Below, one piece after another: positions 1 to 64,000 of a stretch of DNA of 64,000 nt (position 1 is the stretch's first letter; the number at the start of each line of letters is the position of its first letter). The notes beneath the pieces were generated by a model, which was not told the DNA's origin, ran no database searches, and saw nothing but the letters and a program-made list of their open reading frames with translations. A program made the translations under genes and the position numbers. Origin of the DNA: Dolomitihabitans soli (GTDB lineage Bacteria; Actinomycetota; Actinomycetes; Streptosporangiales; Streptosporangiaceae); assembly GCF_022213955.1 (NCBI RefSeq), contig NZ_JAKNTW010000011.1, positions 124,001 through 188,000 of the forward strand, read 5' to 3'.

Positions 1-138
1 AGGTGATCGGTCGCCATGACCACCCATTCGGGATCACCCTCGGCCGGTTTCCGTTCGGCCGCGACGGCGAACCGGCCGGACGGCTTGCAGACGCGCCGGT
101 CCAGAAACGCATTGCCGACCTCTGCACGTGATCTCTAG
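1..138 (-). other. possible gene fragment at window edge
   Basis: The minus strand from about 138 to the left edge is open in one frame with protein-like composition (it reads ..NAFLDRRVCKPSG.. then ..EWVVMATDH..). It has no ATG or GTG start before the in-frame stop just upstream, so it could be a decayed gene end or chance. I do not recognise a family. Only the part inside the window can be judged. Confidence 0.2.
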
Positions 139-162
139 CCTGCTTGAGTGCAGGTGACTGAG

Positions 163-729
163 ATGCCGGGTCCAGGGTGGCCGGAACTGTCGGCGCTGTG
201 GTGGAGGCGGTGGCCGGAGTGTCCGCCGATGGCGGACCAGTTGAAGCACGTCTACCCCGATCGGTGGGTCCGTTTCCATAGCCTGCCCGGCTCGAAACGC
301 TATGCCGACGACGAGAGCGAGTACGCGATCCTGCTGCGCCGGCACAACACCGTGCTGGACGAGCTCTTCACCCGGCAACGGGTCTACATCGTGACGGCGA
401 CCTACGGCGCCGGAGAAGACGACTACCTCCAGAAGCTGAACCCCGGCTCCCGGTTCTGGACGACCCTGCGCGATGAAGATCCAGACACGGACCGGACAGT
501 CGATCTGCACGTCGGCGAACGGCCTTGGCGGCCGGGGATGACCGATCCGCTGCTTCGCGCCGTAGCGGACGACGAGCACAGAAACGTCATCATCATGGAC
601 ACCGCGCTCCACCGCCTCTACCACCCCTACGACGGCGGCGCGGACTGCCTTGTCGAGAGCACCGAGGCGCGCGACCGGCTGAAGGAGGCGCACTCCGGCT
701 GGCTGTCCAGGCACTCTGGCGGCTTCTGA
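163..729 (+). CDS. DUF3885-like hypothetical protein
   Basis: A cytoplasmic protein of about 188 residues with no signal peptide or membrane segment. The stretch around RFHSLPGSKRYADDESEYA, then RRHNTVLDELF, and a C-terminal YHPYDGGADCLV followed by a charged helix resemble DUF3885 proteins, a family of unknown function. ATG at 163 is chosen because AGGTGA lies about six bases ahead; in-frame GTG codons at 148 and 154 would add a few residues. It stands alone with no operon partner. The family assignment is from memory of the motif pattern. No function is proposed. Confidence 0.65.
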   Translation: MPGPGWPELSALWWRRWPECPPMADQLKHVYPDRWVRFHSLPGSKRYADDESEYAILLRRHNTVLDELFTRQRVYIVTATYGAGEDDYLQKLNPGSRFWTTLRDEDPDTDRTVDLHVGERPWRPGMTDPLLRAVADDEHRNVIIMDTALHRLYHPYDGGADCLVESTEARDRLKEAHSGWLSRHSGGF

Positions 730-845
730 GGCTGCGGCGGTGTGCGTCGTCCCCGTGGTGGTGCGCGCTCGACGACGCCTTACCCGGAGGTCGGGCCAAG
801 CCGGCCGGAGGCAGTTGACCCCTCGGCCGACTTGACCTTGGAGAT

Positions 846-1043
846 CTACTTTAAAACTTGGTGAAGCAGACCGATGACGGCCAGCGCCGATGCTGAAGCT
901 GCCACCGGTCCGGCGACAACCCCCATGACGAAGCCGCTGACGCCTGCCGACAAGAGAATGATCGCCCATCGATGGGAGAGCCGTTCTGGCTCTTCAATAG
1001 ATGCCGCGTCTTCCTTAGGTGGACGCCCTACGGGTAGTCTCAC
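846..1043 (-). CDS. small membrane protein, unknown
   Basis: A predicted 65-residue protein. The first ~30 residues are charged (VRLPVGRPPKEDAAS..) and the rest is one long hydrophobic or hairpin segment rich in A, G, V and L (WAIILLSAGVSGFVMGVVAGPVAASASALAVIGLL cut by G/P), ending HQVLK. GTG at 1043 is chosen because a perfect AAGGAG lies at 1053-1058, nine bases upstream; a longer frame from GTG 1079 would place that ribosome site inside the gene. No family is recognised. It may be a one- or two-pass membrane peptide. Confidence 0.5.
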   Translation of the reverse strand: MRLPVGRPPKEDAASIEEPERLSHRWAIILLSAGVSGFVMGVVAGPVAASASALAVIGLLHQVLK

Positions 1044-1080
1044 GTAAGCGGACTCCTTCCCTGGATGTTGGAACCGCACA

Positions 1081-1117
1081 AAACGGCCCTCCGCTGCAAC
1101 GGGGGGCCGTTTCTTTT
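1081..1117 (+). terminator. hairpin with T-run
   Basis: AAACGGCCC at 1081-1089 pairs perfectly with GGGCCGTTT at 1104-1112 and is followed by CTTTT. On the plus strand this is a textbook Rho-independent terminator, yet the nearest plus-strand gene ends at 729. On the minus strand it lies just upstream of the small membrane protein gene and could act as a leader attenuator, with a weaker TTTTG tail. Confidence 0.6.
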
Positions 1118-1314
1118 AATCGATGGCGACCTAGAGGTCACCCTCATGCAACCGTACGCTGCCACAAGATCGCGTTCGTGTCATCAAGATACGGGTTTCA
1201 ATTCATCCACCCAGGTTGGGTTATCTACTCCACGCCACACCGATTGGCTGCGCTTTCACCCTTCCCGTGCTGTAATAATTTGCAGGATGTACAAAAACTT
1301 ATCCGAGGTGAGCC

Positions 1315-1830
1315 ATGATGGAGATCACGGGCGATGTCGTCCGCATCCTGTACCGCCTGCCCCAGAAGTCCATTTTGGAGGATAATGCCCATCTTTATCC
1401 ACTCACCACATATATCAACGATCTGCGCGCGAAGGAGCTGCAGAAGCTGGACGAGGCCGCCAGGACCGAGGGGGCCGGTTTCGATCCCGTTTTGCACAAG
1501 CTTCGGGAGCTGTCCGAGATCAAAAGAGAAGCGGAAGATCAAATTCGGCATTTAGTGACATACGCACGACATTTCGTGCGACCTCGCCCATATCAACTCG
1601 CCAAGCTCGCGGAAGCCACGGGAGTGTCGATCTCGGGCATACGACTGATGTGCAGCAACCCGGCGAAGGAAGAAATAGCAATAAACATACAAAAAAGTGA
1701 TATAAGCGGACAATTCTCGCCACCAAAGGACAGCGAAGAGCTGGAGATCGTTCCCATTACCTACAAGGCAGAAATAGATCCAGACGGACAGTCCTTCGAC
1801 GAATGTAAGATTCTAGATGATTTCTTCTGA
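1315..1830 (+). CDS. HTH-like hypothetical protein
   Basis: A 171-residue soluble protein. The N-terminal half is helical with charged heptads (DLRAKELQKLDEAARTEG.., then LRELSEIKREAEDQIRHL). The segment at about residues 88-110 (RPYQLAKLAEATGVSISGIR) reads as a helix-turn-helix of the sort that follows a short helical bundle in many actinomycete hypothetical regulators. The C-terminal ~50 residues are acidic and probably flexible. ATG 1315 (or 1318) follows GAGGTGAG. The base composition is clearly AT-richer than the neighbours, especially around 1670-1710, which suggests acquisition from another source. No function is assigned. Confidence 0.6.
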   Translation: MMEITGDVVRILYRLPQKSILEDNAHLYPLTTYINDLRAKELQKLDEAARTEGAGFDPVLHKLRELSEIKREAEDQIRHLVTYARHFVRPRPYQLAKLAEATGVSISGIRLMCSNPAKEEIAINIQKSDISGQFSPPKDSEELEIVPITYKAEIDPDGQSFDECKILDDFF

Positions 1831-2152
1831 TCATCGCGGCGGTAAGACGGCGGTTGACTCCGCGATTCCGGGCATGGCAATGTCCTCGGCATGGCGAATG
1901 GTGAGACCGTCATTCCCTACCTTGATGACCATCCGCGTTGTCGCCGCCTGCCTGGTCGGGGGCGTGCTGCGCATCGGCGGACGACGAGCGGCTCCGTCCC
2001 GCCGCCTCGCGCCTGGGTGGCGCACGACTTGGCACCTTTCGGCCCCGCCCAGGCCGGCCGTACGGCACGGGAATGCGGAGCGCGGTCCTGCGGCCCGTCA
2101 CTGTGGGATTCGTCGCTGTGCGACAGGCGCCCACTGAGCAGAAGGAGAACCA
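1831..2152. other. gene-free stretch
   Basis: These 322 bases between the HTH-like gene and the reductase gene hold overlapping chance frames on both strands, none with a ribosome site and recognisable protein. A promoter for the downstream gene is expected here but no convincing -35/-10 pair was found. Confidence 0.5.
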
Positions 2153-2767
2153 GTGAAGCTCACCGTTACGACGTTCATCACCCTCGACGGCGTCGGGCAG
2201 GGACCGGGTGACCCGGATGAGGATCGTAGTGGCGGGTTCGAGCACGGTGGCTGGCTCGCTCCCTACGTCGATGACGACTTCGGGCGTGCGATCGACGGCT
2301 GGTTCGCCGCGGCCGACGCGTTCCTGCTCGGCCGCGAGACCTATGAGATCTTCGCCGCGTACTGGCCGAAGGTCACCGACGAGAACGAGCTCGTCGCGAC
2401 GAAGCTCAACACGCTCCCCAAGTACGTCGCGACCCGCACGCTCGACGAGGCCGGATGGGCGGGCACCACGTTGCTGAAAGGCGACGTCGTGGAGGCCGTC
2501 ACCAGGCTGAAGGGCGAACCCGGGCGCGAGCTTCAAGTGCACGGCAGCCTCAACCTGATCCAGACCCTCGTCAGAGCCGATCTCGTCGACGAGTTCCACC
2601 TGGTGATCTTCCCGGTGGTGCTCGGCACCGGGAAGCGGCTGTTCGACGACGTCGTCCCGACCGGTCTCCGGCTCGTCGACTCGAAGGCCACCAGCACCGG
2701 GGTAATGCTCCAGACCTATCGGACCACCGGCCGCCCGGCCTACGGCTCGGTCGCGGAACCCGGGTGA
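2153..2767 (+). CDS. RibD C-terminal/DHFR-fold family reductase
   Basis: A 204-residue cytoplasmic protein of the dihydrofolate-reductase-like RibD_C family (YwjB/YyaP type), presumably an NAD(P)H-dependent reductase of unknown substrate. Family marks are the N-terminal strand TLDGV, the block FLLGRETYEIFAAYW near residue 60, and the C-terminal LIQTLVRADLVDEFHLVIF followed by VVLGTGKRLF, where the glycine loop binds the cofactor. GTG at 2153 is preceded by GAAGGAGA at ideal spacing. It is probably monocistronic; a 16-bp repeat array starts 44 bases after its stop. The family call is firm and the substrate unknown. Confidence 0.88.
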   Translation: MKLTVTTFITLDGVGQGPGDPDEDRSGGFEHGGWLAPYVDDDFGRAIDGWFAAADAFLLGRETYEIFAAYWPKVTDENELVATKLNTLPKYVATRTLDEAGWAGTTLLKGDVVEAVTRLKGEPGRELQVHGSLNLIQTLVRADLVDEFHLVIFPVVLGTGKRLFDDVVPTGLRLVDSKATSTGVMLQTYRTTGRPAYGSVAEPG

Positions 2768-2811
2768 GAGCCATCAAGACCGCATCCGGTATTCCCGACG
2801 CACGACGTTCC

Positions 2812-3057
2812 CGCTCAAAGCGAAGCCCGCTCAAAGCGAAGCCCGCTCGAAGCGAAGCCCGCTCAAAGCGAAGCCCGCTCAAAGCGAAGCCCGCTCAAAG
2901 CGAAGCCCGCTCAAAGCGAAGCCCGCTCAAAGCGAAGCCCGCTCGAAGCGAAGCCCGCTCGAAGCGAAGCCCGCTCGAAGCGAAGCCCGCTCGAAGCGAA
3001 GCCCGCTCGAAGCGAAGCCCGCTCGAAGCGAAGCCCGCTCGAAGCGAAGCCCGCTCG
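2812..3057. repeat. 15-copy 16-bp tandem repeat of mini-hairpins
   Basis: The unit CGCTCRAAGCGAAGCC is repeated 15 times head to tail without indels, with a partial 16th. The only variable base is R: copies 1-2 and 4-8 have A, copies 3 and 9-15 have G. Within each unit CGCT and AGCG can pair around a three-base loop, and the variable base is the middle loop base. Since 16 is not a multiple of three, all frames cycle through the same 16-residue period and stay open on both strands; I regard those frames as by-products. The rest of 2768-3285 holds no gene. Confidence 0.95.
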
Positions 3058-3199
3058 CCGACAGCATCCTGCACGCACTCGACGCCCGCCCCGTACCCGT
3101 GCTCCGCTCGCCGGCCACGCTGATCCACACTGACCCACACGCGATGGGCCGATCACCAGCAGAAACGCCCCGCCCAGATCCGGGTGAAAGATACTGCAA

Positions 3200-3256
3200 A
3201 GATCTGATATTGGGTGAAGAAGGCCAGGGCCTTTCGCTCGTAGAGTGAAGATCTGA
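3200..3256. promoter_or_regulatory. direct repeats and palindrome ahead of phosphatase gene
   Basis: AGATCTGA occurs at 3200-3207 and 3249-3256. GGGTGAA occurs at 3182-3188 and 3212-3218. Between them AAGGCC-AG-GGCCTT (3220-3233) forms an inverted repeat. The cluster lies 30-100 bases before the phosphatase start, so it is the likely control region of the phosphatase/B12 operon; the binding protein is unknown. Confidence 0.35.
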
Positions 3257-3285
3257 AGAGGGGTCTGAGGCGAGGCACGATCGGG

Positions 3286-4881
3286 ATGGTGTGGGAGGAC
3301 ACGCCGTACCCGATGTTGGCGATCAACGCGGCGGGCGTCATCGAGCAGGCGAACGAGGCCGCCCGGCTGCTACTCGCCGGCGCGGGTGCCGGAGTGCCGC
3401 TGGCGCGGGCCGCCCCGGCATGGCTGGCGCGGGCCCACCGCGAGATCTGCGCCGGTGCCGGCCGGGCTCGCGCCGGATGGGAGCCGGCCCGCGGGCCGGT
3501 CGGCGAGCGGGTGTTCGAGGCGCATCCCGTACACGCCGACAGCGATCGTGTCATGTGGTGGCTCATCGACGTCACCGGGCACCGGCAGGCCGTCGAGTCA
3601 CTGCGCGCGGAGAGGGAGTGGACCGGGTTCATGGTCGAGGCGTCCGGCGAGCTGCTGTCGTCCCTGAACCTCGACCGCTGCCTGGAGGCGACCGCCCGGG
3701 TGGCCGCCCGCCGCCTCGCCGACGCCGCGCTGGTCGTCATGCCGCTGGCCCCTCGCGGGCACGTGATCGCCTACTGCGATCCGCAGGGCGAGGTGGTCCG
3801 TGCGGACGCGGCCATCGACCCGGCTACGGTTCCGGGGCTCACCGAGGCGCTACAGGGCTTTCCCCCGGTACCCACCCGCTGGATCGACCCGGCCGAGGCC
3901 CCCGGCTGGGTGCTCCGCGACGGGATCGGCGAGGAGGGCTCCGTGGGGATGATCGCCCTGCCCGGCCACGGCCTGCCCGCAGGCGCGCTGGTACTGCTGC
4001 GCCGCTCACGCAAGGCCGGGTTCTCGGACGACGAGAAGGCGTTCGCGGGGCTCTTCGCGGCGTGGGCCGGCTCCGCGATCTCGGTCGCCCGCCAGTACGC
4101 CGAGCAGGCGGCCATCACCGAGACCCTGCTGGCCGAACTGCTGCCGCCCCCCGCGCCGATGCTGAAGGACGTGGAACTGGCGGCCCGCTACCAGCCCGCG
4201 GGCGACAGCGAGCGGGTCGGCGGCGACTTCTACGACGTGCATCCCGTCGCCGGCTCGGGGCGGGAGTCGTTGGTGGTGCTCGGCGACGTGGCGGGCAAGG
4301 GCTTGGCGGCCGCCGTGCTCACCGGGAAGATCCGTGACACCCTGCGGACCCTGCTGCCGCTGGCCGACGACCACCAGCGGGTGCTGGAGATGCTGAACGG
4401 CGTGCTGCTCACCGACGGCGACCCGGCGCGCCACGTCACGCTCGTGCTGGCCTCGGTCGAGCGCCGCGGCACGCGAGTCGCGTTGCGGCTGACCAGCGCC
4501 GGGCATCCGCCGCCGCTGATCGTGCGGAACGACGGCCGGGTCGAGACGGTCCGGGCCGTCGGCACCCTGATCGGCATTCTGGAGCACACCACCAGCGTCA
4601 CCGACTCGGTGCTGCTGGACCCCGGCGAGACGTGCCTGCTCTACAGCGACGGCATCATCGAGGCCAGGGGCGGCCCGCTCGGCGACGAGTTCTTCGGCGA
4701 GGAGCGGCTGTGCGAACAGCTCCGGCAGTGCGCCGGCATGCCTCCCGAAGCCATCGCGGAACGCGTCCAGATGCTGGCGTCCCAGTGGATCGGCGGCGCC
4801 GAGCACGACGACATGGCGGTCGTCGCCATCACCGCGCCCCGCGACTCCCCGCGCGGCGCGGCCGGAGGGCGGCTCCCGTGA
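3286..4881 (+). CDS. PAS-GAF-PP2C (SpoIIE/RsbU-type) serine phosphatase
   Basis: A 531-residue cytoplasmic phosphatase. A PAS-like domain (about 1-110, opening with PYPMLAINAAGVIEQANEAA), a GAF-like domain (about 125-275) and a C-terminal PP2C domain (about 285-525) follow in order. The metal-site motifs of the SpoIIE class are intact: GGDFYD with D315, LGDVAGKG with D335, SDGIIEA and the final DDMAVV. Such enzymes dephosphorylate an anti-sigma-factor antagonist in partner-switching pathways; no antagonist or kinase gene is in the window. ATG 3286 is used. The stop overlaps the GTG of the B12-binding gene by four bases, implying coupled translation. Confidence 0.9.
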   Translation: MVWEDTPYPMLAINAAGVIEQANEAARLLLAGAGAGVPLARAAPAWLARAHREICAGAGRARAGWEPARGPVGERVFEAHPVHADSDRVMWWLIDVTGHRQAVESLRAEREWTGFMVEASGELLSSLNLDRCLEATARVAARRLADAALVVMPLAPRGHVIAYCDPQGEVVRADAAIDPATVPGLTEALQGFPPVPTRWIDPAEAPGWVLRDGIGEEGSVGMIALPGHGLPAGALVLLRRSRKAGFSDDEKAFAGLFAAWAGSAISVARQYAEQAAITETLLAELLPPPAPMLKDVELAARYQPAGDSERVGGDFYDVHPVAGSGRESLVVLGDVAGKGLAAAVLTGKIRDTLRTLLPLADDHQRVLEMLNGVLLTDGDPARHVTLVLASVERRGTRVALRLTSAGHPPPLIVRNDGRVETVRAVGTLIGILEHTTSVTDSVLLDPGETCLLYSDGIIEARGGPLGDEFFGEERLCEQLRQCAGMPPEAIAERVQMLASQWIGGAEHDDMAVVAITAPRDSPRGAAGGRLP

Positions 4882-5933
4882 AGGACGACGTCGAGGAGCG
4901 CGTCGAAGCGTTGTGGGCGGCGTCGACGGCCGGAGACGAGTACGCCGCGGCCGGCGTGGCGCTGGCCGCGCTCGACGCCGGCGTCCCGCTGGAGACCCTG
5001 CTGCTGGACGTCGTCGCCGCCGTGCAGGCGCGCGTCGGCCAGGAGTGGGCGGCCAACCGCATCACGGTCGCCCAGGAGCACACCGCGACCGCCGTCAACG
5101 AGCGTGTGCTGGCCACCCTGGCCCATCACCCGGCAGCGCGGGGGGACCCGGCGCAGAGCAGGGGGCGGATCACGGTGGCCTGCATCGACGGCGAATGGCA
5201 CTCGTTCCCGGCGCGGCTGCTGGCCGAGGTGCTGCGGGTGCGGGGCTGGCGCGTCGACTACCTGGGCGCCCAGGTGCCCACGCCCCACCTGGTCACGCAT
5301 CTGCACCGGACGAACCCGGACGCGGTGGCACTGTCCAGCTCACTCGCGACCCGGCTGCCCGCCGCGCACGCGGCGATCACCGCGTGCCAGGCGGCGGGTA
5401 CGCCGGTGCTGGCCGGCGGCGCCGCCTTCGGACCGGACGGCCGGTACGCCCGACTGCTCGGAGCCGACGCCTGGGCGCCCGACGCGCGTGCCGCCGCCGA
5501 CCACCTGGCCGACGGGCCGCCGCCGCACCGGCCCGCGTCCGGCCGGAGCTTCGAAGGGCCGCCGCACCTGGCCGACCACGAGTACACCCTGCTCACCAGG
5601 TCCGCCGCAGACCTGGTGAGGGGTGCCATGGGCGAACTGACCCGGCACTTCCCCGGCATGGAGGCCTACACCGAGCAGCAACTCGGGCACACCGCCGAAG
5701 ACCTCGCGTACATCATCGATTTTCTGCGCGCCGCCCTGTACGTCGACGATCCCGAGCTGTTCTCCTCCTTCGTGGGCTGGATGGCGGGCATCCTCACGGC
5801 GCGCGGCATCCCGGCACACATGCTGACCACCGCTCTGGACGTGCTGGCCGACCGCCTCACCGGCTTCCCTCGCGCCCTCACCACACTGACCCGCGCGCGA
5901 GCCGCACTGCGCGAATCCAAACCCGGCCGGTGA
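4878..5933 (+). CDS. MerR-less CarH-like cobalamin-binding sensor protein
   Basis: A 351-residue protein starting at GTG 4878 inside the stop of the phosphatase gene. Residues 1-90 form the helical-bundle part of a B12-binding unit and carry W57-x9-E67-H68, the Wx9EH signature that caps adenosylcobalamin in CarH/LitR light receptors. A Rossmann-like B12 fold follows (about 95-220), with DGEWHSF placing H108 where the lower axial ligand sits, and GWRVDYLGAQVP after it. The last ~100 residues are a helical domain (GHTAEDLAYIIDFLRAAL..). There is no MerR DNA-binding domain, so output is probably through the partner phosphatase. Light sensing is inference; B12 binding is well supported. Confidence 0.85.
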   Translation: MKDDVEERVEALWAASTAGDEYAAAGVALAALDAGVPLETLLLDVVAAVQARVGQEWAANRITVAQEHTATAVNERVLATLAHHPAARGDPAQSRGRITVACIDGEWHSFPARLLAEVLRVRGWRVDYLGAQVPTPHLVTHLHRTNPDAVALSSSLATRLPAAHAAITACQAAGTPVLAGGAAFGPDGRYARLLGADAWAPDARAAADHLADGPPPHRPASGRSFEGPPHLADHEYTLLTRSAADLVRGAMGELTRHFPGMEAYTEQQLGHTAEDLAYIIDFLRAALYVDDPELFSSFVGWMAGILTARGIPAHMLTTALDVLADRLTGFPRALTTLTRARAALRESKPGR

Positions 5934-5961
5934 GCCGGGCACGACCCCCGCGGCTCTCACC
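5929..5961 (+). terminator. imperfect hairpin at end of phosphatase/B12 operon
   Basis: GGTGAG (5929-5934, overlapping the stop codon) pairs with CTCACC (5956-5961), and CCG with CGG inside, with a small bulge. There is no T-run. It is the only stem found after the operon. Confidence 0.4.
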
Positions 5962-6011
5962 GACGCCGGCCAGATGCCCGGCCTCAATGGTCACCTCAGA
6001 ATAACTAAGTG

Positions 6012-6021
6012 ACTAATTAGT
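6012..6021. promoter_or_regulatory. palindromic operator-like site before cupin gene
   Basis: ACTAATTAGT is a perfect 10-base palindrome in an AT-rich patch, preceded by the related ACTAAGT at 6004-6010 and about 30 bases ahead of the cupin start. It resembles small-repressor operators (MarR/TetR type), but no regulator gene adjoins it. Confidence 0.4.
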
Positions 6022-6051
6022 GCGCTCTACTCGTGATCGGTATTCGGGTTC

Positions 6052-6534
6052 ATGCTCACTCTCGTGACTGTCATCAATCATCTGACCTACGTCCCTTTCC
6101 CCGAAGACCCGCACAACTACAAGCCGAACTCGCGGTATTCGCTGGTGCTCGACCCCGCCCGCCGCGACGGGGCCTACGTGAAGGACTTGGTGCTGAACTT
6201 CGAGCTGCTGGCGCCCGGCGAGGTGATCCCCGTGCACGAGCACACCAACGAGGAGGTCCTGATCATCGACGAGGGTACGGCGGAGGCGTTCTACGACGGC
6301 GAGTGGCAGCCGGTGGGACCCGGTTCCGTGATCATGGTGCCGCCGGGCGTCGCCCACGGCTTCCGCAACGTGTCGGGTAACGGTGTCAGGCTGCACGCCG
6401 TGTTCGCGGGGCATGTGGTCGGCACTCGGCTCCTTGAGCGCAGCCCGGCGCCGGGCACCGAGGACGAGCCGCTGCCTCCGCCGTCCCTGCTGGATTTCCG
6501 CGGGCCGGTGTACGGCGAGGGAAACTCCGGATGA
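6052..6534 (+). CDS. cupin-domain protein
   Basis: A 160-residue single-domain cupin. The two cupin motifs are visible: the first at G-x5-H-x-H-x3-E (GEVIPVHEHTNEEVLII, residues about 60-77) with both histidines and the glutamate, the second around PGVAHGFRNVSGNG with its histidine, so a metal site is likely. The substrate cannot be read from sequence; options include a small-molecule dioxygenase, isomerase or binding protein. ATG 6052 lacks a clear ribosome site, and GTG 6064 is an alternative. It stands alone between the B12 operon and the convergent GH43 gene. Confidence 0.8.
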   Translation: MLTLVTVINHLTYVPFPEDPHNYKPNSRYSLVLDPARRDGAYVKDLVLNFELLAPGEVIPVHEHTNEEVLIIDEGTAEAFYDGEWQPVGPGSVIMVPPGVAHGFRNVSGNGVRLHAVFAGHVVGTRLLERSPAPGTEDEPLPPPSLLDFRGPVYGEGNSG

Positions 6535-6700
6535 GCCGCTGTCCGGCCCGGGATCTCCGGATCGGCGAACCCGCCGGCGTCCTGGTGTCCGGCTGTGGGT
6601 CGCCGAAGACGTTCCAGGAGACGGTGACGTACCCGTCGCCGGTCCTGGTGAGGTCCGTTCGGCCGTGAACCGGTCGACGGGGTCCTTGGCGCTCGGCTCG

Positions 6701-6744
6701 CCCGGCGATGTCCCGGCGATGTCCCGGTGATGTCCCGGTGATCT
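6701..6744. repeat. four-copy 11-bp tandem repeat
   Basis: CCCGGYGATGT is repeated four times without gaps (the last copy has one change), in the gap between the convergent cupin and GH43 genes, 17 bases past the GH43 stop. Its role is unknown; it may be replication slippage. Confidence 0.8.
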
Positions 6745-6760
6745 CGTTGAACTCCGGCGG

Positions 6761-8182
6761 TCACCGCCCGAAGTCCACGGTGAACGCGTCGAAGGTCGCC
6801 TGACCGGTGCCGCTTCCCGCGGCGAACAGCCCCAGGACCGCGCCGACCCACCGGCCCCGCGTGGCCTGGAAGGGCTCGCCGATCTCGCGCAGCCCCTCCC
6901 CCGTGTCGGCCAGGAATGTGACGAGCGCGCCGGGGCCGATCCGGGCGCCGACGGTGACGCCCGTGCCCTCCTCGACGGGCACGGGCTCGGCGTCTCCGCA
7001 CACCAGCACGGTCCCGTCCGGCGTACGCTCCAGCCCCACGCAGGCGTAGGTGAGGCCGAGCACGACCAGCCCCGCCCGGCCGTCTCCCTCCAGAGTGAGG
7101 CCGGTGACGACCGTGCAGGGTTCGCCCGGCAGGCGCTGCCCGAGCACGGCCGGGCGCTCTCTGAGGTCCTCCGGTCCGGGCACGCAGGTCAGCCGGAGCC
7201 TGCCGTCCCGCAGTTCCCACCACGACGGGTCCGGGTTGGCCTGCCAGCTCCACTGCAACCCGAGTGCGGGCCCCGCGAAGTCATCGGAGGTCGCGGGCGC
7301 GCTCGCCGTACCGCCCGGCACGGGTCGGGGGCCCTCCGCCACCGGCTCGCCCTCGTCCCCCACCGACGGCCAGCCGTCCTGCCAGGCCATCGGCTGGAGG
7401 TGGACGACCCTGCCGTAGGGACCGCGGTCCTGGAAGTGCATGAACCAGTGCTCGCCCGACGGGGTGTCCACCCAGCCGCCCTGGTGCGGGCCGTTGACGT
7501 CGGTGCCGCCCTGTTCCAGCACGATCCGGTCCTGGTAGGGCCCGAAGATCGAGTCGGCCCTGAACACCGACTGCCAGCCCTGCTCCACCCCGCCCGCCGG
7601 CGCGAAGATCCAGTACGTGCCGTCGCGCCGGTACAGCTTGGGCCCCTCCAGGGTCTGGTAGCCCGGCAGCAGGTCGGCGTCGATGATCAGCGTGCCCTCG
7701 TCGAGCACTCCGCTCGCGTCCGGGGCCATGCGGTGCAGCGTCAGCCGGTTGTTCACCCCCGCGCGGCTCTTCGCCCAGCCGTGCACCAGGTACGCCTGCC
7801 CGTCCTCGTCCCACAACGGGCACGGGTCGATGAGCCCGGCGCCGGGCTTGACGACGTGCGGCGCGGTCCACGGCCCGCGCGGATCCGCCGCGTTCACCTG
7901 GTAGACGCCCGCGTCGGGGTCGCCGTAGAAGATCCAGAACCGTCCGGCGTGGTGGCGCAGCGCGGGCGCCCATACTCCGCAGCCCGGCCGTACGTCGTCG
8001 TAGCCGCTGGTCACGGCGTGTCCGATGATCGTCCAGTTGACGAGGTCGCGCGAGTGCAGGATCGGCAGCCCGGGCACCTTGGTGAAGGTGGAGGCGGTCA
8101 GGTAGAAGTCCTCGCCGACGCGGATGACGTCGGGGTCGGACCAGTCGGCGTTCAGGACGGGATTGCGGTATGTCCTGGTCAT
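6761..8182 (-). CDS. GH43 glycosidase (beta-xylosidase/arabinofuranosidase type)
   Basis: A 473-residue cytoplasmic hydrolase. A five-bladed propeller catalytic domain (about 1-300) opens with YRNPVLNADWSDPDVIRVG, where the aspartate of SDPD is the expected base. A second aspartate sits in IDPCPLWDEDG and the acid glutamate in YQTLEGPKLY. A C-terminal beta-sandwich (about 310-473) is typical of the xylosidase-like subfamilies. There is no signal peptide, so it should act on imported xylo- or arabino-oligosaccharides. ATG 8182 is chosen over a longer frame to 8323 because homology begins there and GCAGGG precedes it. It is divergent from a LacI regulator, its probable repressor. Confidence 0.88.
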   Translation of the reverse strand: MTRTYRNPVLNADWSDPDVIRVGEDFYLTASTFTKVPGLPILHSRDLVNWTIIGHAVTSGYDDVRPGCGVWAPALRHHAGRFWIFYGDPDAGVYQVNAADPRGPWTAPHVVKPGAGLIDPCPLWDEDGQAYLVHGWAKSRAGVNNRLTLHRMAPDASGVLDEGTLIIDADLLPGYQTLEGPKLYRRDGTYWIFAPAGGVEQGWQSVFRADSIFGPYQDRIVLEQGGTDVNGPHQGGWVDTPSGEHWFMHFQDRGPYGRVVHLQPMAWQDGWPSVGDEGEPVAEGPRPVPGGTASAPATSDDFAGPALGLQWSWQANPDPSWWELRDGRLRLTCVPGPEDLRERPAVLGQRLPGEPCTVVTGLTLEGDGRAGLVVLGLTYACVGLERTPDGTVLVCGDAEPVPVEEGTGVTVGARIGPGALVTFLADTGEGLREIGEPFQATRGRWVGAVLGLFAAGSGTGQATFDAFTVDFGR

Positions 8183-8387
8183 CCCTGCACCGCCCCGGCC
8201 GGCATCCGCTGGAGGCGGCGCGTCGCGACCGGCGGACGCGGTGTCAGGGTCGCTGGGACGACGGCCACGTGGGTGACTCCTCTGTGCTGGTGCGATCGGC
8301 TGGAGGAAGCGTCGCGCCGGCACGAACGCGACGTCAACGGCCTACGAACGCGCCGGGCGTCGCGAGCAGGGGATACTCCCGCAATCT

Positions 8388-8398
8388 CGAAATTTTCG
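8388..8398. promoter_or_regulatory. LacI-type operator between GH43 and LacI genes
   Basis: CGAAATTTTCG is an odd-centred perfect inverted repeat (CGAAA-T-TTTCG) in the divergent 264-base gap, 49 bases before the LacI start. Its shape matches LacI-family sites with GAAA/TTTC arms. Binding by the adjacent LacI protein is inferred. Confidence 0.5.
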
Positions 8399-8446
8399 TA
8401 CGGTGACCCTAGTCGCTCACCCGCCCGGCGGAGGACAGTGGAGGAC

Positions 8447-9457
8447 ATGGCCGTCGAAGATCCGCGCCCGCCGCTGCCCAAGCTCGCGGTGATCGCCCGT
8501 GCGGCCGGGGTGTCGGTCGCGACCGTCTCCAAGACGCTCAACGGCCGGTCCGACGTCTCCGCGCACACCCGCCGTCTGATCACCGAGGTCCTTGAGCGGC
8601 ACGGCTATCCGCGGCACCGGCCCAAGCCCGTCAAGGGCAGCATGGTCGACGTCATGCTGCAGGGGCTGGGCTCGGCGTACGCGCTCGCCATCCTCGAAGG
8701 CGTGGAGGACGCCGCCTGGCGACTGGGGGTCGACGTGGTCGTCTCCGCCGTCGTGAACCGCACCCGGCACGGCCAGCCGCCGCCCGCCTGGCTGGACCGG
8801 ATCAGCGTGCGGGACACCGCGGGAGTGCTGTTCGTGCGCACGTCGCCGACCGCCACGCAGCGGATGTGGCTGACCGACCGCGGCATCCCCGCGGTGATCG
8901 TCGAGCCGCGCCGCAACGACCAGCCCCTGCCCGTCGTCGTCGCCACGAACCGGGCCGGCGCCCGCGCCGCCACCGAGCACCTCATCGGCCTGAGCCACGA
9001 GCGCATCGCCATCGTCACCGGCCGCCCCGGGGTCCCGGCCGCCGTGGAACGGCGGGCCGGCTACCGCCAGGCCATGACCGCGGCCGGCCTGAAGGCGGAC
9101 CCGCGATGGGAGGTGTGCGGCTACTTCCAGATGGACGGCGCGCTCCAGGCCACCAGGGCGCTGCTCGACGCGCTGCCTGAGCCGCCGACCGCCGTCTTCG
9201 CCTGCTCCGACGCCATGGCGCTCGGGGTCTACCAGGCGCTCGGCGAGCACGGACTCCGGGTGCCGGACGACGTGAGCGTGGTCGGCTTCGACGACTCGCT
9301 GGCGGCGGAGTACGCCACGCCCGCGCTGACGACCGTCCGCCAGCCCTGGCCCGAGCTGGGCCGGACCGCGCTCACCGCGCTGCTCGCCGACCGGCCGCGG
9401 GCGAGGACAGAGGTGCCGACCGTCCTCGTCGTACGGTCCAGCACCGCTCCCGCCTGA
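8447..9457 (+). CDS. LacI family transcriptional regulator
   Basis: A 336-residue repressor. The N-terminal helix-turn-helix LAVIARAAGVSVATVSKTLNG and hinge (residues about 10-60) are followed by a periplasmic-binding-protein-like effector domain ending with the usual VPDDVSVVGFDDSLAAEYATPALTTVRQP. ATG 8447 follows GGAGGAC. It is divergent from the GH43 gene with a palindromic site between them, so it probably represses GH43 and itself until a pentose oligosaccharide binds. The inducer is not readable from sequence. Confidence 0.92.
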   Translation: MAVEDPRPPLPKLAVIARAAGVSVATVSKTLNGRSDVSAHTRRLITEVLERHGYPRHRPKPVKGSMVDVMLQGLGSAYALAILEGVEDAAWRLGVDVVVSAVVNRTRHGQPPPAWLDRISVRDTAGVLFVRTSPTATQRMWLTDRGIPAVIVEPRRNDQPLPVVVATNRAGARAATEHLIGLSHERIAIVTGRPGVPAAVERRAGYRQAMTAAGLKADPRWEVCGYFQMDGALQATRALLDALPEPPTAVFACSDAMALGVYQALGEHGLRVPDDVSVVGFDDSLAAEYATPALTTVRQPWPELGRTALTALLADRPRARTEVPTVLVVRSSTAPA

Positions 9458-9540
9458 GCCTCACACGCGGCCTCCGCTTCGGTTGTGCCCAGGTGACGGA
9501 CCTCTCCGCGTCCCCCTCCCTCGGTGGGGCGGAACAGGTC

Positions 9541-9570
9541 CCCCCGCCGGATCCAGCACCTCGGCGGGGG
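9541..9570. terminator. hairpin between convergent genes
   Basis: CCCCCGCCG (9541-9549) and CGGCGGGGG (9562-9570) pair perfectly around a 12-base loop. It lies between the ends of the LacI gene and the Gfo/Idh gene, so it can serve both directions; neither side has a T-run. Confidence 0.6.
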
Positions 9571-9589
9571 CCGCCGTCGCCGTGTGCGC

Positions 9590-10684
9590 TCAGGCAGTAC
9601 GGCCCGCGTCCTCGGCGGGTGACAGGGCCACCGGGCGTGCGCGTTCACATGTGCTCGCGATGGTCACCGCCGTCCCGGTGCGCGCCGAGGCCAGCAGCGA
9701 CTCCATGACGTCGAGCACGTGGAAGGCCAGCGATCCGCTCGTCCGGGGCTCCAGCCCGGCAGGGGTCGAGACGAAGTCCGCCAGACCCACCCCGCGCCCG
9801 GCCGCGACGTAGCCGGCCGCCTCGGGGAGAGTCCGCCGGCCCTCCTCCCCCACCTTCGACACCAGGACGGACCCGTCGAAGTGGTTCGGGTTGGGCACGA
9901 CGAGCGAGCCCTCCTCGCCGTGCACCTCGATGGGGGGCGCCGCGGTCGCCGCCGCGTCGAAGCTCATCACCAGCGTGGACAACGCTCCCGAAGCGTGCAC
10001 GAGCACCCCGGTGACGTGGGTGTCGACCGTGACCGGGATCTCCTCGCCGCGGCGGGGGCCCGAGCCGATCGTGCGCGTGGCCCGGGTACGGCTGGCGGCG
10101 CCGATGACCGTCGTCACCGGCCCGAGCAACGTGATCAGGCTGGTGATGTAGTAGGGGCCCATGTCCAGGAGCGGGCCGCCGCCGGCGACGTAGTAGAAGT
10201 CGGGGTTCGGGTGCCAGCGCTCGTGGCCGGGCGTCATCATCGTCGCCGTCGCCGCGACCGGCCTGCCGATCAGGCCGTCGTCGATCGCCTTGCGGGCCGT
10301 CTGCGTGCCGGTGCCCAGCACCGTGTCCGGCGCGCACCCCACGCGCACCTGAGCCGCGGCGGCCGCCACCAGGATCCGCTCGGCGTCCGCCGTCGTCACC
10401 GCGAGGGGCTTCTCGCAGTAGACGTCCTTACCGGCCGCGACGGCCTGCAGCGCGATCTCGGCGTGGGCGGCCGGAACGGTCAGGTTGAGCACGACGTCGA
10501 CGCGGGGATCCGCCAGCAGTTCCGCCACGCCGGCCACGGTCACTCCGGCGTAGGGCCGCACCGCCTCCCGTGCCCGGTCGAGGTCCAGATCGGCGACGGC
10601 CGCCAGCCGGAGCCACGGCAGCCGGTCGATGGTCTGGAAGTACTGGGCCGAGATGGCGCCGCACCCGACGACGCCGACGTTCAC
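9590..10684 (-). CDS. Gfo/Idh/MocA family oxidoreductase
   Basis: A 364-residue NAD(P)-dependent sugar or polyol dehydrogenase. The N-terminal Rossmann fold opens VNVGVVGCGAIS, and the family's EKP motif appears in GKDVYCEKPLAVT, its lysine being the usual catalytic residue. The C-terminal alpha/beta substrate domain includes GGGPLLDMGPYYI. GTG 10684 overlaps the stop of the ThuA-like gene by four bases (GTGA), so the two are translationally coupled. Paired ThuA and Gfo/Idh proteins are typical of carbohydrate-oxidation modules. The substrate is unknown. Confidence 0.9.
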   Translation of the reverse strand: MNVGVVGCGAISAQYFQTIDRLPWLRLAAVADLDLDRAREAVRPYAGVTVAGVAELLADPRVDVVLNLTVPAAHAEIALQAVAAGKDVYCEKPLAVTTADAERILVAAAAAQVRVGCAPDTVLGTGTQTARKAIDDGLIGRPVAATATMMTPGHERWHPNPDFYYVAGGGPLLDMGPYYITSLITLLGPVTTVIGAASRTRATRTIGSGPRRGEEIPVTVDTHVTGVLVHASGALSTLVMSFDAAATAAPPIEVHGEEGSLVVPNPNHFDGSVLVSKVGEEGRRTLPEAAGYVAAGRGVGLADFVSTPAGLEPRTSGSLAFHVLDVMESLLASARTGTAVTIASTCERARPVALSPAEDAGRTA

Positions 10685-11388
10685 CGGCTGGCCCACGACA
10701 TTCCCCTCTCGATGACGGTGCGCACGCTGTCGTTCCGCAGGACGTCGAGGCTGTGCCCCGGGGTCGTGACGAAGATCCGCCCGTTTCCCCACCGCCGGGT
10801 CCAGATCGCCGGCGAGGTGACCTCGCGGTGCCACGGGTCCCAGGGGCGGACCTGCTGCGTCGTGGTCGCCAGCACGTCGACGTAGTCGTCCGTCAGGACC
10901 CAGTACTGCTCGGTGACCAGGTCGAAGTCCGCGATGCCCGCGGTGATGGGGTGGGTGCTCGCCCCGGGCGCCATGTTCACGGTGTAGGGCACGAAGTTGT
11001 GGTCCTGCGCGCTCGCGTCCCCCTCGTCCGGGTCCTTGCCCGGATGGCAGGCGAACTGGCCGCCGATGAGGTGCAGGTAGCCGGAGGAGTTGCGGAAGGA
11101 GTCGGCGATGCCTCCGTGCCAGCCCGCCATCCCGGTGCCCGCGCGGATCGCCGCCTCCAGCCCTGTCAGCTCGTCCGGCGCGATCGTGCCCATGGTCAGG
11201 CACTGCACGATGAGATCGACACCGGCCATGAACGCGGAGTCCGCGTACGGCGCCGGCGAGTCCGCCCGGTGCACCTCGAATCCCTGCTTTTCGAGGAAGG
11301 GGACGAAGAGGTCGGTGGCCTCGACGGGGGCGTGCCCCTCCCAGCCGCCTCTCACCACGAGGGCCCTCCGGCCGTGTTCACCTGTCAT
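10681..11388 (-). CDS. ThuA-like domain protein
   Basis: A 235-residue protein of the ThuA family (trehalose utilisation, glutamine-amidotransferase-like fold). Visible are RALVVRGGWEGHAP at the start, GTGMAGWHGGIADSF in the middle, the histidine-rich GGQFACHPG block and PAIWTRRWGNGRIF near the end. ATG 11388 follows GAAAGG; a longer open frame to 11685 lacks a ribosome site. It is coupled to the downstream Gfo/Idh gene and follows DUF2264 on the same strand. ThuA relatives appear in oxidation of glycosides to keto sugars; the actual substrate here is not known. Confidence 0.85.
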   Translation of the reverse strand: MTGEHGRRALVVRGGWEGHAPVEATDLFVPFLEKQGFEVHRADSPAPYADSAFMAGVDLIVQCLTMGTIAPDELTGLEAAIRAGTGMAGWHGGIADSFRNSSGYLHLIGGQFACHPGKDPDEGDASAQDHNFVPYTVNMAPGASTHPITAGIADFDLVTEQYWVLTDDYVDVLATTTQQVRPWDPWHREVTSPAIWTRRWGNGRIFVTTPGHSLDVLRNDSVRTVIERGMSWASR

Positions 11389-11734
11389 GCGTTGCCTTTC
11401 GCTGGGGGTCAGCAGGCTGGTGACGATATTTGTCGCATTCGTACGCGTAACAGATCGTGCCAGATTTGGCTGATACAACCCAGCATTGGCCATAAGGGAA
11501 GCCGCAGTTCTCTTCCCGCTGCCCCCACCGGACCTTTCGGGCTTTGCCCGGCCCCGGAAGGACCTGACCGGATCCAGGCCGTGCCCTGCGCCGCACTGAT
11601 CCGACCGGAACCGATCCGGAGTGGTCCGAGGCGTCCGACGGCCGACGCACCGCGTCGTCATCGAGCCGCGGCTGATCGTGCGCACGTCCTCGTCGTGATC
11701 TGGCTGTCAGGTCATCTTCATCGTGATCTGGCTG
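11389..11734. other. intergenic region with operator-like site
   Basis: This 346-base gap precedes the ThuA-like gene on the minus strand. TACGCGTA (11442-11449), within CGTACGCGTAAC, is a perfect palindrome resembling the TTACGTAA core at 14983 and 15018, so the same LacI protein might bind here. A 28-bp triple repeat occupies its left-hand end beside the DUF2264 stop. No further gene is seen. Confidence 0.4.
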
Positions 11735-11777
11735 TCAGGTCGTCCTCGTCGTGATCTGGGCTGTCAGGTCGTCGATC
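11693..11777. repeat. three-copy 28-bp tandem repeat over a gene end
   Basis: Units begin at 11693, 11721 and 11749, each starting TCGTGATCTGGCTGTCAGGT; the third copy carries one extra G. The DUF2264 stop codon (11735-11737) lies in the second copy. Because 28 is one more than a multiple of three, copy 3 is read in one frame and copy 2 supplies the stop in another. Confidence 0.9.
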
Positions 11778-13666
11778 GTCCCATCCGGCCAGGTGACGGC
11801 ACGAGGGCCGCGATCGTCCCTGGTCACGACCGGCGGACGGTCCGGTGCTCGCCCGCCGAGGAACACGGCCACGTCATACCAGGTGCCCGGCCGAGCAGGG
11901 GTGCTCGTGGCGCACCACGGGACGAGCGTCCAGGACGCCAGCGGCGAAGAATCATGGAGGGAGGCCACTCCGCCCTCCTCCAGCCCGGTTCCTCCGATGA
12001 TCTGCGAGTATCCGGTGCCGTTCGTCGCGATGTCCGTCGTGTCGCCGGCCGGTGCCGGTGCCGGGAGCGGCCACCCGCCGACGCGGAGCACGCCGTACGC
12101 GTCGCCGGTCAGGTGGATGAGGCGGACCTCCCAGGGGCCGCGCACCGCCGAGACCACGTGGATCCACGGCCCGAGTCGTGCCGTTCCCGGCCGCCCGTAT
12201 CCGTGATCAGGGTCGTCGCGATCGGAGGTGACCCAGTGCGCGTGCCAGCCCGACGCGCCGATCAGGGTTCCCGAGGGCAGGCGGTCGAGCGTGAGCGTCT
12301 CGAAGCCCGTGCGGTGGCTGGGCTCTCCGTGCTCGTCCAGGATCACGACCGACTGGTCGAACGGACGGACGGCGTGCTCGCCCGCGAGGACGGGCGAGGT
12401 GGCGGTCGAATATCCGAACCGCGCGTACAGCGGTGAATCGGTCAGATGTGATCCGGGATGCGAGTGATCGGTGCCGTGGTTGGTCACCCGTACGATGCCG
12501 TCGGCCCGTGTGCCGCTGACGAGCCATCCCGGCGAGGACACGACGAGGTGGTAGTCGCCGACCTCGACCGGCAGCGGTTCCTCTACCGCCGTCCACACGG
12601 GGTGGTCGGCGGGCAGAGCCAGCCCGAACAGGCCCTTGGCGGCCCAGTACGGCGAGCCCGGCCCGGAGTAGGACTGCGCGATCGGCCGCCAGGGCCCGTG
12701 CCAGCCGAGTGTCAGCAGTCCTTCCTCGTCGGGAGCCCCGCGGTCCACGAAGTGGCGGGCGATGCCGGACGCGGCACGGCGCAGGAGCCCGGGAGCCGGA
12801 GTGGCGAGGCCCGAGCGTGCGCCGAGCCAGAACTGGGCGGCAGCGGCGAACCGGTAGGTCAGGCTGCGTCCCTGGATGAGCGGCGAGCCGTCGGCGCCGA
12901 CCAGGTGGACGGCGTCGTGCAGGTAGCGCTCAAGCCGTCGCAGGTAGACCGGCCGCCGGGCGTCCGCGTCCGGATCGCCGGCGGCCATCTCGGTCCACAT
13001 CAGCGGATAGAAGTGCAACGCCCACCCGGTGTAGTGGTCGTAGGCGCGTTCGGAGCCGTCGGCATACCAGCCGTTCTCCCGCGCGAAGCCGTCCGAGAGC
13101 GCGAGCCCCGCTTCGATGTCCTCGCGCTGGAAGGGACCGCCGACCGAGGAGAGGAACTGCTCGACGATGATCTGGAACCAGACCCAGTTGATGGGCGGGT
13201 AGGCCGCGCCGATCGCCGGGGCCAGGTAGTCGACGACCTGCTCCCGCACCAGCGGTGTGAGCCGGTCCCACAACCACGACCTGGTCAGATGGAGCACCAG
13301 CGCGATCGAAGCCGCCTCGACCCTGGCCTGGTCGTGCTCGTCGAGCCGTACCCAGCGGTCGGGCGCGTTCGGATCGGTCCCGCGGGCCAGGCCTTCGGCG
13401 TACCACTCCATCAGGTTCAGCGGGTCGCGGCCGTTCTCCCCCGCCACCCGGAAACCGGCGGCGAGGAAGGTGCGGGCGAAGCCCTCCAGCGCGTCGACGT
13501 CCTGCCCGTATCCGCCCGGCGCGCCCGGGAACGAGACGCGGGCGTGCGAGGGGGAGGCGTGCCGGCGGGCCGTCAGCAGGAGACCATCGGCCAGCTCAGC
13601 CCAGTGCGCCCTGGTCCATCCGGTGTACGGCGAGACCCGGCGATCCGCCGGCTCGGCCATCGGCAT
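11735..13666 (-). CDS. DUF2264 domain protein
   Basis: A 643-residue cytoplasmic protein. Residues about 10-350 match DUF2264, an alpha/alpha-barrel-like family linked to pectin and rhamnogalacturonan loci: YTGWTRAHWAELADGLL, FARTFLAAGFRVAGE, LNLMEWYAEGL, INWVWFQIIVEQFL, the conserved GWYADGSERAYDHYTGWALHFYP split across two blocks, then a beta-rich C-terminal part. ATG 13666 is chosen because AAGGAGG sits ten bases upstream. It lies between a LacI gene and the ThuA/Gfo pair on one strand. The enzymatic role is not established; an unsaturated-uronide hydrolase-like function is a guess. Confidence 0.85.
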   Translation of the reverse strand: MPMAEPADRRVSPYTGWTRAHWAELADGLLLTARRHASPSHARVSFPGAPGGYGQDVDALEGFARTFLAAGFRVAGENGRDPLNLMEWYAEGLARGTDPNAPDRWVRLDEHDQARVEAASIALVLHLTRSWLWDRLTPLVREQVVDYLAPAIGAAYPPINWVWFQIIVEQFLSSVGGPFQREDIEAGLALSDGFARENGWYADGSERAYDHYTGWALHFYPLMWTEMAAGDPDADARRPVYLRRLERYLHDAVHLVGADGSPLIQGRSLTYRFAAAAQFWLGARSGLATPAPGLLRRAASGIARHFVDRGAPDEEGLLTLGWHGPWRPIAQSYSGPGSPYWAAKGLFGLALPADHPVWTAVEEPLPVEVGDYHLVVSSPGWLVSGTRADGIVRVTNHGTDHSHPGSHLTDSPLYARFGYSTATSPVLAGEHAVRPFDQSVVILDEHGEPSHRTGFETLTLDRLPSGTLIGASGWHAHWVTSDRDDPDHGYGRPGTARLGPWIHVVSAVRGPWEVRLIHLTGDAYGVLRVGGWPLPAPAPAGDTTDIATNGTGYSQIIGGTGLEEGGVASLHDSSPLASWTLVPWCATSTPARPGTWYDVAVFLGGRAPDRPPVVTRDDRGPRAVTWPDGTIDDLTAQITTRTT

Positions 13667-13831
13667 CCTCGCACGTCCTCCTTCGTCGGAGCGGTCACCT
13701 GGCGACAGATCGGGTGCGTTCAGGTCCAGCGACCGTGCCATCGGCTAGCTGGACACGTCAAGAAATATCTGACCATTGTGATTGCCTGGTGAGCATTTCT
13801 GATCAAAGGCCGGTGCCGGGCGGTCGTGGGA

Positions 13832-14896
13832 TCAGCCGCGCGGCTCGGCCGTGCTCCGCCGTACGACCAGACGGGTGGGCACGATCGTCACCCCCGGCTC
13901 GGCCGTCCTGGTGCGGATCTGGCGCAGCACGCCTTCGACGCAGTGCCGCCCGACACTGGCGAAGTCCTGGTGAACGGTCGTCAGCGGCGGGGTGAAGGAG
14001 CCGGCCTCGGGGATGTCGTCGAAACCGACCACGCTGATGTCACCGGGCACGGCCCTGCCGTTCTCGTGCATGGCCAGCAGCAAGCCGAGCGCCATCTGGT
14101 CGTTCGCCGCGAAGACGGCGGTGCAGCCGGGTTCGCGCGCCAGACGCAGGCCGGCCCGGTGGCCGGAGTCGGCCGACCAGTCGCCGCGCAGCAGTGGCGG
14201 CACCTGCCGCCCCGCGGCCTGGAGCGTCGCCCGCCAGGCCGCGGCCCGCCGCTGGGCGGCGAACGACTCCTCCGGGCCCGCGACGTGCCACACCGTGCGA
14301 TGGCCGAGGTCGAGAAGGTGCCGGACGGCTTGCCGCGCGCCGTCGCCCTGGTCGGTGTCCACCACGCTGTAGCGGTCCCCCGCGTCCGAGTCGACCACCA
14401 CCACGGGGACGCCCGGCGGCAGGGACACCGTCGCGGTGTCGAGCAGGTGGACCTCCATGATGACGATCACCGCGTCGACCGCGAACTCCCCGAGTCTGGT
14501 GAAGGCGCCGTAGACGCCGTCCTGCGTGGGAGCCGCCACCGGGATGAGCATGATGGTGTAGCCCTCGCGCGCGGCACTGGTCGCGATCGCCTCCAGCGTG
14601 CGGACGTTGCCGGTGGTGGACATCGTGAACAAGATCACGCCGATGGTGCGGAACTGCCCGCTCTTGAGAGCCCGGGCCGCGCCGTTGGGCCGGTAGCCGA
14701 GTTCCCGCATGGCGGCGAGCACCCGGATTCTGGTCTCCTCCTGCACGCCGGGGAAGCCGTTGGACACCCGGGAGACGGTCTGCGGTGACACGTCGGCCAG
14801 CCGGGCCACGTCCGTCATGGAAACGCGCCGGGAGGCCGCCCTGTCGGCCCGGGTCCGTCCCGCGTCCCGCACGCTCTCGACACCGCTGTTGCTCAT
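13832..14896 (-). CDS. LacI family transcriptional regulator
   Basis: A 354-residue repressor with a ~25-residue leader, then helix-turn-helix MTDVARLADVSPQTVSRVSNG, hinge ending YRPNGAARALKSG, and a sugar-binding domain closing with VPGDISVVGFDDIPEAGSFTPPLTTV. ATG 14896 is preceded by GGGAGGAC. Its gene is divergent from the GH42/ABC-transporter operon, and two identical 16-base sites (14983-14998 and 15018-15033) lie between, so it is the likely repressor of that operon. The inducer is probably a galactose-containing oligosaccharide, by context only. Confidence 0.92.
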   Translation of the reverse strand: MSNSGVESVRDAGRTRADRAASRRVSMTDVARLADVSPQTVSRVSNGFPGVQEETRIRVLAAMRELGYRPNGAARALKSGQFRTIGVILFTMSTTGNVRTLEAIATSAAREGYTIMLIPVAAPTQDGVYGAFTRLGEFAVDAVIVIMEVHLLDTATVSLPPGVPVVVVDSDAGDRYSVVDTDQGDGARQAVRHLLDLGHRTVWHVAGPEESFAAQRRAAAWRATLQAAGRQVPPLLRGDWSADSGHRAGLRLAREPGCTAVFAANDQMALGLLLAMHENGRAVPGDISVVGFDDIPEAGSFTPPLTTVHQDFASVGRHCVEGVLRQIRTRTAEPGVTIVPTRLVVRRSTAEPRG

Positions 14897-14982
14897 GTCC
14901 TCCCGCTCTCCACGTCGCCGCCCCAGTATCCGGCCCGAGCACTCTTGACGCACAGGGGAGCCGATGACAGCATCACGACATT

Positions 14983-14998
14983 ATGTTTACGTAACCAT
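14983..14998. promoter_or_regulatory. LacI operator, copy 1
   Basis: ATGTTTACGTAACCAT, centred on the palindrome TTACGTAA with near-symmetric flanks. An identical 16-mer lies 35 bases downstream. Both are in the divergent gap between the LacI gene and the transporter operon. Confidence 0.75.
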
Positions 14999-15017
14999 CA
15001 CCGCACGGCCTCCCTCC

Positions 15018-15033
15018 ATGTTTACGTAACCAT
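15018..15033. promoter_or_regulatory. LacI operator, copy 2
   Basis: The same 16 bases as the site at 14983, ending 23 bases before the first permease start. The 35-base centre spacing (about three and a half helical turns) puts the two copies on opposite DNA faces, which may matter for loop formation or independent binding. Confidence 0.75.
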
Positions 15034-15056
15034 GCGATCGGCAGTTGGGAAGCGCA

Positions 15057-15983
15057 GTGGCCACTACGTCGCGTTCCGCCCCGGTGATCGATGCGCGCCC
15101 GCCACGACGGGGCACGAGAGCCCCCCGGTCATGGACCGGATGGTGGTTCGCCGGTCCGTTCATCGCGGTCTTCGCCCTGGTGTTCCTCGCGCCGATCGCG
15201 TACTCGATCTACCTGAGCCTGTTCCGGACCCGCTTGATCGGCGGCACGTCCTTCGTCGGCCTGGAGAACTACCTGCGCGCCTTCGAGGACCCGCAGTTCT
15301 GGGCGGCGGCCGGCCGGGTCTCGCTCTTCCTCGCCGTCCAGGTCCCGATCATGCTGTTCGTGGCCCTGCTGGTGGCCCTGGCCATCGACTCCGGCCGCCT
15401 CTACGGCACGGACTTCTTCCGCGTGTCGATCTTCATGCCGTACGCCGTCCCGGCCGTCGTCGCCACGCTGATGTGGGGGTTCATGTACGGGAGCCAGTTC
15501 GGGCTCATCGGCAACCTCAACGACACCCTGGGCATCACCCTGCCCGACCCGCTGTCCCCGCAGCTGATCCTCGCCTCCGTCGGCAACATCGTCACCTGGG
15601 AGTTCGTCGGCTACAACATGTTGATCCTCTATTCCGCGCTCAAGGTCATCCCCACCTCGCTCTACGAGGCGGCTGCCATGGACGGCGCAGGACAGATCCG
15701 GACGATCTTCGCCATCAAGCTGCCGGCTCTGCGCGGCGCTCTGATCGTCGCGACGATCTTCTCGATCATCGGGAGCTTCCAGCTCTTCAACGAACCGAGC
15801 ATCCTGCAGAACCTCGCCCCCAACGCGATCACCACGTACTTCACCCCCAACCTGTACGCGTTCTCACTGTCCTTCTCCGGCCAGCAGCACAACTACTCCG
15901 CCACGGTGGCGATCATCATGGGCGCCATCACGATGGTGATCGCCTACATCGTCCAGCTGCGCGGCATGCGAAAGGCCGGCTGA
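15057..15983 (+). CDS. sugar ABC transporter permease (MalF-type)
   Basis: A 308-residue inner-membrane permease with six predicted helices after a basic N-terminus. The ATPase-contact EAA loop is clear: YEAAAMDGAGQIRTIFAIKL, about residues 205-224. GTG 15057 with GGGAAG just upstream is preferred to TTG 15045. It is the first gene of a run of permease, permease, lipoprotein SBP, GH42, SBP, permease, permease and a YesL-like protein, so it should form an importer with the next two genes. No ATPase gene accompanies it, as in MsiK-dependent systems. Confidence 0.92.
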   Translation: MATTSRSAPVIDARPPRRGTRAPRSWTGWWFAGPFIAVFALVFLAPIAYSIYLSLFRTRLIGGTSFVGLENYLRAFEDPQFWAAAGRVSLFLAVQVPIMLFVALLVALAIDSGRLYGTDFFRVSIFMPYAVPAVVATLMWGFMYGSQFGLIGNLNDTLGITLPDPLSPQLILASVGNIVTWEFVGYNMLILYSALKVIPTSLYEAAAMDGAGQIRTIFAIKLPALRGALIVATIFSIIGSFQLFNEPSILQNLAPNAITTYFTPNLYAFSLSFSGQQHNYSATVAIIMGAITMVIAYIVQLRGMRKAG

Positions 15984-15986
15984 GCG

Positions 15987-16907
15987 ATGGCGACGCCCAC
16001 CACTCGCCGGCCGGGCCCGCCCACCATCCGCCGGCGCCCCGAGCCCCGGCTGTCCACCCTCCGGCGGCCACGCCGCAGCCTGCTGCTCACCGGGCTCACC
16101 GGGCTGGTGCTCCTGTACTCCCTCGTCCCGCTGGCCTGGCTGCTGATCAACGCGACCAAGACCCAGGAAGACCTGCTCGGCTCGTTCGGGCTCTGGTTCT
16201 CCGACAGCTTCGCGCTCGGGGACAACATCGTGCGGACGCTCACCTACGACGACGGGATCTTCACCCGCTGGCTGCTCAACACGATCCTGTACGTGGTCCT
16301 CGGCGCCGGCGGCGCGACGCTGCTGGCCACACTCGGCGGCTACGCCCTGGCCAAGTTCGACTTTCCCGGCAAGCGTGCGGTGTTCGCCGTGGTCATCGGC
16401 GCGGTCGCGGTGCCGAATACGGCCCTGGCCGTCCCCACCTTCCTGATGTTCAGCCGGCTCGGCCTCACCGACTCGCCCTGGGCCGTCATCATCCCGTCGC
16501 TCATCTCCCCGTTCGGGCTCTACCTGATGTGGGTGTTCTCCTCCGACGCGATACCGGACGAACTACTTGAGGCGGCGCGCGTCGACGGCGCCCGGGAGTT
16601 CACCACGTTCTTCCGGGTCAGCCTCCCGCTGCTGGGCCCGGGCATCGTGACCGTGCTCCTGCTGAGCATGGTGCAGACCTGGAACAACTACTTCCTGCCG
16701 CTGATCATGCTCAAGGACCCCGACTGGTATCCCCTCACCCTGGGTCTCAACGCGTGGAACGCGCAGGCCGCCACGGCTGGCGGCGAGACCGTCTTCAACC
16801 TCGTGATCACCGGATCGCTCCTGACGATCGTGCCGCTCATCGTGGCCTTCCTGCTGCTCCAGCGGTACTGGCAGTCCGGCCTGACGGCGGGAAGCGTCAA
16901 GGCGTAG
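15987..16907 (+). CDS. sugar ABC transporter permease (MalG-type)
   Basis: A 306-residue permease, second half of the importer, starting three bases after its partner's stop. It has a basic leader of ~40 residues (RRPGPPTIRRRPEPRL), six membrane helices, and the EAA loop LLEAARVDGAREFTTFFRVS near residue 195. The C-terminal LLLQRYWQSGLTAGSVKA is the standard MalG-family ending (RYWQ..LT.GSVKG). It pairs with the permease before it and the binding protein after it. Confidence 0.93.
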   Translation: MATPTTRRPGPPTIRRRPEPRLSTLRRPRRSLLLTGLTGLVLLYSLVPLAWLLINATKTQEDLLGSFGLWFSDSFALGDNIVRTLTYDDGIFTRWLLNTILYVVLGAGGATLLATLGGYALAKFDFPGKRAVFAVVIGAVAVPNTALAVPTFLMFSRLGLTDSPWAVIIPSLISPFGLYLMWVFSSDAIPDELLEAARVDGAREFTTFFRVSLPLLGPGIVTVLLLSMVQTWNNYFLPLIMLKDPDWYPLTLGLNAWNAQAATAGGETVFNLVITGSLLTIVPLIVAFLLLQRYWQSGLTAGSVKA

Positions 16908-16944
16908 CACTCCCCCATCCCACCCCCCGTCCAAAGGACCCACC

Positions 16945-18303
16945 ATGACACGATCCACGTTCCGCCGGGTGAGGGCCGTGGCGCTCGCCGGCGTGCTCGC
17001 GCTGGCCATGGCCGCGTGCGGCGGCGGCAGTACCGGCGGCACCGGCGACAGCGCCGGCGAGACCGCCGCCCCGCCCGCGGGCGGCACCGATGTGCAGGCC
17101 GCGCTGCGAAAGGGCGGCGAGCTCAAGATCTGGGCCTGGGAGACGTCGCTCAAGCAGGTGGTCGTCGACTTCCAGAAGAAGTACCCCAACGTGAAGGTCG
17201 AGCTCGTCAACGCGGGAACGGGCAACGACCAGTACACGGCCCTGCTGAACGCCATCACCGCGGGCTCGGGCGTCCCGGACGTCGCTCAGATCGAGTACTT
17301 CGCGCTCCCCCAGTTCGCCCTTTCCAAAGGGCTGGCGGAACTGAGCCCGTTCGGGGCGGGCTCGCTCGACGGGACGTTCACCCCCGGTCCGTGGAACGCG
17401 GTCAAGCAGAGCGGCGGCATCTACGGGCTGCCCATGGACTCGGGTCCGATGGCGTTGTTCTACAACAAGAAGGTCTTCGACAAGCACAAGATCGAGGTGC
17501 CGACGACCTGGGATGAGTACGTGCAGGCCGCGAAGGCGCTGCACGCCGCCGACCCCAAGGTCTACATCACCAGCGACACCGGGGACGCCGGTTTCACCAC
17601 CAGCCTCATCTGGCAGGCCGGCGGGCGTCCCTACAAGGTGGACGGCACCAACGTCACGATCGACTTCTCCGACGCCGGCGTGGCCCGCGTCGCCGCGACC
17701 TGGCAGCAGCTCCTCGACGCCGATCTGGTGGCGCCGATCACCGGCTGGACCGACGAGTGGTACAAGGGCCTGGCCGACGGCACCATCGCCACGCTGGCCG
17801 TCGGAGCGTGGATGCCGGCCAACTTCTCCTCGGGCGTGGCCGCCGCCTCGGGCGACTGGCGCGTGGCGCCGCTGCCCCAGTGGCAGGCGGGGAGCACGGT
17901 GAGCGCCGAGAACGGCGGCAGCTCGCTCACGGTCCCGCAGGCCGGGACCAACCAGGCGCTGGCCTACGGCTTCCTCGACTACGCCGCCGCGCGCGAGGGG
18001 GTGCAGACCCGGATCAGCCAGGGCGCCTTCCCCGCCACGTCGGCCGACCTGAAGTCCGAGAAGTTCCTGAGCACCGAGTTCGACTACTTCGACGGGCAGA
18101 AGGCCAACGAGATCTTCGCGCAGTCCGCGGCGAACGTCGCGAGCGGCTGGTCCTACCTGCCGTTCCAGGTGTACGCGAACTCCATCTTCAACGACACCGT
18201 GGGCCAGGCCTACGTGGACAAGACGACGATCGCCGACGGGCTGAAGACCTGGCGTGACGCCTCCGTGAAGTACGGCGCGGACCAGGGCTTCACCGTCAAG
18301 TGA
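16945..18303 (+). CDS. sugar-binding lipoprotein (SBP, family 1)
   Basis: A 452-residue extracellular solute-binding protein. The signal peptide ends in the lipobox LAMAAC, so it would be lipid-anchored at C25. The mature protein shows the family fold: LKIWAWETSLKQVVVDF, LLNAITAGSGVPDVAQIEY, then GLPMDSGPMALFYNKKVF, and a tryptophan-rich late region. AAAGGA precedes ATG 16945. It would deliver an oligosaccharide to the two permeases before it; the downstream GH42 gene suggests a beta-galactoside. Confidence 0.93.
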   Translation: MTRSTFRRVRAVALAGVLALAMAACGGGSTGGTGDSAGETAAPPAGGTDVQAALRKGGELKIWAWETSLKQVVVDFQKKYPNVKVELVNAGTGNDQYTALLNAITAGSGVPDVAQIEYFALPQFALSKGLAELSPFGAGSLDGTFTPGPWNAVKQSGGIYGLPMDSGPMALFYNKKVFDKHKIEVPTTWDEYVQAAKALHAADPKVYITSDTGDAGFTTSLIWQAGGRPYKVDGTNVTIDFSDAGVARVAATWQQLLDADLVAPITGWTDEWYKGLADGTIATLAVGAWMPANFSSGVAAASGDWRVAPLPQWQAGSTVSAENGGSSLTVPQAGTNQALAYGFLDYAAAREGVQTRISQGAFPATSADLKSEKFLSTEFDYFDGQKANEIFAQSAANVASGWSYLPFQVYANSIFNDTVGQAYVDKTTIADGLKTWRDASVKYGADQGFTVK

Positions 18304-18332
18304 ACGCACCCGATCAGGAGGAACCCCGCGGC

Positions 18333-20390
18333 ATGACCCGACAGCCCACGTCCCGATGGCTGCGCCGTCCCCACGACGGGTCCGGCACGGCCCTCGCCTA
18401 CGGCGCCGACTACAACCCGGAGCAGTGGCCGCGCGAGGTGTGGGAGGAGGACGTGCGCCTCATGCGCCAGGCCGGGGTCACCATCGTCTCCCTGGCGATC
18501 TTCTCCTGGGCGCGGATCCAGCCGGACGAGGACGACTGGGACTTCGCCTGGCTCGACGAGGCGATCGACCTGCTGCACGCCAACGGCGTGGCGGTGAACC
18601 TCGCCACCGCCACGGCCTCCCCGCCGCCCTGGCTGGCCGCGGCCCATCCACAGATCCTGCCCGTCACGCGCGAGGGCCAGACGCTGTGGCCCGGCGGGCG
18701 GCAGCACTGGCGGCCCACCTCGCCGATCTTCCGCCGGCACGCCCTGCGGCTGGTCACCGCGCTCGCCGAACGGTACGGCGAGCATCCCGCGCTGGCGGCC
18801 TGGCACGTCTCCAACGAGCTCGGCTGCCACAACGTCTACGACTACTCCGACGACGCCGCCCGGGCCTTCCGCGTCTGGCTGCGCGAGCGGTACGGCACCT
18901 TGGCGACGCTCAACCACGTCTGGGGCACCGCGTTCTGGTCGCAGCACTACTCCGGCTGGGACCAGATCCTTCCCCCCAGGCTGGCCGCGTCCTATCCCAA
19001 CCCCACGCAGCAGCTCGACTTCAAGCGTTTCTCCTCCGACGCGCTGCGGGACCACCTGCGCGCCGAACGCGAGGTCCTGCGCAGACTCACGCCGCAGGTC
19101 CCCGTGACGACCAACTTCATGGTGATGGGCGAGATCAAGGCCATGGACTACGCGTCCTGGGCGCAGGACGTCGATTTCATCTCCAACGACCACTACGTCG
19201 TGCCGGGACCGCAGAGCTTCGACGAGCTGTCGTTCTCGGCGAACCTCACCGGGAACATCGCCTCCGGCCGCCCGTGGTATCTCATGGAGCACTCGACGAG
19301 CGCCGTCAACTGGCAGCCGGTCAACGTGCCCAAGGGGCCGGGCGAGCTGATGCGCGACTCGCTCACGCATCTGGCGCACGGCGCCGACGCCATCTGCTTC
19401 TTCCAGTGGCGCCAGTCGGCGGCGGGGGCGGAGAAATACCACTCCGCGATGCTGCCCCACGCCGGAGCGGACAGCGAGGTCTTCCGCTCGGTCGTGGACC
19501 TCGGCCGCACGCTGGAGGACCTGGCCGCCGTCGCCGGCACGGTGCGCAAGCCCGCCAAGGTCGCCGTGCTGTTCGACTGGCAGTCGTGGTGGGCCAGCGA
19601 GCAGGACTCCCACCCGTCCTCGTTGCTGAGATACCGCCTGGAGGCGCTCGACTGGTACTCGGCGCTGCTCGCCCTGGGCGTACGCGCCGACGTCGTGCCG
19701 GTCGGCGGCGAGCTGGACCGCTACGACCTCGTCGTGGCGCCGATCCTGCACGTCGTCCCGGCCGAGCTGGCCGACGCGCTCACCGCGTACGCCGAGGGCG
19801 GCGGGCACCTGGTCACCACCTATTTCTCCGGCATCGTCGACGAGCACGACCACGCCTGGCTGGGCGGCTATCCCGGGGCGCTGCGGGAACTGCTGGGCAT
19901 CCGGATCGAGGAGTTCGCCCCCCTGTTCGCCGGGCAGAGCGTGGAGCTCGACAACGGGACCACCGGAACCGTCTGGACCGACCGTGTCGACGTCATCGAC
20001 CCGTCCGTCAAGGTGCTCGTCTCCTATGCCGCCGGCGAGCAGGCCGGGCGGCCCGCCGTCACGCGGCGACCGGTGGGAGCCGGCTCCGCCGCCTACATCT
20101 CCACCCGGCTGGGGGCCGCCGGTCTGGAGCCCGTCCTGCTCGAACTCCTCACCGCGGCGGGGGTGGCTCCGGAACTCCCGCCGGCCGTGGCCGGACAGGT
20201 GGAACTCGCCGTGCGCACCGGTGAGGGCCAGGAGTTCTGGTTCCTGATCAACCGCACGGCCGAACAGGTCGAAGTCCCCGACGTCCCCGGCGAGGTCCTG
20301 AACCGGCGGTCCGCAGCCGAGACGGCCGGCGGCGGGCTCCTCCTCCAGCCTCGCGGCGTCGCCGTCGTGCGCCGCCCTGCCGAGACGTGA
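18333..20390 (+). CDS. GH42 beta-galactosidase (zinc-less type)
   Basis: A 685-residue cytoplasmic enzyme with all three GH42 domains: a TIM barrel (about 1-390), the trimerisation domain (about 400-620) and a small C-terminal beta domain. The acid/base is E162 in HVSNELG and the nucleophile E319 in WYLMEHST. The cysteine cluster that binds zinc in many GH42 enzymes is absent; the region reads GGRQHWRP instead. ATG 18333 has AGGAGG 11 bases upstream and is preferred to the GTG at 18300 overlapping the SBP stop. Sitting between two importers, it should release galactose from incoming beta-1,4-galacto-oligosaccharides. Confidence 0.93.
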   Translation: MTRQPTSRWLRRPHDGSGTALAYGADYNPEQWPREVWEEDVRLMRQAGVTIVSLAIFSWARIQPDEDDWDFAWLDEAIDLLHANGVAVNLATATASPPPWLAAAHPQILPVTREGQTLWPGGRQHWRPTSPIFRRHALRLVTALAERYGEHPALAAWHVSNELGCHNVYDYSDDAARAFRVWLRERYGTLATLNHVWGTAFWSQHYSGWDQILPPRLAASYPNPTQQLDFKRFSSDALRDHLRAEREVLRRLTPQVPVTTNFMVMGEIKAMDYASWAQDVDFISNDHYVVPGPQSFDELSFSANLTGNIASGRPWYLMEHSTSAVNWQPVNVPKGPGELMRDSLTHLAHGADAICFFQWRQSAAGAEKYHSAMLPHAGADSEVFRSVVDLGRTLEDLAAVAGTVRKPAKVAVLFDWQSWWASEQDSHPSSLLRYRLEALDWYSALLALGVRADVVPVGGELDRYDLVVAPILHVVPAELADALTAYAEGGGHLVTTYFSGIVDEHDHAWLGGYPGALRELLGIRIEEFAPLFAGQSVELDNGTTGTVWTDRVDVIDPSVKVLVSYAAGEQAGRPAVTRRPVGAGSAAYISTRLGAAGLEPVLLELLTAAGVAPELPPAVAGQVELAVRTGEGQEFWFLINRTAEQVEVPDVPGEVLNRRSAAETAGGGLLLQPRGVAVVRRPAET

Positions 20391-20446
20391 CACCGGCACA
20401 TGTTCGATCAGCGTGTGACACCCCCTGACGGAGAGGAGACCGGAGC

Positions 20447-21742
20447 ATGACCATCTTCAGGAGGACGGGCGCACGGCGACGGGCGGCAGCCGGCCTGGCC
20501 GCCGCGACCGCGCTGTGCCTGACCATCACGGCGTGCGGTTCGAGCGAGCCGGAGTCCGCGCAGGCCAACGGGAAGATCACCCTCAGCGTCACGGTCTGGA
20601 ACATGGCCAAGACGCCTGAGTTCAAGGCCCTGTTCGACGCGTTCCAGCAGGCCAACCCGAACATCACGATCAAGCCGGTGGACATCCTCGCCGACGACTA
20701 CCCCGAAAAGATCACCACGATGCTCGCGGGCGGCGACAAGACCGACGTGATCACCATGAAGAACGCCACGGACTACTCGCGTTACTCCAGCCGGGGCCAG
20801 CTGCTCGACCTCACCGACCTGGTCAAGACGATCGACACCGCCCAACTCGCCGGGCTGGACGCCTTCAACGTGCGCGACTCCTACTTCGCCCTGCCGTACC
20901 GGCAGGACTTCTGGCTGCTCTACTACAACAAGACGCTGCTCGACAAGGCGGGCGTCAAGCTCCCCGACACGCTCACCTGGGACGAGTACGGCAAGCTGGC
21001 CGAGCAGCTCACGCACGGCGAGGGCGGCACGAAGGTCTACGGCGCCTACCACCACACGTGGCGGTCGGTGGTGCAGGCCATCGCGGCGGCGCAGACCGGC
21101 GGCGACCAGCTGAGCGGCGACTACACCTTCTTCACCGACCAGTACACCCTGGCCAAGGGCCTGCAGGACGCGGGCGCCGTGCTGGACTTCGGCACGGCCA
21201 AGGCGCAGCAGGCCGACTACCGCACCATGTTCGAGAACGGCTCCACGGCGCTGATGCCGATGGGCACGTGGTACGTCTCCGGCATCCTGGAGGCTCAGGC
21301 GAAGGGCTCCACGAAGGTCGAATGGGGCCTGGCCCCGATGCCCCAGCGGCCGGGCGCCACGGAGACGACCACGTTCGGCTCGCCGACCGCGTTCGCGGTC
21401 AACAAGAAGGCCGAGCACTCCGCCGCGGCCAGGAAGTTCGTGCAGTTCGCCGCGAGCCAGGCCGGCGCCGAGGCGATCACCAAGGTCGGCGTGGTCCCCG
21501 CGCTGCAGAGCCCGGCGATCACCAAGGCGTACTTCGCGCTCAAGGGCATGCCGGCCGACGCGCTGTCGAAGAAGGCGTTCGAGCCCGGCAAGGTCGTGCT
21601 GGAGATGCCGGTCAGCGAGCACACCTCCGACATCGACACGATCCTCAACGAGGAACACGATCTGATCATGGTCGGTGACAAGCCGGTGGCCGACGGCATC
21701 CACTCCATGAGCGAGCGCGTGAAGACCGAAGTCCTCAACTAG
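20447..21742 (+). CDS. sugar-binding lipoprotein (SBP, family 1)
   Basis: A 431-residue binding protein. An arginine-rich leader and hydrophobic core end in the lipobox TITAC, lipidated at about C27. The mature part begins GKITLSVTVWNMAKTPEFKALF and carries AGGDKTDVITMKNATDYS and ALPYRQDFWLLYYNKTLL, as in family 1 SBPs. It is only distantly similar to the SBP before the GH42 gene, so the two importers probably take different oligomers. GAGAGGAGA precedes ATG 20447. The 56-base gap before it has no obvious promoter, so it is probably read through from upstream. Confidence 0.92.
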   Translation: MTIFRRTGARRRAAAGLAAATALCLTITACGSSEPESAQANGKITLSVTVWNMAKTPEFKALFDAFQQANPNITIKPVDILADDYPEKITTMLAGGDKTDVITMKNATDYSRYSSRGQLLDLTDLVKTIDTAQLAGLDAFNVRDSYFALPYRQDFWLLYYNKTLLDKAGVKLPDTLTWDEYGKLAEQLTHGEGGTKVYGAYHHTWRSVVQAIAAAQTGGDQLSGDYTFFTDQYTLAKGLQDAGAVLDFGTAKAQQADYRTMFENGSTALMPMGTWYVSGILEAQAKGSTKVEWGLAPMPQRPGATETTTFGSPTAFAVNKKAEHSAAARKFVQFAASQAGAEAITKVGVVPALQSPAITKAYFALKGMPADALSKKAFEPGKVVLEMPVSEHTSDIDTILNEEHDLIMVGDKPVADGIHSMSERVKTEVLN

Positions 21743-21760
21743 GCAGGACTCCCGACGACC

Positions 21761-22669
21761 ATGACTCACGCTGTGACCCGAACGAGGTCCCGCCCGCGGA
21801 GCGCCTGGCGCGACATCCTCATCGGCTGGAGTTTCATCCTCCCGAACTTCGTCGGCTTCGCGCTGTTCACGCTGGTGCCCATGCTGGCGGCGTTCGCGCT
21901 GGCGTTCCTCGACTGGGACTCCTACGGCACGCCGGAGTGGGTGGGCCTGGACAACTTCGGCCGGCTGCTCGCCGACGAGAACTTCCACGTCGCACTGCGC
22001 AACACGCTCTTCTACGCGGCCGGGCACATCCCGCTGACGCTGGTCGCCGCCCTCACGCTGGCGATCGTGCTCAACCGGAAGATCCGCGGCGTGCAACTCT
22101 TCCGCACGGCGGCCTTCTTCCCGTACGTCACCTCCCTGGTGGCCGTCGCGGTCGTGTGGAACATGCTGTTCAACCCGACGGCCGGCCCGATCAACCAGGT
22201 GCTCGAAGCGCTGGGCGTGGCCGACCCGCCCCGGTGGGTGGCCAGCACCGACTGGGCGATGCCGGCGGTCATCGTCACGAGCGTCTGGCGTGACATGGGC
22301 TACTACATGGTGTTGTACCTGGCGGGCCTGCAGACGATCCCGAAGGAGTACTACGAGGCCGCCACCGTGGACGGGGCCGGCGCCTGGCAGCGGTTCTGGA
22401 GCATCACGCTGCCGAGCCTGCGGCCCACGACGTTCTTCGTGCTGGTCATGCTGACGATCCAGAGCTTCAAGGTGCTCGACCTCATCGTGGTGATGACCGA
22501 CGGCGGACCCGGCCGCAGCACGCTGGTGCTGGCTCAGCTCGTCTACCGGGAAGGCATCATCGAGGGCCAGTTCGGCTACTCCTCGGCGATCGCCCTGGCG
22601 CTGTTCGTCATCGTGCTCACAGTGACCGTCGTCCAGTTCCGGTTCAACGAACGCAGGAGGGCCTCATGA
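21761..22669 (+). CDS. sugar ABC transporter permease
   Basis: A 302-residue MalF-type permease with six membrane helices. The EAA loop is YYEAATVDGAGAWQRFWSITL, about residues 205-225. The N-terminal RSRPRSAWRDILIGWSFILP is a basic cytosolic tail running into the first helix. It follows its binding protein by 18 bases and its stop overlaps the next permease by four bases (ATGA). It should form the heterodimer core of the second importer in this operon. Confidence 0.93.
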   Translation: MTHAVTRTRSRPRSAWRDILIGWSFILPNFVGFALFTLVPMLAAFALAFLDWDSYGTPEWVGLDNFGRLLADENFHVALRNTLFYAAGHIPLTLVAALTLAIVLNRKIRGVQLFRTAAFFPYVTSLVAVAVVWNMLFNPTAGPINQVLEALGVADPPRWVASTDWAMPAVIVTSVWRDMGYYMVLYLAGLQTIPKEYYEAATVDGAGAWQRFWSITLPSLRPTTFFVLVMLTIQSFKVLDLIVVMTDGGPGRSTLVLAQLVYREGIIEGQFGYSSAIALALFVIVLTVTVVQFRFNERRRAS

Positions 22670-23559
22670 CCGCGCCGCACGACGCCCCTCCCGCGGCGGC
22701 CCGTCCGCCGGCCGACCCGCTGGAGTCCGGCCGGAAGCGGCGGCGGCTGGTGCGCACGGTGCTGGCGTACGTCTCGCTCGTCGTGGTGACGCTGCTGGTG
22801 CTCGTGCCGTTCGGGTGGATGGTGTCGTCCTCGCTGAAGCAGGACAACGAGGTCTTCGCCGTACCGATCCAGTGGATCCCGGACGAGCTGCGCTGGTCGA
22901 ACTTCGTCGACATCTGGGATCGCATCCCGATGCTCACCTACCTGGGCAACTCGGCGTTCCTGTCGGTCACCATCACCTTCCTGCAGGTGCTGACCGGCAG
23001 CTTCGCCGCCTACGGCTTCTCCAAGGTGCGCTTCCCCGGCCGCGACGGGTTGTTCCTGGCCTACATCGCCACCATCGCGGTCCCCTGGCAGGCGTACATG
23101 GTGCCGCAGTACATCATGATGCAGCGGGCGGAGCTGACGGACACGTACTGGTCGATCATCCTGCTGCAGGCGTTCGGTGCGTTCGGGGTGTTCCTCATGC
23201 GCCAGTACTACATGTCGATCCCCGACGACCTGTGCGAGGCCGCGCGCATCGACGGGCTCAGCGAGTACGGCATCTACCGGCGCATCATGTTGCCGCTGTC
23301 GAAACCGGCGCTGGCGAGCCTGGCCCTGCTCACGTTCGTCAGCACCTGGAACGACTACATGGGGCCGTTCATCTACCTGACGAGCAACGAGCTGTGGACC
23401 GTCCAGCTCGGCCTGCGCTCGTTCGTCGGCCAGTACGACGCCGAATACGCGATGATCATGACGGGGGCGGTGCTGTCGGTGCTGCCGATCCTGGTCATCT
23501 TCCTGTTCGGGCAGCGCTACTTCATTCAGGGCATCGCCACGAACGGGCTCAAAGGATGA
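22666..23559 (+). CDS. sugar ABC transporter permease
   Basis: A 297-residue MalG-type permease. A proline/arginine-rich leader (about 25 residues) precedes six helices; the EAA loop is LCEAARIDGLSEYGIYRRIML, near residue 190; the end GQRYFIQGIATNGLKG is the family's usual C-terminus. ATGA overlaps at both ends couple it to the preceding permease and the following YesL-like gene. It is the partner permease for the SBP at 20447. Confidence 0.93.
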   Translation: MTAPHDAPPAAARPPADPLESGRKRRRLVRTVLAYVSLVVVTLLVLVPFGWMVSSSLKQDNEVFAVPIQWIPDELRWSNFVDIWDRIPMLTYLGNSAFLSVTITFLQVLTGSFAAYGFSKVRFPGRDGLFLAYIATIAVPWQAYMVPQYIMMQRAELTDTYWSIILLQAFGAFGVFLMRQYYMSIPDDLCEAARIDGLSEYGIYRRIMLPLSKPALASLALLTFVSTWNDYMGPFIYLTSNELWTVQLGLRSFVGQYDAEYAMIMTGAVLSVLPILVIFLFGQRYFIQGIATNGLKG

Positions 23560-24269
23560 GGATTCTCCGACCTGCCCGGCAGGAGACGTACGAGAAGCTC
23601 TTCGGCGCCGTCTACGTCGGCCTCATGACCAACGTCCTGCTCGCGCTCGCCTGCGCGCCCCTGCTGGCCGCGCTCGCGATCGTCCGGGACCCGTCGGCGT
23701 CGTGGCCGTTCTTCGTCATGCTGTCGCTGGTGTGCGCGCCGGCCCTGGCCGGCGCGTTCGGCTGCTTCGCCGCGCTGGACGAGGGGTCGACGGATGTGGG
23801 ACGCGCGTTCTGGCGCACCTACCGGCGGACCGCCCCGCGCGCGCTGGCCGTCTGGGCGGCGGGGGCGGCGGCGGTGAGCGTGCTGGCCGTGGACACGGCC
23901 GCGCCCACGGGGTGGGGGCCGGTCCTGGCGCCCTTCTACTCCACGGCGGGGGCGCTGGTGATCGCCGTGGTGATCACTCTCGTGGTGCTCCTCGCCGAGC
24001 CGGCCGTGACCGTGCGGTTGCGCGAACTCGTGCGACCCTGCCTCTACCTGGTCGCACGGCGCTGGTACCTCGCCGCGGCCAACCTCGTGGTGCTGGGCCT
24101 CGCCGTGACCGTCATCCTGGTCAAGCCGGTGATCGGCCTGCTGGTGGTGTGCTCGCCCCTGCTGTACGCCGTCTGGGCCACCACCCGCTTCATCCTGGCC
24201 CCGATCCTGCCCGGACGGCCGGCGCCGATCAGTCCTGCTTCGCCCGACAGGCCGCGTTCTCCTCGGTGA
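23556..24269 (+). CDS. YesL/DUF624-like membrane protein
   Basis: A 237-residue integral membrane protein with about five to six hydrophobic segments: VGLMTNVLLALACAPLLAAL, FFVMLSLVCAPALAGAFG, then LAVWAAGAAAVSVLAV, ALVIAVVITLVVLLA, and a last pair near residues 175-210. It starts at ATG 23556 inside the stop of the permease gene. Small DUF624 (YesL-type) proteins travel with oligosaccharide ABC importers, and length, topology and position fit. Its job in transport is not known. The call rests on context more than on residue motifs. Confidence 0.7.
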   Translation: MRILRPARQETYEKLFGAVYVGLMTNVLLALACAPLLAALAIVRDPSASWPFFVMLSLVCAPALAGAFGCFAALDEGSTDVGRAFWRTYRRTAPRALAVWAAGAAAVSVLAVDTAAPTGWGPVLAPFYSTAGALVIAVVITLVVLLAEPAVTVRLRELVRPCLYLVARRWYLAAANLVVLGLAVTVILVKPVIGLLVVCSPLLYAVWATTRFILAPILPGRPAPISPASPDRPRSPR

Positions 24270-24310
24270 CGCACACCCCTGAACCGTCCATGATCTTCCT
24301 GCCTCACAGA

Positions 24311-24338
24311 CGGGTCCGCTCCGGCCGGAGCGGACCCG
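24311..24338 (+). terminator. 28-base perfect palindrome, operon terminator
   Basis: CGGGTCCGCTCC pairs with its exact complement around a four-base GGCC loop, 42 bases after the YesL-like stop. No T-run follows. It is the likely end of the long transporter/GH42 operon. Confidence 0.75.
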
Positions 24339-24390
24339 GCCGCTGGAACCGGCCCGGTCTCGCTCACCTGTTTCGACGGATGCCCCGGAC

Positions 24391-24426
24391 CGGGCACGAC
24401 CTGGCTTCGTCGCCGGGTCGTGCCCG
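24391..24426 (-). terminator. hairpin after pectate lyase PL3 gene
   Basis: CGGGCACGACC (24391-24401) and GGTCGTGCCCG (24416-24426) form an 11-bp stem with a 14-base loop, 16 bases past the PL3 stop on the minus strand. Together with the palindrome at 24311 it separates the two convergent units. Confidence 0.7.
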
Positions 24427-24441
24427 TCCGTGGCCGGTGGG

Positions 24442-25707
24442 TTATCTGTAGGTGATGTCAGATGAGGAGTAGATGCAGTTCACGCCGTCGGCGCCGGAGC
24501 CGATCTTGGTGGGCTCGCTGCCCTTGGGCACGCCCTTGTACTTGTCGCAGATGCTGGTGCTGGTGCCGTACACGTTGATCCGGCTGAACCGCGCGGTGTC
24601 GCCCCAGTTGGTGTTGATCCCGACGAGCGCACTGGTGGAGCGGGCGGTGATGCCGTTCAGCACCACGTGGCGCTGGTAGGAGGAGGAGCAGTTGCCGCAC
24701 GCCCGGTAGAGCTTGCCCGCGCTTTGCACCTGGAAGTTCCTGATGGTCACCGTGCCGGCGCCGTTGTGCTGGAAGACCTTGTCCGACGCCGACCTGGCGC
24801 CGCCGCCGTCGACCAGGTAGGTGGCGGAGGAGCTGGAGCTCATGAACGTGGCGGCGTCCTCGCCCACGTCGTTCCACCACACGTTGCGGATGGTGCACGA
24901 GCCCTCGCAGTGGATGCCGTCACCGGCGGGGGCGTCGAGGATGACGTTCTGGATCGTCCCGCCGTTGGCGACGACGAACATGGGGTCCTGGCTTTCGCCC
25001 TGGCCGCCGTCGCCGATGCCGTAGTAGCGCTTCATGCCGCCGTCGAAGAAGGTGCCCGCGTCCCGGGTGGTGGGGGTGTGGACGCTGCCCGTGTCCGAGG
25101 GCCACGAGCCGCTGCCGTCGCCGCCGCCGCTGGTCGGGGTGACCGTCGGGGTCGGGTTGGGGCCGGGCGTGGAACCGTCGGTGGGAAGCACCGTCCACTG
25201 CTTGGTGGCCGCGCTGTCGCAGGAGTTCTGCTGCAGCAGGGCATTCGCCGACGTGGAGTTGTCCTTCACGTTGAGGCACTTACCGCCGTTGCCGTTGACC
25301 ACCCGATACGCCGAACCGGAAGCCGTCAGCTGCCAGATCTGCGAGGCCGCCCCGGTGCAGCTCTCCTGCTGCACCGCCTTACCCGCGCTGGTCGAGGCGT
25401 CACGAACGCCCAGACACTTGCCACTGTGCTGGGCCTTGATCTGGTAGCCACTGCCCGAGGCGGTGAGCGTGAACACCTGCCCGGCGGCACCCGCGCAGGC
25501 GGTCTGCACGAGCTGCACGCCATCACCGGTGCTCTGCCCGGGAACCGCGGCGCACAACCCGCTCCCCCCGTTGGCCAGCGTGTAGTTACCGTTGGAAGGG
25601 GCCGCCGAAGCAGGTGTCACGGACACCGCCACCAACCCTCCGGCCGCCATCAGACCCGCGGCCAAGCCGACCGCCAGCCGTCCACCGAAACGTTCCTTTT
25701 CACGCAC
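24442..25707 (-). CDS. secreted pectate lyase PL3 with ricin-type CBM13 domain
   Basis: About 421 residues. A basic start and hydrophobic core (GRLAVGLAAGLMAAGGLVAV) end in TPASA, a signal-peptidase site. A ricin-B/CBM13 trefoil follows (about 40-165), with repeated GKCL.V and Q.W blocks. A G/P/T/S linker leads to the PL3 catalytic helix (about 195-420), recognised by GGTIQNVILDAPAGDGIHCEG and NVWWNDVGEDAATF. GTG 25707 has GGAG six bases upstream and is preferred to upstream starts at 25719 and 25755. The enzyme would cleave pectate outside the cell and bind glycan through the trefoil. It is convergent with the transporter operon and follows the PL1 gene on its strand. Confidence 0.88.
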   Translation of the reverse strand: MREKERFGGRLAVGLAAGLMAAGGLVAVSVTPASAAPSNGNYTLANGGSGLCAAVPGQSTGDGVQLVQTACAGAAGQVFTLTASGSGYQIKAQHSGKCLGVRDASTSAGKAVQQESCTGAASQIWQLTASGSAYRVVNGNGGKCLNVKDNSTSANALLQQNSCDSAATKQWTVLPTDGSTPGPNPTPTVTPTSGGGDGSGSWPSDTGSVHTPTTRDAGTFFDGGMKRYYGIGDGGQGESQDPMFVVANGGTIQNVILDAPAGDGIHCEGSCTIRNVWWNDVGEDAATFMSSSSSATYLVDGGGARSASDKVFQHNGAGTVTIRNFQVQSAGKLYRACGNCSSSYQRHVVLNGITARSTSALVGINTNWGDTARFSRINVYGTSTSICDKYKGVPKGSEPTKIGSGADGVNCIYSSSDITYR

Positions 25708-25847
25708 GACGAACTCCATTCGAAGACTCGAAGACTCGATTGAGTGCTGCGCCATACCTCTCCCGGCGCATGCCGACGACGGGCCGTGTGGCCAGGATGG
25801 GCATGCGGGAGATCTCTCGGCCCGGTGCGGTCAGGGCACCGGGACGT

Positions 25848-26828
25848 CTATGGGTTGATCTTGCCGGCCCCCGCGCCGGCGATGACGATGGACTTGACGC
25901 TGGAGGCGGTGTCCATCGAGTAGGAGTAGGGGATGCCGGCGACGTTGCCGCCCTGGTCACCGGCGCCGGAGCCGACGAGGTGGTTGCCGCGGGCCACCAG
26001 GTTGCCGGGATCGGAGGAGCCCTCGCCGCGGTGGAAGGGATCGGGGACGTTCTCGAAGGAGTTGCCCTCGACCAGAACTCCGGCGTTCTCGGTGGAGGCC
26101 ACGCCGTAGCCGGAGTTGGCGCGGAAGTAGTTGTTGTAGACGTGCACCGGGTTGCCGAAGCGCACCCGCGGGTTGCGCTGCACGCCTTCCAGGCGGTTGT
26201 GGTGGTAGGTCACTCGCAGGTGGCCGGTGTCCTTGGAGCCGTTGTTGTCGCTGTGGCCCAGCAGCATCGCCTTGTCGTGGTTGAAGATGTGATTCCACGA
26301 AACGGTCACGTAGTCGCTGGCGTGCTTGATGTCGATGGCGCCGTCGTAGCCGTTGGACAAGGTGTTGTGATCGATCCACACCCTGGTGGATTCCTCGATG
26401 CTGATCGCGTCGTCGTCCCAGTCGCGGAACGTCAGGTTCTGGATGATCACGTTGGACGCCCGCCGTACGTGCAGGCCGCAGCCGATGATCGTCGCGCCGG
26501 GGTTGCCGATGATCGTCTTGTTGGATCCCACCCGCAGCATCTCCGAACAGGAGATGCTGCCCGAGACCCGGATCACTGCCGGATTCGTCCCGGCCGCCGC
26601 TGTGACCAACGCCGAGGCGCTGGTCACCGTAGTCGCGGAGGCGCTGCCTCCACCCGTCGTGCCACCTCCTTGCGTCGCCCAGCCGGTCGGCCCGGCCAGC
26701 AGCCGGGCCGCGCTCTGGGCAGGGGCCGCGTATGCCGTCGGCGTCATCGCCGTGGCCAGGATCGCGGTCGCCACCGCGCCGCCGAACACTGTCTTCCAGC
26801 GCACATGAGCTCGGGTTGTTCCGCTCAA
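25848..26828 (-). CDS. secreted pectate lyase PL1
   Basis: A 326-residue exported lyase with a signal peptide ending PTAYAA (cleavage near residue 34). The right-handed beta-helix motifs are present: ISIEESTRVWIDHNTLSNG with the vWiDH block, YDGAIDIKHASDYVTVSWNH with calcium-site aspartates, and YHHNRLEGVQRNPRVRFG, where RNPRVR carries the catalytic arginine. It would cut polygalacturonate by calcium-dependent beta-elimination. GGAGCC precedes the ATG. Two GAAAGCGCTTTC-type sites lie just upstream, so it is likely repressed by a LacI-family protein. Confidence 0.92.
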   Translation of the reverse strand: MSGTTRAHVRWKTVFGGAVATAILATAMTPTAYAAPAQSAARLLAGPTGWATQGGGTTGGGSASATTVTSASALVTAAAGTNPAVIRVSGSISCSEMLRVGSNKTIIGNPGATIIGCGLHVRRASNVIIQNLTFRDWDDDAISIEESTRVWIDHNTLSNGYDGAIDIKHASDYVTVSWNHIFNHDKAMLLGHSDNNGSKDTGHLRVTYHHNRLEGVQRNPRVRFGNPVHVYNNYFRANSGYGVASTENAGVLVEGNSFENVPDPFHRGEGSSDPGNLVARGNHLVGSGAGDQGGNVAGIPYSYSMDTASSVKSIVIAGAGAGKINP

Positions 26829-26860
26829 GGTCGGCTCCTTTCGAGAGCCTCAGAGAGTGT

Positions 26861-26890
26861 GAAAGCGCTTTCCAGGTAAGCGCTTTCCTC
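26861..26890. promoter_or_regulatory. paired GAAAGCGCTTTC operators of pectate lyase
   Basis: GAAAGCGCTTTC at 26861-26872 is a perfect 12-base palindrome. A second, GTAAGCGCTTTC with core AAGCGCTT at 26878-26885, follows with centres 15 bases apart. The shape is that of LacI/CcpA-family sites with a central CG. They lie 33-60 bases upstream of the PL1 start. No LacI gene adjoins, so the repressor is encoded elsewhere or is one of the three in this window. Confidence 0.65.
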
Positions 26891-27082
26891 AAGCGGGTCG
26901 AGTCAATCACAGCCCCGATTCGCGCGTGAAGCCTTGGCGGCCGACTGCTGGCGAACGGGAGGGGCGGTTGCCTCCGCCCTCCGCCGGAGCTCTTCCATCC
27001 GCCCAGGTCACACCGGGCGACCGCACGACAGGAGAACCAGGACCAGGCGGCTCAGGTGATGAAACTTTCAGCTGCGCCGGGA

Positions 27083-27109
27083 CCTGGCGGCCTCCACAGG
27101 CCGGCCAGG
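27083..27109 (-). terminator. hairpin after ferredoxin gene
   Basis: CCTGGC (27083-27088) pairs with GCCAGG (27104-27109), with an inner GGCC/GGCC pair and one bulged G. It lies 59 bases past the ferredoxin stop on the minus strand, the probable end of the P450 operon. Confidence 0.45.
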
Positions 27110-27167
27110 CCCGGTTTCGGTGCGGTGGCGAGCCCTTCGAATCAGCAGGCGCGCCGGCCGCTCACGC

Positions 27168-27362
27168 CTACGCGCTCACCTCGATGGCGGCGCCGGGGCA
27201 GACGGCGGCGGCCTCACGGACCAGGACGTGCTGATCGTCGGCCGGCTCGGATTCGAGCAGGATGACGATGCCGTCCTCGTCGCGCTGGTCGAACACCTCA
27301 GGCGCGATCAGCACGCACTGGCCGGCGCCGCAGCACTTGTCTTCGTCGATGACGACTTTCAT
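27168..27362 (-). CDS. [3Fe-4S] ferredoxin of a P450 system
   Basis: A 64-residue electron carrier. Cluster ligands are C10, C16 and C55 (C-x2-A13-x2-C, then CPG); alanine at position 13 in place of a fourth cysteine marks the [3Fe-4S] type usual for actinomycete P450 partners. An extra cysteine, C11, follows the first ligand. It would pass electrons from the ferredoxin reductase to the P450 encoded directly upstream. GGAGGAATCCGAG precedes the ATG. It is the last gene of the reductase, P450, ferredoxin operon. Confidence 0.93.
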   Translation of the reverse strand: MKVVIDEDKCCGAGQCVLIAPEVFDQRDEDGIVILLESEPADDQHVLVREAAAVCPGAAIEVSA

Positions 27363-27390
27363 CTCGGATTCCTCCTTGTCGATCGGCGGG

Positions 27391-28602
27391 TCACCAGCGG
27401 ACCGGGACCGTGCTCAGGCCGCCGACGGCCAGCCCTTCCACGCGCTCCAGCTCCGCCACCGGCACGGCCAGCTCCAGGGTCGGCAGCTTGCGCAGCAGCA
27501 CCTCGAGCACGACCTGCAGCTCGGTGCGGGCCAGCGCCTGGCCGAGGCAGGAGTGGGCGCCGGCGCCGAACGCCAGGTGCGGATTCGGGCTGCGGGTCAG
27601 GTCCATCTCGGCGGCGGCCTCGAAGGCGCTCTCGTCGCGGTTGGCGGCGGCCATGCTGCACACCACGGTGGTGCCGCGGGGCAGGACGGTGCCGCTGACC
27701 TCGGTCTCCTCGCGCAGGTAGCGGGGCAGGCCGAAGCCGGAGTTGGCGTCCATCCGCAGCGACTCCTCCACCGTCGTGCGGATCAGCGACGGGTCCGCCA
27801 GCAGCCGCTCCCAGTGGGCGCGGTCGGCCAGCAGCATGGAGACCATCTTCCCGATCATGTTGGCGGTGGTCTCGTGCCCGGCGACCAGCAGCCCCATGCC
27901 GGTGACCAGGATCTGGATGTTGGACAGCCCGCCGTCCTCGGGCTCGCCGACCGCGATCAGCTCGCTCAGCAGGTCCTCGCCGGGTTCGGCGCGCTTGGCG
28001 GTGATGTGGTCGGACATGTACTGGAAGAACTCGGTCTGGGAGGCCTCGGTCTCGGCCTGGGTGTAGCGGGTGAGGTTGAGCAGGGTGTCGGACCAGTAGG
28101 AGAACCGGTCCCGGTCGGCGGCCGGGACGCCGAGCATGTCGCAGATGACGTACACCGGCAGCGGAAAGCCGAGGGCGGCCTTGAGGTCACCGGGTGCGCC
28201 GCGCTCGACCATGTCGTCGATGAGCTTCTCGGCCATCTGGGTCATCGCGGGACGCAGCGCGGCCATGCGCTTGGCGGTGAACCACTTGCCGACCAGACGC
28301 CGCCAGTGCTGGTGCTCGTCGCCTCCGTCGGGGATGATCTGCGCGAACTCGCTGCTGAACACCCCGCCGCCGTCCGCCGACAGCCGGGCCGCGTCGGGCG
28401 CGGTGAGCTGGCGGGTGAAGCGCGGGTCCGCCAGCACCTCCTTGACGTCCGCGTAGCGGGTCAGCAGTGTCGCCTGGTCGCCGCTGGGCAGCTTGACGTG
28501 GGCCACCGGGCACTGGCTGCGCAGTTCGGCCCATTCCGCGGGCGGGTCCAGCGCCGCGTCGTTCGGGATCGGGTAGCTCAGTACCTGCTCGTTGACACTC
28601 AT
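27391..28602 (-). CDS. cytochrome P450 (CYP105/107-like)
   Basis: A 403-residue soluble P450 of bacterial class I type. Landmarks: I-helix oxygen-binding AGHETT at 241-246, ExxR at E280-R283, and the haem loop FGAGAHSCLG with ligand C352. ATG 28602 has GGGGAGA upstream and is preferred to the start at 28617. It sits between its ferredoxin and ferredoxin reductase genes, so a full redox chain is encoded together. No biosynthetic gene cluster adjoins, which favours a role in catabolism or detoxification of a small molecule; the substrate is unknown. Confidence 0.94.
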   Translation of the reverse strand: MSVNEQVLSYPIPNDAALDPPAEWAELRSQCPVAHVKLPSGDQATLLTRYADVKEVLADPRFTRQLTAPDAARLSADGGGVFSSEFAQIIPDGGDEHQHWRRLVGKWFTAKRMAALRPAMTQMAEKLIDDMVERGAPGDLKAALGFPLPVYVICDMLGVPAADRDRFSYWSDTLLNLTRYTQAETEASQTEFFQYMSDHITAKRAEPGEDLLSELIAVGEPEDGGLSNIQILVTGMGLLVAGHETTANMIGKMVSMLLADRAHWERLLADPSLIRTTVEESLRMDANSGFGLPRYLREETEVSGTVLPRGTTVVCSMAAANRDESAFEAAAEMDLTRSPNPHLAFGAGAHSCLGQALARTELQVVLEVLLRKLPTLELAVPVAELERVEGLAVGGLSTVPVRW

Positions 28603-28680
28603 GCAGCATCTCCCCATGAATGGATGGATTGGTCGCCTGGCACCAGGCGTCTGTACGGCTCGCGTGTGATGCGTCGCCCC

Positions 28681-29922
28681 TTACGCGGACGCGAGCGGCT
28701 GGGCGGACTGACTTGAGACGAGAGACCGTTGCCTCAGGACGCGGGCCTGCTTGGGCATGTTCCAGCCGAGGACGCCGGTCACCCGGCCGCCCTCGCGGTA
28801 GAGGACGGCGAAGCGGTGCTCGGCCGGGTCGCCCTCGGCGACGGTCACCTCGGCCGCGGCCGACGGGTGGCCGTGGGCCTGGATCTTGACGTCGTACTGG
28901 TCGGTCCAGAAATAGGGGATCGGCGTGTACGGGCGGTCGGCGCCGAGGATGTTGGCCGCCACGACCTGGGCCTGCTCGGTGGCGTTGGTGCGGTTCTCCA
29001 GGCGCAGCCGCCTGCCGAGCCCTTCGTGTTCGAAGGAGGCCACGTCTCCGACGGCGTAGACGCCCTCGGCGGCGCGGCAGCGCGAGTCGCACTCCACTCC
29101 GTCGCCCAGGGTGAGCCCGCTGCCCTCCAGCCAGCCGGTCGCCGGACGGGAGCCGATGGCCACCACGACGGCGTCGGCGGGCAGGAGCTCGCCGGTGGCC
29201 AGCCGTACCGCCGTGACCCGTCCCTCGGTGCCCGCGAGTCCGTCGACCGCGACGCCGAGCCGCAGGTGGACCCCGCGCTCGGCGTGCACCCGGCCGAGCA
29301 TCGCGCCGATCACTCCGCCGAGCTGGTCGCCGAGCAGGGTGTGCCCCATCCCGGCGAGCGTGACGTCCAGCCCCATGGTGCGGGCGGTGGCGGCGATCTC
29401 CGCGCCCAGCACCCCCTCCCCCACGACCACGAGCCGTTTGGCGGCGGTCAGGTGGGCGCGGAGGGTGAGCGCGTCATCCAGGCCGCGCAGCACGTGCACG
29501 CCCGCCAGCCCGTCCTGGCCGGGCAGCCGGCAGGAGGTCAGGCCGGTGGCGATGACCAGGGCGTCGGCGCTCAGTACCCGGCCGGAGGCGGTGGTGACCG
29601 CGCGTCCCGCCGCGTCCAGGGAGACGGCGGGCTCGCCGCGCACGAACTCGGCGTCGAGAGCCTCCAGCTGCGCCTGGGTGCGGAGCCGGGTGCGGTCCGG
29701 TTCCCAGGTGCCGGCCAGGACCTGCTTCGACAGCGGCGGCCGGTCGTAGGGGGAACGGGTTTCGGCGTCCAGCAGGGTGAGCGAGCCCTGGTGCCCGTGC
29801 CGCCGCAGCGCCTCCGCCGTGCTCAACCCGGCGGCCGACGCACCGACGATCAGGACGCTTCCTGGCGGGGTCACGCGGCGTCGCTCTGGTGGAGTGCGAC
29901 GGCCGGGCTTACACAGATCCAC
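28681..29922 (-). CDS. FAD-dependent ferredoxin reductase
   Basis: About 413 residues, of the pyridine-nucleotide-disulfide oxidoreductase class that feeds P450 ferredoxins. The FAD-binding loop VLIVGASAAGLSTAEALRRHG is near the start, followed by DRPPLSKQVLAG, the NAD-binding loop VVVGEGVLGAEIAATAR, and the second FAD motif VYAVGDVASF. The usual C-terminal reductase domain is complete. GTG 29922 after GGAAGGGA is chosen; ATG 29955 upstream or GTG near 29874 are possible. It is the first gene of the P450 operon and divergent from a TetR gene. Confidence 0.9.
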   Translation of the reverse strand: MDLCKPGRRTPPERRRVTPPGSVLIVGASAAGLSTAEALRRHGHQGSLTLLDAETRSPYDRPPLSKQVLAGTWEPDRTRLRTQAQLEALDAEFVRGEPAVSLDAAGRAVTTASGRVLSADALVIATGLTSCRLPGQDGLAGVHVLRGLDDALTLRAHLTAAKRLVVVGEGVLGAEIAATARTMGLDVTLAGMGHTLLGDQLGGVIGAMLGRVHAERGVHLRLGVAVDGLAGTEGRVTAVRLATGELLPADAVVVAIGSRPATGWLEGSGLTLGDGVECDSRCRAAEGVYAVGDVASFEHEGLGRRLRLENRTNATEQAQVVAANILGADRPYTPIPYFWTDQYDVKIQAHGHPSAAAEVTVAEGDPAEHRFAVLYREGGRVTGVLGWNMPKQARVLRQRSLVSSQSAQPLASA

Positions 29923-29960
29923 ATATGTCGTCCCTTCCAGCTTCCGCTCTGACACGCTAC

Positions 29961-29992
29961 CTTACATCTGCAAGATAACTGACATGTGTAAG
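29961..29992. promoter_or_regulatory. TetR-type inverted repeat between reductase and TetR genes
   Basis: CTTACA (29961-29966) and TGTAAG (29987-29992) are exact inverted arms 20 bases apart in the 84-base divergent gap, inside an AT-rich segment. This is the expected spot for a repressor controlling both directions. Confidence 0.55.
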
Positions 29993-30006
29993 CAGACGGT
30001 AAACTG

Positions 30007-30645
30007 GTGGACGTGGTCACGACGAAAGACAGCAACACCGGCGATCGGCGTGTCCGCCGTACCCGCGCGACCCTGGCACGCGCGCTGCTCGAACTCGTCA
30101 AGAAGCAGGACCTGTCCCGGATCAGCGTGTCCGACGTGGCCGAACATGCCGGAGTGAGCCGCACGGCGTTCTACGACCATTTCCGGGACGTCCACGCGCT
30201 GGCCGAAGCCGCCTGCACCGCGATGATCGACAACCTGATCGAGTCCCTGCCCTCCCCCGGCCCCGGCTCGGCGAACCCGGCGCAGGAGGGGACCCGGTCT
30301 CTGACGGACTTCTTCGCCAGCCTGGCCCAGCACGCCGGGCTCTACCGCAGCCTGCTCGGACCGCAGGGCAGCGCACGCGTCGCCGACCACATCCGCAGCC
30401 GCCTCACCGTCGCCGTCTACGACCGCGTACGCCAGGCCACCGTGGGCGGCGACCTCCCCGAGCGCACCGGCTCGCCGCTGGACATCCCGCACGACGTCCC
30501 CGCCGCCTTCACCGCCGGCGCACTCATCGGCGTGGCCGCCGACTGGCTCCAGCGCGAATGCCCGCAGACCCCGGACCAGATGGCCGCCCTCACCTGGCCG
30601 CTCCTGAGCTCCCTCTACCGCGTCGACTCCGACACGCTCGCCTGA
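30007..30645 (+). CDS. TetR family transcriptional regulator
   Basis: A 212-residue one-component regulator. The DNA-binding part at about 18-65 reads RTRATLARALLELVKKQDLSRISVSDVAEHAGVSRTAFYDHF in three blocks, a clear TetR helix-turn-helix; the rest is a helical ligand-binding domain. GTG 30007 is the most upstream start; no strong ribosome site is seen, so leaderless translation is possible. It is divergent from the P450 operon with an inverted repeat in between and is probably its ligand-responsive repressor. Confidence 0.9.
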   Translation: MDVVTTKDSNTGDRRVRRTRATLARALLELVKKQDLSRISVSDVAEHAGVSRTAFYDHFRDVHALAEAACTAMIDNLIESLPSPGPGSANPAQEGTRSLTDFFASLAQHAGLYRSLLGPQGSARVADHIRSRLTVAVYDRVRQATVGGDLPERTGSPLDIPHDVPAAFTAGALIGVAADWLQRECPQTPDQMAALTWPLLSSLYRVDSDTLA

Positions 30646-30741
30646 GGCCAAGCTCTCACTTGGGGGCATGGCGGCGGCCGTGATCCACCGCGGACAGCCC
30701 GGCCGTACACCGGTCGTCGATTATGGACATCCGACTCAGCC

Positions 30742-30770
30742 TTGTCGGTCTGCCCGAAACGCTGTAACCT
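30742..30770 (+). promoter_or_regulatory. sigma-70-type promoter of LacI/dehydratase/MFS operon
   Basis: TTGTCG at 30742-30747 and TAACCT at 30765-30770, separated by 17 bases, form a plausible housekeeping promoter. The operator-like palindrome starts seven bases after the -10 element, where a bound repressor would block initiation. Confidence 0.5.
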
Positions 30771-30776
30771 GCAACA

Positions 30777-30788
30777 GTTATCGATAAC
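30777..30788. promoter_or_regulatory. perfect palindromic operator of LacI gene
   Basis: GTTATCGATAAC is a perfect 12-base palindrome over the expected transcription start, 22 bases before the LacI start codon. Autoregulation by that LacI protein is the simplest reading. Confidence 0.65.
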
Positions 30789-30809
30789 ATCACGGAGAGC
30801 AGTCAAACG

Positions 30810-31835
30810 GTGTCAGAAGCAAGGGCGACGATCTACACGGTCGCGCGAGCGGTCGGGGTGAGCGCCCAAACCGTCTCCCGGGTGCTCAACGGGACCGGCC
30901 AGGTCAGCGAGAAGACACGGGCCGCCGTCTTCGCCGCGATCGAGGCGCAGGACTACCGGCCGAACGCGGTCGGACGGAGCCTGCGCGCCTCCCGCACCCC
31001 GATGATCGGTGTGCTCGTGGCCGACATCGGCAACCCCTTCTACGCACGGCTGCATCGTGCGATCGAACGCCGGGTGGCCGGCAGCGGCTACTCGCTGATG
31101 CTGATGAACTGTGATGACGACGCACAGATCGAGCGCCATCAGCTTGATCTTCTTCGCTCGTACCGGCCGACCGGGCTCGTCATCGTTCCGTCGATCGGCA
31201 GTTCGCTGAGCGACGACGACCTGCGGGCGTTCGGTCACGTCGTGAGCGTCAGCCGAGTACTCGACGACGTGCACGTCCCCGCTGTCGTCACCAACGGTCG
31301 GGAGGCCGTCGGTGACGCGACCGCGGAGCTTCTCGCACACGGCCACACCGAGATCGCCATGATCCTCGGCCCGCGGAAGGCGTCCACCACCCGTGACCGT
31401 GAAGAGGGCTTCAACGCGGCTCTCAGCCGCAGTCCCGGGTGCCGCGGGCTCGTACGGCACACCGACGGGACCCGATCAGGCGGAGAGGCCGCGGCGAGCG
31501 AGCTGCTTCGCACGCATCCCGGCGTCACCGGGATGATCGGCTTCAACGCGCTCGTCACGGAGGGAATCGTCAGCGCCGTCCGCACGGCCGGGCGACGGTG
31601 TCCGGACGACGTCTCGATCATCGGGTTCACCGACGCCGGGTGGATGACCCTGTACCCCCCGGCCATCTCCGTGATCGACCAGCCGGTGGAGGAGATGGGC
31701 GCCCTCGCCGGCGACCTGCTGCTCGACATGGCCTCGGGGAAGTCCGTCGACCCCGGCCCACGCGTCGTGCCGAGCACGTTGATCCGGCGCGGCTCCGTCG
31801 CCCCGCCGGCGACCACGAAGGAGCGCAAGGCATGA
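30810..31835 (+). CDS. LacI family transcriptional regulator
   Basis: A 341-residue repressor: helix-turn-helix IYTVARAVGVSAQTVSRVLNG, hinge with YRPNAVGRSLRASR, and an effector domain with GVLVADIGNPFYARL and VSIIGFTDAGWMTLYPPAISVI. GTG 30810 follows GGAGAG. Its stop overlaps the ATG of the dehydratase gene (ATGA), so regulator, dehydratase and transporter form one autoregulated operon. The likely inducer is the sugar acid handled by the next two proteins. Confidence 0.92.
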   Translation: MSEARATIYTVARAVGVSAQTVSRVLNGTGQVSEKTRAAVFAAIEAQDYRPNAVGRSLRASRTPMIGVLVADIGNPFYARLHRAIERRVAGSGYSLMLMNCDDDAQIERHQLDLLRSYRPTGLVIVPSIGSSLSDDDLRAFGHVVSVSRVLDDVHVPAVVTNGREAVGDATAELLAHGHTEIAMILGPRKASTTRDREEGFNAALSRSPGCRGLVRHTDGTRSGGEAAASELLRTHPGVTGMIGFNALVTEGIVSAVRTAGRRCPDDVSIIGFTDAGWMTLYPPAISVIDQPVEEMGALAGDLLLDMASGKSVDPGPRVVPSTLIRRGSVAPPATTKERKA

Positions 31836-32947
31836 AGATCGTGACGGTCGGCACCCATGTCGTCACCGAGAGACTTCGGACGCCGTTCGGCATGTCCCAG
31901 TGGTCCTGGGAGACGCGCAGCAGTTGTCTCGTCGAGATCGTGACGGACGAGGGCGTCACCGGGTGGGGCGAGTGTTTCGGTCCGGCCGAGGGCAGCCGTG
32001 CGCTGATCGATTCCGTGTTCTCTCCGCTCCTGGTCGGAGCGGATCCGTTCGAGCACGTCTCCCTGTGGGAGTCGATGTACAACCGCAGCCGTGAGTGGGG
32101 GCGCGCGGGCGTTCCGATCGCCGCGATCTCGGGCATCGAGATCGCCCTGTGGGACATCGTCGGCAAGGCGCTGGGCCAGCCGATCCACCGCCTGCTGGGC
32201 GGCCGGGCGCCCGGCTCCTTCGACGCGTACGCCTCGGCGTTCTACTACGGAGGCGAGTGGCAGGACGACCTCGAGGCGGAGGCACGGCATCTCATCGCGC
32301 AGGGATACCGCCACGTCAAGATGAAGGTCGGTGCTGAGCTGCGGTCCGACATCGACCGCGTGCACCGGGTGCGCGCGGCCCTGGGACCGGACATCCTCCT
32401 GGCCGCCGACGCCAACCGCGGCTACACCACGGCAGAAGCCCTCGTGTTCGCCCGCGAGACCGAATCGGACTCGCTGTGGTTCTTCGAAGAGCCGGTCATC
32501 CCCGAAGACCTGGCCGGTTACCGCGAGCTGAGAGCAGCCACCGCGGTCCCCATCGCGGGCGGGGAATCGTCGTTCACCCGCTGGGGATTTGCGGAGATGA
32601 TCGAGTCCCGCGCCGTCGACCTGCTGCAGCCCGATGCCACGGCCTGCGGCGGGCTCCGCGAGACGTTGCTGATCGCCGGCATGGCGAGCGCCCACGGCAT
32701 CCCCACACTCCCGCACGTATGGGGGTCCGCGATCACGGTGGCCGCGGGGCTGCACCTCGCCACCGCGCTCCCCGTGGTGACCCCCTCCCTCGGCCGCACG
32801 CTCCCGGTCATCGAACTCGACCAGGCGCCCAACTCCTTCCGGCGGACCCTTTCGGATCTGGACATAGGGCCGGTGATGACCGTGCCCCAAGGGCCGGGCC
32901 TCGGGATCGAGATCGACCGATCCGTGATCGAGGCGTACCGAGCCTGA
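31832..32947 (+). CDS. enolase-superfamily sugar-acid dehydratase (MR/MLE type)
   Basis: A 371-residue mandelate-racemase/muconate-lactonizing family enzyme. A capping domain (about 1-125) precedes the barrel. Catalytic K163/K165 lie in HVKMKVG; magnesium ligands are D193 (AADANRG), E219/E220 (WFFEEP) and E245 (GGESS); H295 lies in PHVWGS. The KxK plus late histidine arrangement fits acid-sugar dehydratases. With an MFS uptake gene beside it, dehydration of an aldonate or aldarate is likely; galactonate, gluconate and related acids cannot be separated by eye. ATG 31832 overlaps the LacI stop. Confidence 0.88.
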   Translation: MKIVTVGTHVVTERLRTPFGMSQWSWETRSSCLVEIVTDEGVTGWGECFGPAEGSRALIDSVFSPLLVGADPFEHVSLWESMYNRSREWGRAGVPIAAISGIEIALWDIVGKALGQPIHRLLGGRAPGSFDAYASAFYYGGEWQDDLEAEARHLIAQGYRHVKMKVGAELRSDIDRVHRVRAALGPDILLAADANRGYTTAEALVFARETESDSLWFFEEPVIPEDLAGYRELRAATAVPIAGGESSFTRWGFAEMIESRAVDLLQPDATACGGLRETLLIAGMASAHGIPTLPHVWGSAITVAAGLHLATALPVVTPSLGRTLPVIELDQAPNSFRRTLSDLDIGPVMTVPQGPGLGIEIDRSVIEAYRA

Positions 32948-32992
32948 CCACCCGCCATCGACCCCCGCACATCCGGCGTTAAGGAACACCCC

Positions 32993-34282
32993 GTGCCATC
33001 GGATCCTCACCCCAGCACGCACACCCTCCCCGCACAGGCCCCGCATCTCCCGCACAAGTGGCTGCGCATCAGCGGGCTGCTGCTCGTCGGCCTGTTCGTC
33101 GCCTACCTCGACCGCTCGAACCTGTCGGTCGCGATCAAGAACATCTCCACCGACCTCGGGTTCTCCGGCGACGAGTTCGCCGCCACGTCGAGCCTCGCCC
33201 TGACCGCGTTTCTCGTCGGATACCTGATCTCGAACTTCCTCGGCGGCTTCCTCACCGCCAGGATCGACGCCAAGTGGATCCTGCTCGCCACCGTCGCGGG
33301 CTACTCCCTGTGCACGCTGCTCATCGGATTCGTGGAATCCGTCGAAGCCCTCGTCGCGCTGCGCGTCGGCGTCGGCATCTTCGAAGGCATCTACTGGCCC
33401 CAGCAGTTCAGAATGGCCAAGGCGTGGTTCGACGAGCGTGAGATGACCCGGGCCAGCGCGATGATCCAGTACTACGGGCAGTATCTCGCCCTGGCGCTCG
33501 GGTTCTTCCTCCTCACCCCCTTCGAGGCGTCCTTCGGATGGCGTCCGATGTTCTGGGCGCTGGGCGCGATCGGCCTCGTCGTCATCCTCCCCCTCTACGC
33601 GCGATTCCTGCCGACCGCACCGGCCGCCACCACCGCGCCGCGCATCCCGGGAAGCAGCGGCCCGGCGCGGCGGAAGCTCACCTTCGCCGCGTTCGGCGGC
33701 TGGCGATTCGTACTGATCGTGTTCAGCTACTTCACGAACGGCATGCTCTTCTGGGGCATCACGCTGTTCATCCCGCTCATCGTGCCGACGTTCGGTTTCG
33801 CGCCGAGCGTCAACGGCCTGCTCGCCGCGGCGCCGTACCTCGTCTCCCTGGTGCTCACCATCCCGATGATGATTCTCGGCGACCGCACCGGCCGGCGCGG
33901 CCCCATCGCGATCTCCGGTCTCGTCGTCGGCGGCGTCCTGCTGGCCTGCGTCGCGCTCACCGGCTCCCCGGTGCTGCAGTTCACCCTGATCTGCCTCGGC
34001 CTGGGCTACTTCACCGCCGCCTACACGCCCAACATCTGGGCGATCGCGGTGACCGATCTACCCGCTCACGCGGTGGGTCCCGCCACCGGGATCATCAACG
34101 GCTTCGGGGCCGGCGGAGGCGGCATCGTCGCGGGCGCTCTCGTCAGCGCCCTGCTCGCCGCCACCGGCACGTACGCGCTCGGCCTGTCCGTTCTCGGCCT
34201 GGTCGCGATCCTCGGCGGCCTCGCCCTGCTCCTGTACACCAGGATGCGACCGGCCACTCCTGTTCCGGCACCCGCTCCCTGA
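32993..34282 (+). CDS. MFS transporter, anion:cation symporter type (GudP/ExuT-like)
   Basis: A 429-residue, 12-helix major facilitator. The first loop region KWLRISGLLLVGLFVAYLDRSNLSVA, read in two blocks, is typical of the ACS family that imports hexonates, hexuronates and glucarate. GYLISNFLGGFLTARIDAKW carries the motif-A region between helices 2 and 3. A long central cytosolic loop (about 215-230) splits the halves. GTG 32993 follows AAGGA. It should bring in the acid used by the dehydratase encoded 45 bases upstream. Confidence 0.9.
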   Translation: MPSDPHPSTHTLPAQAPHLPHKWLRISGLLLVGLFVAYLDRSNLSVAIKNISTDLGFSGDEFAATSSLALTAFLVGYLISNFLGGFLTARIDAKWILLATVAGYSLCTLLIGFVESVEALVALRVGVGIFEGIYWPQQFRMAKAWFDEREMTRASAMIQYYGQYLALALGFFLLTPFEASFGWRPMFWALGAIGLVVILPLYARFLPTAPAATTAPRIPGSSGPARRKLTFAAFGGWRFVLIVFSYFTNGMLFWGITLFIPLIVPTFGFAPSVNGLLAAAPYLVSLVLTIPMMILGDRTGRRGPIAISGLVVGGVLLACVALTGSPVLQFTLICLGLGYFTAAYTPNIWAIAVTDLPAHAVGPATGIINGFGAGGGGIVAGALVSALLAATGTYALGLSVLGLVAILGGLALLLYTRMRPATPVPAPAP

Positions 34283-34299
34283 CACCATTGATCAGGACC

Positions 34300-34332
34300 G
34301 TCCGCCCTCGCTTCCGAGAAACGAGGGCGGAC
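34300..34332. terminator. bidirectional hairpin
   Basis: GTCCGCCCTCG (34300-34310) and CGAGGGCGGAC (34322-34332) form a perfect 11-bp stem with an 11-base loop. It lies between the MFS stop (34282) and the convergent sigma-factor stop (34337), so it can end both transcripts. Confidence 0.75.
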
Positions 34333-34336
34333 AGCC

Positions 34337-35236
34337 CTAGCCGTCCCGCACCCACGGCCGCAGCTTCTCCGGATTGCGGACCGCCCAGATCCGGGTGACG
34401 CGGCCGTCGGCGACATCGAACGAGGCTACGGTCGTGACGGCGCCGTCATGCTGGGCCACCAGGCCAGGCACACCGTTGACCGACCGCTCCAGGAGTTCGA
34501 GCCCCGGGGCCTTGTCGGCGATGGCGACCAGGTACTGGGCGATGAGCGCACCGCCTTCGATCGGGCGGAGGACGGTACCGACCATGCCGCCGCCGTCGGC
34601 GGTCATCACGGCGGCCGGGTCGAGGAGGTCGACGAGGGCCGCGATGTCCTTGGTCTCCCATGCCTGTTTGACCTGCCGCACCGCGGCGGCCTGCCCGGCC
34701 GCCGTCACCGGGGCCCGCGCGACGGGCACCCGCCGCCGGGCGGAGGCCGCGAGCTGCTTGCAGGCCGCAGGGGTCCGGCCGAGGATGTCGGCGATCTCGG
34801 CGAAGGGGTACCGGAAGACGTCGTGCAGGACGAACGCCACCCGCTCGGCGGGTGTCATCGACTCCATGACGACGAGGACGGCCATGGTCACCGATTCGTC
34901 CAGGACCATCTGGTCGGCGGGGTCGGTGCCATGGCCGTGGTCCCACCCGGCGTGGCCGGGCAGCGGATCGGGCAACCACGCGCCGACATAGCGTTCACGC
35001 CGGGCCCGCGCCGAGCCGAGCACGTCCAGGCAGATGCGGCCGGTCACCGTCGTCAGCCAGGCGCCGGGGGAAACGATCTCCTCCTGCCGGCTTCGTGGCA
35101 GCGCGTACCAGCGCGCGTAGGCCTCCTGTACGGCGTCCTCGGACTCGGCCAGTGAACCGAGCAACCGGTAGGCGACATTGATCAGTTGGCGCCGCTCACC
35201 GGCTATCTCATAGGTGCTCGCCCCAGCCGTCCCCAT
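34337..35236 (-). CDS. ECF41-type sigma factor (SigJ-like)
   Basis: A 299-residue sigma-70 family protein. Region 2 (about 14-80, YRLLGSLAESEDAVQEAYARW) and region 4 (about 115-165, MTPAERVAFVLHDVFRYPFAEIADILGRT) are followed by a fused SnoaL-like domain (about 180-299), the hallmark of group ECF41, with NPEKL near the end. The usual DGGGK reads DGGGM here. In this group the C-terminal extension controls activity in place of an anti-sigma factor. Divergently, a small membrane-protein gene starts at 35338. No matching ECF41 promoter was found ahead of it. RNA polymerase binding is by family. Confidence 0.9.
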   Translation of the reverse strand: MGTAGASTYEIAGERRQLINVAYRLLGSLAESEDAVQEAYARWYALPRSRQEEIVSPGAWLTTVTGRICLDVLGSARARRERYVGAWLPDPLPGHAGWDHGHGTDPADQMVLDESVTMAVLVVMESMTPAERVAFVLHDVFRYPFAEIADILGRTPAACKQLAASARRRVPVARAPVTAAGQAAAVRQVKQAWETKDIAALVDLLDPAAVMTADGGGMVGTVLRPIEGGALIAQYLVAIADKAPGLELLERSVNGVPGLVAQHDGAVTTVASFDVADGRVTRIWAVRNPEKLRPWVRDG

Positions 35237-35337
35237 GCTCCCGGCCGCCTCCTCGCCTTACCTTTCGCAGGCCCGCGTCGTCGGGCTGGTGAGACCTTAT
35301 CGACCTACTGCCTTCGGGCGGAAAAGGGGACCGTGGC

Positions 35338-35700
35338 ATGGCGACCCAGGCGACGGCACAGCACCGCTTCTCGTTTCTGCAGATCGCGATCACCCTGCAG
35401 ACCCTGACCATCTTCCTTCAAGCGGTCTCCGCCGGACTGCTGCTGACCTCGTCCTACGGAGAGACGCTGCACAGTGTCGGAGCCCGCGTGATGTACGGGG
35501 CGTCGATGCTGTATGTGCTCGCGGCGGTGCTGGCGTGGAAGCCGGGCGGCGGCTCGCCCCGGCCCGTCTGGCACGCGTCCGGCTTCCTCGTCCTCGCCTC
35601 GGTCCAGGTCGTGCTCGGCATCGCGCACATACCGTCGGTCCATCTCCCCCTGGGCGTCCTGATGTTCGGACTGAGCGTGCTGGCGCTGGCGCGGCGCTGA
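35338..35700 (+). CDS. four-helix membrane protein, unknown
   Basis: A 120-residue protein with four hydrophobic segments: FLQIAITLQTLTIFLQAVSAGLLL, VMYGASMLYVLAAVLAW, FLVLASVQVVLGIAHI and LGVLMFGLSVLALA, with a basic C-terminus. No family motif is recognised. GGGGACC precedes the ATG only weakly. Its divergent placement from an ECF41 sigma gene makes it a candidate target of that factor, but no shared promoter motif was found, so this is context only. Confidence 0.7.
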   Translation: MATQATAQHRFSFLQIAITLQTLTIFLQAVSAGLLLTSSYGETLHSVGARVMYGASMLYVLAAVLAWKPGGGSPRPVWHASGFLVLASVQVVLGIAHIPSVHLPLGVLMFGLSVLALARR

Positions 35701-35753
35701 AGTCCGATACGGGGGCTCCGCCGGACAGGCCCTGGTTGCACGTCCCACCATGG

Positions 35754-36167
35754 TCACTCCTGGTGGGTGTCGTACCGGCGGCGCGCGCCGTCGATGTCGT
35801 CGTGGTGCTCCACCACCCAGTCGATCAACCCCCAGACCTGGTCCCGCAGGGTACGGCCGAGCGGGGTCAGCTCGTAGTCCACGCGTGGCGGCACCACCGG
35901 ATAGACGCGGCGGGAGACCAGCCCGTCGCGTTCCAGCGCCCGCAGCGTGACGGTGAGCATGCGCTGGCTGATGCCGGGGACGGCGCGCTTGATCTCGGTG
36001 AAGCGCTGCACGCCGCAGCCCAGCTCGTTGATCACCGCCATCGACCACTTGTCGCCGATGCGGCTGAGGATGTCCCGCACCTGGCAGGTCATCGGGTCGC
36101 GTTCCCGCAGTACGGCGGGCGACGCAGGGCGGCCGGTCACCGGCCGGGACGTTCCGTTCGCGTGCAT
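35754..36167 (-). CDS. HxlR family transcriptional regulator
   Basis: A 137-residue winged-helix regulator. Diagnostic blocks are DPMTCQVRDILSRIGDKWSMAVI (with the family cysteine C28), RFTEIKRAVPGISQRMLTVTLRALERDGLVSR and PPRVDYELTPLGRTL. Such proteins often respond to electrophiles or reactive carbonyls through the cysteine. It is divergent from the LUD-domain gene, its probable target, across a 112-base AT-rich gap. Confidence 0.92.
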   Translation of the reverse strand: MHANGTSRPVTGRPASPAVLRERDPMTCQVRDILSRIGDKWSMAVINELGCGVQRFTEIKRAVPGISQRMLTVTLRALERDGLVSRRVYPVVPPRVDYELTPLGRTLRDQVWGLIDWVVEHHDDIDGARRRYDTHQE

Positions 36168-36279
36168 GGTTCTCTCCAGGTCACCGAGGCAGAAAAAAGT
36201 GCCTTCTTCCTATCGGGATTGAGCGTTACGCAGAATGTGCTCAGTTACCAACAGGAACCAATAGAAGCAAAGGATCACC

Positions 36280-36906
36280 ATGTCCGTACAGACCCTCGTG
36301 CCCGACGAGACCTTCACCATCGCCGCCGAGCCCGCGCGGCTCGACCGCGTGACGGCCGCGCTGCGCGAGAACGGCTACCTCGTGCACGTCGTGGACACCG
36401 CCGCCGAGGCCCGCCGGCTCGTCACCGGCCTGCTCCCCAGGGATGCGGCCGTCTTCACCGCCACCAGCGAGACCCTGCGGCAGTCGGGCATCACCGCCGA
36501 CATCGACGAGTCCGGCGAGTTCGTCTCGGTGCGCGCGCAGGCCGGCGATCTCGGCGACGACGTGCAGGCCCGCATCCGCCTGGGCGCCACGCCCGAGGTG
36601 ATCGTGGGCAGCGTGCACGCGGTCACCGAGGACGGCGAGCTGGTCGTCACCTCGGCCAGCGGCAGTCAGCTCGCGCCGTACGCCTCGGGGGCCCGCAAGG
36701 CCATCTGGGTGGTCGGCGCGCAGAAGGTGGTGCCGGACCTGGAGACCGCGCTGCGCCGGATCCGTGCGTACAGCCTGCCGCGCGAGCACCTGCGCCTGCA
36801 GGAGATCGGCCAGGCGTCGTTCATCGGCAAGATCCTCATCATGGAGCGGGAGGCGCTCCCGGAGCGCGGCACGGTCGTGCTGATCCGCGAGCCGATCGGC
36901 TTCTAA
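36280..36906 (+). CDS. LUD-domain protein (LutC/YkgG-like)
   Basis: A 208-residue protein of the lactate-utilisation LUD family: DAAVFTATSETLRQSGI, the mid-section GATPEVIVGSVHAVTEDGELV and the nucleotide-binding-like GARKAIWVVGAQKVVPDLETAL. Related proteins act in lactate oxidation (LutC) or alone with unknown roles; the partner iron-sulfur proteins LutA and LutB are absent here, so this is a stand-alone form. ATG 36280 follows AAAGGA. Control by the divergent HxlR protein is likely. The 295 bases after its stop hold no convincing gene. Confidence 0.85.
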   Translation: MSVQTLVPDETFTIAAEPARLDRVTAALRENGYLVHVVDTAAEARRLVTGLLPRDAAVFTATSETLRQSGITADIDESGEFVSVRAQAGDLGDDVQARIRLGATPEVIVGSVHAVTEDGELVVTSASGSQLAPYASGARKAIWVVGAQKVVPDLETALRRIRAYSLPREHLRLQEIGQASFIGKILIMEREALPERGTVVLIREPIGF

Positions 36907-37201
36907 CGGATCCGCTCCTCGGCCGCCTCGGCGACGAGGGGTCGCCCGCCCACGGCGTCGGCCTTCAGGTGGTCGGGCTCTGCCTGGTGGAGTGGCGGGA
37001 ACCGCGTCCGGTGGCCGTGGGTTTCCGCTGGGGGAGGACATCGGCCGTCGGGGGTGCTCGCTGTCGGCGTGGCGGCAGGTCCGCTCGGTGAGTTCGGCGA
37101 GCGCACGGGACCAGGCCGGCAAGACCGGCGGGGGTGCGCATCTCCTTGGTGGCGTTCACGCCGTCCAAGAGAGGTGCGCACCCCGGATGGCGGTGTCGGT
37201 T

Positions 37202-38149
37202 TCAGCGCTCCCGTCGACTCGTTGTGCCAGGCCTGTCAGTCGTTTCGGGGACGAAGTGGGACGCCTCACTCCGCGCAATGTCCGCGATGGAGGCGAGCTT
37301 GTCGGGGTTGCTGACCACGTAGACGTCATGAACCTGCTCGCCGGCGGCGTCGAGGTCGAGCACCATCACGGCGAAGGGCGCGTCCTGCGCGAAGACCACC
37401 ACCGAGGGATCTCCGTTGACCTGCTGGTACTCGACGTCCAAGCCCTCGGTACGGCGGACGTTGGCGACGAGCGTCCGGGCGACCTTCTCACGTCCACGGA
37501 TCGGGCGGGGCCCGCCCGCCGCCGACTTGCCGCCGCCGTCGGACCACAGGGTGACCTCAGGCGCGAGCATCTCCATCAGCGCGGCCAGGTCGCCCCCGAA
37601 AGCCGCCTCGACGAACCGTACGGTCACCCGTTGGTGGGTGCGCCGGTCGATCCGGGCACGCGGACGCCGTGCCTGAACGTGCTCACGTGCCCGGTGGGCG
37701 ATCTGCCGGACAGCCGCCGGACTACGGTCGAGCATGTCGGCGATCTCGGTGTGCTGGTAGGCGAACACCTCGTGCAGGATGAACACCGCTCGCTCCAGCG
37801 GGGTGAGCGTCTCCAGGACCACCAGCAACGCGATCGACACCGACTCCGCGCGCACGGCCGGCTCCGACGCGTCAGACCCGGTGATCAGCGGCTCGGGAAG
37901 CCACGGGCCCGGATAGTTCTCCTTGCGCCTGCGCAACGTGCTCTGGTGGGCGAGAGCCTGGTTGACCGCGATGCGCACCAGATAGGCGCGGTGGTTGTCG
38001 ATCTGGGCCAGCTCCCTCGCCGACCACGCCAACCACGTTTCCTGGAGCACGTCCTCGGTGTCGCAGACGGTGCCGAGCATGTTGTAGACGATGGAGAACA
38101 GCAACTCGCGATGGTCGGCGAACGCATCGGAGGCGGCGGAGTCGGGCAT
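37202..38149 (-). CDS. ECF41-type sigma factor (SigJ-like)
   Basis: A 315-residue sigma factor with region 2 (LFSIVYNMLGTVCDTEDVLQETW), region 4 (LTPLERAVFILHEVFAYQHTEIADMLDRS) and the fused SnoaL-like domain carrying both ECF41 signatures, DGGGK (near residue 215) and NPDKL (near 285). ATG 38149 is chosen, six bases from AAGGAG; ATG 38152 is the alternative. Upstream is a perfect ECF41 promoter, so it should activate its own gene. A ~35-residue tail follows NPDKL; in this group tail length tunes activity. The NmrA-like gene lies just upstream on the same strand. Confidence 0.92.
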   Translation of the reverse strand: MPDSAASDAFADHRELLFSIVYNMLGTVCDTEDVLQETWLAWSARELAQIDNHRAYLVRIAVNQALAHQSTLRRRKENYPGPWLPEPLITGSDASEPAVRAESVSIALLVVLETLTPLERAVFILHEVFAYQHTEIADMLDRSPAAVRQIAHRAREHVQARRPRARIDRRTHQRVTVRFVEAAFGGDLAALMEMLAPEVTLWSDGGGKSAAGGPRPIRGREKVARTLVANVRRTEGLDVEYQQVNGDPSVVVFAQDAPFAVMVLDLDAAGEQVHDVYVVSNPDKLASIADIARSEASHFVPETTDRPGTTSRRER

Positions 38150-38182
38150 CATGAGCTCCTTGTCAGAACGGATACCGTCTCA

Positions 38183-38209
38183 GACGCTCATGGTCGAGCG
38201 AGTGTGACA
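38183..38209 (-). promoter_or_regulatory. ECF41 promoter (TGTCACA-N16-CGTC)
   Basis: On the minus strand TGTCACA (38209-38203) is followed after exactly 16 bases by CGTC (38186-38183), matching the published ECF41 consensus base for base. It ends 33 bases before the sigma-factor start, placing transcription start near 38176. Autoregulation is the expected outcome. Confidence 0.85.
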
Positions 38210-38256
38210 GCGATGGTCACCGACCCGGTGACGACGTAGGCGGTCGACACCGGGGC

Positions 38257-39117
38257 TCATCCGTTCCGGAAGGCGGCGAGGTGGTCGGCCACCCAGTCGG
38301 CGTAGGTCCGGGCGGGCCGGCCGAGGATCTTGTCCACCTCCCCCGTCACGGGGTGCTGCTCTCCGCCGACGTAACGGGCGTACCGGGCCATCAGGGCGTG
38401 CGCCCATGGTTCCGGAAGGCCGTTGTCGACCAGGTGCTGTGCGGCGGCCTCCGGCGTACGCTCCTCGAAGCGCAGCGGCCTGCCGAGCGCGGCGGCGATC
38501 ACGGCCACCATCTCCTCGTGCGACAGCGACTGCGGTCCGGTGAGCTCCAGCCTGCGGCCCACGAGTTCGTCGGTGAGCAGTGCGCGGGCCGCGACCTCGG
38601 CCAGATCCCGCTCGTCGAGCACCGACTCGCGGAACCGGGCGTGCACGTAGCGGACGACGTCTCCGGCGCGGATCTGGGCGCCCCACGCCTGCGCGGTGTT
38701 GCCGGCGAAACTGGCGGCCCGCAGGCTGGTCCAGGCCAGGCCGCTGGCGACGGCCGCCTCCTCGGCCTCCTTGTTCCGGTCTCCCCGCCAGCGGGAGGGC
38801 TGCAGGTCGAACGGGTCGTCGATGTTCATCGCCGACAGGGCCACCACTCTGCTCGCGCCACGTTCGACGGCCAGGGCGAGCAGCCGGTCGGCGGAGTCGC
38901 CGAAGGTCCGCGCGTGCAGGAAGACGGACTCGACGCCGTCGAAGTGGGCGGCCATCGTGTCGGGCCGGGCCGGATCGCCCTGGACGATCTCCACACCGTC
39001 CGGCAGGACGGCCTTCTCCGGTGAGCGGCTCACGGCGCGCACGGGGGCGCCCCCGGCGGCGAGCTGTTCGACGACGAGACGTCCGATGCCGCCGGTGGCT
39101 CCGGTGATGAGGATCAT
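38257..39117 (-). CDS. NmrA/SDR-like NAD(P)-binding oxidoreductase
   Basis: A 286-residue atypical short-chain dehydrogenase. The N-terminal Rossmann loop MILITGATGGIGRLVVEQLAA binds dinucleotide, and VRAVSRSPEKA follows. The catalytic YxxxK of classical SDRs is not evident, as in NmrA-like proteins that act as redox sensors or reduce small ketones and quinones. Oxidoreductases commonly accompany ECF41 genes. It is encoded just ahead of the ECF41 gene on the same strand; the ECF41 promoter lies in the 107-base gap between them. Its own promoter was not found. Confidence 0.88.
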   Translation of the reverse strand: MILITGATGGIGRLVVEQLAAGGAPVRAVSRSPEKAVLPDGVEIVQGDPARPDTMAAHFDGVESVFLHARTFGDSADRLLALAVERGASRVVALSAMNIDDPFDLQPSRWRGDRNKEAEEAAVASGLAWTSLRAASFAGNTAQAWGAQIRAGDVVRYVHARFRESVLDERDLAEVAARALLTDELVGRRLELTGPQSLSHEEMVAVIAAALGRPLRFEERTPEAAAQHLVDNGLPEPWAHALMARYARYVGGEQHPVTGEVDKILGRPARTYADWVADHLAAFRNG

Positions 39118-39731
39118 TGGGTTCGCTTTCGTCAGGTGGTGAGGGTCATGACGTTCTTCCCTTGGTCGTGTCTAAGAGGGCCGGCGGGGATCGAAGTGTG
39201 ACGTCCTGGCGGGGAATGTGAACGACGTCTCACTCCGCCATCCGGAGGACCCGCGAGCCGCAGGTCAGCTGGAGCCGGCCGCGGAAGGCGGGCGGGTAAA
39301 CGGGCGCGCGGGCATTCAGCGCCTCGGCCGGATGGTCGCGCCGCGCGATCACGTCGGCTTGCGAACACCTAGCGGAAAGAGGGACTCACACCGGCCGAGC
39401 CGTACCCGCTCACGCACGTGCGCGGGGCCCTCTTGGGCGATCACGGAGTCCTCGTGCGGGCCCTACGGCGTCGCCGTACGTCTTATGAGGAACTCGCAGC
39501 GGCGGGCGCGATGCGCTGTCCGCCGGCACATATCCGGAACGGCATGGCGGCCGTCGTGCTGTGCGACCACGGCTTCGTCATCGAGCCGATCATCGCTTGC
39601 CAATGGACGGGGAGGCGCCACACGGCCTGCCGCGCCCGGTCCACGGTGCATGGCGGTCGAAGGCGCCGAGATCGCGAACGGCCTCCCGGCTCGGTGTGGG
39701 CCGGGAGGCCGCGTTCATGAACGGTCGCCTG
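39118..39731. other. gene-poor intergenic region
   Basis: These 614 bases separate the NmrA-like start from the GH71 stop. Several chance frames exist on the plus strand (for instance GTG 39418 to 39720), none with a clear ribosome site or known domain. A degraded gene is possible. The only firm element is the terminator at its right end. Confidence 0.45.
39680..39710 (-). terminator. hairpin after GH71 gene
   Basis: GGCCTCCCGGC (39680-39690) pairs perfectly with GCCGGGAGGCC (39700-39710) around a nine-base loop, 21 bases past the GH71 stop on the minus strand. No T-run. Confidence 0.7.
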
Positions 39732-41789
39732 TCAGAGCGGGCGCCTGCAGGTCAGGCCGCCGCCCGCGTGGTTGATGAGGTCCTGGTAGACCACGCTCTC
39801 CTTGATCGGAGTGCGGCTCTTGACGGTCTGAACGACCTTGCCGTCCCGCTTCAGCTCGAAGACGGGGGTGGTGCCGGGCTTCAGCGGCGCCTTGAAGGAC
39901 ACCATGCCCGCCGCGGTGACCTCCTTGGTCTGGACGTCGTCGCCCTGCTTGATGGTCAGCGTGCCCGGCTCCTTGACGAAGGCCAGCAGTTCCACGTCGT
40001 TGGTGGCCTTGTCGCCGTAGGGGATGGCGATGGGGCCGATGGTCTGCTTGGTCGCGTCGAACGGCGCGTCGGTGCGGTGACTACGGTGGAAGTAGTACAA
40101 CGCGTCCCGCTCCACCTTCGGCCACTTGCCGGTCTTGAACCAGGTCGTGTAGTACGCGACCACGTCCATCGGCGCGTAACCGCGTTCGACCGAAGGCGCC
40201 AGCCACGACTCCGCGTAGTCGTTCCAGGTGAGCAACGAGACGATGTCCGCGCCGCCCTCCTTGGCCTTGACGAACGACTGCCGCAGCGTGCCGCTGTTCG
40301 ACGGCTCCCAATACCTCTTGTCGCGCGGGCGAACGTCCTCAAGGGAGGCGGGGGCCATGTAGAACCGGCCCCGCGCCGCGGCCTCGATGCCGGACCTGCG
40401 GTAGCCGTCGGTGGAGCTCATCCAGCGGACGCCCCAGGACGAGTAACCGGCGACGGAGTCGTTCCACTCGGTCTTACCCGAGCCGGACCAGTCCAGGAAG
40501 ATCGGCACGAGCACCGTCTTCATCCCCTGGTCGGCGAGCTTCTCGCGCAGTTCGTCCCACCAGGCAGGCGACTGCCGCTCGGGGTAGAACGGCGCGAGCG
40601 GGATGGTGCCGTCGGGCAGGTGGTAGAGGGACGGATGCCCCTTGGCCATGAGGATGTCGGAGATGACCTTGTCGTGGGCCGCGCCCTTCGTCGTCGGGAA
40701 GTCAGGGCTGAGCATGATCCGGAAACCCGGGTCCACGGCCTTGGCCGCCGCCAGCAACTTGGGGAACTGGTTGAAGCGCTGGTCACTGGCGGAGGTGTGG
40801 TGCTCGTAGATGAAGCCGTCCAGGCCCGCGGCGATGGCCTGGCGGATCTCCACCTCGAAGTCCGCCTGGCGCCAGTCGCCGCTCCGGACCGGGCGGGTCA
40901 GCGGCCGGTCACGCGAGTGACCGCCCTGAGCGGCGTACATGCCGTTGGAACCGGCCGGATTGAGCCAGGACGCGTACTGGTCCTTCGCCGGGTCCTTGTT
41001 GTCGATCGACAGCGGGTACGGCGGGAAGTAGAAGGCGAAGACCTTCTTGTCGTACGAGCGCATGGTGGCCGCCGAGGGCATGTCGAACGGCAGGCATTCG
41101 GTACTGCTGGTCGGCGCCGGCGAAGGGGACGCGGAGGTCGTCGGCGAGGTCGTCGGTGACGCGGTGGCCGTGGGACTCGGGCTCGCCGTGGCCGTGCCGG
41201 GCGTATACGTGATCTTGAGGCTGGGGCCCTTCCCCGTGGTGCGCGAGGAGTGCAGCACCGCGACGGGCCCCTTCGAGGCGGTCAGGCCGAAGGAGTACGT
41301 GCCGTTGCCGGTGTAGGCCTTCGAGACGTTCATGGCGGCCACCGAGCCGGCCGTGAACCCGGTGCGTGACGCGAGCACGGTGGTCCCGAAGGTCGGGCCG
41401 TTCTTCCACGAGGTGGAGGTCTGCGACCAGGAACCGGTGACCTTGTGCGCGCTGACCGTGGTGTCGCTGGTCCTGGCGACACTGAGCTGGAGGGTCATGG
41501 TGACGTTCGCCGCGTTCTGCGGGATGCCGGCCACCTTGAAGCTCATCAGCGCCCGGCGTTCGGCGTTCGTGGCGTTGTTACAGGTCTTGACGCAGACCGA
41601 CATCCACTCCGCAGTACGGTAAACGGTTTCCGGAGCGGCCTGGCTGATGAAGACGTCGTTGCTCGACGGCACGACGGAGCTGACCGGCGCTGCGGAGGCC
41701 GATGCGGAGGTCGTGGCGGCGATGCTGACGGTGCTGACACACGCCATGGCGGCGAGGACGGCTAATACCGCCCGTCGGTGGGATGACAA
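39732..41789 (-). CDS. secreted GH71 alpha-1,3-glucanase with N-terminal CBM96/DNRLRE-type domain
   Basis: A 685-residue exported enzyme. The signal peptide ends ASASAA near residue 34. Residues about 40-195 form a DNRLRE/CBM96-like beta-sandwich (DVFISQAAPETVYRTAEWMSV at its start, two cysteines after it), followed by a Thr/Ser/Pro linker. The GH71 domain (about 235-600) begins KKVFAFYFPPYPLSIDNKDP and includes GLDGFIYEHH, and DIVSLLTWNDYAESWLAPS near its end. It would hydrolyse alpha-1,3-glucan of fungal walls or dental/soil mutan. TTG 41789 is supported by GGAGG just upstream. Confidence 0.85.
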   Translation of the reverse strand: MSSHRRAVLAVLAAMACVSTVSIAATTSASASAAPVSSVVPSSNDVFISQAAPETVYRTAEWMSVCVKTCNNATNAERRALMSFKVAGIPQNAANVTMTLQLSVARTSDTTVSAHKVTGSWSQTSTSWKNGPTFGTTVLASRTGFTAGSVAAMNVSKAYTGNGTYSFGLTASKGPVAVLHSSRTTGKGPSLKITYTPGTATASPSPTATASPTTSPTTSASPSPAPTSSTECLPFDMPSAATMRSYDKKVFAFYFPPYPLSIDNKDPAKDQYASWLNPAGSNGMYAAQGGHSRDRPLTRPVRSGDWRQADFEVEIRQAIAAGLDGFIYEHHTSASDQRFNQFPKLLAAAKAVDPGFRIMLSPDFPTTKGAAHDKVISDILMAKGHPSLYHLPDGTIPLAPFYPERQSPAWWDELREKLADQGMKTVLVPIFLDWSGSGKTEWNDSVAGYSSWGVRWMSSTDGYRRSGIEAAARGRFYMAPASLEDVRPRDKRYWEPSNSGTLRQSFVKAKEGGADIVSLLTWNDYAESWLAPSVERGYAPMDVVAYYTTWFKTGKWPKVERDALYYFHRSHRTDAPFDATKQTIGPIAIPYGDKATNDVELLAFVKEPGTLTIKQGDDVQTKEVTAAGMVSFKAPLKPGTTPVFELKRDGKVVQTVKSRTPIKESVVYQDLINHAGGGLTCRRPL

Positions 41790-42223
41790 GGGGCCTCCAG
41801 TGAGGGGGTACCGCGTTAATTCGCGATCACCATAGCGACAACCAGGGCGGCATATGGTGCAAATCGCGCTATTTACTGACGTCCGGAAATAGCGTGACTA
41901 GTGGCCAAAATCCGATTGGAACGGGCCATGATCCGACGAGGGCGCGCCACCGTCGACACGCCTGGGCCGGACACGGCGTGGAGACCATGAGGGCGGCGGG
42001 CAGAATATGCCTCACGGCGAGGAGGGCTCCGGCGGAGCGACGACTCATCGCCGATTGGGCTCACGGCCTCGCTCCGCCGGGCCGGTTCCCGGCTCCGATG
42101 ACGAACACGGGCGTCTACGAGATCGCCGGCTGACGTGAGCACATCGACGTCGCCCACGCCACGCGGTCGGGCTCCGGCCGATGTGCCCCTCGCCGCTCCA
42201 GTCGGCCAGGCCGCGGCTCCCCG
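41790..42223. other. intergenic region before GH71 gene
   Basis: This 434-base stretch lies between the end of the GH42 gene at 42224 and the GH71 start, both minus strand. The AT-richer part 41840-41930 contains an inverted repeat; the remainder has chance frames such as 41873-42157 with no recognisable protein. It does not encode the missing GH42 C-terminal domain in any frame I could follow. Confidence 0.5.
41867..41894. promoter_or_regulatory. inverted repeat upstream of GH71
   Basis: CGCTATTT (41867-41874) and AAATAGCG (41887-41894) are exact complements 12 bases apart, centred about 90 bases before the GH71 start in locally AT-rich DNA. It could be an operator, or the terminator of the GH42 unit; the position favours an operator. 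Confidence 0.5.
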
Positions 42224-43951
42224 TCAGCTCAGGACGCCGGCCTGTGCCAGGAGCTTCGCGTAACCGGATGCGTCCAGCCTGGTCGAGACGTACCAGGCGG
42301 TTCCCGATCCCACCTGATGGCGGGTGACCGCCGGCCGGCCGTCGGCGTACGTCGCGGTCGCTGTGGCGCCCGTCAACTGGACGGCCTCGCTCCAGAAGTC
42401 GCCGGTCGTCCCGTCGGACAGCGTCAGGGGGCCGGTCAGCGGGTGGAACTCCTCGACGCGGATCCCGAGGAGGTCGCGCAGGGCGCCGGGGTAGCCGCCC
42501 AGCCGGACGCGGGTGTCGGGATCGGTGACGCCGCTGAAGTAGGACACGATCAGGGTGCCGCCGCCTTCGACGTACGCGGCGAGGTTGGCGGCGGCCTCGT
42601 CGGAGATCAGGTAGAGGGACGGCACCAGCACCGCCCGATAGGACGAAATATCGTGTGAAGGGTGGACGAAGTCGGCGGCGAGGTCGTGCTGCCACAGCAC
42701 CCGGTGCGCTCGCTCCACCGATACCTGGAAGTCCAGCCCGGTGGCCGGCAGAGCCGGGTTCTGCAGCGCCCAGCGTGCCTCGTCGTCCCAGAGGATGGCC
42801 ACCTCGGCCGCCTCGGCGGGCCGCGCCGGCGGAAGTTCGCTGAGCGTCCGGCCCAGTTCCTCGACCTCACGGAAGACCCGGCTGTCGGCGCCCGCGTGCG
42901 GAACCATGCCCTGGTGCCACTGCTCCGGCCCGCCACGTGAGGCCCGCCACTGGAAGTGCAGCACCCCGGCGGACCCGCGGGACACGTATTCGAGGCTGCG
43001 CCGGACGTGTTCTCCCGCCTCCAGCGCGAGGGTGCGCTCGGGGGTGTACATGGCCGCGACGCCCTGCTCCATCAGCATCCACGGCTTCCCGCGCGCCCAG
43101 GAGCGGGCGAGGTCCGCGGCGAAGGCGATCTGGGCGACGCCGCCGTCGCCGGGTTCGTCGGTGTAGTGGTCGATCGCCACGAGGTCGACCTCGGCCGACC
43201 ACTTCCAGTGGTCCAGGGGCGTCCATCCGGCCATGATGTAGTTGGTGGTCACCGGCTGGTCCCCGTGCGCGCGCAGGATGTCGCGCTGCTCGCGATAGTG
43301 GGCGAGCAACACGTCGGAGCAGAACCGGCGGTAGTCCAGCGACTGGGCGGGGTTCGACCGATACTGGGTGGCCCGCGGCGGCAGGATCTGCTCCCACGAC
43401 GTGTAGTGCTGGCTCCAGAACGCCGTGGTCCACCTGTCGTTGAGCGCGTCGAGGGACGTGTGCCGGTCACGCAGCCAGACGCGGAAGGCCGTCGCACAGT
43501 GATCGCAGTAGCAGACCGTGCCGTACTCGTTGTGCACGTGCCACATGGCCGTCGCCGGGTGCGCGCCGTACCGGGTCGCGAGCGCCGTCGCGATGCGGCG
43601 CGAGGCCGCACGGTACGCGGGGGCGTTGACGCAGTACGTGTCCCGGCTGCCGTGGGCGAGCCGGACCCCGTCGGCACGCACGGGCATCGCGTCCGGGTGG
43701 GCCAGGGTGAACCAGGGCGGCGGGGACGCGGTGGGGGTCGCCAGATTGACCTGGATGTCGTTGTCGTGCAGCAGATCGAGCACACGATCGAGCCATCCGA
43801 AGTCGTAGACCCCCTCCGACGGCTCAAGCTTCGCCCAGGAGAAGACCCCCACGGTGGCGAGGTTGACGCGCGCCCGGCGCATCAGCTCGACGTCCTCCAG
43901 CCAGACGTCTTCGGGCCACTGTTCGGGGTTGTAGTCTCCGCCGAAGAACAT
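42224..43951 (-). CDS. GH42 beta-galactosidase (zinc type), short form
   Basis: A 575-residue cytoplasmic enzyme. The barrel holds acid/base E142 (HVHNEYG) and nucleophile E295 (WMLMEQG), plus the four zinc cysteines C107, C147, C149 and C152. The trimerisation domain follows (about 375-570), but the protein ends LAQAGVLS about 90-110 residues earlier than usual, so the small C-terminal beta domain is missing. ATG 43951 with GGAGG upstream is preferred to TTG 43963. It lies 27 bases after a ROK regulator gene on the same strand and divergent from an importer and GH36 gene, so it probably completes breakdown of the same galactosides. Confidence 0.92.
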   Translation of the reverse strand: MFFGGDYNPEQWPEDVWLEDVELMRRARVNLATVGVFSWAKLEPSEGVYDFGWLDRVLDLLHDNDIQVNLATPTASPPPWFTLAHPDAMPVRADGVRLAHGSRDTYCVNAPAYRAASRRIATALATRYGAHPATAMWHVHNEYGTVCYCDHCATAFRVWLRDRHTSLDALNDRWTTAFWSQHYTSWEQILPPRATQYRSNPAQSLDYRRFCSDVLLAHYREQRDILRAHGDQPVTTNYIMAGWTPLDHWKWSAEVDLVAIDHYTDEPGDGGVAQIAFAADLARSWARGKPWMLMEQGVAAMYTPERTLALEAGEHVRRSLEYVSRGSAGVLHFQWRASRGGPEQWHQGMVPHAGADSRVFREVEELGRTLSELPPARPAEAAEVAILWDDEARWALQNPALPATGLDFQVSVERAHRVLWQHDLAADFVHPSHDISSYRAVLVPSLYLISDEAAANLAAYVEGGGTLIVSYFSGVTDPDTRVRLGGYPGALRDLLGIRVEEFHPLTGPLTLSDGTTGDFWSEAVQLTGATATATYADGRPAVTRHQVGSGTAWYVSTRLDASGYAKLLAQAGVLS

Positions 43952-43978
43952 GCATTCCTCCAAGAGGGGTCGCGCGGT

Positions 43979-45151
43979 CTAGTCGCTGCCGGTGACGAAG
44001 CTCTGGATGGCGACCACGGCGCCGCCACGGGCCCATTCGCGGAAGTCGTCCGCCTCGATGATCACGTCGGCCGAGTTCGGCACGCCGCGCCGGTTCACGG
44101 TGAGGGCCCGGTCGAGGTCGTCCTTCGCGACGCGGGCCAGTTCGACGCCTTCGCCGGCCACGACCACCGTCTTGACCATGGAGAACGTCGCGATGTGCGC
44201 GATGAGCCTGCCGAGGGCGCCCGCGGCCTCGCCGACGACGCTGAGGCACACCTTGTCCCCTTCCGCGGCGAGGCGCATCACCTCCTCGTACGTCACCGGC
44301 CGCCGTAGCCCTTGTCCGGCGGCGGTCACGATCGACTCGCTGGACAGGTACGCGGCGGCGCAGCCGCGGTGGCCTTCCGGGCACATCGGTCCGCCGGCGT
44401 TCAGCACCAGGTGGGCGAACATGCCGAGGTCCGCCTCGGTCGCGGTCACCAGGTGGTCGTGCACGACGAGGGCGTAGCCGATCCCCGCCCCGATCGAGAC
44501 GAGCGCGAAGTCGCGCAACCCGCGGGCCGCCCCGAACCAGTGATGCTGGTGGGCGAGCGCCGCCACGTCGTTCTTGACCACGCACGGGACGCCCAGCGCC
44601 TGCTCCAGTAATGGCTTGAACGGCACCTGCCGCCAGCCGAGGAAAGCCGAGTCGACCAGCCGCTCACCGCCGAGCTGGACCGCGGCGCGGGCGTCGCCGG
44701 CGAGCGTGACACCGGCGCCGACGGGTGGTTTCGCACCGCCGGACAGCTCGTCGAGCAGCCGTCTGGCCTGGCGGCACACGGCCTCGGGAGCGTGATCGGA
44801 GATCGGCTCGTCGTGTGCCGCGACGATCTGGGCGCGCAGGTCGGTGACGACGGCGTGGATGTGGTCCGCGGTCAGCTTGACACCGAAGAAGCGGTGCTCG
44901 CCCGCGGCCACGTCGAGGGGGCGGGTCGGGCGGCCGTTGACCGGGTCGTGCACCACGTCGCCTTCGACGAGGAGCCCGGCGTCGATCATGGGCTTGGTCA
45001 GTCGCGTCAGGCTGCCGGTGGACAGGCGCAAGGTCCCGGCCAACGCGGTCCTGGACGCGGGGCCGTGGATGACGAGCTCCTTGACGATGGAGCGGGCCGC
45101 GTCGGGCAGGTCGTCCCACATGCCGAACCAGCTCCCGGACTCAACTTCCAT
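43979..45151 (-). CDS. ROK family transcriptional regulator
   Basis: A 390-residue repressor. A winged-helix domain (about 18-75, ARSIVKELVIHGPASRTALAGTLRLSTGSLTRLTKPMI) precedes the ROK sugar-kinase-like domain with VVKNDVAALAHQHHWFG and IGAGIGYALVV. The zinc-loop region reads CPEGHRGC, a reduced version of the usual CxCGxxGCxE. ATG 45151 is used, with GGGGAAG upstream. It is divergent from the SBP/permease/GH36 operon; two different inverted repeats lie between. It is the likely repressor of both directions. Confidence 0.9.
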   Translation of the reverse strand: MEVESGSWFGMWDDLPDAARSIVKELVIHGPASRTALAGTLRLSTGSLTRLTKPMIDAGLLVEGDVVHDPVNGRPTRPLDVAAGEHRFFGVKLTADHIHAVVTDLRAQIVAAHDEPISDHAPEAVCRQARRLLDELSGGAKPPVGAGVTLAGDARAAVQLGGERLVDSAFLGWRQVPFKPLLEQALGVPCVVKNDVAALAHQHHWFGAARGLRDFALVSIGAGIGYALVVHDHLVTATEADLGMFAHLVLNAGGPMCPEGHRGCAAAYLSSESIVTAAGQGLRRPVTYEEVMRLAAEGDKVCLSVVGEAAGALGRLIAHIATFSMVKTVVVAGEGVELARVAKDDLDRALTVNRRGVPNSADVIIEADDFREWARGGAVVAIQSFVTGSD

Positions 45152-45215
45152 CAGTGCCGGCTTCCCCCCTGTTGGCTTCGCCGCGAAACTAGCATGTCCA
45201 TCGCGTAGCCGCACC

Positions 45216-45242
45216 TGCACTTTCCAATCTGCGAAAAGTGCA
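45216..45242. promoter_or_regulatory. inverted repeat, ROK-proximal
   Basis: TGCACTTT (45216-45223) and AAAGTGCA (45235-45242) are exact inverted arms with an 11-base spacer, about 65 bases upstream of the ROK start. AT-rich arms of this kind fit winged-helix ROK operators. Confidence 0.6.
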
Positions 45243-45288
45243 AGAAGGTAGTGACATTACTCTCACCTTGTCTCTAGGTTGGCTTTGT

Positions 45289-45310
45289 TGCGAAGCCACA
45301 TTGCTTCGCA
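45289..45310. promoter_or_regulatory. inverted repeat, SBP-proximal
   Basis: TGCGAAGC (45289-45296) and GCTTCGCA (45303-45310) are exact inverted arms with a six-base spacer, ending 14 bases before the SBP start and just ahead of its GGAGGAGG ribosome site. In the mRNA it could also form a hairpin near the ribosome site. Confidence 0.6.
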
Positions 45311-45324
45311 TGGAGGAGGCACGG

Positions 45325-46635
45325 ATGCGTATCACGAGGCTTGGCGGCTCCATCGCGGTGCTCGGCATGACCGCCGTCCTGGCGGCCTGCTCGTCGGGCA
45401 CGCCCGGGAGCACCGACACGCCGACGGCGAACACCGGGCCGGTCGCGCTGGAGTTCTGGTGCTGGGGCACGTCCCAGAAGGCCAAGGTCGAGGCGTTCAA
45501 CAAGGCCCACCCGAACGTCCAGGTCAACCACACCGACGTGGGAGGGGACAGGGACACGGCCGCCAAGCTGCTCACGGCCAACCGGGCGGGCAACGCCCCC
45601 GACGCCGCCTGCCTGGAGTACGAAACCCTGCCTTCCATGATCGTGGCCGGGGCGTTGGCCGACATCTCGGCCCACACCGGCGACGTCAAGGACGCCTTCA
45701 GCCCGGAAGTGTGGGACCTGACCAGCTTCGACGGCGCCGTCTACGGAGTGCCGCAGGACGTCGGCCCGATGGTCCTCGTCTACAACAAGAAGCGTTTCCA
45801 GGAGCTGAAGATCGAGCCGCCCGCCACCTGGCAGGACTTCGCGAAGGTCGCGGCGGACGTGCGCAAGAAGGACCCGGAGGCCTACCTCACCACCTTCGCG
45901 CCGGCGGAGTTCGGCAACTTCGCCGGGCTGGCCCAGCAGGCCGGCGCCTCCTGGTGGCAGGTCCAGGACCAGACGTGGACGGTGGGCATCGCCGACCAGA
46001 CCTCCCATGAGGTGGCCGACTACTGGCAGGGGCTCATCGACAAGGACCTCGTCAAGGCCCAGCCGCTGCTCACCCCGGAGTGGAACAACCAGCTGAACAA
46101 GGGCAAGATCCTCGCCTGGCCGAGCGCCCTGTGGGCGCCGGGCGTGTTGTACGGAGTCGCGGAGAAGCAGGCGGGTGACTGGGCCATCGCGCCTCTCCCC
46201 CAGTGGAAGGAGGGCGACGACCGGGTGGCCTTCCAGGGCGGCTCCGCGTTGACCGTGACCAAGACCTCCAAGAACGCCGCCGCCGCGGCCACGTTCGCCA
46301 AGTGGATGAACACCGACAAGGCGGCGTACGACCTCCAGATCGAGATGGGCGAGTACCCGGCGTCGCTGGCCGGCCAGCAGGCCGCGGGCGACAGTCCGCC
46401 GCCCAAGCTGACGGCGAACCAGAAGGACTACTGGGACGTCGCCACGAAGGCGGCCCAGCGTACGATCCCGCACATCAGTTGGGGCCCGAACGTCAGCACC
46501 GCCAAGAGCGCGTACGAGGACGCCGTCTCCGCCGCGCTCCGTGACCGCACCCCGCTGAGGGACGCGCTGACGAAGACGCACAACCTCGTGGTGGAGGACA
46601 TGAAGACCACCGGCTTCAAAGTCACGGGTCCATGA
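45325..46635 (+). CDS. sugar-binding lipoprotein (SBP, family 1)
   Basis: A 436-residue binding protein. The signal peptide ends in the lipobox VLAAC, lipidated near residue 21. The mature part starts VALEFWCWGTSQKAKVEAF and shows LTANRAGNAPDAACLEYE and GVPQDVGPMVLVYNKKRF, close in pattern to the SBP at 16945, so the two may bind related sugars. GGAGGAGG nine bases upstream fixes ATG 45325. It heads an SBP, permease, permease, GH36 operon divergent from ROK and GH42. Confidence 0.93.
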   Translation: MRITRLGGSIAVLGMTAVLAACSSGTPGSTDTPTANTGPVALEFWCWGTSQKAKVEAFNKAHPNVQVNHTDVGGDRDTAAKLLTANRAGNAPDAACLEYETLPSMIVAGALADISAHTGDVKDAFSPEVWDLTSFDGAVYGVPQDVGPMVLVYNKKRFQELKIEPPATWQDFAKVAADVRKKDPEAYLTTFAPAEFGNFAGLAQQAGASWWQVQDQTWTVGIADQTSHEVADYWQGLIDKDLVKAQPLLTPEWNNQLNKGKILAWPSALWAPGVLYGVAEKQAGDWAIAPLPQWKEGDDRVAFQGGSALTVTKTSKNAAAAATFAKWMNTDKAAYDLQIEMGEYPASLAGQQAAGDSPPPKLTANQKDYWDVATKAAQRTIPHISWGPNVSTAKSAYEDAVSAALRDRTPLRDALTKTHNLVVEDMKTTGFKVTGP

Positions 46636-47546
46636 CCGCCATGCCCAGGGCCGACCGCAGATCCCGGGCGCCGTACCTGTTCGTCGCCCCCGCCGTACTC
46701 CTCTTCCTGGCCTTTCTGGCGATCCCCATCTGCTACGCGATCTACCTCAGCGTGCGCGGCCTGCGGCTGACCGGCGGGGGCGTCTTCGGCACGCGCGAGG
46801 AGGTCTTCGTCGGGCTCGACAACTACGTCAGGACGCTCACCGACCCCGAGTTCTTCGCCGGCTTCGGCAGGCTCGCCCTCTACGGTCTGATCAGCGTGCC
46901 GCTCACGCTCGGGCTGGCGCTGCTGTTCGCGCTGCTCCTCGACCACGCCGGTACACGGGCCAAGAGGTTCTCGCGCACGGCGATCTTCATCCCGTACGCC
47001 GTCCCGGGCGTGACGGCCTCGCTGCTGTGGGGCTTCATGTATCTGCCCTCGACCAGCCCGTTCAGCTACCTGACCCAGGAGCTGGGACTGGGGGAGATCC
47101 CGTTTCTCGGGCCTGGCGGCATCTATCCGTCGCTGGCCAACATCGCGGTGTGGGGCAGCGTCGGCTTCAACATGATCATTATCTTCACGTCGCTGCGTGG
47201 CATCCCGGCGGAGCTGTACCACGCGGCGCGCATCGACGGAGCCTCCGAATGGCAGATCGCCTGGCGGATCAAGATCCCGCTGGTGGCGCCCGCGCTCGTG
47301 CTCACCGGCCTGTTCGCGCTGATCGGAACGCTCCAGGTGTACGGCGAGCCGACCACCTTGAAACCGATGACCACGGAGATCTCCCAGAGTTGGGTGCCCC
47401 TGATGAACATCTACCGAAACGCGTTCACCCGGGATGACCTGCCGCTGGCCTCGGCCGCCTCCGTCCTGCTGGCGGCGGGCACCCTGCTGATCTCGGTCGT
47501 GCTCCTGAAGGTCACCCAGAAGCGCGCCTTCGGAGGCATGCAGTGA
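46632..47546 (+). CDS. sugar ABC transporter permease
   Basis: A 304-residue MalF-type permease with six membrane helices and EAA loop YHAARIDGASEWQIAWRIKI (about residues 197-216). ATG 46632 overlaps the SBP stop; its own stop overlaps the next permease start (GTGA). The first helix region is LFVAPAVLLFLAFLAIPICYA. It works with the partner permease and an ATPase encoded outside the window. Confidence 0.93.
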   Translation: MTAMPRADRRSRAPYLFVAPAVLLFLAFLAIPICYAIYLSVRGLRLTGGGVFGTREEVFVGLDNYVRTLTDPEFFAGFGRLALYGLISVPLTLGLALLFALLLDHAGTRAKRFSRTAIFIPYAVPGVTASLLWGFMYLPSTSPFSYLTQELGLGEIPFLGPGGIYPSLANIAVWGSVGFNMIIIFTSLRGIPAELYHAARIDGASEWQIAWRIKIPLVAPALVLTGLFALIGTLQVYGEPTTLKPMTTEISQSWVPLMNIYRNAFTRDDLPLASAASVLLAAGTLLISVVLLKVTQKRAFGGMQ

Positions 47547-48400
47547 GTGCCGCCGGCCACCTGCTCCCGCACCGGCGCGGCCGAATCCTGCCCACCCTCG
47601 TCCTGCTCATCGGCTCGCTCTACTGCCTGGTGCCCGTCGCCTGGGTGCTCGTGGCCTCGACCAAGTCGAGCGGCGAACTGTTCTCGACGTTCACCTTCGC
47701 CCCGGGCACGGGCCTGCTGGACAACCTGCGCGACCTGTTCAGCTACGGGGACGGTCTCTACCTGCGGTGGACGGCCAACAGCGCCCTGTACGCGGTCGCC
47801 GGCTCCGCGTTCTCGACCCTGATCTCGACGCTGGCCGGGTACGCCATGGCCAAGTACGAGTTCCGCGGCCGGAACATCCTGTTCTACGCCATCCTGGCCG
47901 GCGTCCTCGTGCCCGGCATGACGCTGGCCATCCCGCAGTACCTGATCATGTCCGAGATCGACCTGGTGGGCGGTTACTGGTCGGTCCTGCTGCCGGGCCT
48001 CATCTCGCCGTTCGGCATCTACCTGGCACGGGTGTACGCGATGTCGTCCGTCCCCGACGCGACGATAGAGGCGGCCAGGATCGACGGGGCGAGCGAGTAC
48101 CGCATCTTCGGCTCGATCGGCCTTCCCATGATGATCCCCGGCATGGTGACGATCTTCCTGCTGCAGTTCGTCGGGACCTGGAACAACTTCCTGCTGCCGT
48201 ACATCATGCTGTCGGACGAGAACAAGTTCCCGATCACCGTGGGCCTGTACACCCTGCTCAACAAGGGCTCGAGCCAGCCCGCCCTGTACGGCATCGCCAT
48301 CGTGGGCGCCGCCGTCTCGGTGCTCCCGCTCATCGCCCTGCTGCTGTTCCTGCAGCGCTTCTGGCGACTCGACCTGCTCAGCGGAGGGTTGAAGGGGTGA
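47543..48400 (+). CDS. sugar ABC transporter permease
   Basis: A 285-residue MalG-type permease: six helices, EAA loop IEAARIDGASEYRIFGSIGL near residue 176, and the family C-terminus LQRFWRLDLLSGGLKG. It begins at GTG 47543 within the previous stop, and its own TGA overlaps a GTG that can start the GH36 gene. The chain of four-base overlaps shows a tightly coupled operon. Confidence 0.93.
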   Translation: MSAAGHLLPHRRGRILPTLVLLIGSLYCLVPVAWVLVASTKSSGELFSTFTFAPGTGLLDNLRDLFSYGDGLYLRWTANSALYAVAGSAFSTLISTLAGYAMAKYEFRGRNILFYAILAGVLVPGMTLAIPQYLIMSEIDLVGGYWSVLLPGLISPFGIYLARVYAMSSVPDATIEAARIDGASEYRIFGSIGLPMMIPGMVTIFLLQFVGTWNNFLLPYIMLSDENKFPITVGLYTLLNKGSSQPALYGIAIVGAAVSVLPLIALLLFLQRFWRLDLLSGGLKG

Positions 48401-50574
48401 CCCCGCGTACGACCTCCGCTCCTTCTCACAGAAAGCCGTTCATGCAGATCCTGCACTTCAGAGCCGCCGGCGTGTCCGTGGTCATCGAATGCCCATCCGA
48501 CGCCCTGCCCGCGATCCTGCACTGGGGGCCGGACCTGGGCCTACTCGACGACGAAGCGCTGGCCCACCTCGCGGCCGACCTGCGCCCCCAGCAGGACACC
48601 ACGGTCGACGTGCCCGTACGGACTCCGCTGGTGCCGGAGGCCCGTACCGGCTGGATGGGCATGCCCGGACTGTCCGGCCACCACCAGGGACAGAACTGGT
48701 CCCCTGCTTTCACCGGCGTCACCTACCAGCAGGCCGGGCAGACCCTCACCGCCACCGCCCGAGACGAGCATGCCCGCCTCACCCTCACGATCATCGTCGA
48801 ACTCGACCAATCGGGCCTCCTCCGCGCACGGGCGGACCTGCGCAACCAGCACGAACTGCCCTACACCCTGGACGCGCTCAACCTCGCCTTCGCCGTCCCC
48901 GGCACCCCCACCGACCTGCTCGACCAGGCCGGACGATGGGCCAAGGAACGCATCCCCCAGCGACGCTCCCTCACCGTCGGCACCCACCTGCGCGAGAACC
49001 GCCGCGGCCGGACCGGCCCCGACGCCGCCACCGTCCTGCTCGCAGGCACCTCCGACCTCGGCTTCCAGCGCGGCGAGGCATGGGGCCTGCACGTCGGCTT
49101 CAGCGGCAACCACCGTCACTACGCCGAACGCACCTCCACCGGCCGCACCATGCTGGGCGGCGGCGAACTGCTGCTGCCCGGCGAGGTCATCCTGCCGCCC
49201 GGCGATACCTATCGGACCCCGTGGCTCTACGCCACCTACGGCCGCGGCCTCGACCAGGCGGCCCGCCGCTTCCACGACCACCTGCGCGCCCGCCCCTCCC
49301 ACCCGTCCACACCCCGGCCCGTCGTGCTCAACACCTGGGAGGCCGTCTACTTCGACCACGACCTGGACCGCCTGCTCCCCCTCGCCGACCTGGCCGCCCG
49401 GGTGGGGGTCGAGCGGTTCGTGCTCGACGACGGCTGGTTCAACGGCCGCCGCAACGACAGGTCCGGACTCGGGGACTGGTACGTCGACTCGGACGTCTGG
49501 CCCGACGGGCTGCATCCGCTGGTCAACCGGGTCAAGGAGCTCGGCATGCAGTTCGGGCTCTGGCTCGAACCCGAGATGATCAACCCGGACTCCGACCTGG
49601 CCCGCGCCCACCCCGGCTGGATCCTGCAGACCGGCGACCGCCTGCCACCCCCCGCCAGGCACCAGCAGGTCCTGGACCTGACCAACCCCGAGGCCTACGC
49701 CTACATAAAAGAACGACTGCTCGCCCTGACCAGCGAGTACGACCTCGACTTCATCAAATGGGACCACAACCGCGACCTCGTGGACGCCGGATCCACGATC
49801 CGGGACGGCCGGGCATCCGTCCACGCCCAGACCCACGCCGTCTACCGGCTGCTCGACGAGATCCGGGCCGAACGCCCGCGCCTGGAGATCGAGTCGTGCT
49901 CCGGCGGCGGGGGCCGCGTCGACCTCGGCATCCTGGAACGCACCGACCGCGTCTGGGCCAGCGACTGCATCGACCCGGCCGAACGCCGGCAGATCATGCG
50001 CTGGACCGGACAGTTGCTGCCGCCCGAGCTGATCGGCAGCCACATCGGCGCCGACCGTTCCCACACCACCGGCCGCCGCCACGATCTGCCCTGCCGAGCC
50101 ACGGCCGCGTTCTTCGGCCACTACGGGATCGAGTGGGACCTCACCACCCTCACCGACGGCGAACTCGACGACCTGGCCGCCTGGATCGCCCTGCACAAAC
50201 AGCACCGCCGCCTGCTCCACACCGGCGCCATGGTCCGCATCGACGACGCCCCCGAGAGCGTGCAGGCCCATGGCGTCGTCGCCGCCGACGCGACCGAGGC
50301 CATCTACGAGATCGCCATGATGGACCGCCCGTCCACCTGGCCACCGGGTCGTATCCGGCTGCCCGGCCTCGACCCGGCGACCGTCTACTCGGTGCGTGCC
50401 CTCATGCCCGTGACCGCGCACGGAGCGGCCCCGGCCTGGACGAGCGGCGGCTTCGCCCTGCCCGGCTCGGCCCTGGCGGTCTCGGGCATCGCCGTACCAC
50501 CCCTGTTTCCCGACGAATCCGTGCTGGTCCACGTCATCGCCACAGCCGGACAGGACGCCCCAGGTGAGGGCTGA
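48397..50574 (+). CDS. GH36 alpha-galactosidase
   Basis: A cytoplasmic enzyme of about 725 residues. An N-terminal beta-sandwich (about 15-300, ILHFRAAGVSVVIE) precedes the barrel with FVLDDGWFNGRRND, LWLEPEMINPDSDL, nucleophile D456 in FIKWDHNRD and acid/base D523 in VWASDCIDPAER; a short C-terminal sheet closes it. GTG 48397 overlaps the permease stop and has GGAGGG upstream; ATG 48442 lacks a ribosome site but would give a 710-residue protein that still holds the domain. It would remove alpha-galactose from imported raffinose-, melibiose- or galactomannan-type oligosaccharides. Confidence 0.93.
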   Translation: MTPRTTSAPSHRKPFMQILHFRAAGVSVVIECPSDALPAILHWGPDLGLLDDEALAHLAADLRPQQDTTVDVPVRTPLVPEARTGWMGMPGLSGHHQGQNWSPAFTGVTYQQAGQTLTATARDEHARLTLTIIVELDQSGLLRARADLRNQHELPYTLDALNLAFAVPGTPTDLLDQAGRWAKERIPQRRSLTVGTHLRENRRGRTGPDAATVLLAGTSDLGFQRGEAWGLHVGFSGNHRHYAERTSTGRTMLGGGELLLPGEVILPPGDTYRTPWLYATYGRGLDQAARRFHDHLRARPSHPSTPRPVVLNTWEAVYFDHDLDRLLPLADLAARVGVERFVLDDGWFNGRRNDRSGLGDWYVDSDVWPDGLHPLVNRVKELGMQFGLWLEPEMINPDSDLARAHPGWILQTGDRLPPPARHQQVLDLTNPEAYAYIKERLLALTSEYDLDFIKWDHNRDLVDAGSTIRDGRASVHAQTHAVYRLLDEIRAERPRLEIESCSGGGGRVDLGILERTDRVWASDCIDPAERRQIMRWTGQLLPPELIGSHIGADRSHTTGRRHDLPCRATAAFFGHYGIEWDLTTLTDGELDDLAAWIALHKQHRRLLHTGAMVRIDDAPESVQAHGVVAADATEAIYEIAMMDRPSTWPPGRIRLPGLDPATVYSVRALMPVTAHGAAPAWTSGGFALPGSALAVSGIAVPPLFPDESVLVHVIATAGQDAPGEG

Positions 50575-50584
50575 GCCTGGGGCG
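50556..50584. terminator. hairpin between GH36 and mannanase genes
   Basis: CGCCCCAGG (50556-50564) pairs with CCTGGGGCG (50576-50584), with the GH36 stop codon in the loop. It ends the GH36 operon and may also serve the convergent mannanase gene, whose stop is at 50617. Confidence 0.65.
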
Positions 50585-50616
50585 CCCGTTGCCGCATGCC
50601 GTACCGCGTCGATGGG

Positions 50617-51981
50617 TCATGCCACCTGGCAGGCGGCTCCGTTGAGGGTGTAGGAGGCGGGTTCGGTGGTGTTGCCGGTGTGCGTGGCCTGGAAGCCGAT
50701 GGTGGTGGAGCCGCCCGGGGCGAGGGTGCCGTTCCAGGCGGCGTTGGTGGCGGTGACCTGAGCGCTGGCCGGCGAGTACGACGCGCCCCAGCCGTTGGTG
50801 ATGGTCTGGCCACTGGGCAGGGTGAACACCAGCCGCCAGCCGTTGACCGTCGAGCTGCCGGTGTTGGTGATCGTGACGTTGCCGGTGAACCCGGTGTTCC
50901 AGGTGTTCATCGTGTACGCCACCCGGCACGCGCCGGTCGGCGGGGGCGTGCTGGTCGGGGTCACTGTCGAGGTCACGGTCGGGGTGGCGCCGCCGTAGAT
51001 GGTGGCCTCCCTGGCCGTGGCCTTGATGCCGTTGGCGCCGTTGAAGATCCGCTGACCCCAGGTGGTGAGCCGGCCGGGGTCGAAGGCGGTCGCCATGTCC
51101 AGGATCGGGTCGGTGTTGCCGCTCCAGGACCAGCCGAGGTAGCCGAGCCCTCGCGACACCGCCTCGGACAGCAGTGTCTCGTGGTCCACCTCGTTGGCGC
51201 CGAACCGCCAGCCGAACTCGCCGATGACCAGCGGCCAGCCGTTGGCCTGGAACCGGTTGAGGTAGTCGGTGATCGACGCGGCGGTGTTGAACACGGCGTA
51301 CATGTGGATGGACAGCACGGTGTTGCGCTTGGTGTCGGCGTTCAGGATCGTCTGGGCGTTGTCCCGCATGACGTACTGCCAGTCCTGGCCCCAGTTCGGC
51401 GCGTCGATCATGAGCAGGTGCTCGAAACCGTTGCTGCGCATCTTCTGGATGGCGGCGGTGGTCGCACTGGTCCACTGGGCGGCGTTGGTGTTGCCGATCG
51501 GCTCGTTGCCGATATTGATGACGACGTGGCTCTCCTGACCGACCAGCGCGCTCTTCTGGCTGATCCAGTAGTCGGCCGCCTCGTCGAGCGAGGCGGCCGC
51601 GCCCTCCTCGCCGTACCCGGTGGTGTCGTGCACCTCGAGGACGCAGATCAGCCGGTTCTGCCTGCACAGGGAGATCACATTGGCCACGTCGTTGGACGGA
51701 CCCCACCGCTTGCCGCTGCCCAGCACCACGCGCACGGTGTTGGCTCCGAGCGCCTTGATGTCGGCGAACGAGTTGGTCTGGTTCGTGTACCAGACGTGGG
51801 GGTGGTTGACCCCGCGCATGGTGAACTTCTGGCCGTTGGCCTCGACGATGTTCGTGCCGCTGATGTGGAGCCCCACGGCCGCATGCGCGGGCTGGATACC
51901 TGTGACCAGGACGGCTCCCAACGCCACGGCTACGGCGACGAGCGCCGCGCCGACCGCTGCCACCCATGGCATGGATCTCAT
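50617..51981 (-). CDS. secreted GH5_8 beta-mannanase with CBM2
   Basis: A 454-residue exported endo-beta-1,4-mannanase. The signal peptide ends QPAHAA near residue 35. The GH5 subfamily 8 barrel (about 36-320) opens VGLHISGTNIVEANGQKFTM and has RVVLGSGKRW, LEVHDTTGYGEE, acid/base E160 (INIGNEPIG) and nucleophile E255 (VIGEFGW). A T/P linker leads to a CBM2 cellulose-binding module (about 350-454) with flanking cysteines. It should cleave galactoglucomannan bound to cellulose. Lying back to back with the GH36 operon, it suggests a galactomannan pathway. GAGGAGATCCGAG precedes the ATG. Confidence 0.92.
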   Translation of the reverse strand: MRSMPWVAAVGAALVAVAVALGAVLVTGIQPAHAAVGLHISGTNIVEANGQKFTMRGVNHPHVWYTNQTNSFADIKALGANTVRVVLGSGKRWGPSNDVANVISLCRQNRLICVLEVHDTTGYGEEGAAASLDEAADYWISQKSALVGQESHVVINIGNEPIGNTNAAQWTSATTAAIQKMRSNGFEHLLMIDAPNWGQDWQYVMRDNAQTILNADTKRNTVLSIHMYAVFNTAASITDYLNRFQANGWPLVIGEFGWRFGANEVDHETLLSEAVSRGLGYLGWSWSGNTDPILDMATAFDPGRLTTWGQRIFNGANGIKATAREATIYGGATPTVTSTVTPTSTPPPTGACRVAYTMNTWNTGFTGNVTITNTGSSTVNGWRLVFTLPSGQTITNGWGASYSPASAQVTATNAAWNGTLAPGGSTTIGFQATHTGNTTEPASYTLNGAACQVA

Positions 51982-52297
51982 CTCGGATCTCCTCGTTGAT
52001 CTTTCGCAACGATCGGCACCACGTCGGCAAGTCGGAGCCGGCTGGAACGCCCCCAGAATGTACGCAGAGCCGCAGCATCCGTACAGCCACTACCGCACCA
52101 CCTGAACCGACCGGTCCAGTCCATTCATGGTCAAGGGGATGCTGAGCTGGCCGGATCCGGCTGGACCACTTCTCCGGCGGCTTCCCCAGGGCCCGTCTGA
52201 CGATGAAAATTCCACGCCGGACCGACTCCTTCGCCACCGGCGCGAAGATCGCCGAATTGGGGCGAAGTGTCGGTCTTCTGCGTTACGGTCGCGTGGC
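51982..52297. other. divergent promoter region without clear motifs
   Basis: These 316 bases hold the start regions of the mannanase (minus) and BRCT-propeller (plus) genes. No CebR/CelR-type box, other strong palindrome or convincing promoter was found. A longer open frame upstream of 52298 has no ribosome site. Confidence 0.45.
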
Positions 52298-55200
52298 ATG
52301 ATCATAAAAGGCAGCCAGATCGTGCTGGCCGGGCGGTTCAGCCGGCTTTCGAAGGATGCGGCCAAGCGCGGCTTGGAGGCGTTGGGCGCGAAGGTGACCG
52401 CGTCGGTCTCGGCGAAGACGGACCTGGTCTTCGCCGGGGCGAAGTCGGGGGCCAAGGCGGGTCCGGCGGCGGTGCGCGGCGTTCCGATCTACGACGAGGA
52501 CGCGCTGGCGGCCGTGCTCGAAGGCCGGGAGCCCGGCACTCCGCCGCCGCTGCCGCCGTTCACCGGCGTTCCGGACGAGCGGATGGGACCCGACGAGGCC
52601 CTCGACGCCCTCAAGAACGCCGACTGGTCCGCTTTCTCCCCGGATCGAGACACCGTGCCGCTGCGGGACGCCCTGCGGGAGTTGGAGCGCGCCCACGGCG
52701 TCACCGACGCGCATCGCCTCGCGACCGCCCGGCTCCGCGACGCGGGCGCGCTGCTCCGCCACTCCGATGTGCACCACGGCGGGCTGAACGGCCACGCGCT
52801 CAGCCCGGACGGGCGCCACTTCGCGGCCGGAAGCTGGACCGGCGACGACTACGACCGGGGCGGGGTTCTGCAGGTCTTCGAGGTCGCCACCGGCCGCTGC
52901 GTCCACGCGATCGACGGCATCATGGGCGGCGTCGGCTTCGAGGACTACGCGCGCAGCCTCCAGTGGTCGGCGGACGGCACGCGAATCGCGCTGGAGTACA
53001 ACACCAACGCGACCGGCGTGTGGGACCCGTTCGGCACCACCCACGAGCCGATCGCCGACGCGTTCTTCCTCGGCTCGGGCAGGCCGTTGGGCATGGCCCT
53101 CGCCCCCGACGGCAGGCGCGCGTTCGTCTACGGAGGCCAGTCGGACTTCATGCGCAACGTCATCGTGGCGATGCACGAGGGCTCGGTGGCCGGGCCGCCG
53201 GACGCCCAACCAGAGGGAACGGAGCCGATCGAGTTCAGCGGACCATCGCCGGACGAGCCCCGGGAAACCGGGAGCGACGAGCCCGAGTTCATCCTCAGCC
53301 GGGCGTTCTGGTCGCGCGACGGCTCCCGAGTCTACGGAGAGGCGAAGGACGAGTACGCGGCGATCTCGCTCGACGTGGAGAAACGGCGGGTCTCCTGGAT
53401 TCTGGGCCTGGAAGAGGACCAGGACGCGGCTCCGCCCGAATGGAGCCTGGACGAACGACTCCTGGCCCACCAGCGCGACGGAAAGCTCATCATCGCCGAC
53501 GCGCTGACGGGTGCGACGACGGCGGAGCTTCCCGGCTACCCGGGTGCCGACATCCTGTGCTGGGGGCCGGACGGTCGGCTGGCGGTGGTCGACCCGGCGG
53601 GCGGGACCGTCGGGATCATCGACGCGACGACCGGCGAGCACCGGCACGACCTGAGCATCCAGGCGGCCACCTCCAACCCGCGCGGCTGGGACGCCCGGTC
53701 GTGGGCCTGGTCGCCGGACGGCGAGCGGGCCGCCTGTGTAACCACCGAGGGGCGGATCGAGATCTGGTCGCTCGGTGAACGCCCCGAACGGCTGCGCGTC
53801 CTGGACGGCATCCGGCGCACGGTCGGCGACTGCCATCACGGCTTCGGCCTGGAATGGCCCGCCGACGACGTGCTGATCGCGATCGGCTCGCACGCGGTGC
53901 GCTTCCTGCGCCCCGAGACCGGCGAGATCGTGGCCGACCACCCCTTCCACCACACCCCGGCCGCCCGTCGCCCGCTCTTCTTCACCGGCCGTGACCTCGG
54001 CGACCGGCTCCGGCTCAACCCGACCTTCGCGCTGGACGAGGACACCTGGGCGGTGGCGTTCGAGGACGGCACGGTCATCGCGCGGCCCGGCCGGGACGAC
54101 GATCTCGACGGTCGGCTCTGCTGGTCCGTCGCCCGCCGCTTCGCCTGGCCGTTCCGCTGGGGCGACCAGAGAATCTTCGCCGACCCCGCCCACGCGGGAG
54201 TGGGGGCGGCGGCACCGGAGACCGAGCGGCTGCTGGCGCCGTTCCGGGGACGTGGCAGCACGGCAGAGGCGACGCTGACGTGGCCGCCACCCGACACCGC
54301 CACCGTCACCGACCTGATCACGGTGGTCCGGGGCACGCTCGTCGACCTGACCGTTCAGAACTCTGGCTACGACGAGTGGACCGTCGACACGCTCCAGCAA
54401 CTCGCGATGATCTGCGTACGGCGGAGCGAGGCCGCCGAAGCCCGCGAGCTGGCCCTGGCGATGCCGGAACACCGGCGACGTCGCGGACACCTCGCGCGGA
54501 TCGCGCTCGCGCTCGGCGCGGCCGGTTTCGACGCCGAAGCCGCCGCCGTCCTCCCCTACGCCGACGACGATCTCGCGGACGTGAGCAACGCGGCGGACAT
54601 GGCGGGGGACATGGCGGCGGTCGCCGGGGCCTGCGCGGTCCTGGGGCAGCGTGACCGCTCCGAGCGGTGGTTCGCCGCCGCTCGCGAGGCCGCCGACGCC
54701 CGCCGTACGGACTGGGAAGTGCGCCTGCCACTGGTCTGGGCGCTCACCGAGTGCGGCCGGGAGCGGGAGGCCCGCGTCGTGCTGGACGAGGGCGTGGGCA
54801 CGCCGAGGGGCCGGCACCACGGCGTGCCCTGGCTGGTCTGCCTGCTCAGACGGGGTGAAACCGAGCTGGTGCGCGAGCTGATCGGGGAGCGCAGCGAGCC
54901 GAACGACCCGGAGCAGCCGCACTCCTACGGCGTGCGCTGGTTCGACGACTGGACGGCGGCCCGCGCGCTCACCTTGTACGGCCAGCCGGACCTGCTCCGG
55001 CTGTGGGGCGAGATCAACTGGTCTTGGGTGCAGGACGACCTGCCGGTGGCCGAGCGGATCGCGGCCGAGGGCAGGCCGACCGGCCCGACCTACAACCAGT
55101 TGACCGATCTCGCCGCCCAGCACGCCGGGCTCGCGAAACTCCCCAAGGCGGCGAAGCGCCGCGAGTCCGCGCAGGTGGCCCGGGACGCGGCGGAGTGCGG

Positions 55201-55339
55201 CCACGTCAGCGCCGTGCTCGACCTGCTGCCCGGGACGGGCGAACCCGGCGAATACGGGCTGGACAGCAACACGCGCACCTGGGTCGCGTTCAGCGCCGTG
55301 CGGACCATCGCGATCGGTGTGGACGTCGACGTGTGGTGA
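52298..55339 (+). CDS. BRCT domain fused to beta-propeller and helical-repeat domains
   Basis: A 1013-residue soluble protein. Residues 1-75 match a BRCT domain of the NAD-dependent DNA ligase type: SQIVLAGRFSRLS, RGLEALGAKVTASVSAKT, DLVFAGAKSGAKA, GVPIYDEDALAAVL. From about 160 to 640 come repeated propeller blades with DGxR and W-D/W-S endings (WSADGTRIALEYN, APDGRRAFVYGG, WSPDGERAACVTTEGRIEIW). From about 690 to 1000 the chain is helical and TPR-like (ELALAMPEHRRRRGHLARIALALG and similar). ATG 52298 starts exactly at the BRCT strand. No signal peptide. A scaffold or DNA-end sensing role is possible; the function is unknown. Confidence 0.8.
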   Translation: MIIKGSQIVLAGRFSRLSKDAAKRGLEALGAKVTASVSAKTDLVFAGAKSGAKAGPAAVRGVPIYDEDALAAVLEGREPGTPPPLPPFTGVPDERMGPDEALDALKNADWSAFSPDRDTVPLRDALRELERAHGVTDAHRLATARLRDAGALLRHSDVHHGGLNGHALSPDGRHFAAGSWTGDDYDRGGVLQVFEVATGRCVHAIDGIMGGVGFEDYARSLQWSADGTRIALEYNTNATGVWDPFGTTHEPIADAFFLGSGRPLGMALAPDGRRAFVYGGQSDFMRNVIVAMHEGSVAGPPDAQPEGTEPIEFSGPSPDEPRETGSDEPEFILSRAFWSRDGSRVYGEAKDEYAAISLDVEKRRVSWILGLEEDQDAAPPEWSLDERLLAHQRDGKLIIADALTGATTAELPGYPGADILCWGPDGRLAVVDPAGGTVGIIDATTGEHRHDLSIQAATSNPRGWDARSWAWSPDGERAACVTTEGRIEIWSLGERPERLRVLDGIRRTVGDCHHGFGLEWPADDVLIAIGSHAVRFLRPETGEIVADHPFHHTPAARRPLFFTGRDLGDRLRLNPTFALDEDTWAVAFEDGTVIARPGRDDDLDGRLCWSVARRFAWPFRWGDQRIFADPAHAGVGAAAPETERLLAPFRGRGSTAEATLTWPPPDTATVTDLITVVRGTLVDLTVQNSGYDEWTVDTLQQLAMICVRRSEAAEARELALAMPEHRRRRGHLARIALALGAAGFDAEAAAVLPYADDDLADVSNAADMAGDMAAVAGACAVLGQRDRSERWFAAAREAADARRTDWEVRLPLVWALTECGREREARVVLDEGVGTPRGRHHGVPWLVCLLRRGETELVRELIGERSEPNDPEQPHSYGVRWFDDWTAARALTLYGQPDLLRLWGEINWSWVQDDLPVAERIAAEGRPTGPTYNQLTDLAAQHAGLAKLPKAAKRRESAQVARDAAECGHVSAVLDLLPGTGEPGEYGLDSNTRTWVAFSAVRTIAIGVDVDVW

Positions 55340-55395
55340 TCGAGTGCCCCGGCGGGTCATAGGTGTTGGTGCCGGCACCGACCATTCGTCGCCCG

Positions 55396-55431
55396 AAACG
55401 GCCCGAGGCGTCTTCTGGGGACGGGTCGTTT
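55396..55431. terminator. hairpin between convergent genes
   Basis: AAACGGCCCG (55396-55405) pairs with CGGGTCGTTT (55422-55431); the one mismatch is a G-U pair in RNA. It lies between the BRCT-propeller stop and the SGNH-esterase stop and can serve both. Confidence 0.6.
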
Positions 55432-55465
55432 GCGGGTGAGAACGGGCGTCTGCGGGCCGATGGGC

Positions 55466-56551
55466 TCAGCTGAGCGTGCAGCTCGGTTGGGGTGGCGCGT
55501 TGGTCGTGTTGTTCCAGGTGGCGATGAAGCCGAAGGTGGTGGACGCACCGGCCGGCAGGCTGCCGTTGTAGGCGACGTTGCGTGCGGTGGCGGTGGCCGC
55601 GTTCTGGGTGAGTGTGGTGTTCCACGATTCGCGGACCTGCTGGCCGTTGGCGAAGGTGAAGGTCGTCGTCCAGGCGGAGGCCGCGCTTGGCGAGTCGTTC
55701 TTCACCGTGACCTCGCCCTGGAAGGAGCCGCCCCACTGGGAGATCACCCGGTAGGTGGCGGTGCACCGGCCGCCGGCGGGCGGCGGGGTCACGGACGGAG
55801 ACGGCGAGGGGCTGGGCGAGGTCGGCGGGATCACTCCGTCGAGCACCTTCTTGACGGACGGGTACCAGCGGTCGGCCATCTTCCGGAAGCCGGCGTCGTT
55901 GGGGTGCACCCCATCACCGGTGTCCGTGGCCGTGTTGAAGCCGGTCCACAGGTCCGCGACGACGATGGGCGACTGTGCGGTCGTGAGGCCGGCGGCCCAG
56001 GCCGGGATCGCGTTGTCGAGCGCCACCACGCTGGCCGCGCAGGTGGCGCAACCGGACGGATTCATGGGGATGATCTGCGCCACGATGATCTTCATGGTGG
56101 GATTGTGCGCTCGCATCTGGCCGACCAGCTTCGTGTAGGCGGCCAGGACGGTACTGGTGGGGATGAAGCCGCCCCACATGTCGTTGGTGCCCAGGTGCAT
56201 GAGGACGATGTCGGGCTTGGCCGCGTTCAGCCACGGCGGCAGCTGATTCTGGTCGGCGATGCCGGTGGCGGCGTAACCGCCGTGACCCTCGTTGTCGCCG
56301 TCGTAGGAGAACCCATAGTTGCAGCCGCCGTCGGGGTCGCTGCCGACGAAGTCGATATTCGTGTATCCGGTCGTCTGCAACTGGTTCCAGAGCAGGGCGC
56401 GCCAGCAGCCTGGTCCGGCGGTGATGGAGTCGCCGAGCGGCATGATGCGAACGGGCGCCGCCGCCGCCGACAGCGCGGGCAGAGCGGCCCCTAAGAAGAC
56501 CGCCGCGACTAACACGGCGAGTAAGGCGTACAGGTGGGATCCGCGAATCAT
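55466..56551 (-). CDS. secreted SGNH/GDSL esterase (CE3-like) with CBM2
   Basis: A 361-residue exported esterase. Signal peptide to about residue 32 (PALSAAAAP). The SGNH hydrolase domain (about 33-240) has block I GDSITAG with S42, block III GTND at 121-124, and block V DGVHPND with D213 and H216. A Pro/Ser linker joins a CBM2 module (about 263-361). This arrangement occurs in acetylxylan esterases of family CE3, so removal of acetyl groups from hemicellulose on cellulose fibres is likely. A perfect CebR/CelR box lies 88 bases upstream. Confidence 0.9.
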   Translation of the reverse strand: MIRGSHLYALLAVLVAAVFLGAALPALSAAAAPVRIMPLGDSITAGPGCWRALLWNQLQTTGYTNIDFVGSDPDGGCNYGFSYDGDNEGHGGYAATGIADQNQLPPWLNAAKPDIVLMHLGTNDMWGGFIPTSTVLAAYTKLVGQMRAHNPTMKIIVAQIIPMNPSGCATCAASVVALDNAIPAWAAGLTTAQSPIVVADLWTGFNTATDTGDGVHPNDAGFRKMADRWYPSVKKVLDGVIPPTSPSPSPSPSVTPPPAGGRCTATYRVISQWGGSFQGEVTVKNDSPSAASAWTTTFTFANGQQVRESWNTTLTQNAATATARNVAYNGSLPAGASTTFGFIATWNNTTNAPPQPSCTLS

Positions 56552-56638
56552 GGGTGACTCCTGCCAGAGACGATCGACGTCACGTGAATCCCCGCCGGGT
56601 TGGCTCCAAGTGAGCAGGTGTGCCTTGAACCCAGCCAG

Positions 56639-56652
56639 TGGGAGCGCTCCCA
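56639..56652. promoter_or_regulatory. CebR/CelR operator TGGGAGCGCTCCCA
   Basis: A perfect 14-base palindrome identical to the operator bound by CebR of Streptomyces and CelR of Thermobifida, which release it on binding cellobiose. It is upstream of the SGNH/CBM2 esterase gene on the minus strand. It is the only copy found in the window, and no cebR-like gene adjoins it. The remainder of 56552-56961 holds no gene. Confidence 0.85.
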
Positions 56653-56802
56653 GACGATCTGCCCGACCGGGGCGCTTCGCAAGAACACCCTGCGGCCGGG
56701 AACCGGGACGCCCACGCCGACCTCGGACAAAGGACAGAGCGGCACTGAAACTTTCAGCCGGTTCTCCACCGTGAGCTGGCGCGAGGCGCTCACGGCGTGC
56801 AC

Positions 56803-56841
56803 GCCGGCCTGACGGGGTGATCAGCAGATCGTCAGGCCGGC
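56803..56841 (-). terminator. 12-bp stem after VOC gene
   Basis: GCCGGCCTGACG (56803-56814) and CGTCAGGCCGGC (56830-56841) form a perfect stem with a 15-base loop, 121 bases past the VOC-protein stop on the minus strand. No T-run. Confidence 0.6.
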
Positions 56842-56961
56842 ATGTGGACGGATGATCTTCCGCCGTTGTGGAACAGGGCCGGTTGGCATCCCGGAGAGGT
56901 CTGGTAGCCGCGGGAGGCCGGCGCGTTCGGCGTGACGTCGTCGGGTGGCAGGTGTTCGCCG

Positions 56962-57393
56962 TCAGACGGCGAAGACCTGGGAGTCGTCAGCGAACGCCTT
57001 GAACTCCAGGGCGTTGCCCGCGGGGTCGAGCAAAAACATCGTCCACTGCTCCCCGGCCTGTCCCTCGAAGCGCACGTACGGCTCGATGACGAACGCGGTG
57101 CCTGCGGCGCGGAGCCGGTCGGCGAGCCGGTGGAACTCCGAGACGGCCAGGAGCAGGCCGAAGTGCGGCACCGGGACGTCGTGGCCGTCGACCGGGTTGT
57201 GAATCCGCCGGGCGCGGCCCGGCCCCAGATGCGTGACGAACTGGTGGCCCTGCAGGTTCCAGTCCACCCAGGTGTCCGCGCTGCGGCCCTGCTCCAGGCC
57301 CAGCACCTCGCCGTAGAAGTGACGCGCGGCGGCCAGATCGTCGACCGGCATGGCCAGGTGGAACCGCGGGATCGGGGAGTCGAGAACGGTCAT
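56962..57393 (-). CDS. VOC (glyoxalase/dioxygenase superfamily) protein
   Basis: A 143-residue vicinal-oxygen-chelate protein with two beta-alpha-beta-beta-beta modules: FHLAMPVDDLAAARHFYGEVLG, and later PHFGLLLAVSEFHRLADRL with FLLDPAGNALEFKAF at the end. Metal-ligand candidates are the first histidine (H12) and the late glutamate in NALEFK. Many such proteins are lyases, isomerases or resistance factors; the substrate is not readable. ATG 57393 follows AGGAAG. It is divergent from a GntR gene with a palindrome in the 95-base gap. Confidence 0.88.
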   Translation of the reverse strand: MTVLDSPIPRFHLAMPVDDLAAARHFYGEVLGLEQGRSADTWVDWNLQGHQFVTHLGPGRARRIHNPVDGHDVPVPHFGLLLAVSEFHRLADRLRAAGTAFVIEPYVRFEGQAGEQWTMFLLDPAGNALEFKAFADDSQVFAV

Positions 57394-57432
57394 GGCAAGG
57401 ACTTCCTTCCTAAAACGCCAGAGAGGTGTAGC

Positions 57433-57444
57433 AATGTTAACATT
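57433..57444. promoter_or_regulatory. GntR operator-like palindrome
   Basis: AATGTTAACATT is a perfect 12-base AT-rich palindrome in the gap between the VOC and GntR genes. GntR/FadR-type regulators favour such short TGT..ACA sites. Confidence 0.65.
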
Positions 57445-57488
57445 ACGACAATAAGGCAATCAGGGCGCGGCCATGAGAGGCTCAGGTC

Positions 57489-58157
57489 ATGAGTGAACAG
57501 GGCAGGGTGACACCGGCCCGCCGCCGGGGCCTCGCCGACGAGGTCGCGGACCGCATCCGGGAGGCCATCTTCGCCGGGGTCTATGCTCCTGCGGCGCAAC
57601 TGCGCGAGGTGGAACTGGCCGGCGCGCTGGAGGTCAGCCGCGGCCCGGTACGCGAGGCACTCCTCCGGCTGGAGCAAGAGGGCCTGGTCCGCAGCACCTG
57701 GCACCGCGGCACCACCGTCACCACGCTCTCCCCCGAGGACGTCGCCGAACTCGACAGTCTGCGCGGCGCGCTGGAACAGCTCGCCGTCCGACTGGTGATC
57801 ACCCACGCCTCGGACGAGGTCCTCGCGACGGTCGAGAAGGCGGCCCAGCGCATGGAACACGCCGAGGACGAGCACGCGATGGTGCGACGCGACATCGCCT
57901 TCCACGACGCCGTGTACACCGCCACCGGGCACCGGCGCCTGCAGGAGGCTTGGCAGGCCATCCGCTCCCAAGTCCACTTGTTCCTGCTGACCAGGATCGG
58001 CCTCAGCTCCGAGGGCTATCTGTCGCACATCGCCGGCGAGCACCGCGAACTGGCGGCCGCCCTGCGCGCCCGCGACATCGGCGACGCCCTGGAACTGTTC
58101 GCCACCCACCGCCGCCACGCCTTCGACGTACTCACCGACCCCGGCGGCCACCGCTGA
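57489..58157 (+). CDS. GntR family regulator (FadR/FCD subfamily)
   Basis: A 222-residue regulator with a winged helix (about 12-78: LADEVADRIREAIFAGVYAP, GALEVSRGPVREALLRLEQEGLV) and an FCD helical ligand domain (about 85-215) with metal-site histidines in RRDIAFHDAVYTATGHRRL and HIAGEHRELAAAL. The ATG follows GAGAGG at suitable spacing. Regulators of this class sense carboxylic acids; it probably controls the divergent VOC gene and itself. Confidence 0.92.
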   Translation: MSEQGRVTPARRRGLADEVADRIREAIFAGVYAPAAQLREVELAGALEVSRGPVREALLRLEQEGLVRSTWHRGTTVTTLSPEDVAELDSLRGALEQLAVRLVITHASDEVLATVEKAAQRMEHAEDEHAMVRRDIAFHDAVYTATGHRRLQEAWQAIRSQVHLFLLTRIGLSSEGYLSHIAGEHRELAAALRARDIGDALELFATHRRHAFDVLTDPGGHR

Positions 58158-58377
58158 CCTCGGCCTCGTCGAGATCAGCGGCGCCGTGGCTCCGCTCGAT
58201 CGCCTCGATGGCGTGACGGCGGATCACCGCCGATCACAGGACCGATCCAGCTCCGCGGCCAGGGCGGCCACCTCGCCTAGCTGTACTGCCCTGACGCGGT
58301 CTGAATCCGCATGATGACGAAGCCTCCCGGCCCGGCCTGGTGCTGGACGGGCTCGGGCGCGATCATGAGCGTTTCCC

Positions 58378-60336
58378 CTAGCGGCAGGTGATGGTGGCGT
58401 CGGCGAAGTCGACGTGGTCGGAGTAGGCGTTGTCGCCGCCGTTGGTGGCGACCAGCCGTACGTGGCGGGCGCCCTCGACGGAGGCGGTGACCTTCGCGGC
58501 GGGGCCGGCGCCGGTGATGAGACCGGAGTGGGCGACGCGGCCGCCGTCGACCCACACCTCGAAGCGGGCGGAGCCTGCCCCGCCGACCTCGTCGTCGATG
58601 CCGGCCAGGAACTCGACAGCGGCACAGCGGCCGGCGGTGTAGTACTCGATCTCGGCGGGCGCGTGTGCGCCGAGCCCCTTGGCGTACCGGACGCCCTCGA
58701 TCGTGAGCGGGCGGCCGTCCCCGGCGCCGCCCTCGCCGTTGCTGGCGTCCTTCTCGACGGGGCCGAGGTGGTTCTTGACGGAGGTCCAGGTCAGGTCGCT
58801 GAGGTAGGTGGTGCCGGAGCCGGGCGCTCGGGCGATTCTGACGACCGCGGCCCCCGGCACCTGACCGCCGTCGAAGGCCGCGGCGGCGGTGAGCTCGTGG
58901 TCGGCGTGGGCCGCGTCGGCCGGCGGGGTGACGGCCCAGGTGACGGTGAACGTCTCGCCGCCGCGCAGCCGGCCGGTGGTGGCGGGCGTGCGGGCGGCGG
59001 CCTGCCATCCCTTGGGTACGGCCAGCGTCACGGTCAGATCGCGCAGCGTGCGGGTGGCGCCGGTGTTGGTCACCCGGGTGACGATCTCACCGCTCCTACC
59101 GGGCTCCAGCACGGAGGGCCGGTCGTCGCCGGGGACGGACGGGTCCACCTCGAACGTCACCAGCGGAACCTGGGCCCGGCCGTCCGACACCCGGTACATG
59201 GCGGCGCCGTGCGCGGGGAGCTGCGCGGACAGGACGCCGTCGGTACCGGTCACCGCGCCGGTCCACAGGTCCTCGACGCGATGGCGGCCCGGACCGAGGT
59301 CGGTGGAGATCGTTGCCGCCCGGTCGCTCTCGTTGAACAGTACGACGGCCCGGTCACCGTTCGCCAGGGGCTTGGCGAGCACGTGGTACCAGCCGTCGGA
59401 CTCGATGAGGGTGCCGTGCGCGCCGAGCCGGTCCTGGCCGACGGCGATCACGTCGGGGTCGGCGACGATCGCCGCGGGCGCCTTGGCGGGGTCGGCCTGG
59501 AGGATCAGCGGCGCCGCACTGATGGCCCAGAGGGAGAACTGGGCGCGGTACTCGGTGTCGGTCATGCCGCCGAGCCCGGCCTGGATCAGGTCGGGGTCCG
59601 CCCAGCTTCCGGCACCGGCGTACTCGGCGCGGAGCTGGTTGAACTCCCAGATGTCGACCATGTTCGGATAGTTGTCGGCGATGGGCCGGTTGTAGACGTT
59701 GGTCCGCCAGGTGGTGGTGCCGGCGTCCTTGCCCCACAGCCAGGGGACGGTGCTGCCGTCCTCGTTGTTCATGGCGAACACGACGCCGTCGCCGAGCGCC
59801 TGGCGCATCCGCGGGTAGAGGGTCTGGGCGATCTGCTGGACGTTCTGGCCGGGGAAGTCGCCGGTGGGGATGGTGCACCAGTCGTACTTGACGTAGTCGG
59901 CGCCCCACGCCTTGATCTGGGCGGCGTCGGCGGCCTCGGCGTTGTAGGAGCCGGGGCCGCCGCCGGCGCACGCCTTGGTGCCGGCCGAGATGCTCAGGCC
60001 CAGCTTGAGTCCCTTGCCGTGGACGTACTCTGCGAGGGCTTCGACGCCGCCGGGGAAGCGGGCCGGGTCGGCGGCCAGGGCGCCGCCCGAGCGCTGCGGG
60101 GCCAGCCAGCAGCCGTCGAGGATGACGTACCGGTAACCGAGCGGCGCGAGAGGGGCGAGCGCGTCGGCGGCCTGCCGTACGGACGCCTCGGAGACCGAGC
60201 AGCCGAGCGAGCGGCTGCTCCAGCCCATCGGCGGCCCCTCGGCAGCGGCCTCGGCAGGAGCCTCGGCGGAGGCGGATAACGGCACGGAGAGCATGGCGAG
60301 GAGGACCGCCGCGAGGGCGGCCGGTGCGGTGCGCAT
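58378..60336 (-). CDS. secreted GH27 alpha-galactosidase with NEW3 and NPCBM domains
   Basis: A 652-residue exported enzyme. Signal peptide to about residue 24 (PLSASA). The GH27 barrel (about 35-300) has PPMGWSSRS, YVILDGCW, nucleophile D152 in YVKYDWC and acid/base at D247 or D249 in SWADPDLIQAG. A beta-sandwich follows (about 300-375), then an alpha-galactosidase-associated NEW3 domain (about 390-500), then NPCBM (about 505-652), beginning TYLSDLTWTS and including GLGAHAPAEIEYY. It would trim galactose side chains outside the cell. The PhoD gene ends 12 bases upstream, so the two share a transcript. Confidence 0.92.
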   Translation of the reverse strand: MRTAPAALAAVLLAMLSVPLSASAEAPAEAAAEGPPMGWSSRSLGCSVSEASVRQAADALAPLAPLGYRYVILDGCWLAPQRSGGALAADPARFPGGVEALAEYVHGKGLKLGLSISAGTKACAGGGPGSYNAEAADAAQIKAWGADYVKYDWCTIPTGDFPGQNVQQIAQTLYPRMRQALGDGVVFAMNNEDGSTVPWLWGKDAGTTTWRTNVYNRPIADNYPNMVDIWEFNQLRAEYAGAGSWADPDLIQAGLGGMTDTEYRAQFSLWAISAAPLILQADPAKAPAAIVADPDVIAVGQDRLGAHGTLIESDGWYHVLAKPLANGDRAVVLFNESDRAATISTDLGPGRHRVEDLWTGAVTGTDGVLSAQLPAHGAAMYRVSDGRAQVPLVTFEVDPSVPGDDRPSVLEPGRSGEIVTRVTNTGATRTLRDLTVTLAVPKGWQAAARTPATTGRLRGGETFTVTWAVTPPADAAHADHELTAAAAFDGGQVPGAAVVRIARAPGSGTTYLSDLTWTSVKNHLGPVEKDASNGEGGAGDGRPLTIEGVRYAKGLGAHAPAEIEYYTAGRCAAVEFLAGIDDEVGGAGSARFEVWVDGGRVAHSGLITGAGPAAKVTASVEGARHVRLVATNGGDNAYSDHVDFADATITCR

Positions 60337-60348
60337 GAGGGGTTCCCG

Positions 60349-61893
60349 TCAGGTCGGGTTGAGTGCGGGGACGCCGGGCTCGATGACGAAGGAGCCGGAG
60401 GTGTAGGCGGGGGCGTACGGCTCGGTGACGCGGGCCAGCGAGCGGAAGTCGACCTTCATCTCGCGGTCGCTGATCCGGGCGCGGACGTAGCCGCGGCGGC
60501 CGTTGAAGAACTTGACGTGCGGATTCTCCGCGAGCAGGTCCTGGGTGTTGGGGTACTCGTCCAGGCCGTTGCCGGCGCTGGTCACCGAGGTGGTGACGAG
60601 TTCGACGGCGACGGACTTCGACTCGGGGTCGCGGTAGTCGCGCTTGATCTCGCCGGCCCAGTGGGAGTGCACGTCGCCGGTGAGGACGACGGCGTTGCGC
60701 TTGTGGGTGTCGATGGCGGTGGCCAGGCGGTCGCGGGAGGCGACGTAGCCGTCCCAGCCCTCGTTGGAGTAGCCCTTGCCCGCACCGTTGACCCAGTCCA
60801 TCTCCATCATGAACACCTGCTGGCCGAGCAGGTCCCAGGTGGCTTCGGAACCCTTCAGCTCACCGTCGAGCCAGGCTTCCTGCTCCTGGCCGAGAATGGT
60901 GCGATTGGGGGCGAAACGCTCCTGGCAGTCGGGACCGACGGTGCCGCTGCGGCCGGTGCACGCGTACAGGTCGCGGTACTGGCGGGTGTCGAGCAGGTGC
61001 AGGTTGGCGACGGCGCCCCAGCGGATGGTGCGGTGCAGGCGCAGCGACGAGCCGTCCGGCTTCTGGGCGCGGCGCAGCGGCATGTTCTCGTAGTACGCCC
61101 GGAAGGCGTCGGCGCGGCGCTTGAGGAAGGGCGGGTCGGGCTGTTCCGGGATGTCTCCGGCCCAGCCGTTCTCGATGTCGTGATCGTCCCAGACCACCAC
61201 CCAGGGGGCGATGGCGTGCGCCATCCGCAGCTCGGGGTCGGCCTTGTGCTGGGCGTGCCGGAGCCGGTAGCCGGCCAGGTCGAGGCACTCGCCGCCGGCC
61301 TGGTCGCGCACGGGGTACTTGTAGTCGCCGTACTCGTAGATGTAGTCGCCGAGGAAGGCGATGAGGTCGGGCTGGTCCTCGGCCATCCTGCGATACGGGG
61401 TGAACCAGCCGGTCTGGTAGTCGGCGCAGGAGGTGAACGACAGGTTGAGCTCACGGCCGCGGCCGCCGCGTGCGGGCGCGGTGACGGTGCGGCCGATGTC
61501 GGAGATGTCGTTGCCGGCGCGGAAGCGGTAGAAGTACTCGGCGCCGGAGTTGAGGCCGCCGAGCTCCACGTGGACGCTGTGCGCCTCCTCCTGTCGGGCG
61601 ATCTCGGTGCCGCGGCGTACCACGTGCTTGAAGTTCTCGTCCTTGGCGATCTGCCACTGGACGGGGACGGGCCGGGCGGGCATGCCGCCGAGGCCGTCGA
61701 GGGCGAGGGGGTCGGGGGCGAGACGCGTCCAGAGCACCGCGCCGTCGGACGTGGGCTCGCCGGAGGCGACGCCGAGTTGGAAGGGGTCGGACAGGGGGGC
61801 ACGACGGGCCACCGCCTGCACGGGGCTGCTGCCCAGTGCGGCGGCCAGTCCCGCGCTCGCGCCCCCGGCGAACAACGCACGCCGGGTGATCAT
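60349..61893 (-). CDS. PhoD-type alkaline phosphatase/phosphodiesterase, Tat-exported
   Basis: A 514-residue metallophosphoesterase. The N-terminus MITRRALFAGGASAGLAAALG is a twin-arginine signal. After a small fibronectin-like domain (about 35-145, LGVASGEPTSDGAVLWTRL) comes the catalytic domain with SFTSCADYQTG, FLGDYIYEYGDY, WDDHDIENGW and VVLTGDVHSHWAGE, the set of Asp/His/Asn/Cys ligands for iron and calcium in PhoD. It would release phosphate from phosphomono- or diesters, including teichoic acids. No Pho-box was identified; the co-transcribed GH27 gene is an unusual partner. Confidence 0.93.
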   Translation of the reverse strand: MITRRALFAGGASAGLAAALGSSPVQAVARRAPLSDPFQLGVASGEPTSDGAVLWTRLAPDPLALDGLGGMPARPVPVQWQIAKDENFKHVVRRGTEIARQEEAHSVHVELGGLNSGAEYFYRFRAGNDISDIGRTVTAPARGGRGRELNLSFTSCADYQTGWFTPYRRMAEDQPDLIAFLGDYIYEYGDYKYPVRDQAGGECLDLAGYRLRHAQHKADPELRMAHAIAPWVVVWDDHDIENGWAGDIPEQPDPPFLKRRADAFRAYYENMPLRRAQKPDGSSLRLHRTIRWGAVANLHLLDTRQYRDLYACTGRSGTVGPDCQERFAPNRTILGQEQEAWLDGELKGSEATWDLLGQQVFMMEMDWVNGAGKGYSNEGWDGYVASRDRLATAIDTHKRNAVVLTGDVHSHWAGEIKRDYRDPESKSVAVELVTTSVTSAGNGLDEYPNTQDLLAENPHVKFFNGRRGYVRARISDREMKVDFRSLARVTEPYAPAYTSGSFVIEPGVPALNPT

Positions 61894-61908
61894 GGGTTGG
61901 GGGGCTCC

Positions 61909-62038
61909 CTACTGAATGCTGGCGTTGCCTGCGGCAACTGCCTGGTCTACGGCCTGCTCCGGGGTGAGCCTGCCGAGGTACATCTCGCTGAACTTGGCCT
62001 CGAAGCCGGTGGTGACGGGCAGCGGGAATGCGGCACCC
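61909..62038 (-). pseudogene. C-terminal remnant of a sugar-binding protein
   Basis: About 43 codons on the minus strand read GAAFPLPVTTGFEAKFSEM followed by YLGRLTPEQAVDQAVAAGNA, the usual C-terminal helix pair of a family 1 solute-binding protein; lipobox and lobes are missing. The frame stays open upstream as a 67-residue frame, but those residues come from a different gene end. It is a leftover of a lost importer, next to ROK and GH27/PhoD. Confidence 0.6.
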
Positions 62039-62119
62039 TCAGCCGTGCTCGAACACCCGCACCTCGCCGGGAGCGCGCCTGACCTCACCGATGTCTGCGA
62101 ACGACACTGCATTCCTCAT
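62039..62119 (-). pseudogene. N-terminal remnant, probably of a GH36 alpha-galactosidase
   Basis: From ATG 62119, preceded by AGTGAG, 26 codons end in EVRVFEHG and then a stop where GH36 proteins of one actinomycete subgroup continue with WQSWSP. The position just downstream of the ROK-facing promoter shows that it was the first gene of the divergent operon. The family call rests on eight residues and is inference; the abrupt join to an SBP tail is seen directly. Confidence 0.4.
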
Positions 62120-62211
62120 CTCACTTACGAAGGAAGGCTTCATTAGTAGCAGTGGGCAATCGCGGAGGTCAATGGGCAGTTCTCTTGTATATGCAGGAAG
62201 ATAAGGAGGTA

Positions 62212-62240
62212 TGGACAGCTGCTGGACACTGGCATAATTT
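62212..62240 (+). promoter_or_regulatory. promoter of second ROK gene
   Basis: TGGACA at 62212-62217 and TAATTT at 62235-62240 are 17 bases apart; the overlapping CATAAT at 62233 is an alternative -10 element. They lie upstream of AAAGGAG at 62249-62255. Confidence 0.5.
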
Positions 62241-62273
62241 GCAGTTACAAAGGAGACCTACATTACGGACGGT

Positions 62274-63428
62274 TTGGTGGACCTACGCGGCGGTGACCTG
62301 TCCCGGCTCAGGCAGCTCAACTCGCTGACCGCGATCAGGGCGCTGCGTGCGGCCGGGCCGCTCACCCTGTCGGCACTCGCCGACAGGGCCGGGCTGTCGC
62401 GCCCCTCCATGAAGGAGGTCGTCGACGAGCTCACCTCGCTCGGCTGGGTCGAGGAGGTGCCGCCGAGCCCCGGCACCATGGGGCGACCGGCCCGGCGCTA
62501 CCGCTTCCGCGCCGACAGCGGCCACCTCGTCGGCGTCGACATCGGCGGGCACAATGTCCGGGCCGCGCTGTCCGACCTCGACGGCCATGTCCTGACCGAG
62601 ACCCGGCAGCCCGTCGAGCCGGACGCCCCGCTGGACGAACGCCTGGCCGCCATCGAGCGCGCCGTGTCCGGCTGTCTCGCGGCCAGCCGCAAGAACCCCG
62701 CCGACCTGTGGGCCCTCGCCGCCGGCAGCACCGGCGTGATCACTCCGGACGGCCGTATCGCGCTCTCGAAGGCCGTCCCGGCGTGGACCGGCCTCGACCT
62801 TGCCGGCCGCCTGCGGGAGATGTTCCCGTGCGAGATCCTGGTCGAGAACGACAGCCGGCTCGCGGCGCTTGCCGAGTTCCGGCGGGGCGTCGCCCGCGAT
62901 GCCCGGGACGTGGTGTTCCTCCACGTCGGCAGGCGCATGGGCGCCGGTCTCATCATCGACGGCAAGGTCCACCGCGGATTCGGCGTGGCCGCCGGCGAGG
63001 TCGCCCTGCTGCCGGAGTTGCGCTGGTTCGACGCCCCCGAGCACCTCAACACGTGCGCCGCCGTACCGCCCGGCACCCCGCCCGAGGACGCCGCCGGCCA
63101 CACGCTGGCCGCCGCCCGGTCCGGCGATCCGGTCGCGTTGGAGGCGGTCGGCCGCTACGTCGACGACCTGGCCGTGGGCACCGCCGCGATGGTCCTGCTG
63201 CTCGACCCGCAGATGGTCGTCCTCGGCGGCGGGTTCTCCCGCTCCGCCGACGTGCTCCTGCCGCCGCTGCGTGACCGGCTCGAACGGCGTTGCGTCCGTC
63301 TCCCAGAGATACGGGCCTCGACGCTGGGTGACGAGTGCGTGGTGGTGGGCGCGATCGACCACGCGGTGGAGCATGTCGGCCGCCGGTTCTTCACCCCCGA
63401 CGCGGGGCCGCTGCCCCTCAGCCGCTGA
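62274..63428 (+). CDS. ROK family transcriptional regulator
   Basis: A 384-residue repressor. Winged helix at about 8-72 (SRLRQLNSLTAIRALRAAG, LSALADRAGLSRPSMKEVVDELTSLGWVEE), then a ROK domain with GVDIGGHNVRAALSDLDG, ILVENDSRLAALAEF and VVLGGGFSRSADVLLPPL. The zinc motif CxCGxxGCxE is absent; the loop reads HLNTCAAVPPG. The start is uncertain: TTG 62274 and GTG 62277 have no ribosome site, while the good AAAGGAG stands seven bases before an in-frame ATT at 62262. It is divergent from the deletion scar and the PhoD/GH27 genes and probably once controlled an alpha-galactoside operon there. Confidence 0.88.
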   Translation: MVDLRGGDLSRLRQLNSLTAIRALRAAGPLTLSALADRAGLSRPSMKEVVDELTSLGWVEEVPPSPGTMGRPARRYRFRADSGHLVGVDIGGHNVRAALSDLDGHVLTETRQPVEPDAPLDERLAAIERAVSGCLAASRKNPADLWALAAGSTGVITPDGRIALSKAVPAWTGLDLAGRLREMFPCEILVENDSRLAALAEFRRGVARDARDVVFLHVGRRMGAGLIIDGKVHRGFGVAAGEVALLPELRWFDAPEHLNTCAAVPPGTPPEDAAGHTLAAARSGDPVALEAVGRYVDDLAVGTAAMVLLLDPQMVVLGGGFSRSADVLLPPLRDRLERRCVRLPEIRASTLGDECVVVGAIDHAVEHVGRRFFTPDAGPLPLSR

Positions 63429-63499
63429 CGCGACCGGTCCCCCCGGGCCAGGTGATCACCGAGCCCGCGCCATCGCCATCGGCCGATCAACCGCACATG

Positions 63500-63708
63500 C
63501 AGCACTCCCACCACGCTGATAGGGGCAGCCGAAGTCCGCCGCGTGACCTGCAGGATGCTCTCGCGTACGGCGGGCGGGACGCCGAAGTCCATGTCGGCCA
63601 CCCACGCTCCGGTGGTGCGGGGGACAGGAAGCCCCACTTGACGCCGTGCCCCGAGCGCAGCCGTCCGACGTCGATGGCCTCGAACGGGTCGGCGGGCAGG
63701 CGGTTCAC
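63500..63708 (-). pseudogene. decayed MalY/PatB-type aminotransferase fragment
   Basis: From GTG 63708 the reading begins VNRLPADPFEAIDVGRL, RSGHGVKWGFL, then a frameshift near 63630, then AWVADMDFGVPPAVRESILQV in a second frame, then a second shift near 63540 into DFGCPYQRGG. These pieces in order match the N-terminal ~75 residues of PLP-dependent MalY/PatB (cystathionine beta-lyase-like) enzymes, which keep WVADMDF. The lysine-bearing core is absent, so no activity is possible. It follows the DinB-like gene by a few bases. Nothing else is seen between 63429 and 63500. Confidence 0.55.
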
Positions 63709-63712
63709 GGCG

Positions 63713-64000
63713 TCACCCCGCATGCTGCCGGGCGAGGATGACGTCGCGCAGGATCTCCATCTGACCGTGGTGCTGCGCGAGCTCCTCATAGACGTGCAGC
63801 AGCGCCGCCCCCTGGGTCAGCTCGCGGTCGGGGCCGAGGAAGTGCGCGGGTGGCGTGCCGCGGAGCCGGGCGGCGGGAACGGCCGCGCGCACGTCCTCGG
63901 CGAGCCTGGCCCGTACCGCTGTCACGCTGTCCAGCAGCGGACCGACGGGGCCGGCGCTCGCGAACTCGCCGTCGCGGTCGCGGACGACCTCACGTCCCGC
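63713..64000 (-). CDS. DinB-superfamily (DUF664-like) protein, C-terminal part
   Basis: The last 95 codons of a gene entering from the right edge, open to base 64000. The reading REVVRDRDGEFASAGPVGPLL, then GPDRELTQGAALLHVYEELAQHHGQMEIL, matches the end of DinB/DUF664 four-helix proteins, in which H-x3-E-x2-x-H-x2-H histidines form a metal or thiol-transferase site; the pattern HVYEELAQHHGQ is visible. Mycothiol-dependent roles are known in the superfamily. The start and first helices lie outside the window. Confidence 0.7.
   Translation of the reverse strand, partial: AGREVVRDRDGEFASAGPVGPLLDSVTAVRARLAEDVRAAVPAARLRGTPPAHFLGPDRELTQGAALLHVYEELAQHHGQMEILRDVILARQHAG

Follow-up and report, generated by a model that had tools for sequence, protein, structure and literature searches.

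A conserved PP2C phosphatase-photocobilin gene pair in actinomycetes and its candidate role in light-responsive partner switching

The two-gene locus

The window analysed here, a 64,000-nucleotide stretch of the Dolomitihabitans soli genome, carries a gene for a SpoIIE-type PP2C phosphatase with PAS-like and GAF-like domains, followed by a gene whose product is assigned below to the photocobilin family (Table 1). An earlier reading made from the sequence alone had described the genes for the phosphatase and the B12-binding protein as overlapping by four bases, and the two open reading frames (ORFs) do share a GTGA tetranucleotide. The ATG start of the phosphatase gene is common to its close relatives. 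Upstream of the pair, a 16-bp tandem repeat (CCCGCTCGAAGCGAAG; positions 2810-3057, 15.5 copies, 98% match) is situated between a gene encoding a RibD_C domain (2153-2767) and the phosphatase gene.

Table 1. Coordinates of genes, domains and key residues at the PP2C-photocobilin locus, numbered within the window
Feature	Positions	Strand	Details
PAS-GAF-SpoIIE-type PP2C phosphatase gene (P0002)	3286-4881	+	531 aa, ATG start
PAS-like domain, residues 10-96	3313-3573	+	AF2 strand/helix order; Pfam PAS in 10 of 24 orthologues
GAF-like domain, residues 129-265	3670-4080	+	AF2; Pfam GAF sub-threshold here
Long helix joining sensor half to phosphatase, residues 248-285	4027-4140	+	AF2 model
PP2C catalytic domain, residues 296-516	4171-4833	+	Pfam, fold match
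GTGA overlap, photocobilin start within PP2C stop	4878-4881	+	Similar overlap at 77 of the 80 named loci
Photocobilin gene (P0001)	4878-5933	+	351 aa, GTG start
Predicted four-helix bundle, adenosyl pocket	4881-5141	+	W57 (5046-5048), E67-H68 (5076-5081)
Predicted Rossmann B12-binding domain	5166-5510	+	H108 (5199-5201, lower axial ligand), H137 (5286-5288)
Predicted globin-like (photoglobin) bilin domain, residues 229-346	5562-5915	+	Fold and PDB match to SasPcob
Predicted bilin-pocket residues	D275 (5700-5702), W301 (5778-5780)	+	Equivalent to SasPcob Asp270, Trp296

The phosphatase

The product of the upstream gene has the hallmarks of a SpoIIE/RsbU-type PP2C phosphatase. Its SpoIIE domain (PF07228) is matched by Pfam with E=1e-41, the metal-site acids D314, D334, D455 and D508/D509 are invariant among 24 PP2C orthologues, and the fold match agrees. 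In the AlphaFold model (pLDDT 87), the PAS-like domain comes first and the PP2C domain last, with the GAF-like domain between them flanked by a long helix on either side; the second of these helices (residues 248-285) is a possible switch or dimer helix. Pfam PAS gave no match in the window phosphatase itself, and Pfam GAF was sub-threshold (E=0.041), with GAF matched in 13 of the 24 aligned orthologues. The PAS-GAF-PP2C architecture that had been proposed from the sequence alone nonetheless stands: SpoIIE is identified by Pfam, and PAS and GAF by the Pfam matches of orthologues together with the AlphaFold model.

The B12-binding protein as a photocobilin

By homology and structure prediction, the product of the downstream gene is a member of the photocobilin family in its standalone form. 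Photocobilins, defined as a family in 2024 and of known structure, bind AdoCbl and biliverdin side by side, and their Co-C bond is cleaved by green or red light (PMC10979010). The PDB entries matched by the window protein over its whole length are those of SasPcob from Saccharothrix syringae (8J2W/8J2X, E 4e-87), with weaker matches to AbDPcob (8J2Y, 2e-41) and CarH (about 1e-7). Likewise, its predicted structure (pLDDT 91) yields 8J2X/8J2W as the best Foldseek matches (TM 0.85-0.90, 48% identity), and the B12-binding_2 (PF02607) and B12-binding (PF02310) domains both exceed the Pfam cut-off. SasPcob and the window protein have in common the order of four-helix bundle, Rossmann domain and globin, the AdoCbl residues and the main pair of biliverdin residues, but the window protein belongs to a separate subclade and its chromophore binding is predicted here.

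The W57-x9-E67-H68 motif and H108 had been recognized earlier as the AdoCbl light-receptor signature; their numbering is correct, H108 forms part of an E106-x-H108 motif, and W57, E67, H68 and H108 are kept in essentially all relatives. In the alignment, Trp61, Glu71-His72, His108, His137, Asp270 and Trp296 of SasPcob correspond to W57, E67-H68, H108, H137, D275 and W301 of the window protein. Among the 80 named relatives, D275 is kept in 76 and W301 in all, and sequence conservation of this kind suggests that the window photocobilin probably also binds biliverdin. Because biliverdin is bound by the photocobilin family as well, sensing of red in addition to green light is probable. A search of the bilin domain for a linking Cys revealed none within residues 229-351. 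The residue at position 137 is His in 79 of the 80 PP2C-linked named photocobilins and in one of eight photocobilins from other classes that have no PP2C neighbour, where the position is mostly Asp. Its SasPcob counterpart contacts the biliverdin of the opposite monomer (PMC10979010).

The sequence-only reading had regarded this protein as a MerR-less, CarH-like B12 sensor carrying an extra helical C-terminal domain of about 100 residues. The lack of a DNA-binding domain is borne out, as no MerR domain match was obtained and the protein opens with the B12 four-helix bundle. CarH/LitR proteins (5C8D, 3WHP) share the W-x9-EH and ExH AdoCbl motifs and the B12 fold, but they possess an N-terminal MerR domain, bind DNA directly and have no bilin domain, whereas the window protein is the opposite in each of these domain features. 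Membership of the CarH group was excluded because the N-terminal MerR domain is missing, and the full-length match to 8J2W/8J2X makes the protein a member of the photocobilin family rather than a novelty. The additional C-terminal domain is present, but is not new, since it corresponds to the five-helix, biliverdin-binding globin of photocobilins; this match, found in both the PDB and Foldseek comparisons, excludes an orphan domain.

Conservation of the pair across genomes

A gene-neighbourhood analysis across actinomycetes upheld the pairing. An order-level sample of 299 genomes included 107 with a photocobilin relative, and the phosphatase gene is immediately upstream of the photocobilin gene in 49 of the 50 loci that were read, down to about 40% identity. 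The same arrangement occurs in all 80 loci from named actinomycete relatives, 77 of them with a four-base start-stop overlap, although these loci are the best-scoring matches and hence a biased sample. The named genomes include Nonomuraea, Streptomyces, Kitasatospora, Actinomadura, Amycolatopsis, Saccharothrix, Kutzneria, Mycobacterium, Mycolicibacterium and others. A reciprocal search that started from the sensor half of the phosphatase returned a photocobilin in 93 of 96 positive genomes; in the other three, the PP2C gene is kept without an intact photocobilin, and one of these three has a truncated copy. The nearest sampled relatives of SasPcob also have a PP2C gene upstream of the photocobilin gene. 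Beyond the class Actinomycetes, most photocobilin genes lack an adjoining PP2C gene, and the pairing is therefore a class-level module. The PP2C-photocobilin association is thus both real and old.

A third gene and the partner-switching context

Neighbour clustering identified genes for STAS proteins and RsbW-type HATPases as the commonest neighbours of the pair, with a density that peaks within about 2 kb and is near zero at 4-6 kb. A profile search, using a downstream STAS profile built from alignment A3, located a STAS antagonist gene directly downstream of the photocobilin gene in 59 of the 80 named loci (scanning of ATG/GTG-delimited ORFs in a narrow range alone gave 27 of 80). Most of these STAS genes begin at the photocobilin stop and so create a second, ATGA-type overlap, and all seven class-level loci (L161-L167) have such a gene. 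The D-S phospho-acceptor serine is present in 56 of the 59 operon STAS proteins (39 counted by script, plus 17 of the remaining 20 by eye) and is absent at L104, L127 and L144. The conserved pairing, the STAS third gene and the clustering of STAS and anti-sigma genes around the pair together back the link to partner switching that had been suggested from the sequence.

Of the 12 named Nonomuraea loci, 11 lack the downstream STAS gene, as does the window. In a phylogenetic tree, the window photocobilin groups with this STAS-less Nonomuraea clade, and the two-gene form is therefore most simply explained by loss of the STAS gene. Neither a STAS gene nor an anti-sigma gene is present at the window's own locus, which so lacks this mark of partner switching. 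A profile search of the rest of the genome gave no match that could clearly be called an orthologue of the STAS protein from the operon: the best match scored 51 bits, whereas operon members reach about 99-200 bits with the same profile, and the genome matches are weak paralogues.

Host genome and biliverdin supply

The 10.8-Mb genome of D. soli encodes one photocobilin and one PF01126 heme oxygenase, along with 20 SpoIIE domains, 16 STAS_2 domains, many HATPase_c_2 (RsbW-type) domains and two SigB/F/G-type sigma factors above the curated cut-off. Given these genes, the host has both biliverdin and a partner-switching network at its disposal. In the order sample, a PF01126 heme oxygenase occurs in 78 of the 107 photocobilin genomes versus 111 of the 192 others (p=0.012, uncorrected for kinship), a weak association. 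Since 29 of the photocobilin genomes have no PF01126, it is not certain that all photocobilins use biliverdin. In one genus of the sample (g2, e.g. G003 and G016), PF01126 is absent from every photocobilin genome listed, and the biliverdin residues are nonetheless kept in its single aligned member, L039. Members of this genus might obtain a bilin from another source or might sense AdoCbl only.

Proposed mechanism and alternatives

The earlier picture of a CarH-type AdoCbl light-receptor signature in a protein without a DNA-binding domain is supported, and so is an output that is most likely exerted between proteins. We consider it fairly likely that this dual-chromophore photoreceptor switches its cognate PP2C phosphatase, which in turn would dephosphorylate a STAS protein as a step of partner switching. 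In the dark, the photocobilin would form a head-to-tail dimer with AdoCbl bound (ligand H108) and with its C-terminal globin probably occupied by biliverdin. Green light acting via AdoCbl, or red light via biliverdin, would then break the Co-C bond and alter the oligomeric state. The photocobilin would act in trans on the phosphatase, both proteins being translated from one mRNA. Most likely, it would keep the enzyme inactive in darkness and, on illumination, release or activate it. Active PP2C is predicted to dephosphorylate a STAS anti-sigma antagonist, and the anti-sigma factor would thereby be switched off its target. In most relatives, the STAS target would be the product of the third coupled gene; with the STAS gene of the window's clade apparently lost, the target of its phosphatase must be encoded elsewhere. 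Restraint in the dark and its relief by light are inferred by analogy with characterized photocobilins; the contact between photocobilin and PP2C, its surface and sign, the substrate and the regulon are inferences too.

Characterized photocobilins offer several precedents. SasPcob converts from a dimer to a monomer on illumination, and the light state of the solved relative is a water/hydroxide-ligated monomer rather than the bis-His form of CarH (PMC10979010). AbDPcob, which is built on the same sensor, has an output enzyme that is controlled by the photocobilin state: with AdoCbl bound, its diguanylate cyclase (DGC) is more than 10-fold more active after illumination than in darkness. Photocobilin domains added in trans also alter the enzyme, and photocobilins can act by way of contacts between proteins (PMC10979010). 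However, the DGC of AbDPcob is fused to its sensor whereas the PP2C described here is separate, and the biliverdin Asp is replaced by His in AbDPcob but kept as Asp275 in the window protein. On the output side, RsbU/SpoIIE-type phosphatases (SpoIIE 5UCG, Rv1364c 3KE6) share the PP2C fold, the metal-site acids, an N-terminal sensory half connected via a long helix, and a candidate STAS substrate, here near the loci of relatives; the window system differs from them in that its extra input comes from a photoreceptor encoded as a distinct protein in the operon.

Ligand occupancy matters in AbDPcob, as AdoCbl binding alone lowers its DGC activity compared with the apo form (PMC10979010). Together with the lack of PF01126 in 29 of 107 photocobilin genomes, this would suit a photocobilin that controls the phosphatase but mainly reports the availability of AdoCbl (or biliverdin), with light sensitivity being incidental. 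We regard this as unlikely given that relatives conserve D275 and W301 of the bilin pocket as well as the light signature (W57, E67, H68), and a pure B12 gauge is disfavoured because the bilin contacts would be needless. Another arrangement would have the photocobilin act on the STAS protein or a different partner-switching component, leaving the phosphatase to be controlled via its own PAS-GAF half. The phosphatase does carry these input domains, and the STAS gene directly follows the photocobilin gene, but PP2C remains with photocobilin in loci that lack STAS (the core Nonomuraea loci and several distant ones) and is thus the more constant partner, which renders this arrangement distinctly improbable.

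A repressor can be the target of a B12 protein that has no DNA-binding domain, as AerR shows, and CarH is a detectable relative of the window protein. A MerR-less anti-repressor of the CarH/AerR type could accordingly work on a transcription factor, with PP2C merely co-transcribed. This is very improbable, because the photocobilin has neither a DNA-binding domain nor a conserved transcription-factor neighbour, and PP2C adjoins it in essentially all class-level loci.

Relation to published work and implications

The photocobilin family and a predicted link, from STRING and gene neighbourhood, between SasPcob and STAS, SpoIIE and PP2C-like proteins were known previously (PMC10979010). The main text of that paper does not detail operon structure, overlap or prevalence, unlike the present analysis, which adds counts for the translationally coupled PP2C-photocobilin(-STAS) operon and shows how far it is conserved. 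In a search of the openly accessible literature, with subscription papers largely outside its reach, no further publication on a B12-binding/SpoIIE pair came up. There is, in our judgement, a somewhat better than even chance that actinomycetes, mycobacteria among them, share a widespread light-controlled cassette for partner switching, made up of three translationally coupled genes (PP2C-photocobilin-STAS). In this cassette, a soluble B12/bilin photoreceptor would switch a separate cognate phosphatase in trans, and green to red light would thereby free an alternative sigma factor or a comparable target.

The near-constant coupling to a single PP2C subfamily, mostly with STAS in addition, provides a specific biochemical test, namely light-dependent dephosphorylation of the operon STAS protein. 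If the proposal is correct, B12/bilin photoreception would be joined to the SigB/SigF-type circuits of stress and development in Streptomyces, Nonomuraea and mycobacteria. The pairing therefore points to a candidate route from light to a gene-expression response in soil bacteria, and the pair suggests a natural two-protein phosphatase that responds to green and red light.

Variant loci

The lone exception in the order sample (L044, also L159) carries the most divergent photocobilin and has no adjoining PP2C gene; its photocobilin appears to be a fusion that follows a GGDEF-like C-terminus in frame. At L153 (3778-5875), a PP2C gene is followed by a truncated photocobilin gene (profile positions 11-118) and then by two STAS genes, and the sensor may be either decayed or shortened, with the remaining cassette kept. 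Broken photocobilin genes without adjoining PP2C genes occur at L156 and L157, which suggests that the pair decays together. Finally, at L039 and L040 (3001-5104), one PP2C gene is followed by two photocobilin genes in tandem.

Follow-up and report, generated by a model that had tools for sequence, protein, structure and literature searches.

What is a BRCT domain doing at the head of a large bacterial protein that is not a ligase? Bacterial BRCT domains are mostly regarded as a ligase appendage, and BRCT scaffolds organise damage signalling in eukaryotes. The question is raised by one gene in a 64,000-nt stretch of the Dolomitihabitans soli genome (the window), whose intact open reading frame at 52298–55339 of the forward strand encodes 1,013 aa plus a stop and has orthologues at 77–89%. 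An in-frame ATG at 52127 would give a longer frame; across eight orthologue loci, however, conservation breaks off about 37–40 bp before 52298 and identity is at background level further upstream, so we place the start at 52298. This start coincides with the first BRCT strand, and the abrupt end of upstream conservation upholds the argument of a first-pass annotation, made from the DNA letters, against a fusion created by a mis-called start. The gene is flanked by two reverse-strand genes for secreted-looking proteins (50617–51981 and 55466–56551), which by eye look like a cellulase and an SGNH hydrolase carrying CBM2-like tails.

The N-terminal domain (aa 4–67; 52307–52498, forward strand) is a BRCT of LigA type, and three libraries agree that the first ~70 residues of the 1,013-residue protein belong to it, as had been claimed. 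PF00533 matches aa 4–67 with 22.6 bits against a Pfam cut-off of 21.3, NCBIfam LigA models cover aa 3–73 with up to 55.1 bits, and the PDB sequence matches are the BRCTs of LigA and RFC1. In a genome-wide scan this BRCT scored 28.3 bits, the weakest of three matches, the remaining two being frames of LigA length; the BRCTs of an orthologue (L021) and of a Polyangium relative (L024) reached 27.8 and 33.9 bits. The C-terminal BRCT of LigA is the nearest sequence match (55 bits to the LigA model), but the protein itself is not LigA, since it carries no adenylation, OB or zinc-finger domain and its BRCT stands at the opposite end. The RFC1 BRCT, also present as a single copy, falls into the same sequence class (27.8 bits) and is reported to bind, in isolation, DNA with a recessed 5'-phosphate (PMC9293004). 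RFC1, however, is an AAA+ clamp loader, whereas the window protein lacks an AAA+ domain and its DNA binding is only putative.

The middle of the protein (aa 158–541; 52769–53920, forward strand) is a WD40-type β-propeller, and the earlier description of it as propeller-like held up in both profile search and structure prediction. PF12894 (ANAPC4_WD40) scores 35.3 bits against a cut-off of 22.9, PF00400 remains below its cut-off (17.0 against 27), and the strands of the AF2 model align (VIA-align) to WD40 propellers, best to 5nnz_A with Z 25.6 and an rmsd of 3.4 over 319 residues. The AF2 models were built from few sequences (6 and 5) and have a low mean pLDDT (51.3 for the propeller model, 66 for the tail), so that of their assignments we rely on the propeller alone. 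The C-terminal region (aa 662–1013; 54281–55336, forward strand) is predicted to be all-helical, with about 18 helices and helical hairpins; its best structural match reaches Z 11.8, to unrelated folds and at a level common for helical models, and no TPR family profile matched the window protein. Of the TPR-like end first proposed, the helical character therefore stands, and TPR is at most a candidate class. No enzyme domain appeared among the Pfam and NCBIfam matches, again as first noted. Prokaryotic WD40 proteins share the propeller fold, and a plasmid relative carries the NCBI name 'WD40 repeat domain-containing protein', but here the propeller is fused to a BRCT and a helical tail and lies behind a damage-type promoter.

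The first-pass annotation had treated this as a single odd protein, whereas a taxonomic survey revealed a family spanning two phyla. Relatives at E <= 1e-30, some of them without a BRCT, occur in 33 of 341 Streptosporangiaceae genomes, the organism's own included, and at E <= 1e-20 in 10 of 144 genomes of Polyangium's order; none of 395 other Actinomycetota genomes held a relative at E <= 1e-30 in a phylum-wide search that scored two candidates per genome and could miss distant members. Named relatives include Nonomuraea indica, N. basaltis, N. gerenzanensis, Actinomadura alba, Polyangium, and plasmids of Embleya and Streptomyces chartreusis. A literature search of titles and abstract starts, with subscription papers outside its scope, found no description of a BRCT-propeller-helical architecture; the domains and the promoter type are each known, and it is their combination as a cross-phylum family behind a damage-type promoter that was not found in print. 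Two further kinds of BRCT fusion were seen in Polyangium genomes. One in G545 joins a BRCT to pentapeptide repeats (L065:1–2391; Pfam), and a similar frame of G546 (L067) has a BRCT that matches; the other is a DEDD exonuclease (RNase_T) with a C-terminal BRCT (L083:391–1743, G545), a 451-aa BRCT frame being present in G546 as well.

In the window's clade, the gene and its promoter occupy many unrelated genomic sites. Among 55 pairs drawn from 11 genomes, only G779 and G764 share both flanks, at 92%, which indicates that the comparison does detect synteny where it is present; three pairs share 132–176 bp upstream, and the others have no more than 56 bp in common upstream and lack any long shared stretch next to the stop codon. 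Divergence of the gene is also incongruent with that of LigA: between G000 and four genomes the gene product is 81–89% identical and LigA 71–73%, and among G013, G091 and G140 the order is reversed (78–80% and 84–89%). Taken together, these observations argue for a horizontally mobile gene, and horizontal transfer within the clade would be their direct reading, though gene conversion that overwrote older copies may offer an alternative. As for a vehicle, the longest terminal-repeat matches at the ends of shared blocks equalled the null, no relative was found among viral contigs or phages, and the search for an empty site identified no matching locus flanked by a clear orthologue of the 3' neighbour. 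A fixed tRNA integration site was rejected: only L022 has a tRNA-His close to the gene, and none was found in the window or in L101–L106. Whole-gene dN/dS of 0.45–0.66 (five pairs) points to purifying but relaxed selection, and truncated copies (L011, L012, L022) suggest that the gene is dispensable in some strains.

Such behaviour invites another explanation, in which a mobile protein serves conflict or surveillance, for example as an anti-phage or anti-plasmid sensor. Its propeller-helical core would do the work, DNA damage would switch it on as a proxy for invasion, and the BRCT would be an optional localiser. The patchy spread, the many unrelated sites, the incongruence with LigA, the relaxed selection, the truncated copies and the repeated loss of the BRCT would all suit this explanation. 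We nevertheless consider it unlikely, given that the window gene has no PADLOC match, that the Pfam and NCBIfam scans gave no effector domain and that no conserved neighbour gene was seen around the family loci; the viral-contig, phage and PADLOC searches neither helped nor excluded other roles.

The state of the BRCT itself bears on what the protein might bind. Phosphate-binding BRCTs carry a Thr/Ser-Gly after strand 1 and a Lys at the start of helix 2. Both elements are retained in LigA and in the Myxococcota members. In the window BRCT, by contrast with LigA, the pocket reads VLAG, with the Thr replaced by Ala and the Lys kept. Its clade shares this Ala-Gly with Lys; the corresponding pair is Phe-Gly in Embleya, the Thr gives way to Tyr or Phe in g19-type members, and L115 retains Thr. 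Since the pocket Thr is Ala in the window's clade, phosphate-dependent binding by this BRCT is doubtful, though it may dock in some other way. Among other relatives, the BRCT exceeds the Pfam cut-off in L115, L123, L091, L095 and L110 and falls slightly below it in L017 (20.8); L053 gives no Pfam BRCT match, yet its N-terminus aligns. A tree of 45 core sequences, whose long branches leave the deep joins unsure, requires six changes of BRCT label, and because the domain is present in both phyla the simplest reading would be an ancestral BRCT that was lost repeatedly. One BRCT-less row (L128) has in-frame stops and a broken 5' end, so the true losses may number five. In L016 and L121 the N-terminus retains only MIISGK/MIIAGN, which looks like an in-frame deletion of the domain. 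At L113 (G757), a frame-broken BRCT fragment lies ~80 bp past the stop of a BRCT-less sister gene, downstream of 4074, and is followed by what by eye is an IS30-like peptide.

The altered pocket and the repeated losses suggest that the BRCT may be dispensable. Taken further, they could mean that it is vestigial and that the protein works in a cytoplasmic assembly that has nothing to do with DNA, damage being one of several inputs; in actinobacterial BRCTs other than that of L115 the Thr has become Ala, Tyr or Phe, there are relatives without a BRCT that retain the full core, and L016 and L121 have the short N-terminal remnants. This stronger version seems quite improbable, however, as the domain is complete in all 12 main-clade alignment rows that hold the core, its dN/dS stays below 1 (0.36–0.79), and it is retained in Myxococcota.

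What ties the gene to DNA damage is the sequence before its start codon, where a RecA-NDp/PafBC-type promoter match, TGTCGGTC-N8-TACGGT (52268–52289, forward strand), ends 8 bp before the ATG in the arrangement gTGTCGGTc-N8-TACGGT-8 bp-ATG. The LexA/RecA-independent damage promoter is given as tTGTCRgtg-8 nt-TAnnnT (PMC5656591) and also as TGTCGG-10N-TA-3N-T (PMC8151990). The core TGTCRGT-N9-TAnnnT is matched exactly, while of the outer consensus letters the initial t is G here and the final g is C, and the window holds no other exact site; the resulting transcript would be leaderless. A survey of 38 family loci (36 distinct, L107 being identical to L023 and L111 to L022) found the promoter in all 13 distinct close orthologues, always 8 bp before the start, exact in 11 and with one mismatch in L006 and L112. 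Mean pairwise identity per 10-bp bin in eight orthologue loci is 0.68–0.88 over −40 to −1 against 0.23–0.42 further upstream, and upstream of about −56 the close orthologues have mostly unrelated DNA. It is highly improbable that the match is accidental and the gene free of damage control: a consensus match is all that is seen and exact ones occur in 0.6% of random 336-nt windows, but the fixed spacing persists in every one of these orthologues amid mostly unrelated flanks, with the R of the consensus occurring as both G and A.

Outside the window's clade, where it is fixed, the promoter is scattered. It is exact in one of nine divergent BRCT members (L115) and one of 14 BRCT-less members (L054), has one mismatch in BRCT-less L116 and L119, and has two mismatches with the 8-bp spacing kept in five further BRCT-less members (L118, L120, L121, L016 and L018); random windows (n=3000, from a pool that includes loci holding the gene) gave one mismatch in 1.0% and two in 4.8%. 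The promoter is thus a trait of part of the family and is not tied to the BRCT, a BRCT-specific promoter being rejected by the exact site of L054 and by the several divergent BRCT members that lack the motif. The L054 relative, on the S. chartreusis plasmid (L054:3926–5936), has TTGTCAGTG-N8-TAGGGT upstream; it is annotated as two overlapping genes, probably one frameshifted gene. A LexA-type box, GAACNNNNGTTC with at most one mismatch, was also considered and rejected, as none lies near the start and the window's total of 17 compares with 18.5 expected.

Across the 10.8-Mb genome, TGTCRGTN9TANNNT occurs at 27 sites against 5 for a reversed control. Besides the site in the window there are 26, of which L043 has no open reading frame and L045 starts with the frame of L033 and was left out, giving 24 frames for Pfam scanning. 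Eight of these encode repair or recombination proteins: RecA (L035), LigA (L050), RecD2 (L033), an AlkZ-like protein (L032), an RNase_T/GIY-YIG protein (L037), a ResIII/DEAD helicase (L044) and two PD-(D/E)XK proteins (L028, L052). The ligA gene of the same genome thus resembles the window gene in having the motif upstream. The others are two WYL regulators (L026, L038), an integrase (L047), seven otherwise named genes and six without a Pfam match; with 16 of the 24 sites before genes not recognisably involved in repair, some sites are presumably chance occurrences. The genome encodes PafC (HTH_PafC, 138.6 bits; L097), and by eye a PafB-like frame adjoins it. L033 and L045 (contigs C14 and C39) place the motif before a seemingly identical RecD2 frame and may be two copies or an assembly duplicate. 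Another WD40-like propeller protein of this genome (L041:1565–2590) bears a weak similarity to the propeller of the window protein and has the motif 42 bp upstream. There is precedent for the approach: in S. coelicolor, a RecA-NDp promoter is reported to have pointed to SCO6735 as a UV-inducible gene (PMC5087735), and the function of that macrodomain protein, unrelated in sequence to ours, was proposed from its conserved promoter.

The guess of a DNA-damage link in the first-pass annotation thus gains independent support from the conserved promoter, from which we predict induction; the gene is probably damage-regulated. If so, its product is likely to work as a scaffold in repair or in damage signalling. 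Overall, we favour, with a probability of roughly 0.6, a PafBC-induced, non-enzymatic damage-response scaffold. On this reading, DNA damage would activate PafBC, PafBC–RNA polymerase would start transcription at the RecA-NDp element, and the leaderless mRNA would yield a large non-enzymatic protein. The N-terminal BRCT would then dock it on a DNA end, a nick or a repair partner, while the propeller and helical tail would hold further proteins, making it an inducible scaffold or adaptor.

A bolder and rather speculative extension is that adaptor and promoter form a mobile one-gene damage-response module that plugs into the damage regulon of any actinobacterial host, in the manner of a BRCT-bearing checkpoint mediator. 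If true, such a module would serve bacteria with complex life cycles, among them the Streptosporangiaceae and relatives of Polyangium. A non-enzymatic BRCT adaptor that is linked to a damage promoter, is conserved in two phyla and moves between genomes would, if confirmed, provide an entry point to the scaffolding of bacterial DNA repair, and the PafBC-type promoter renders its suspected role in the damage response directly testable.
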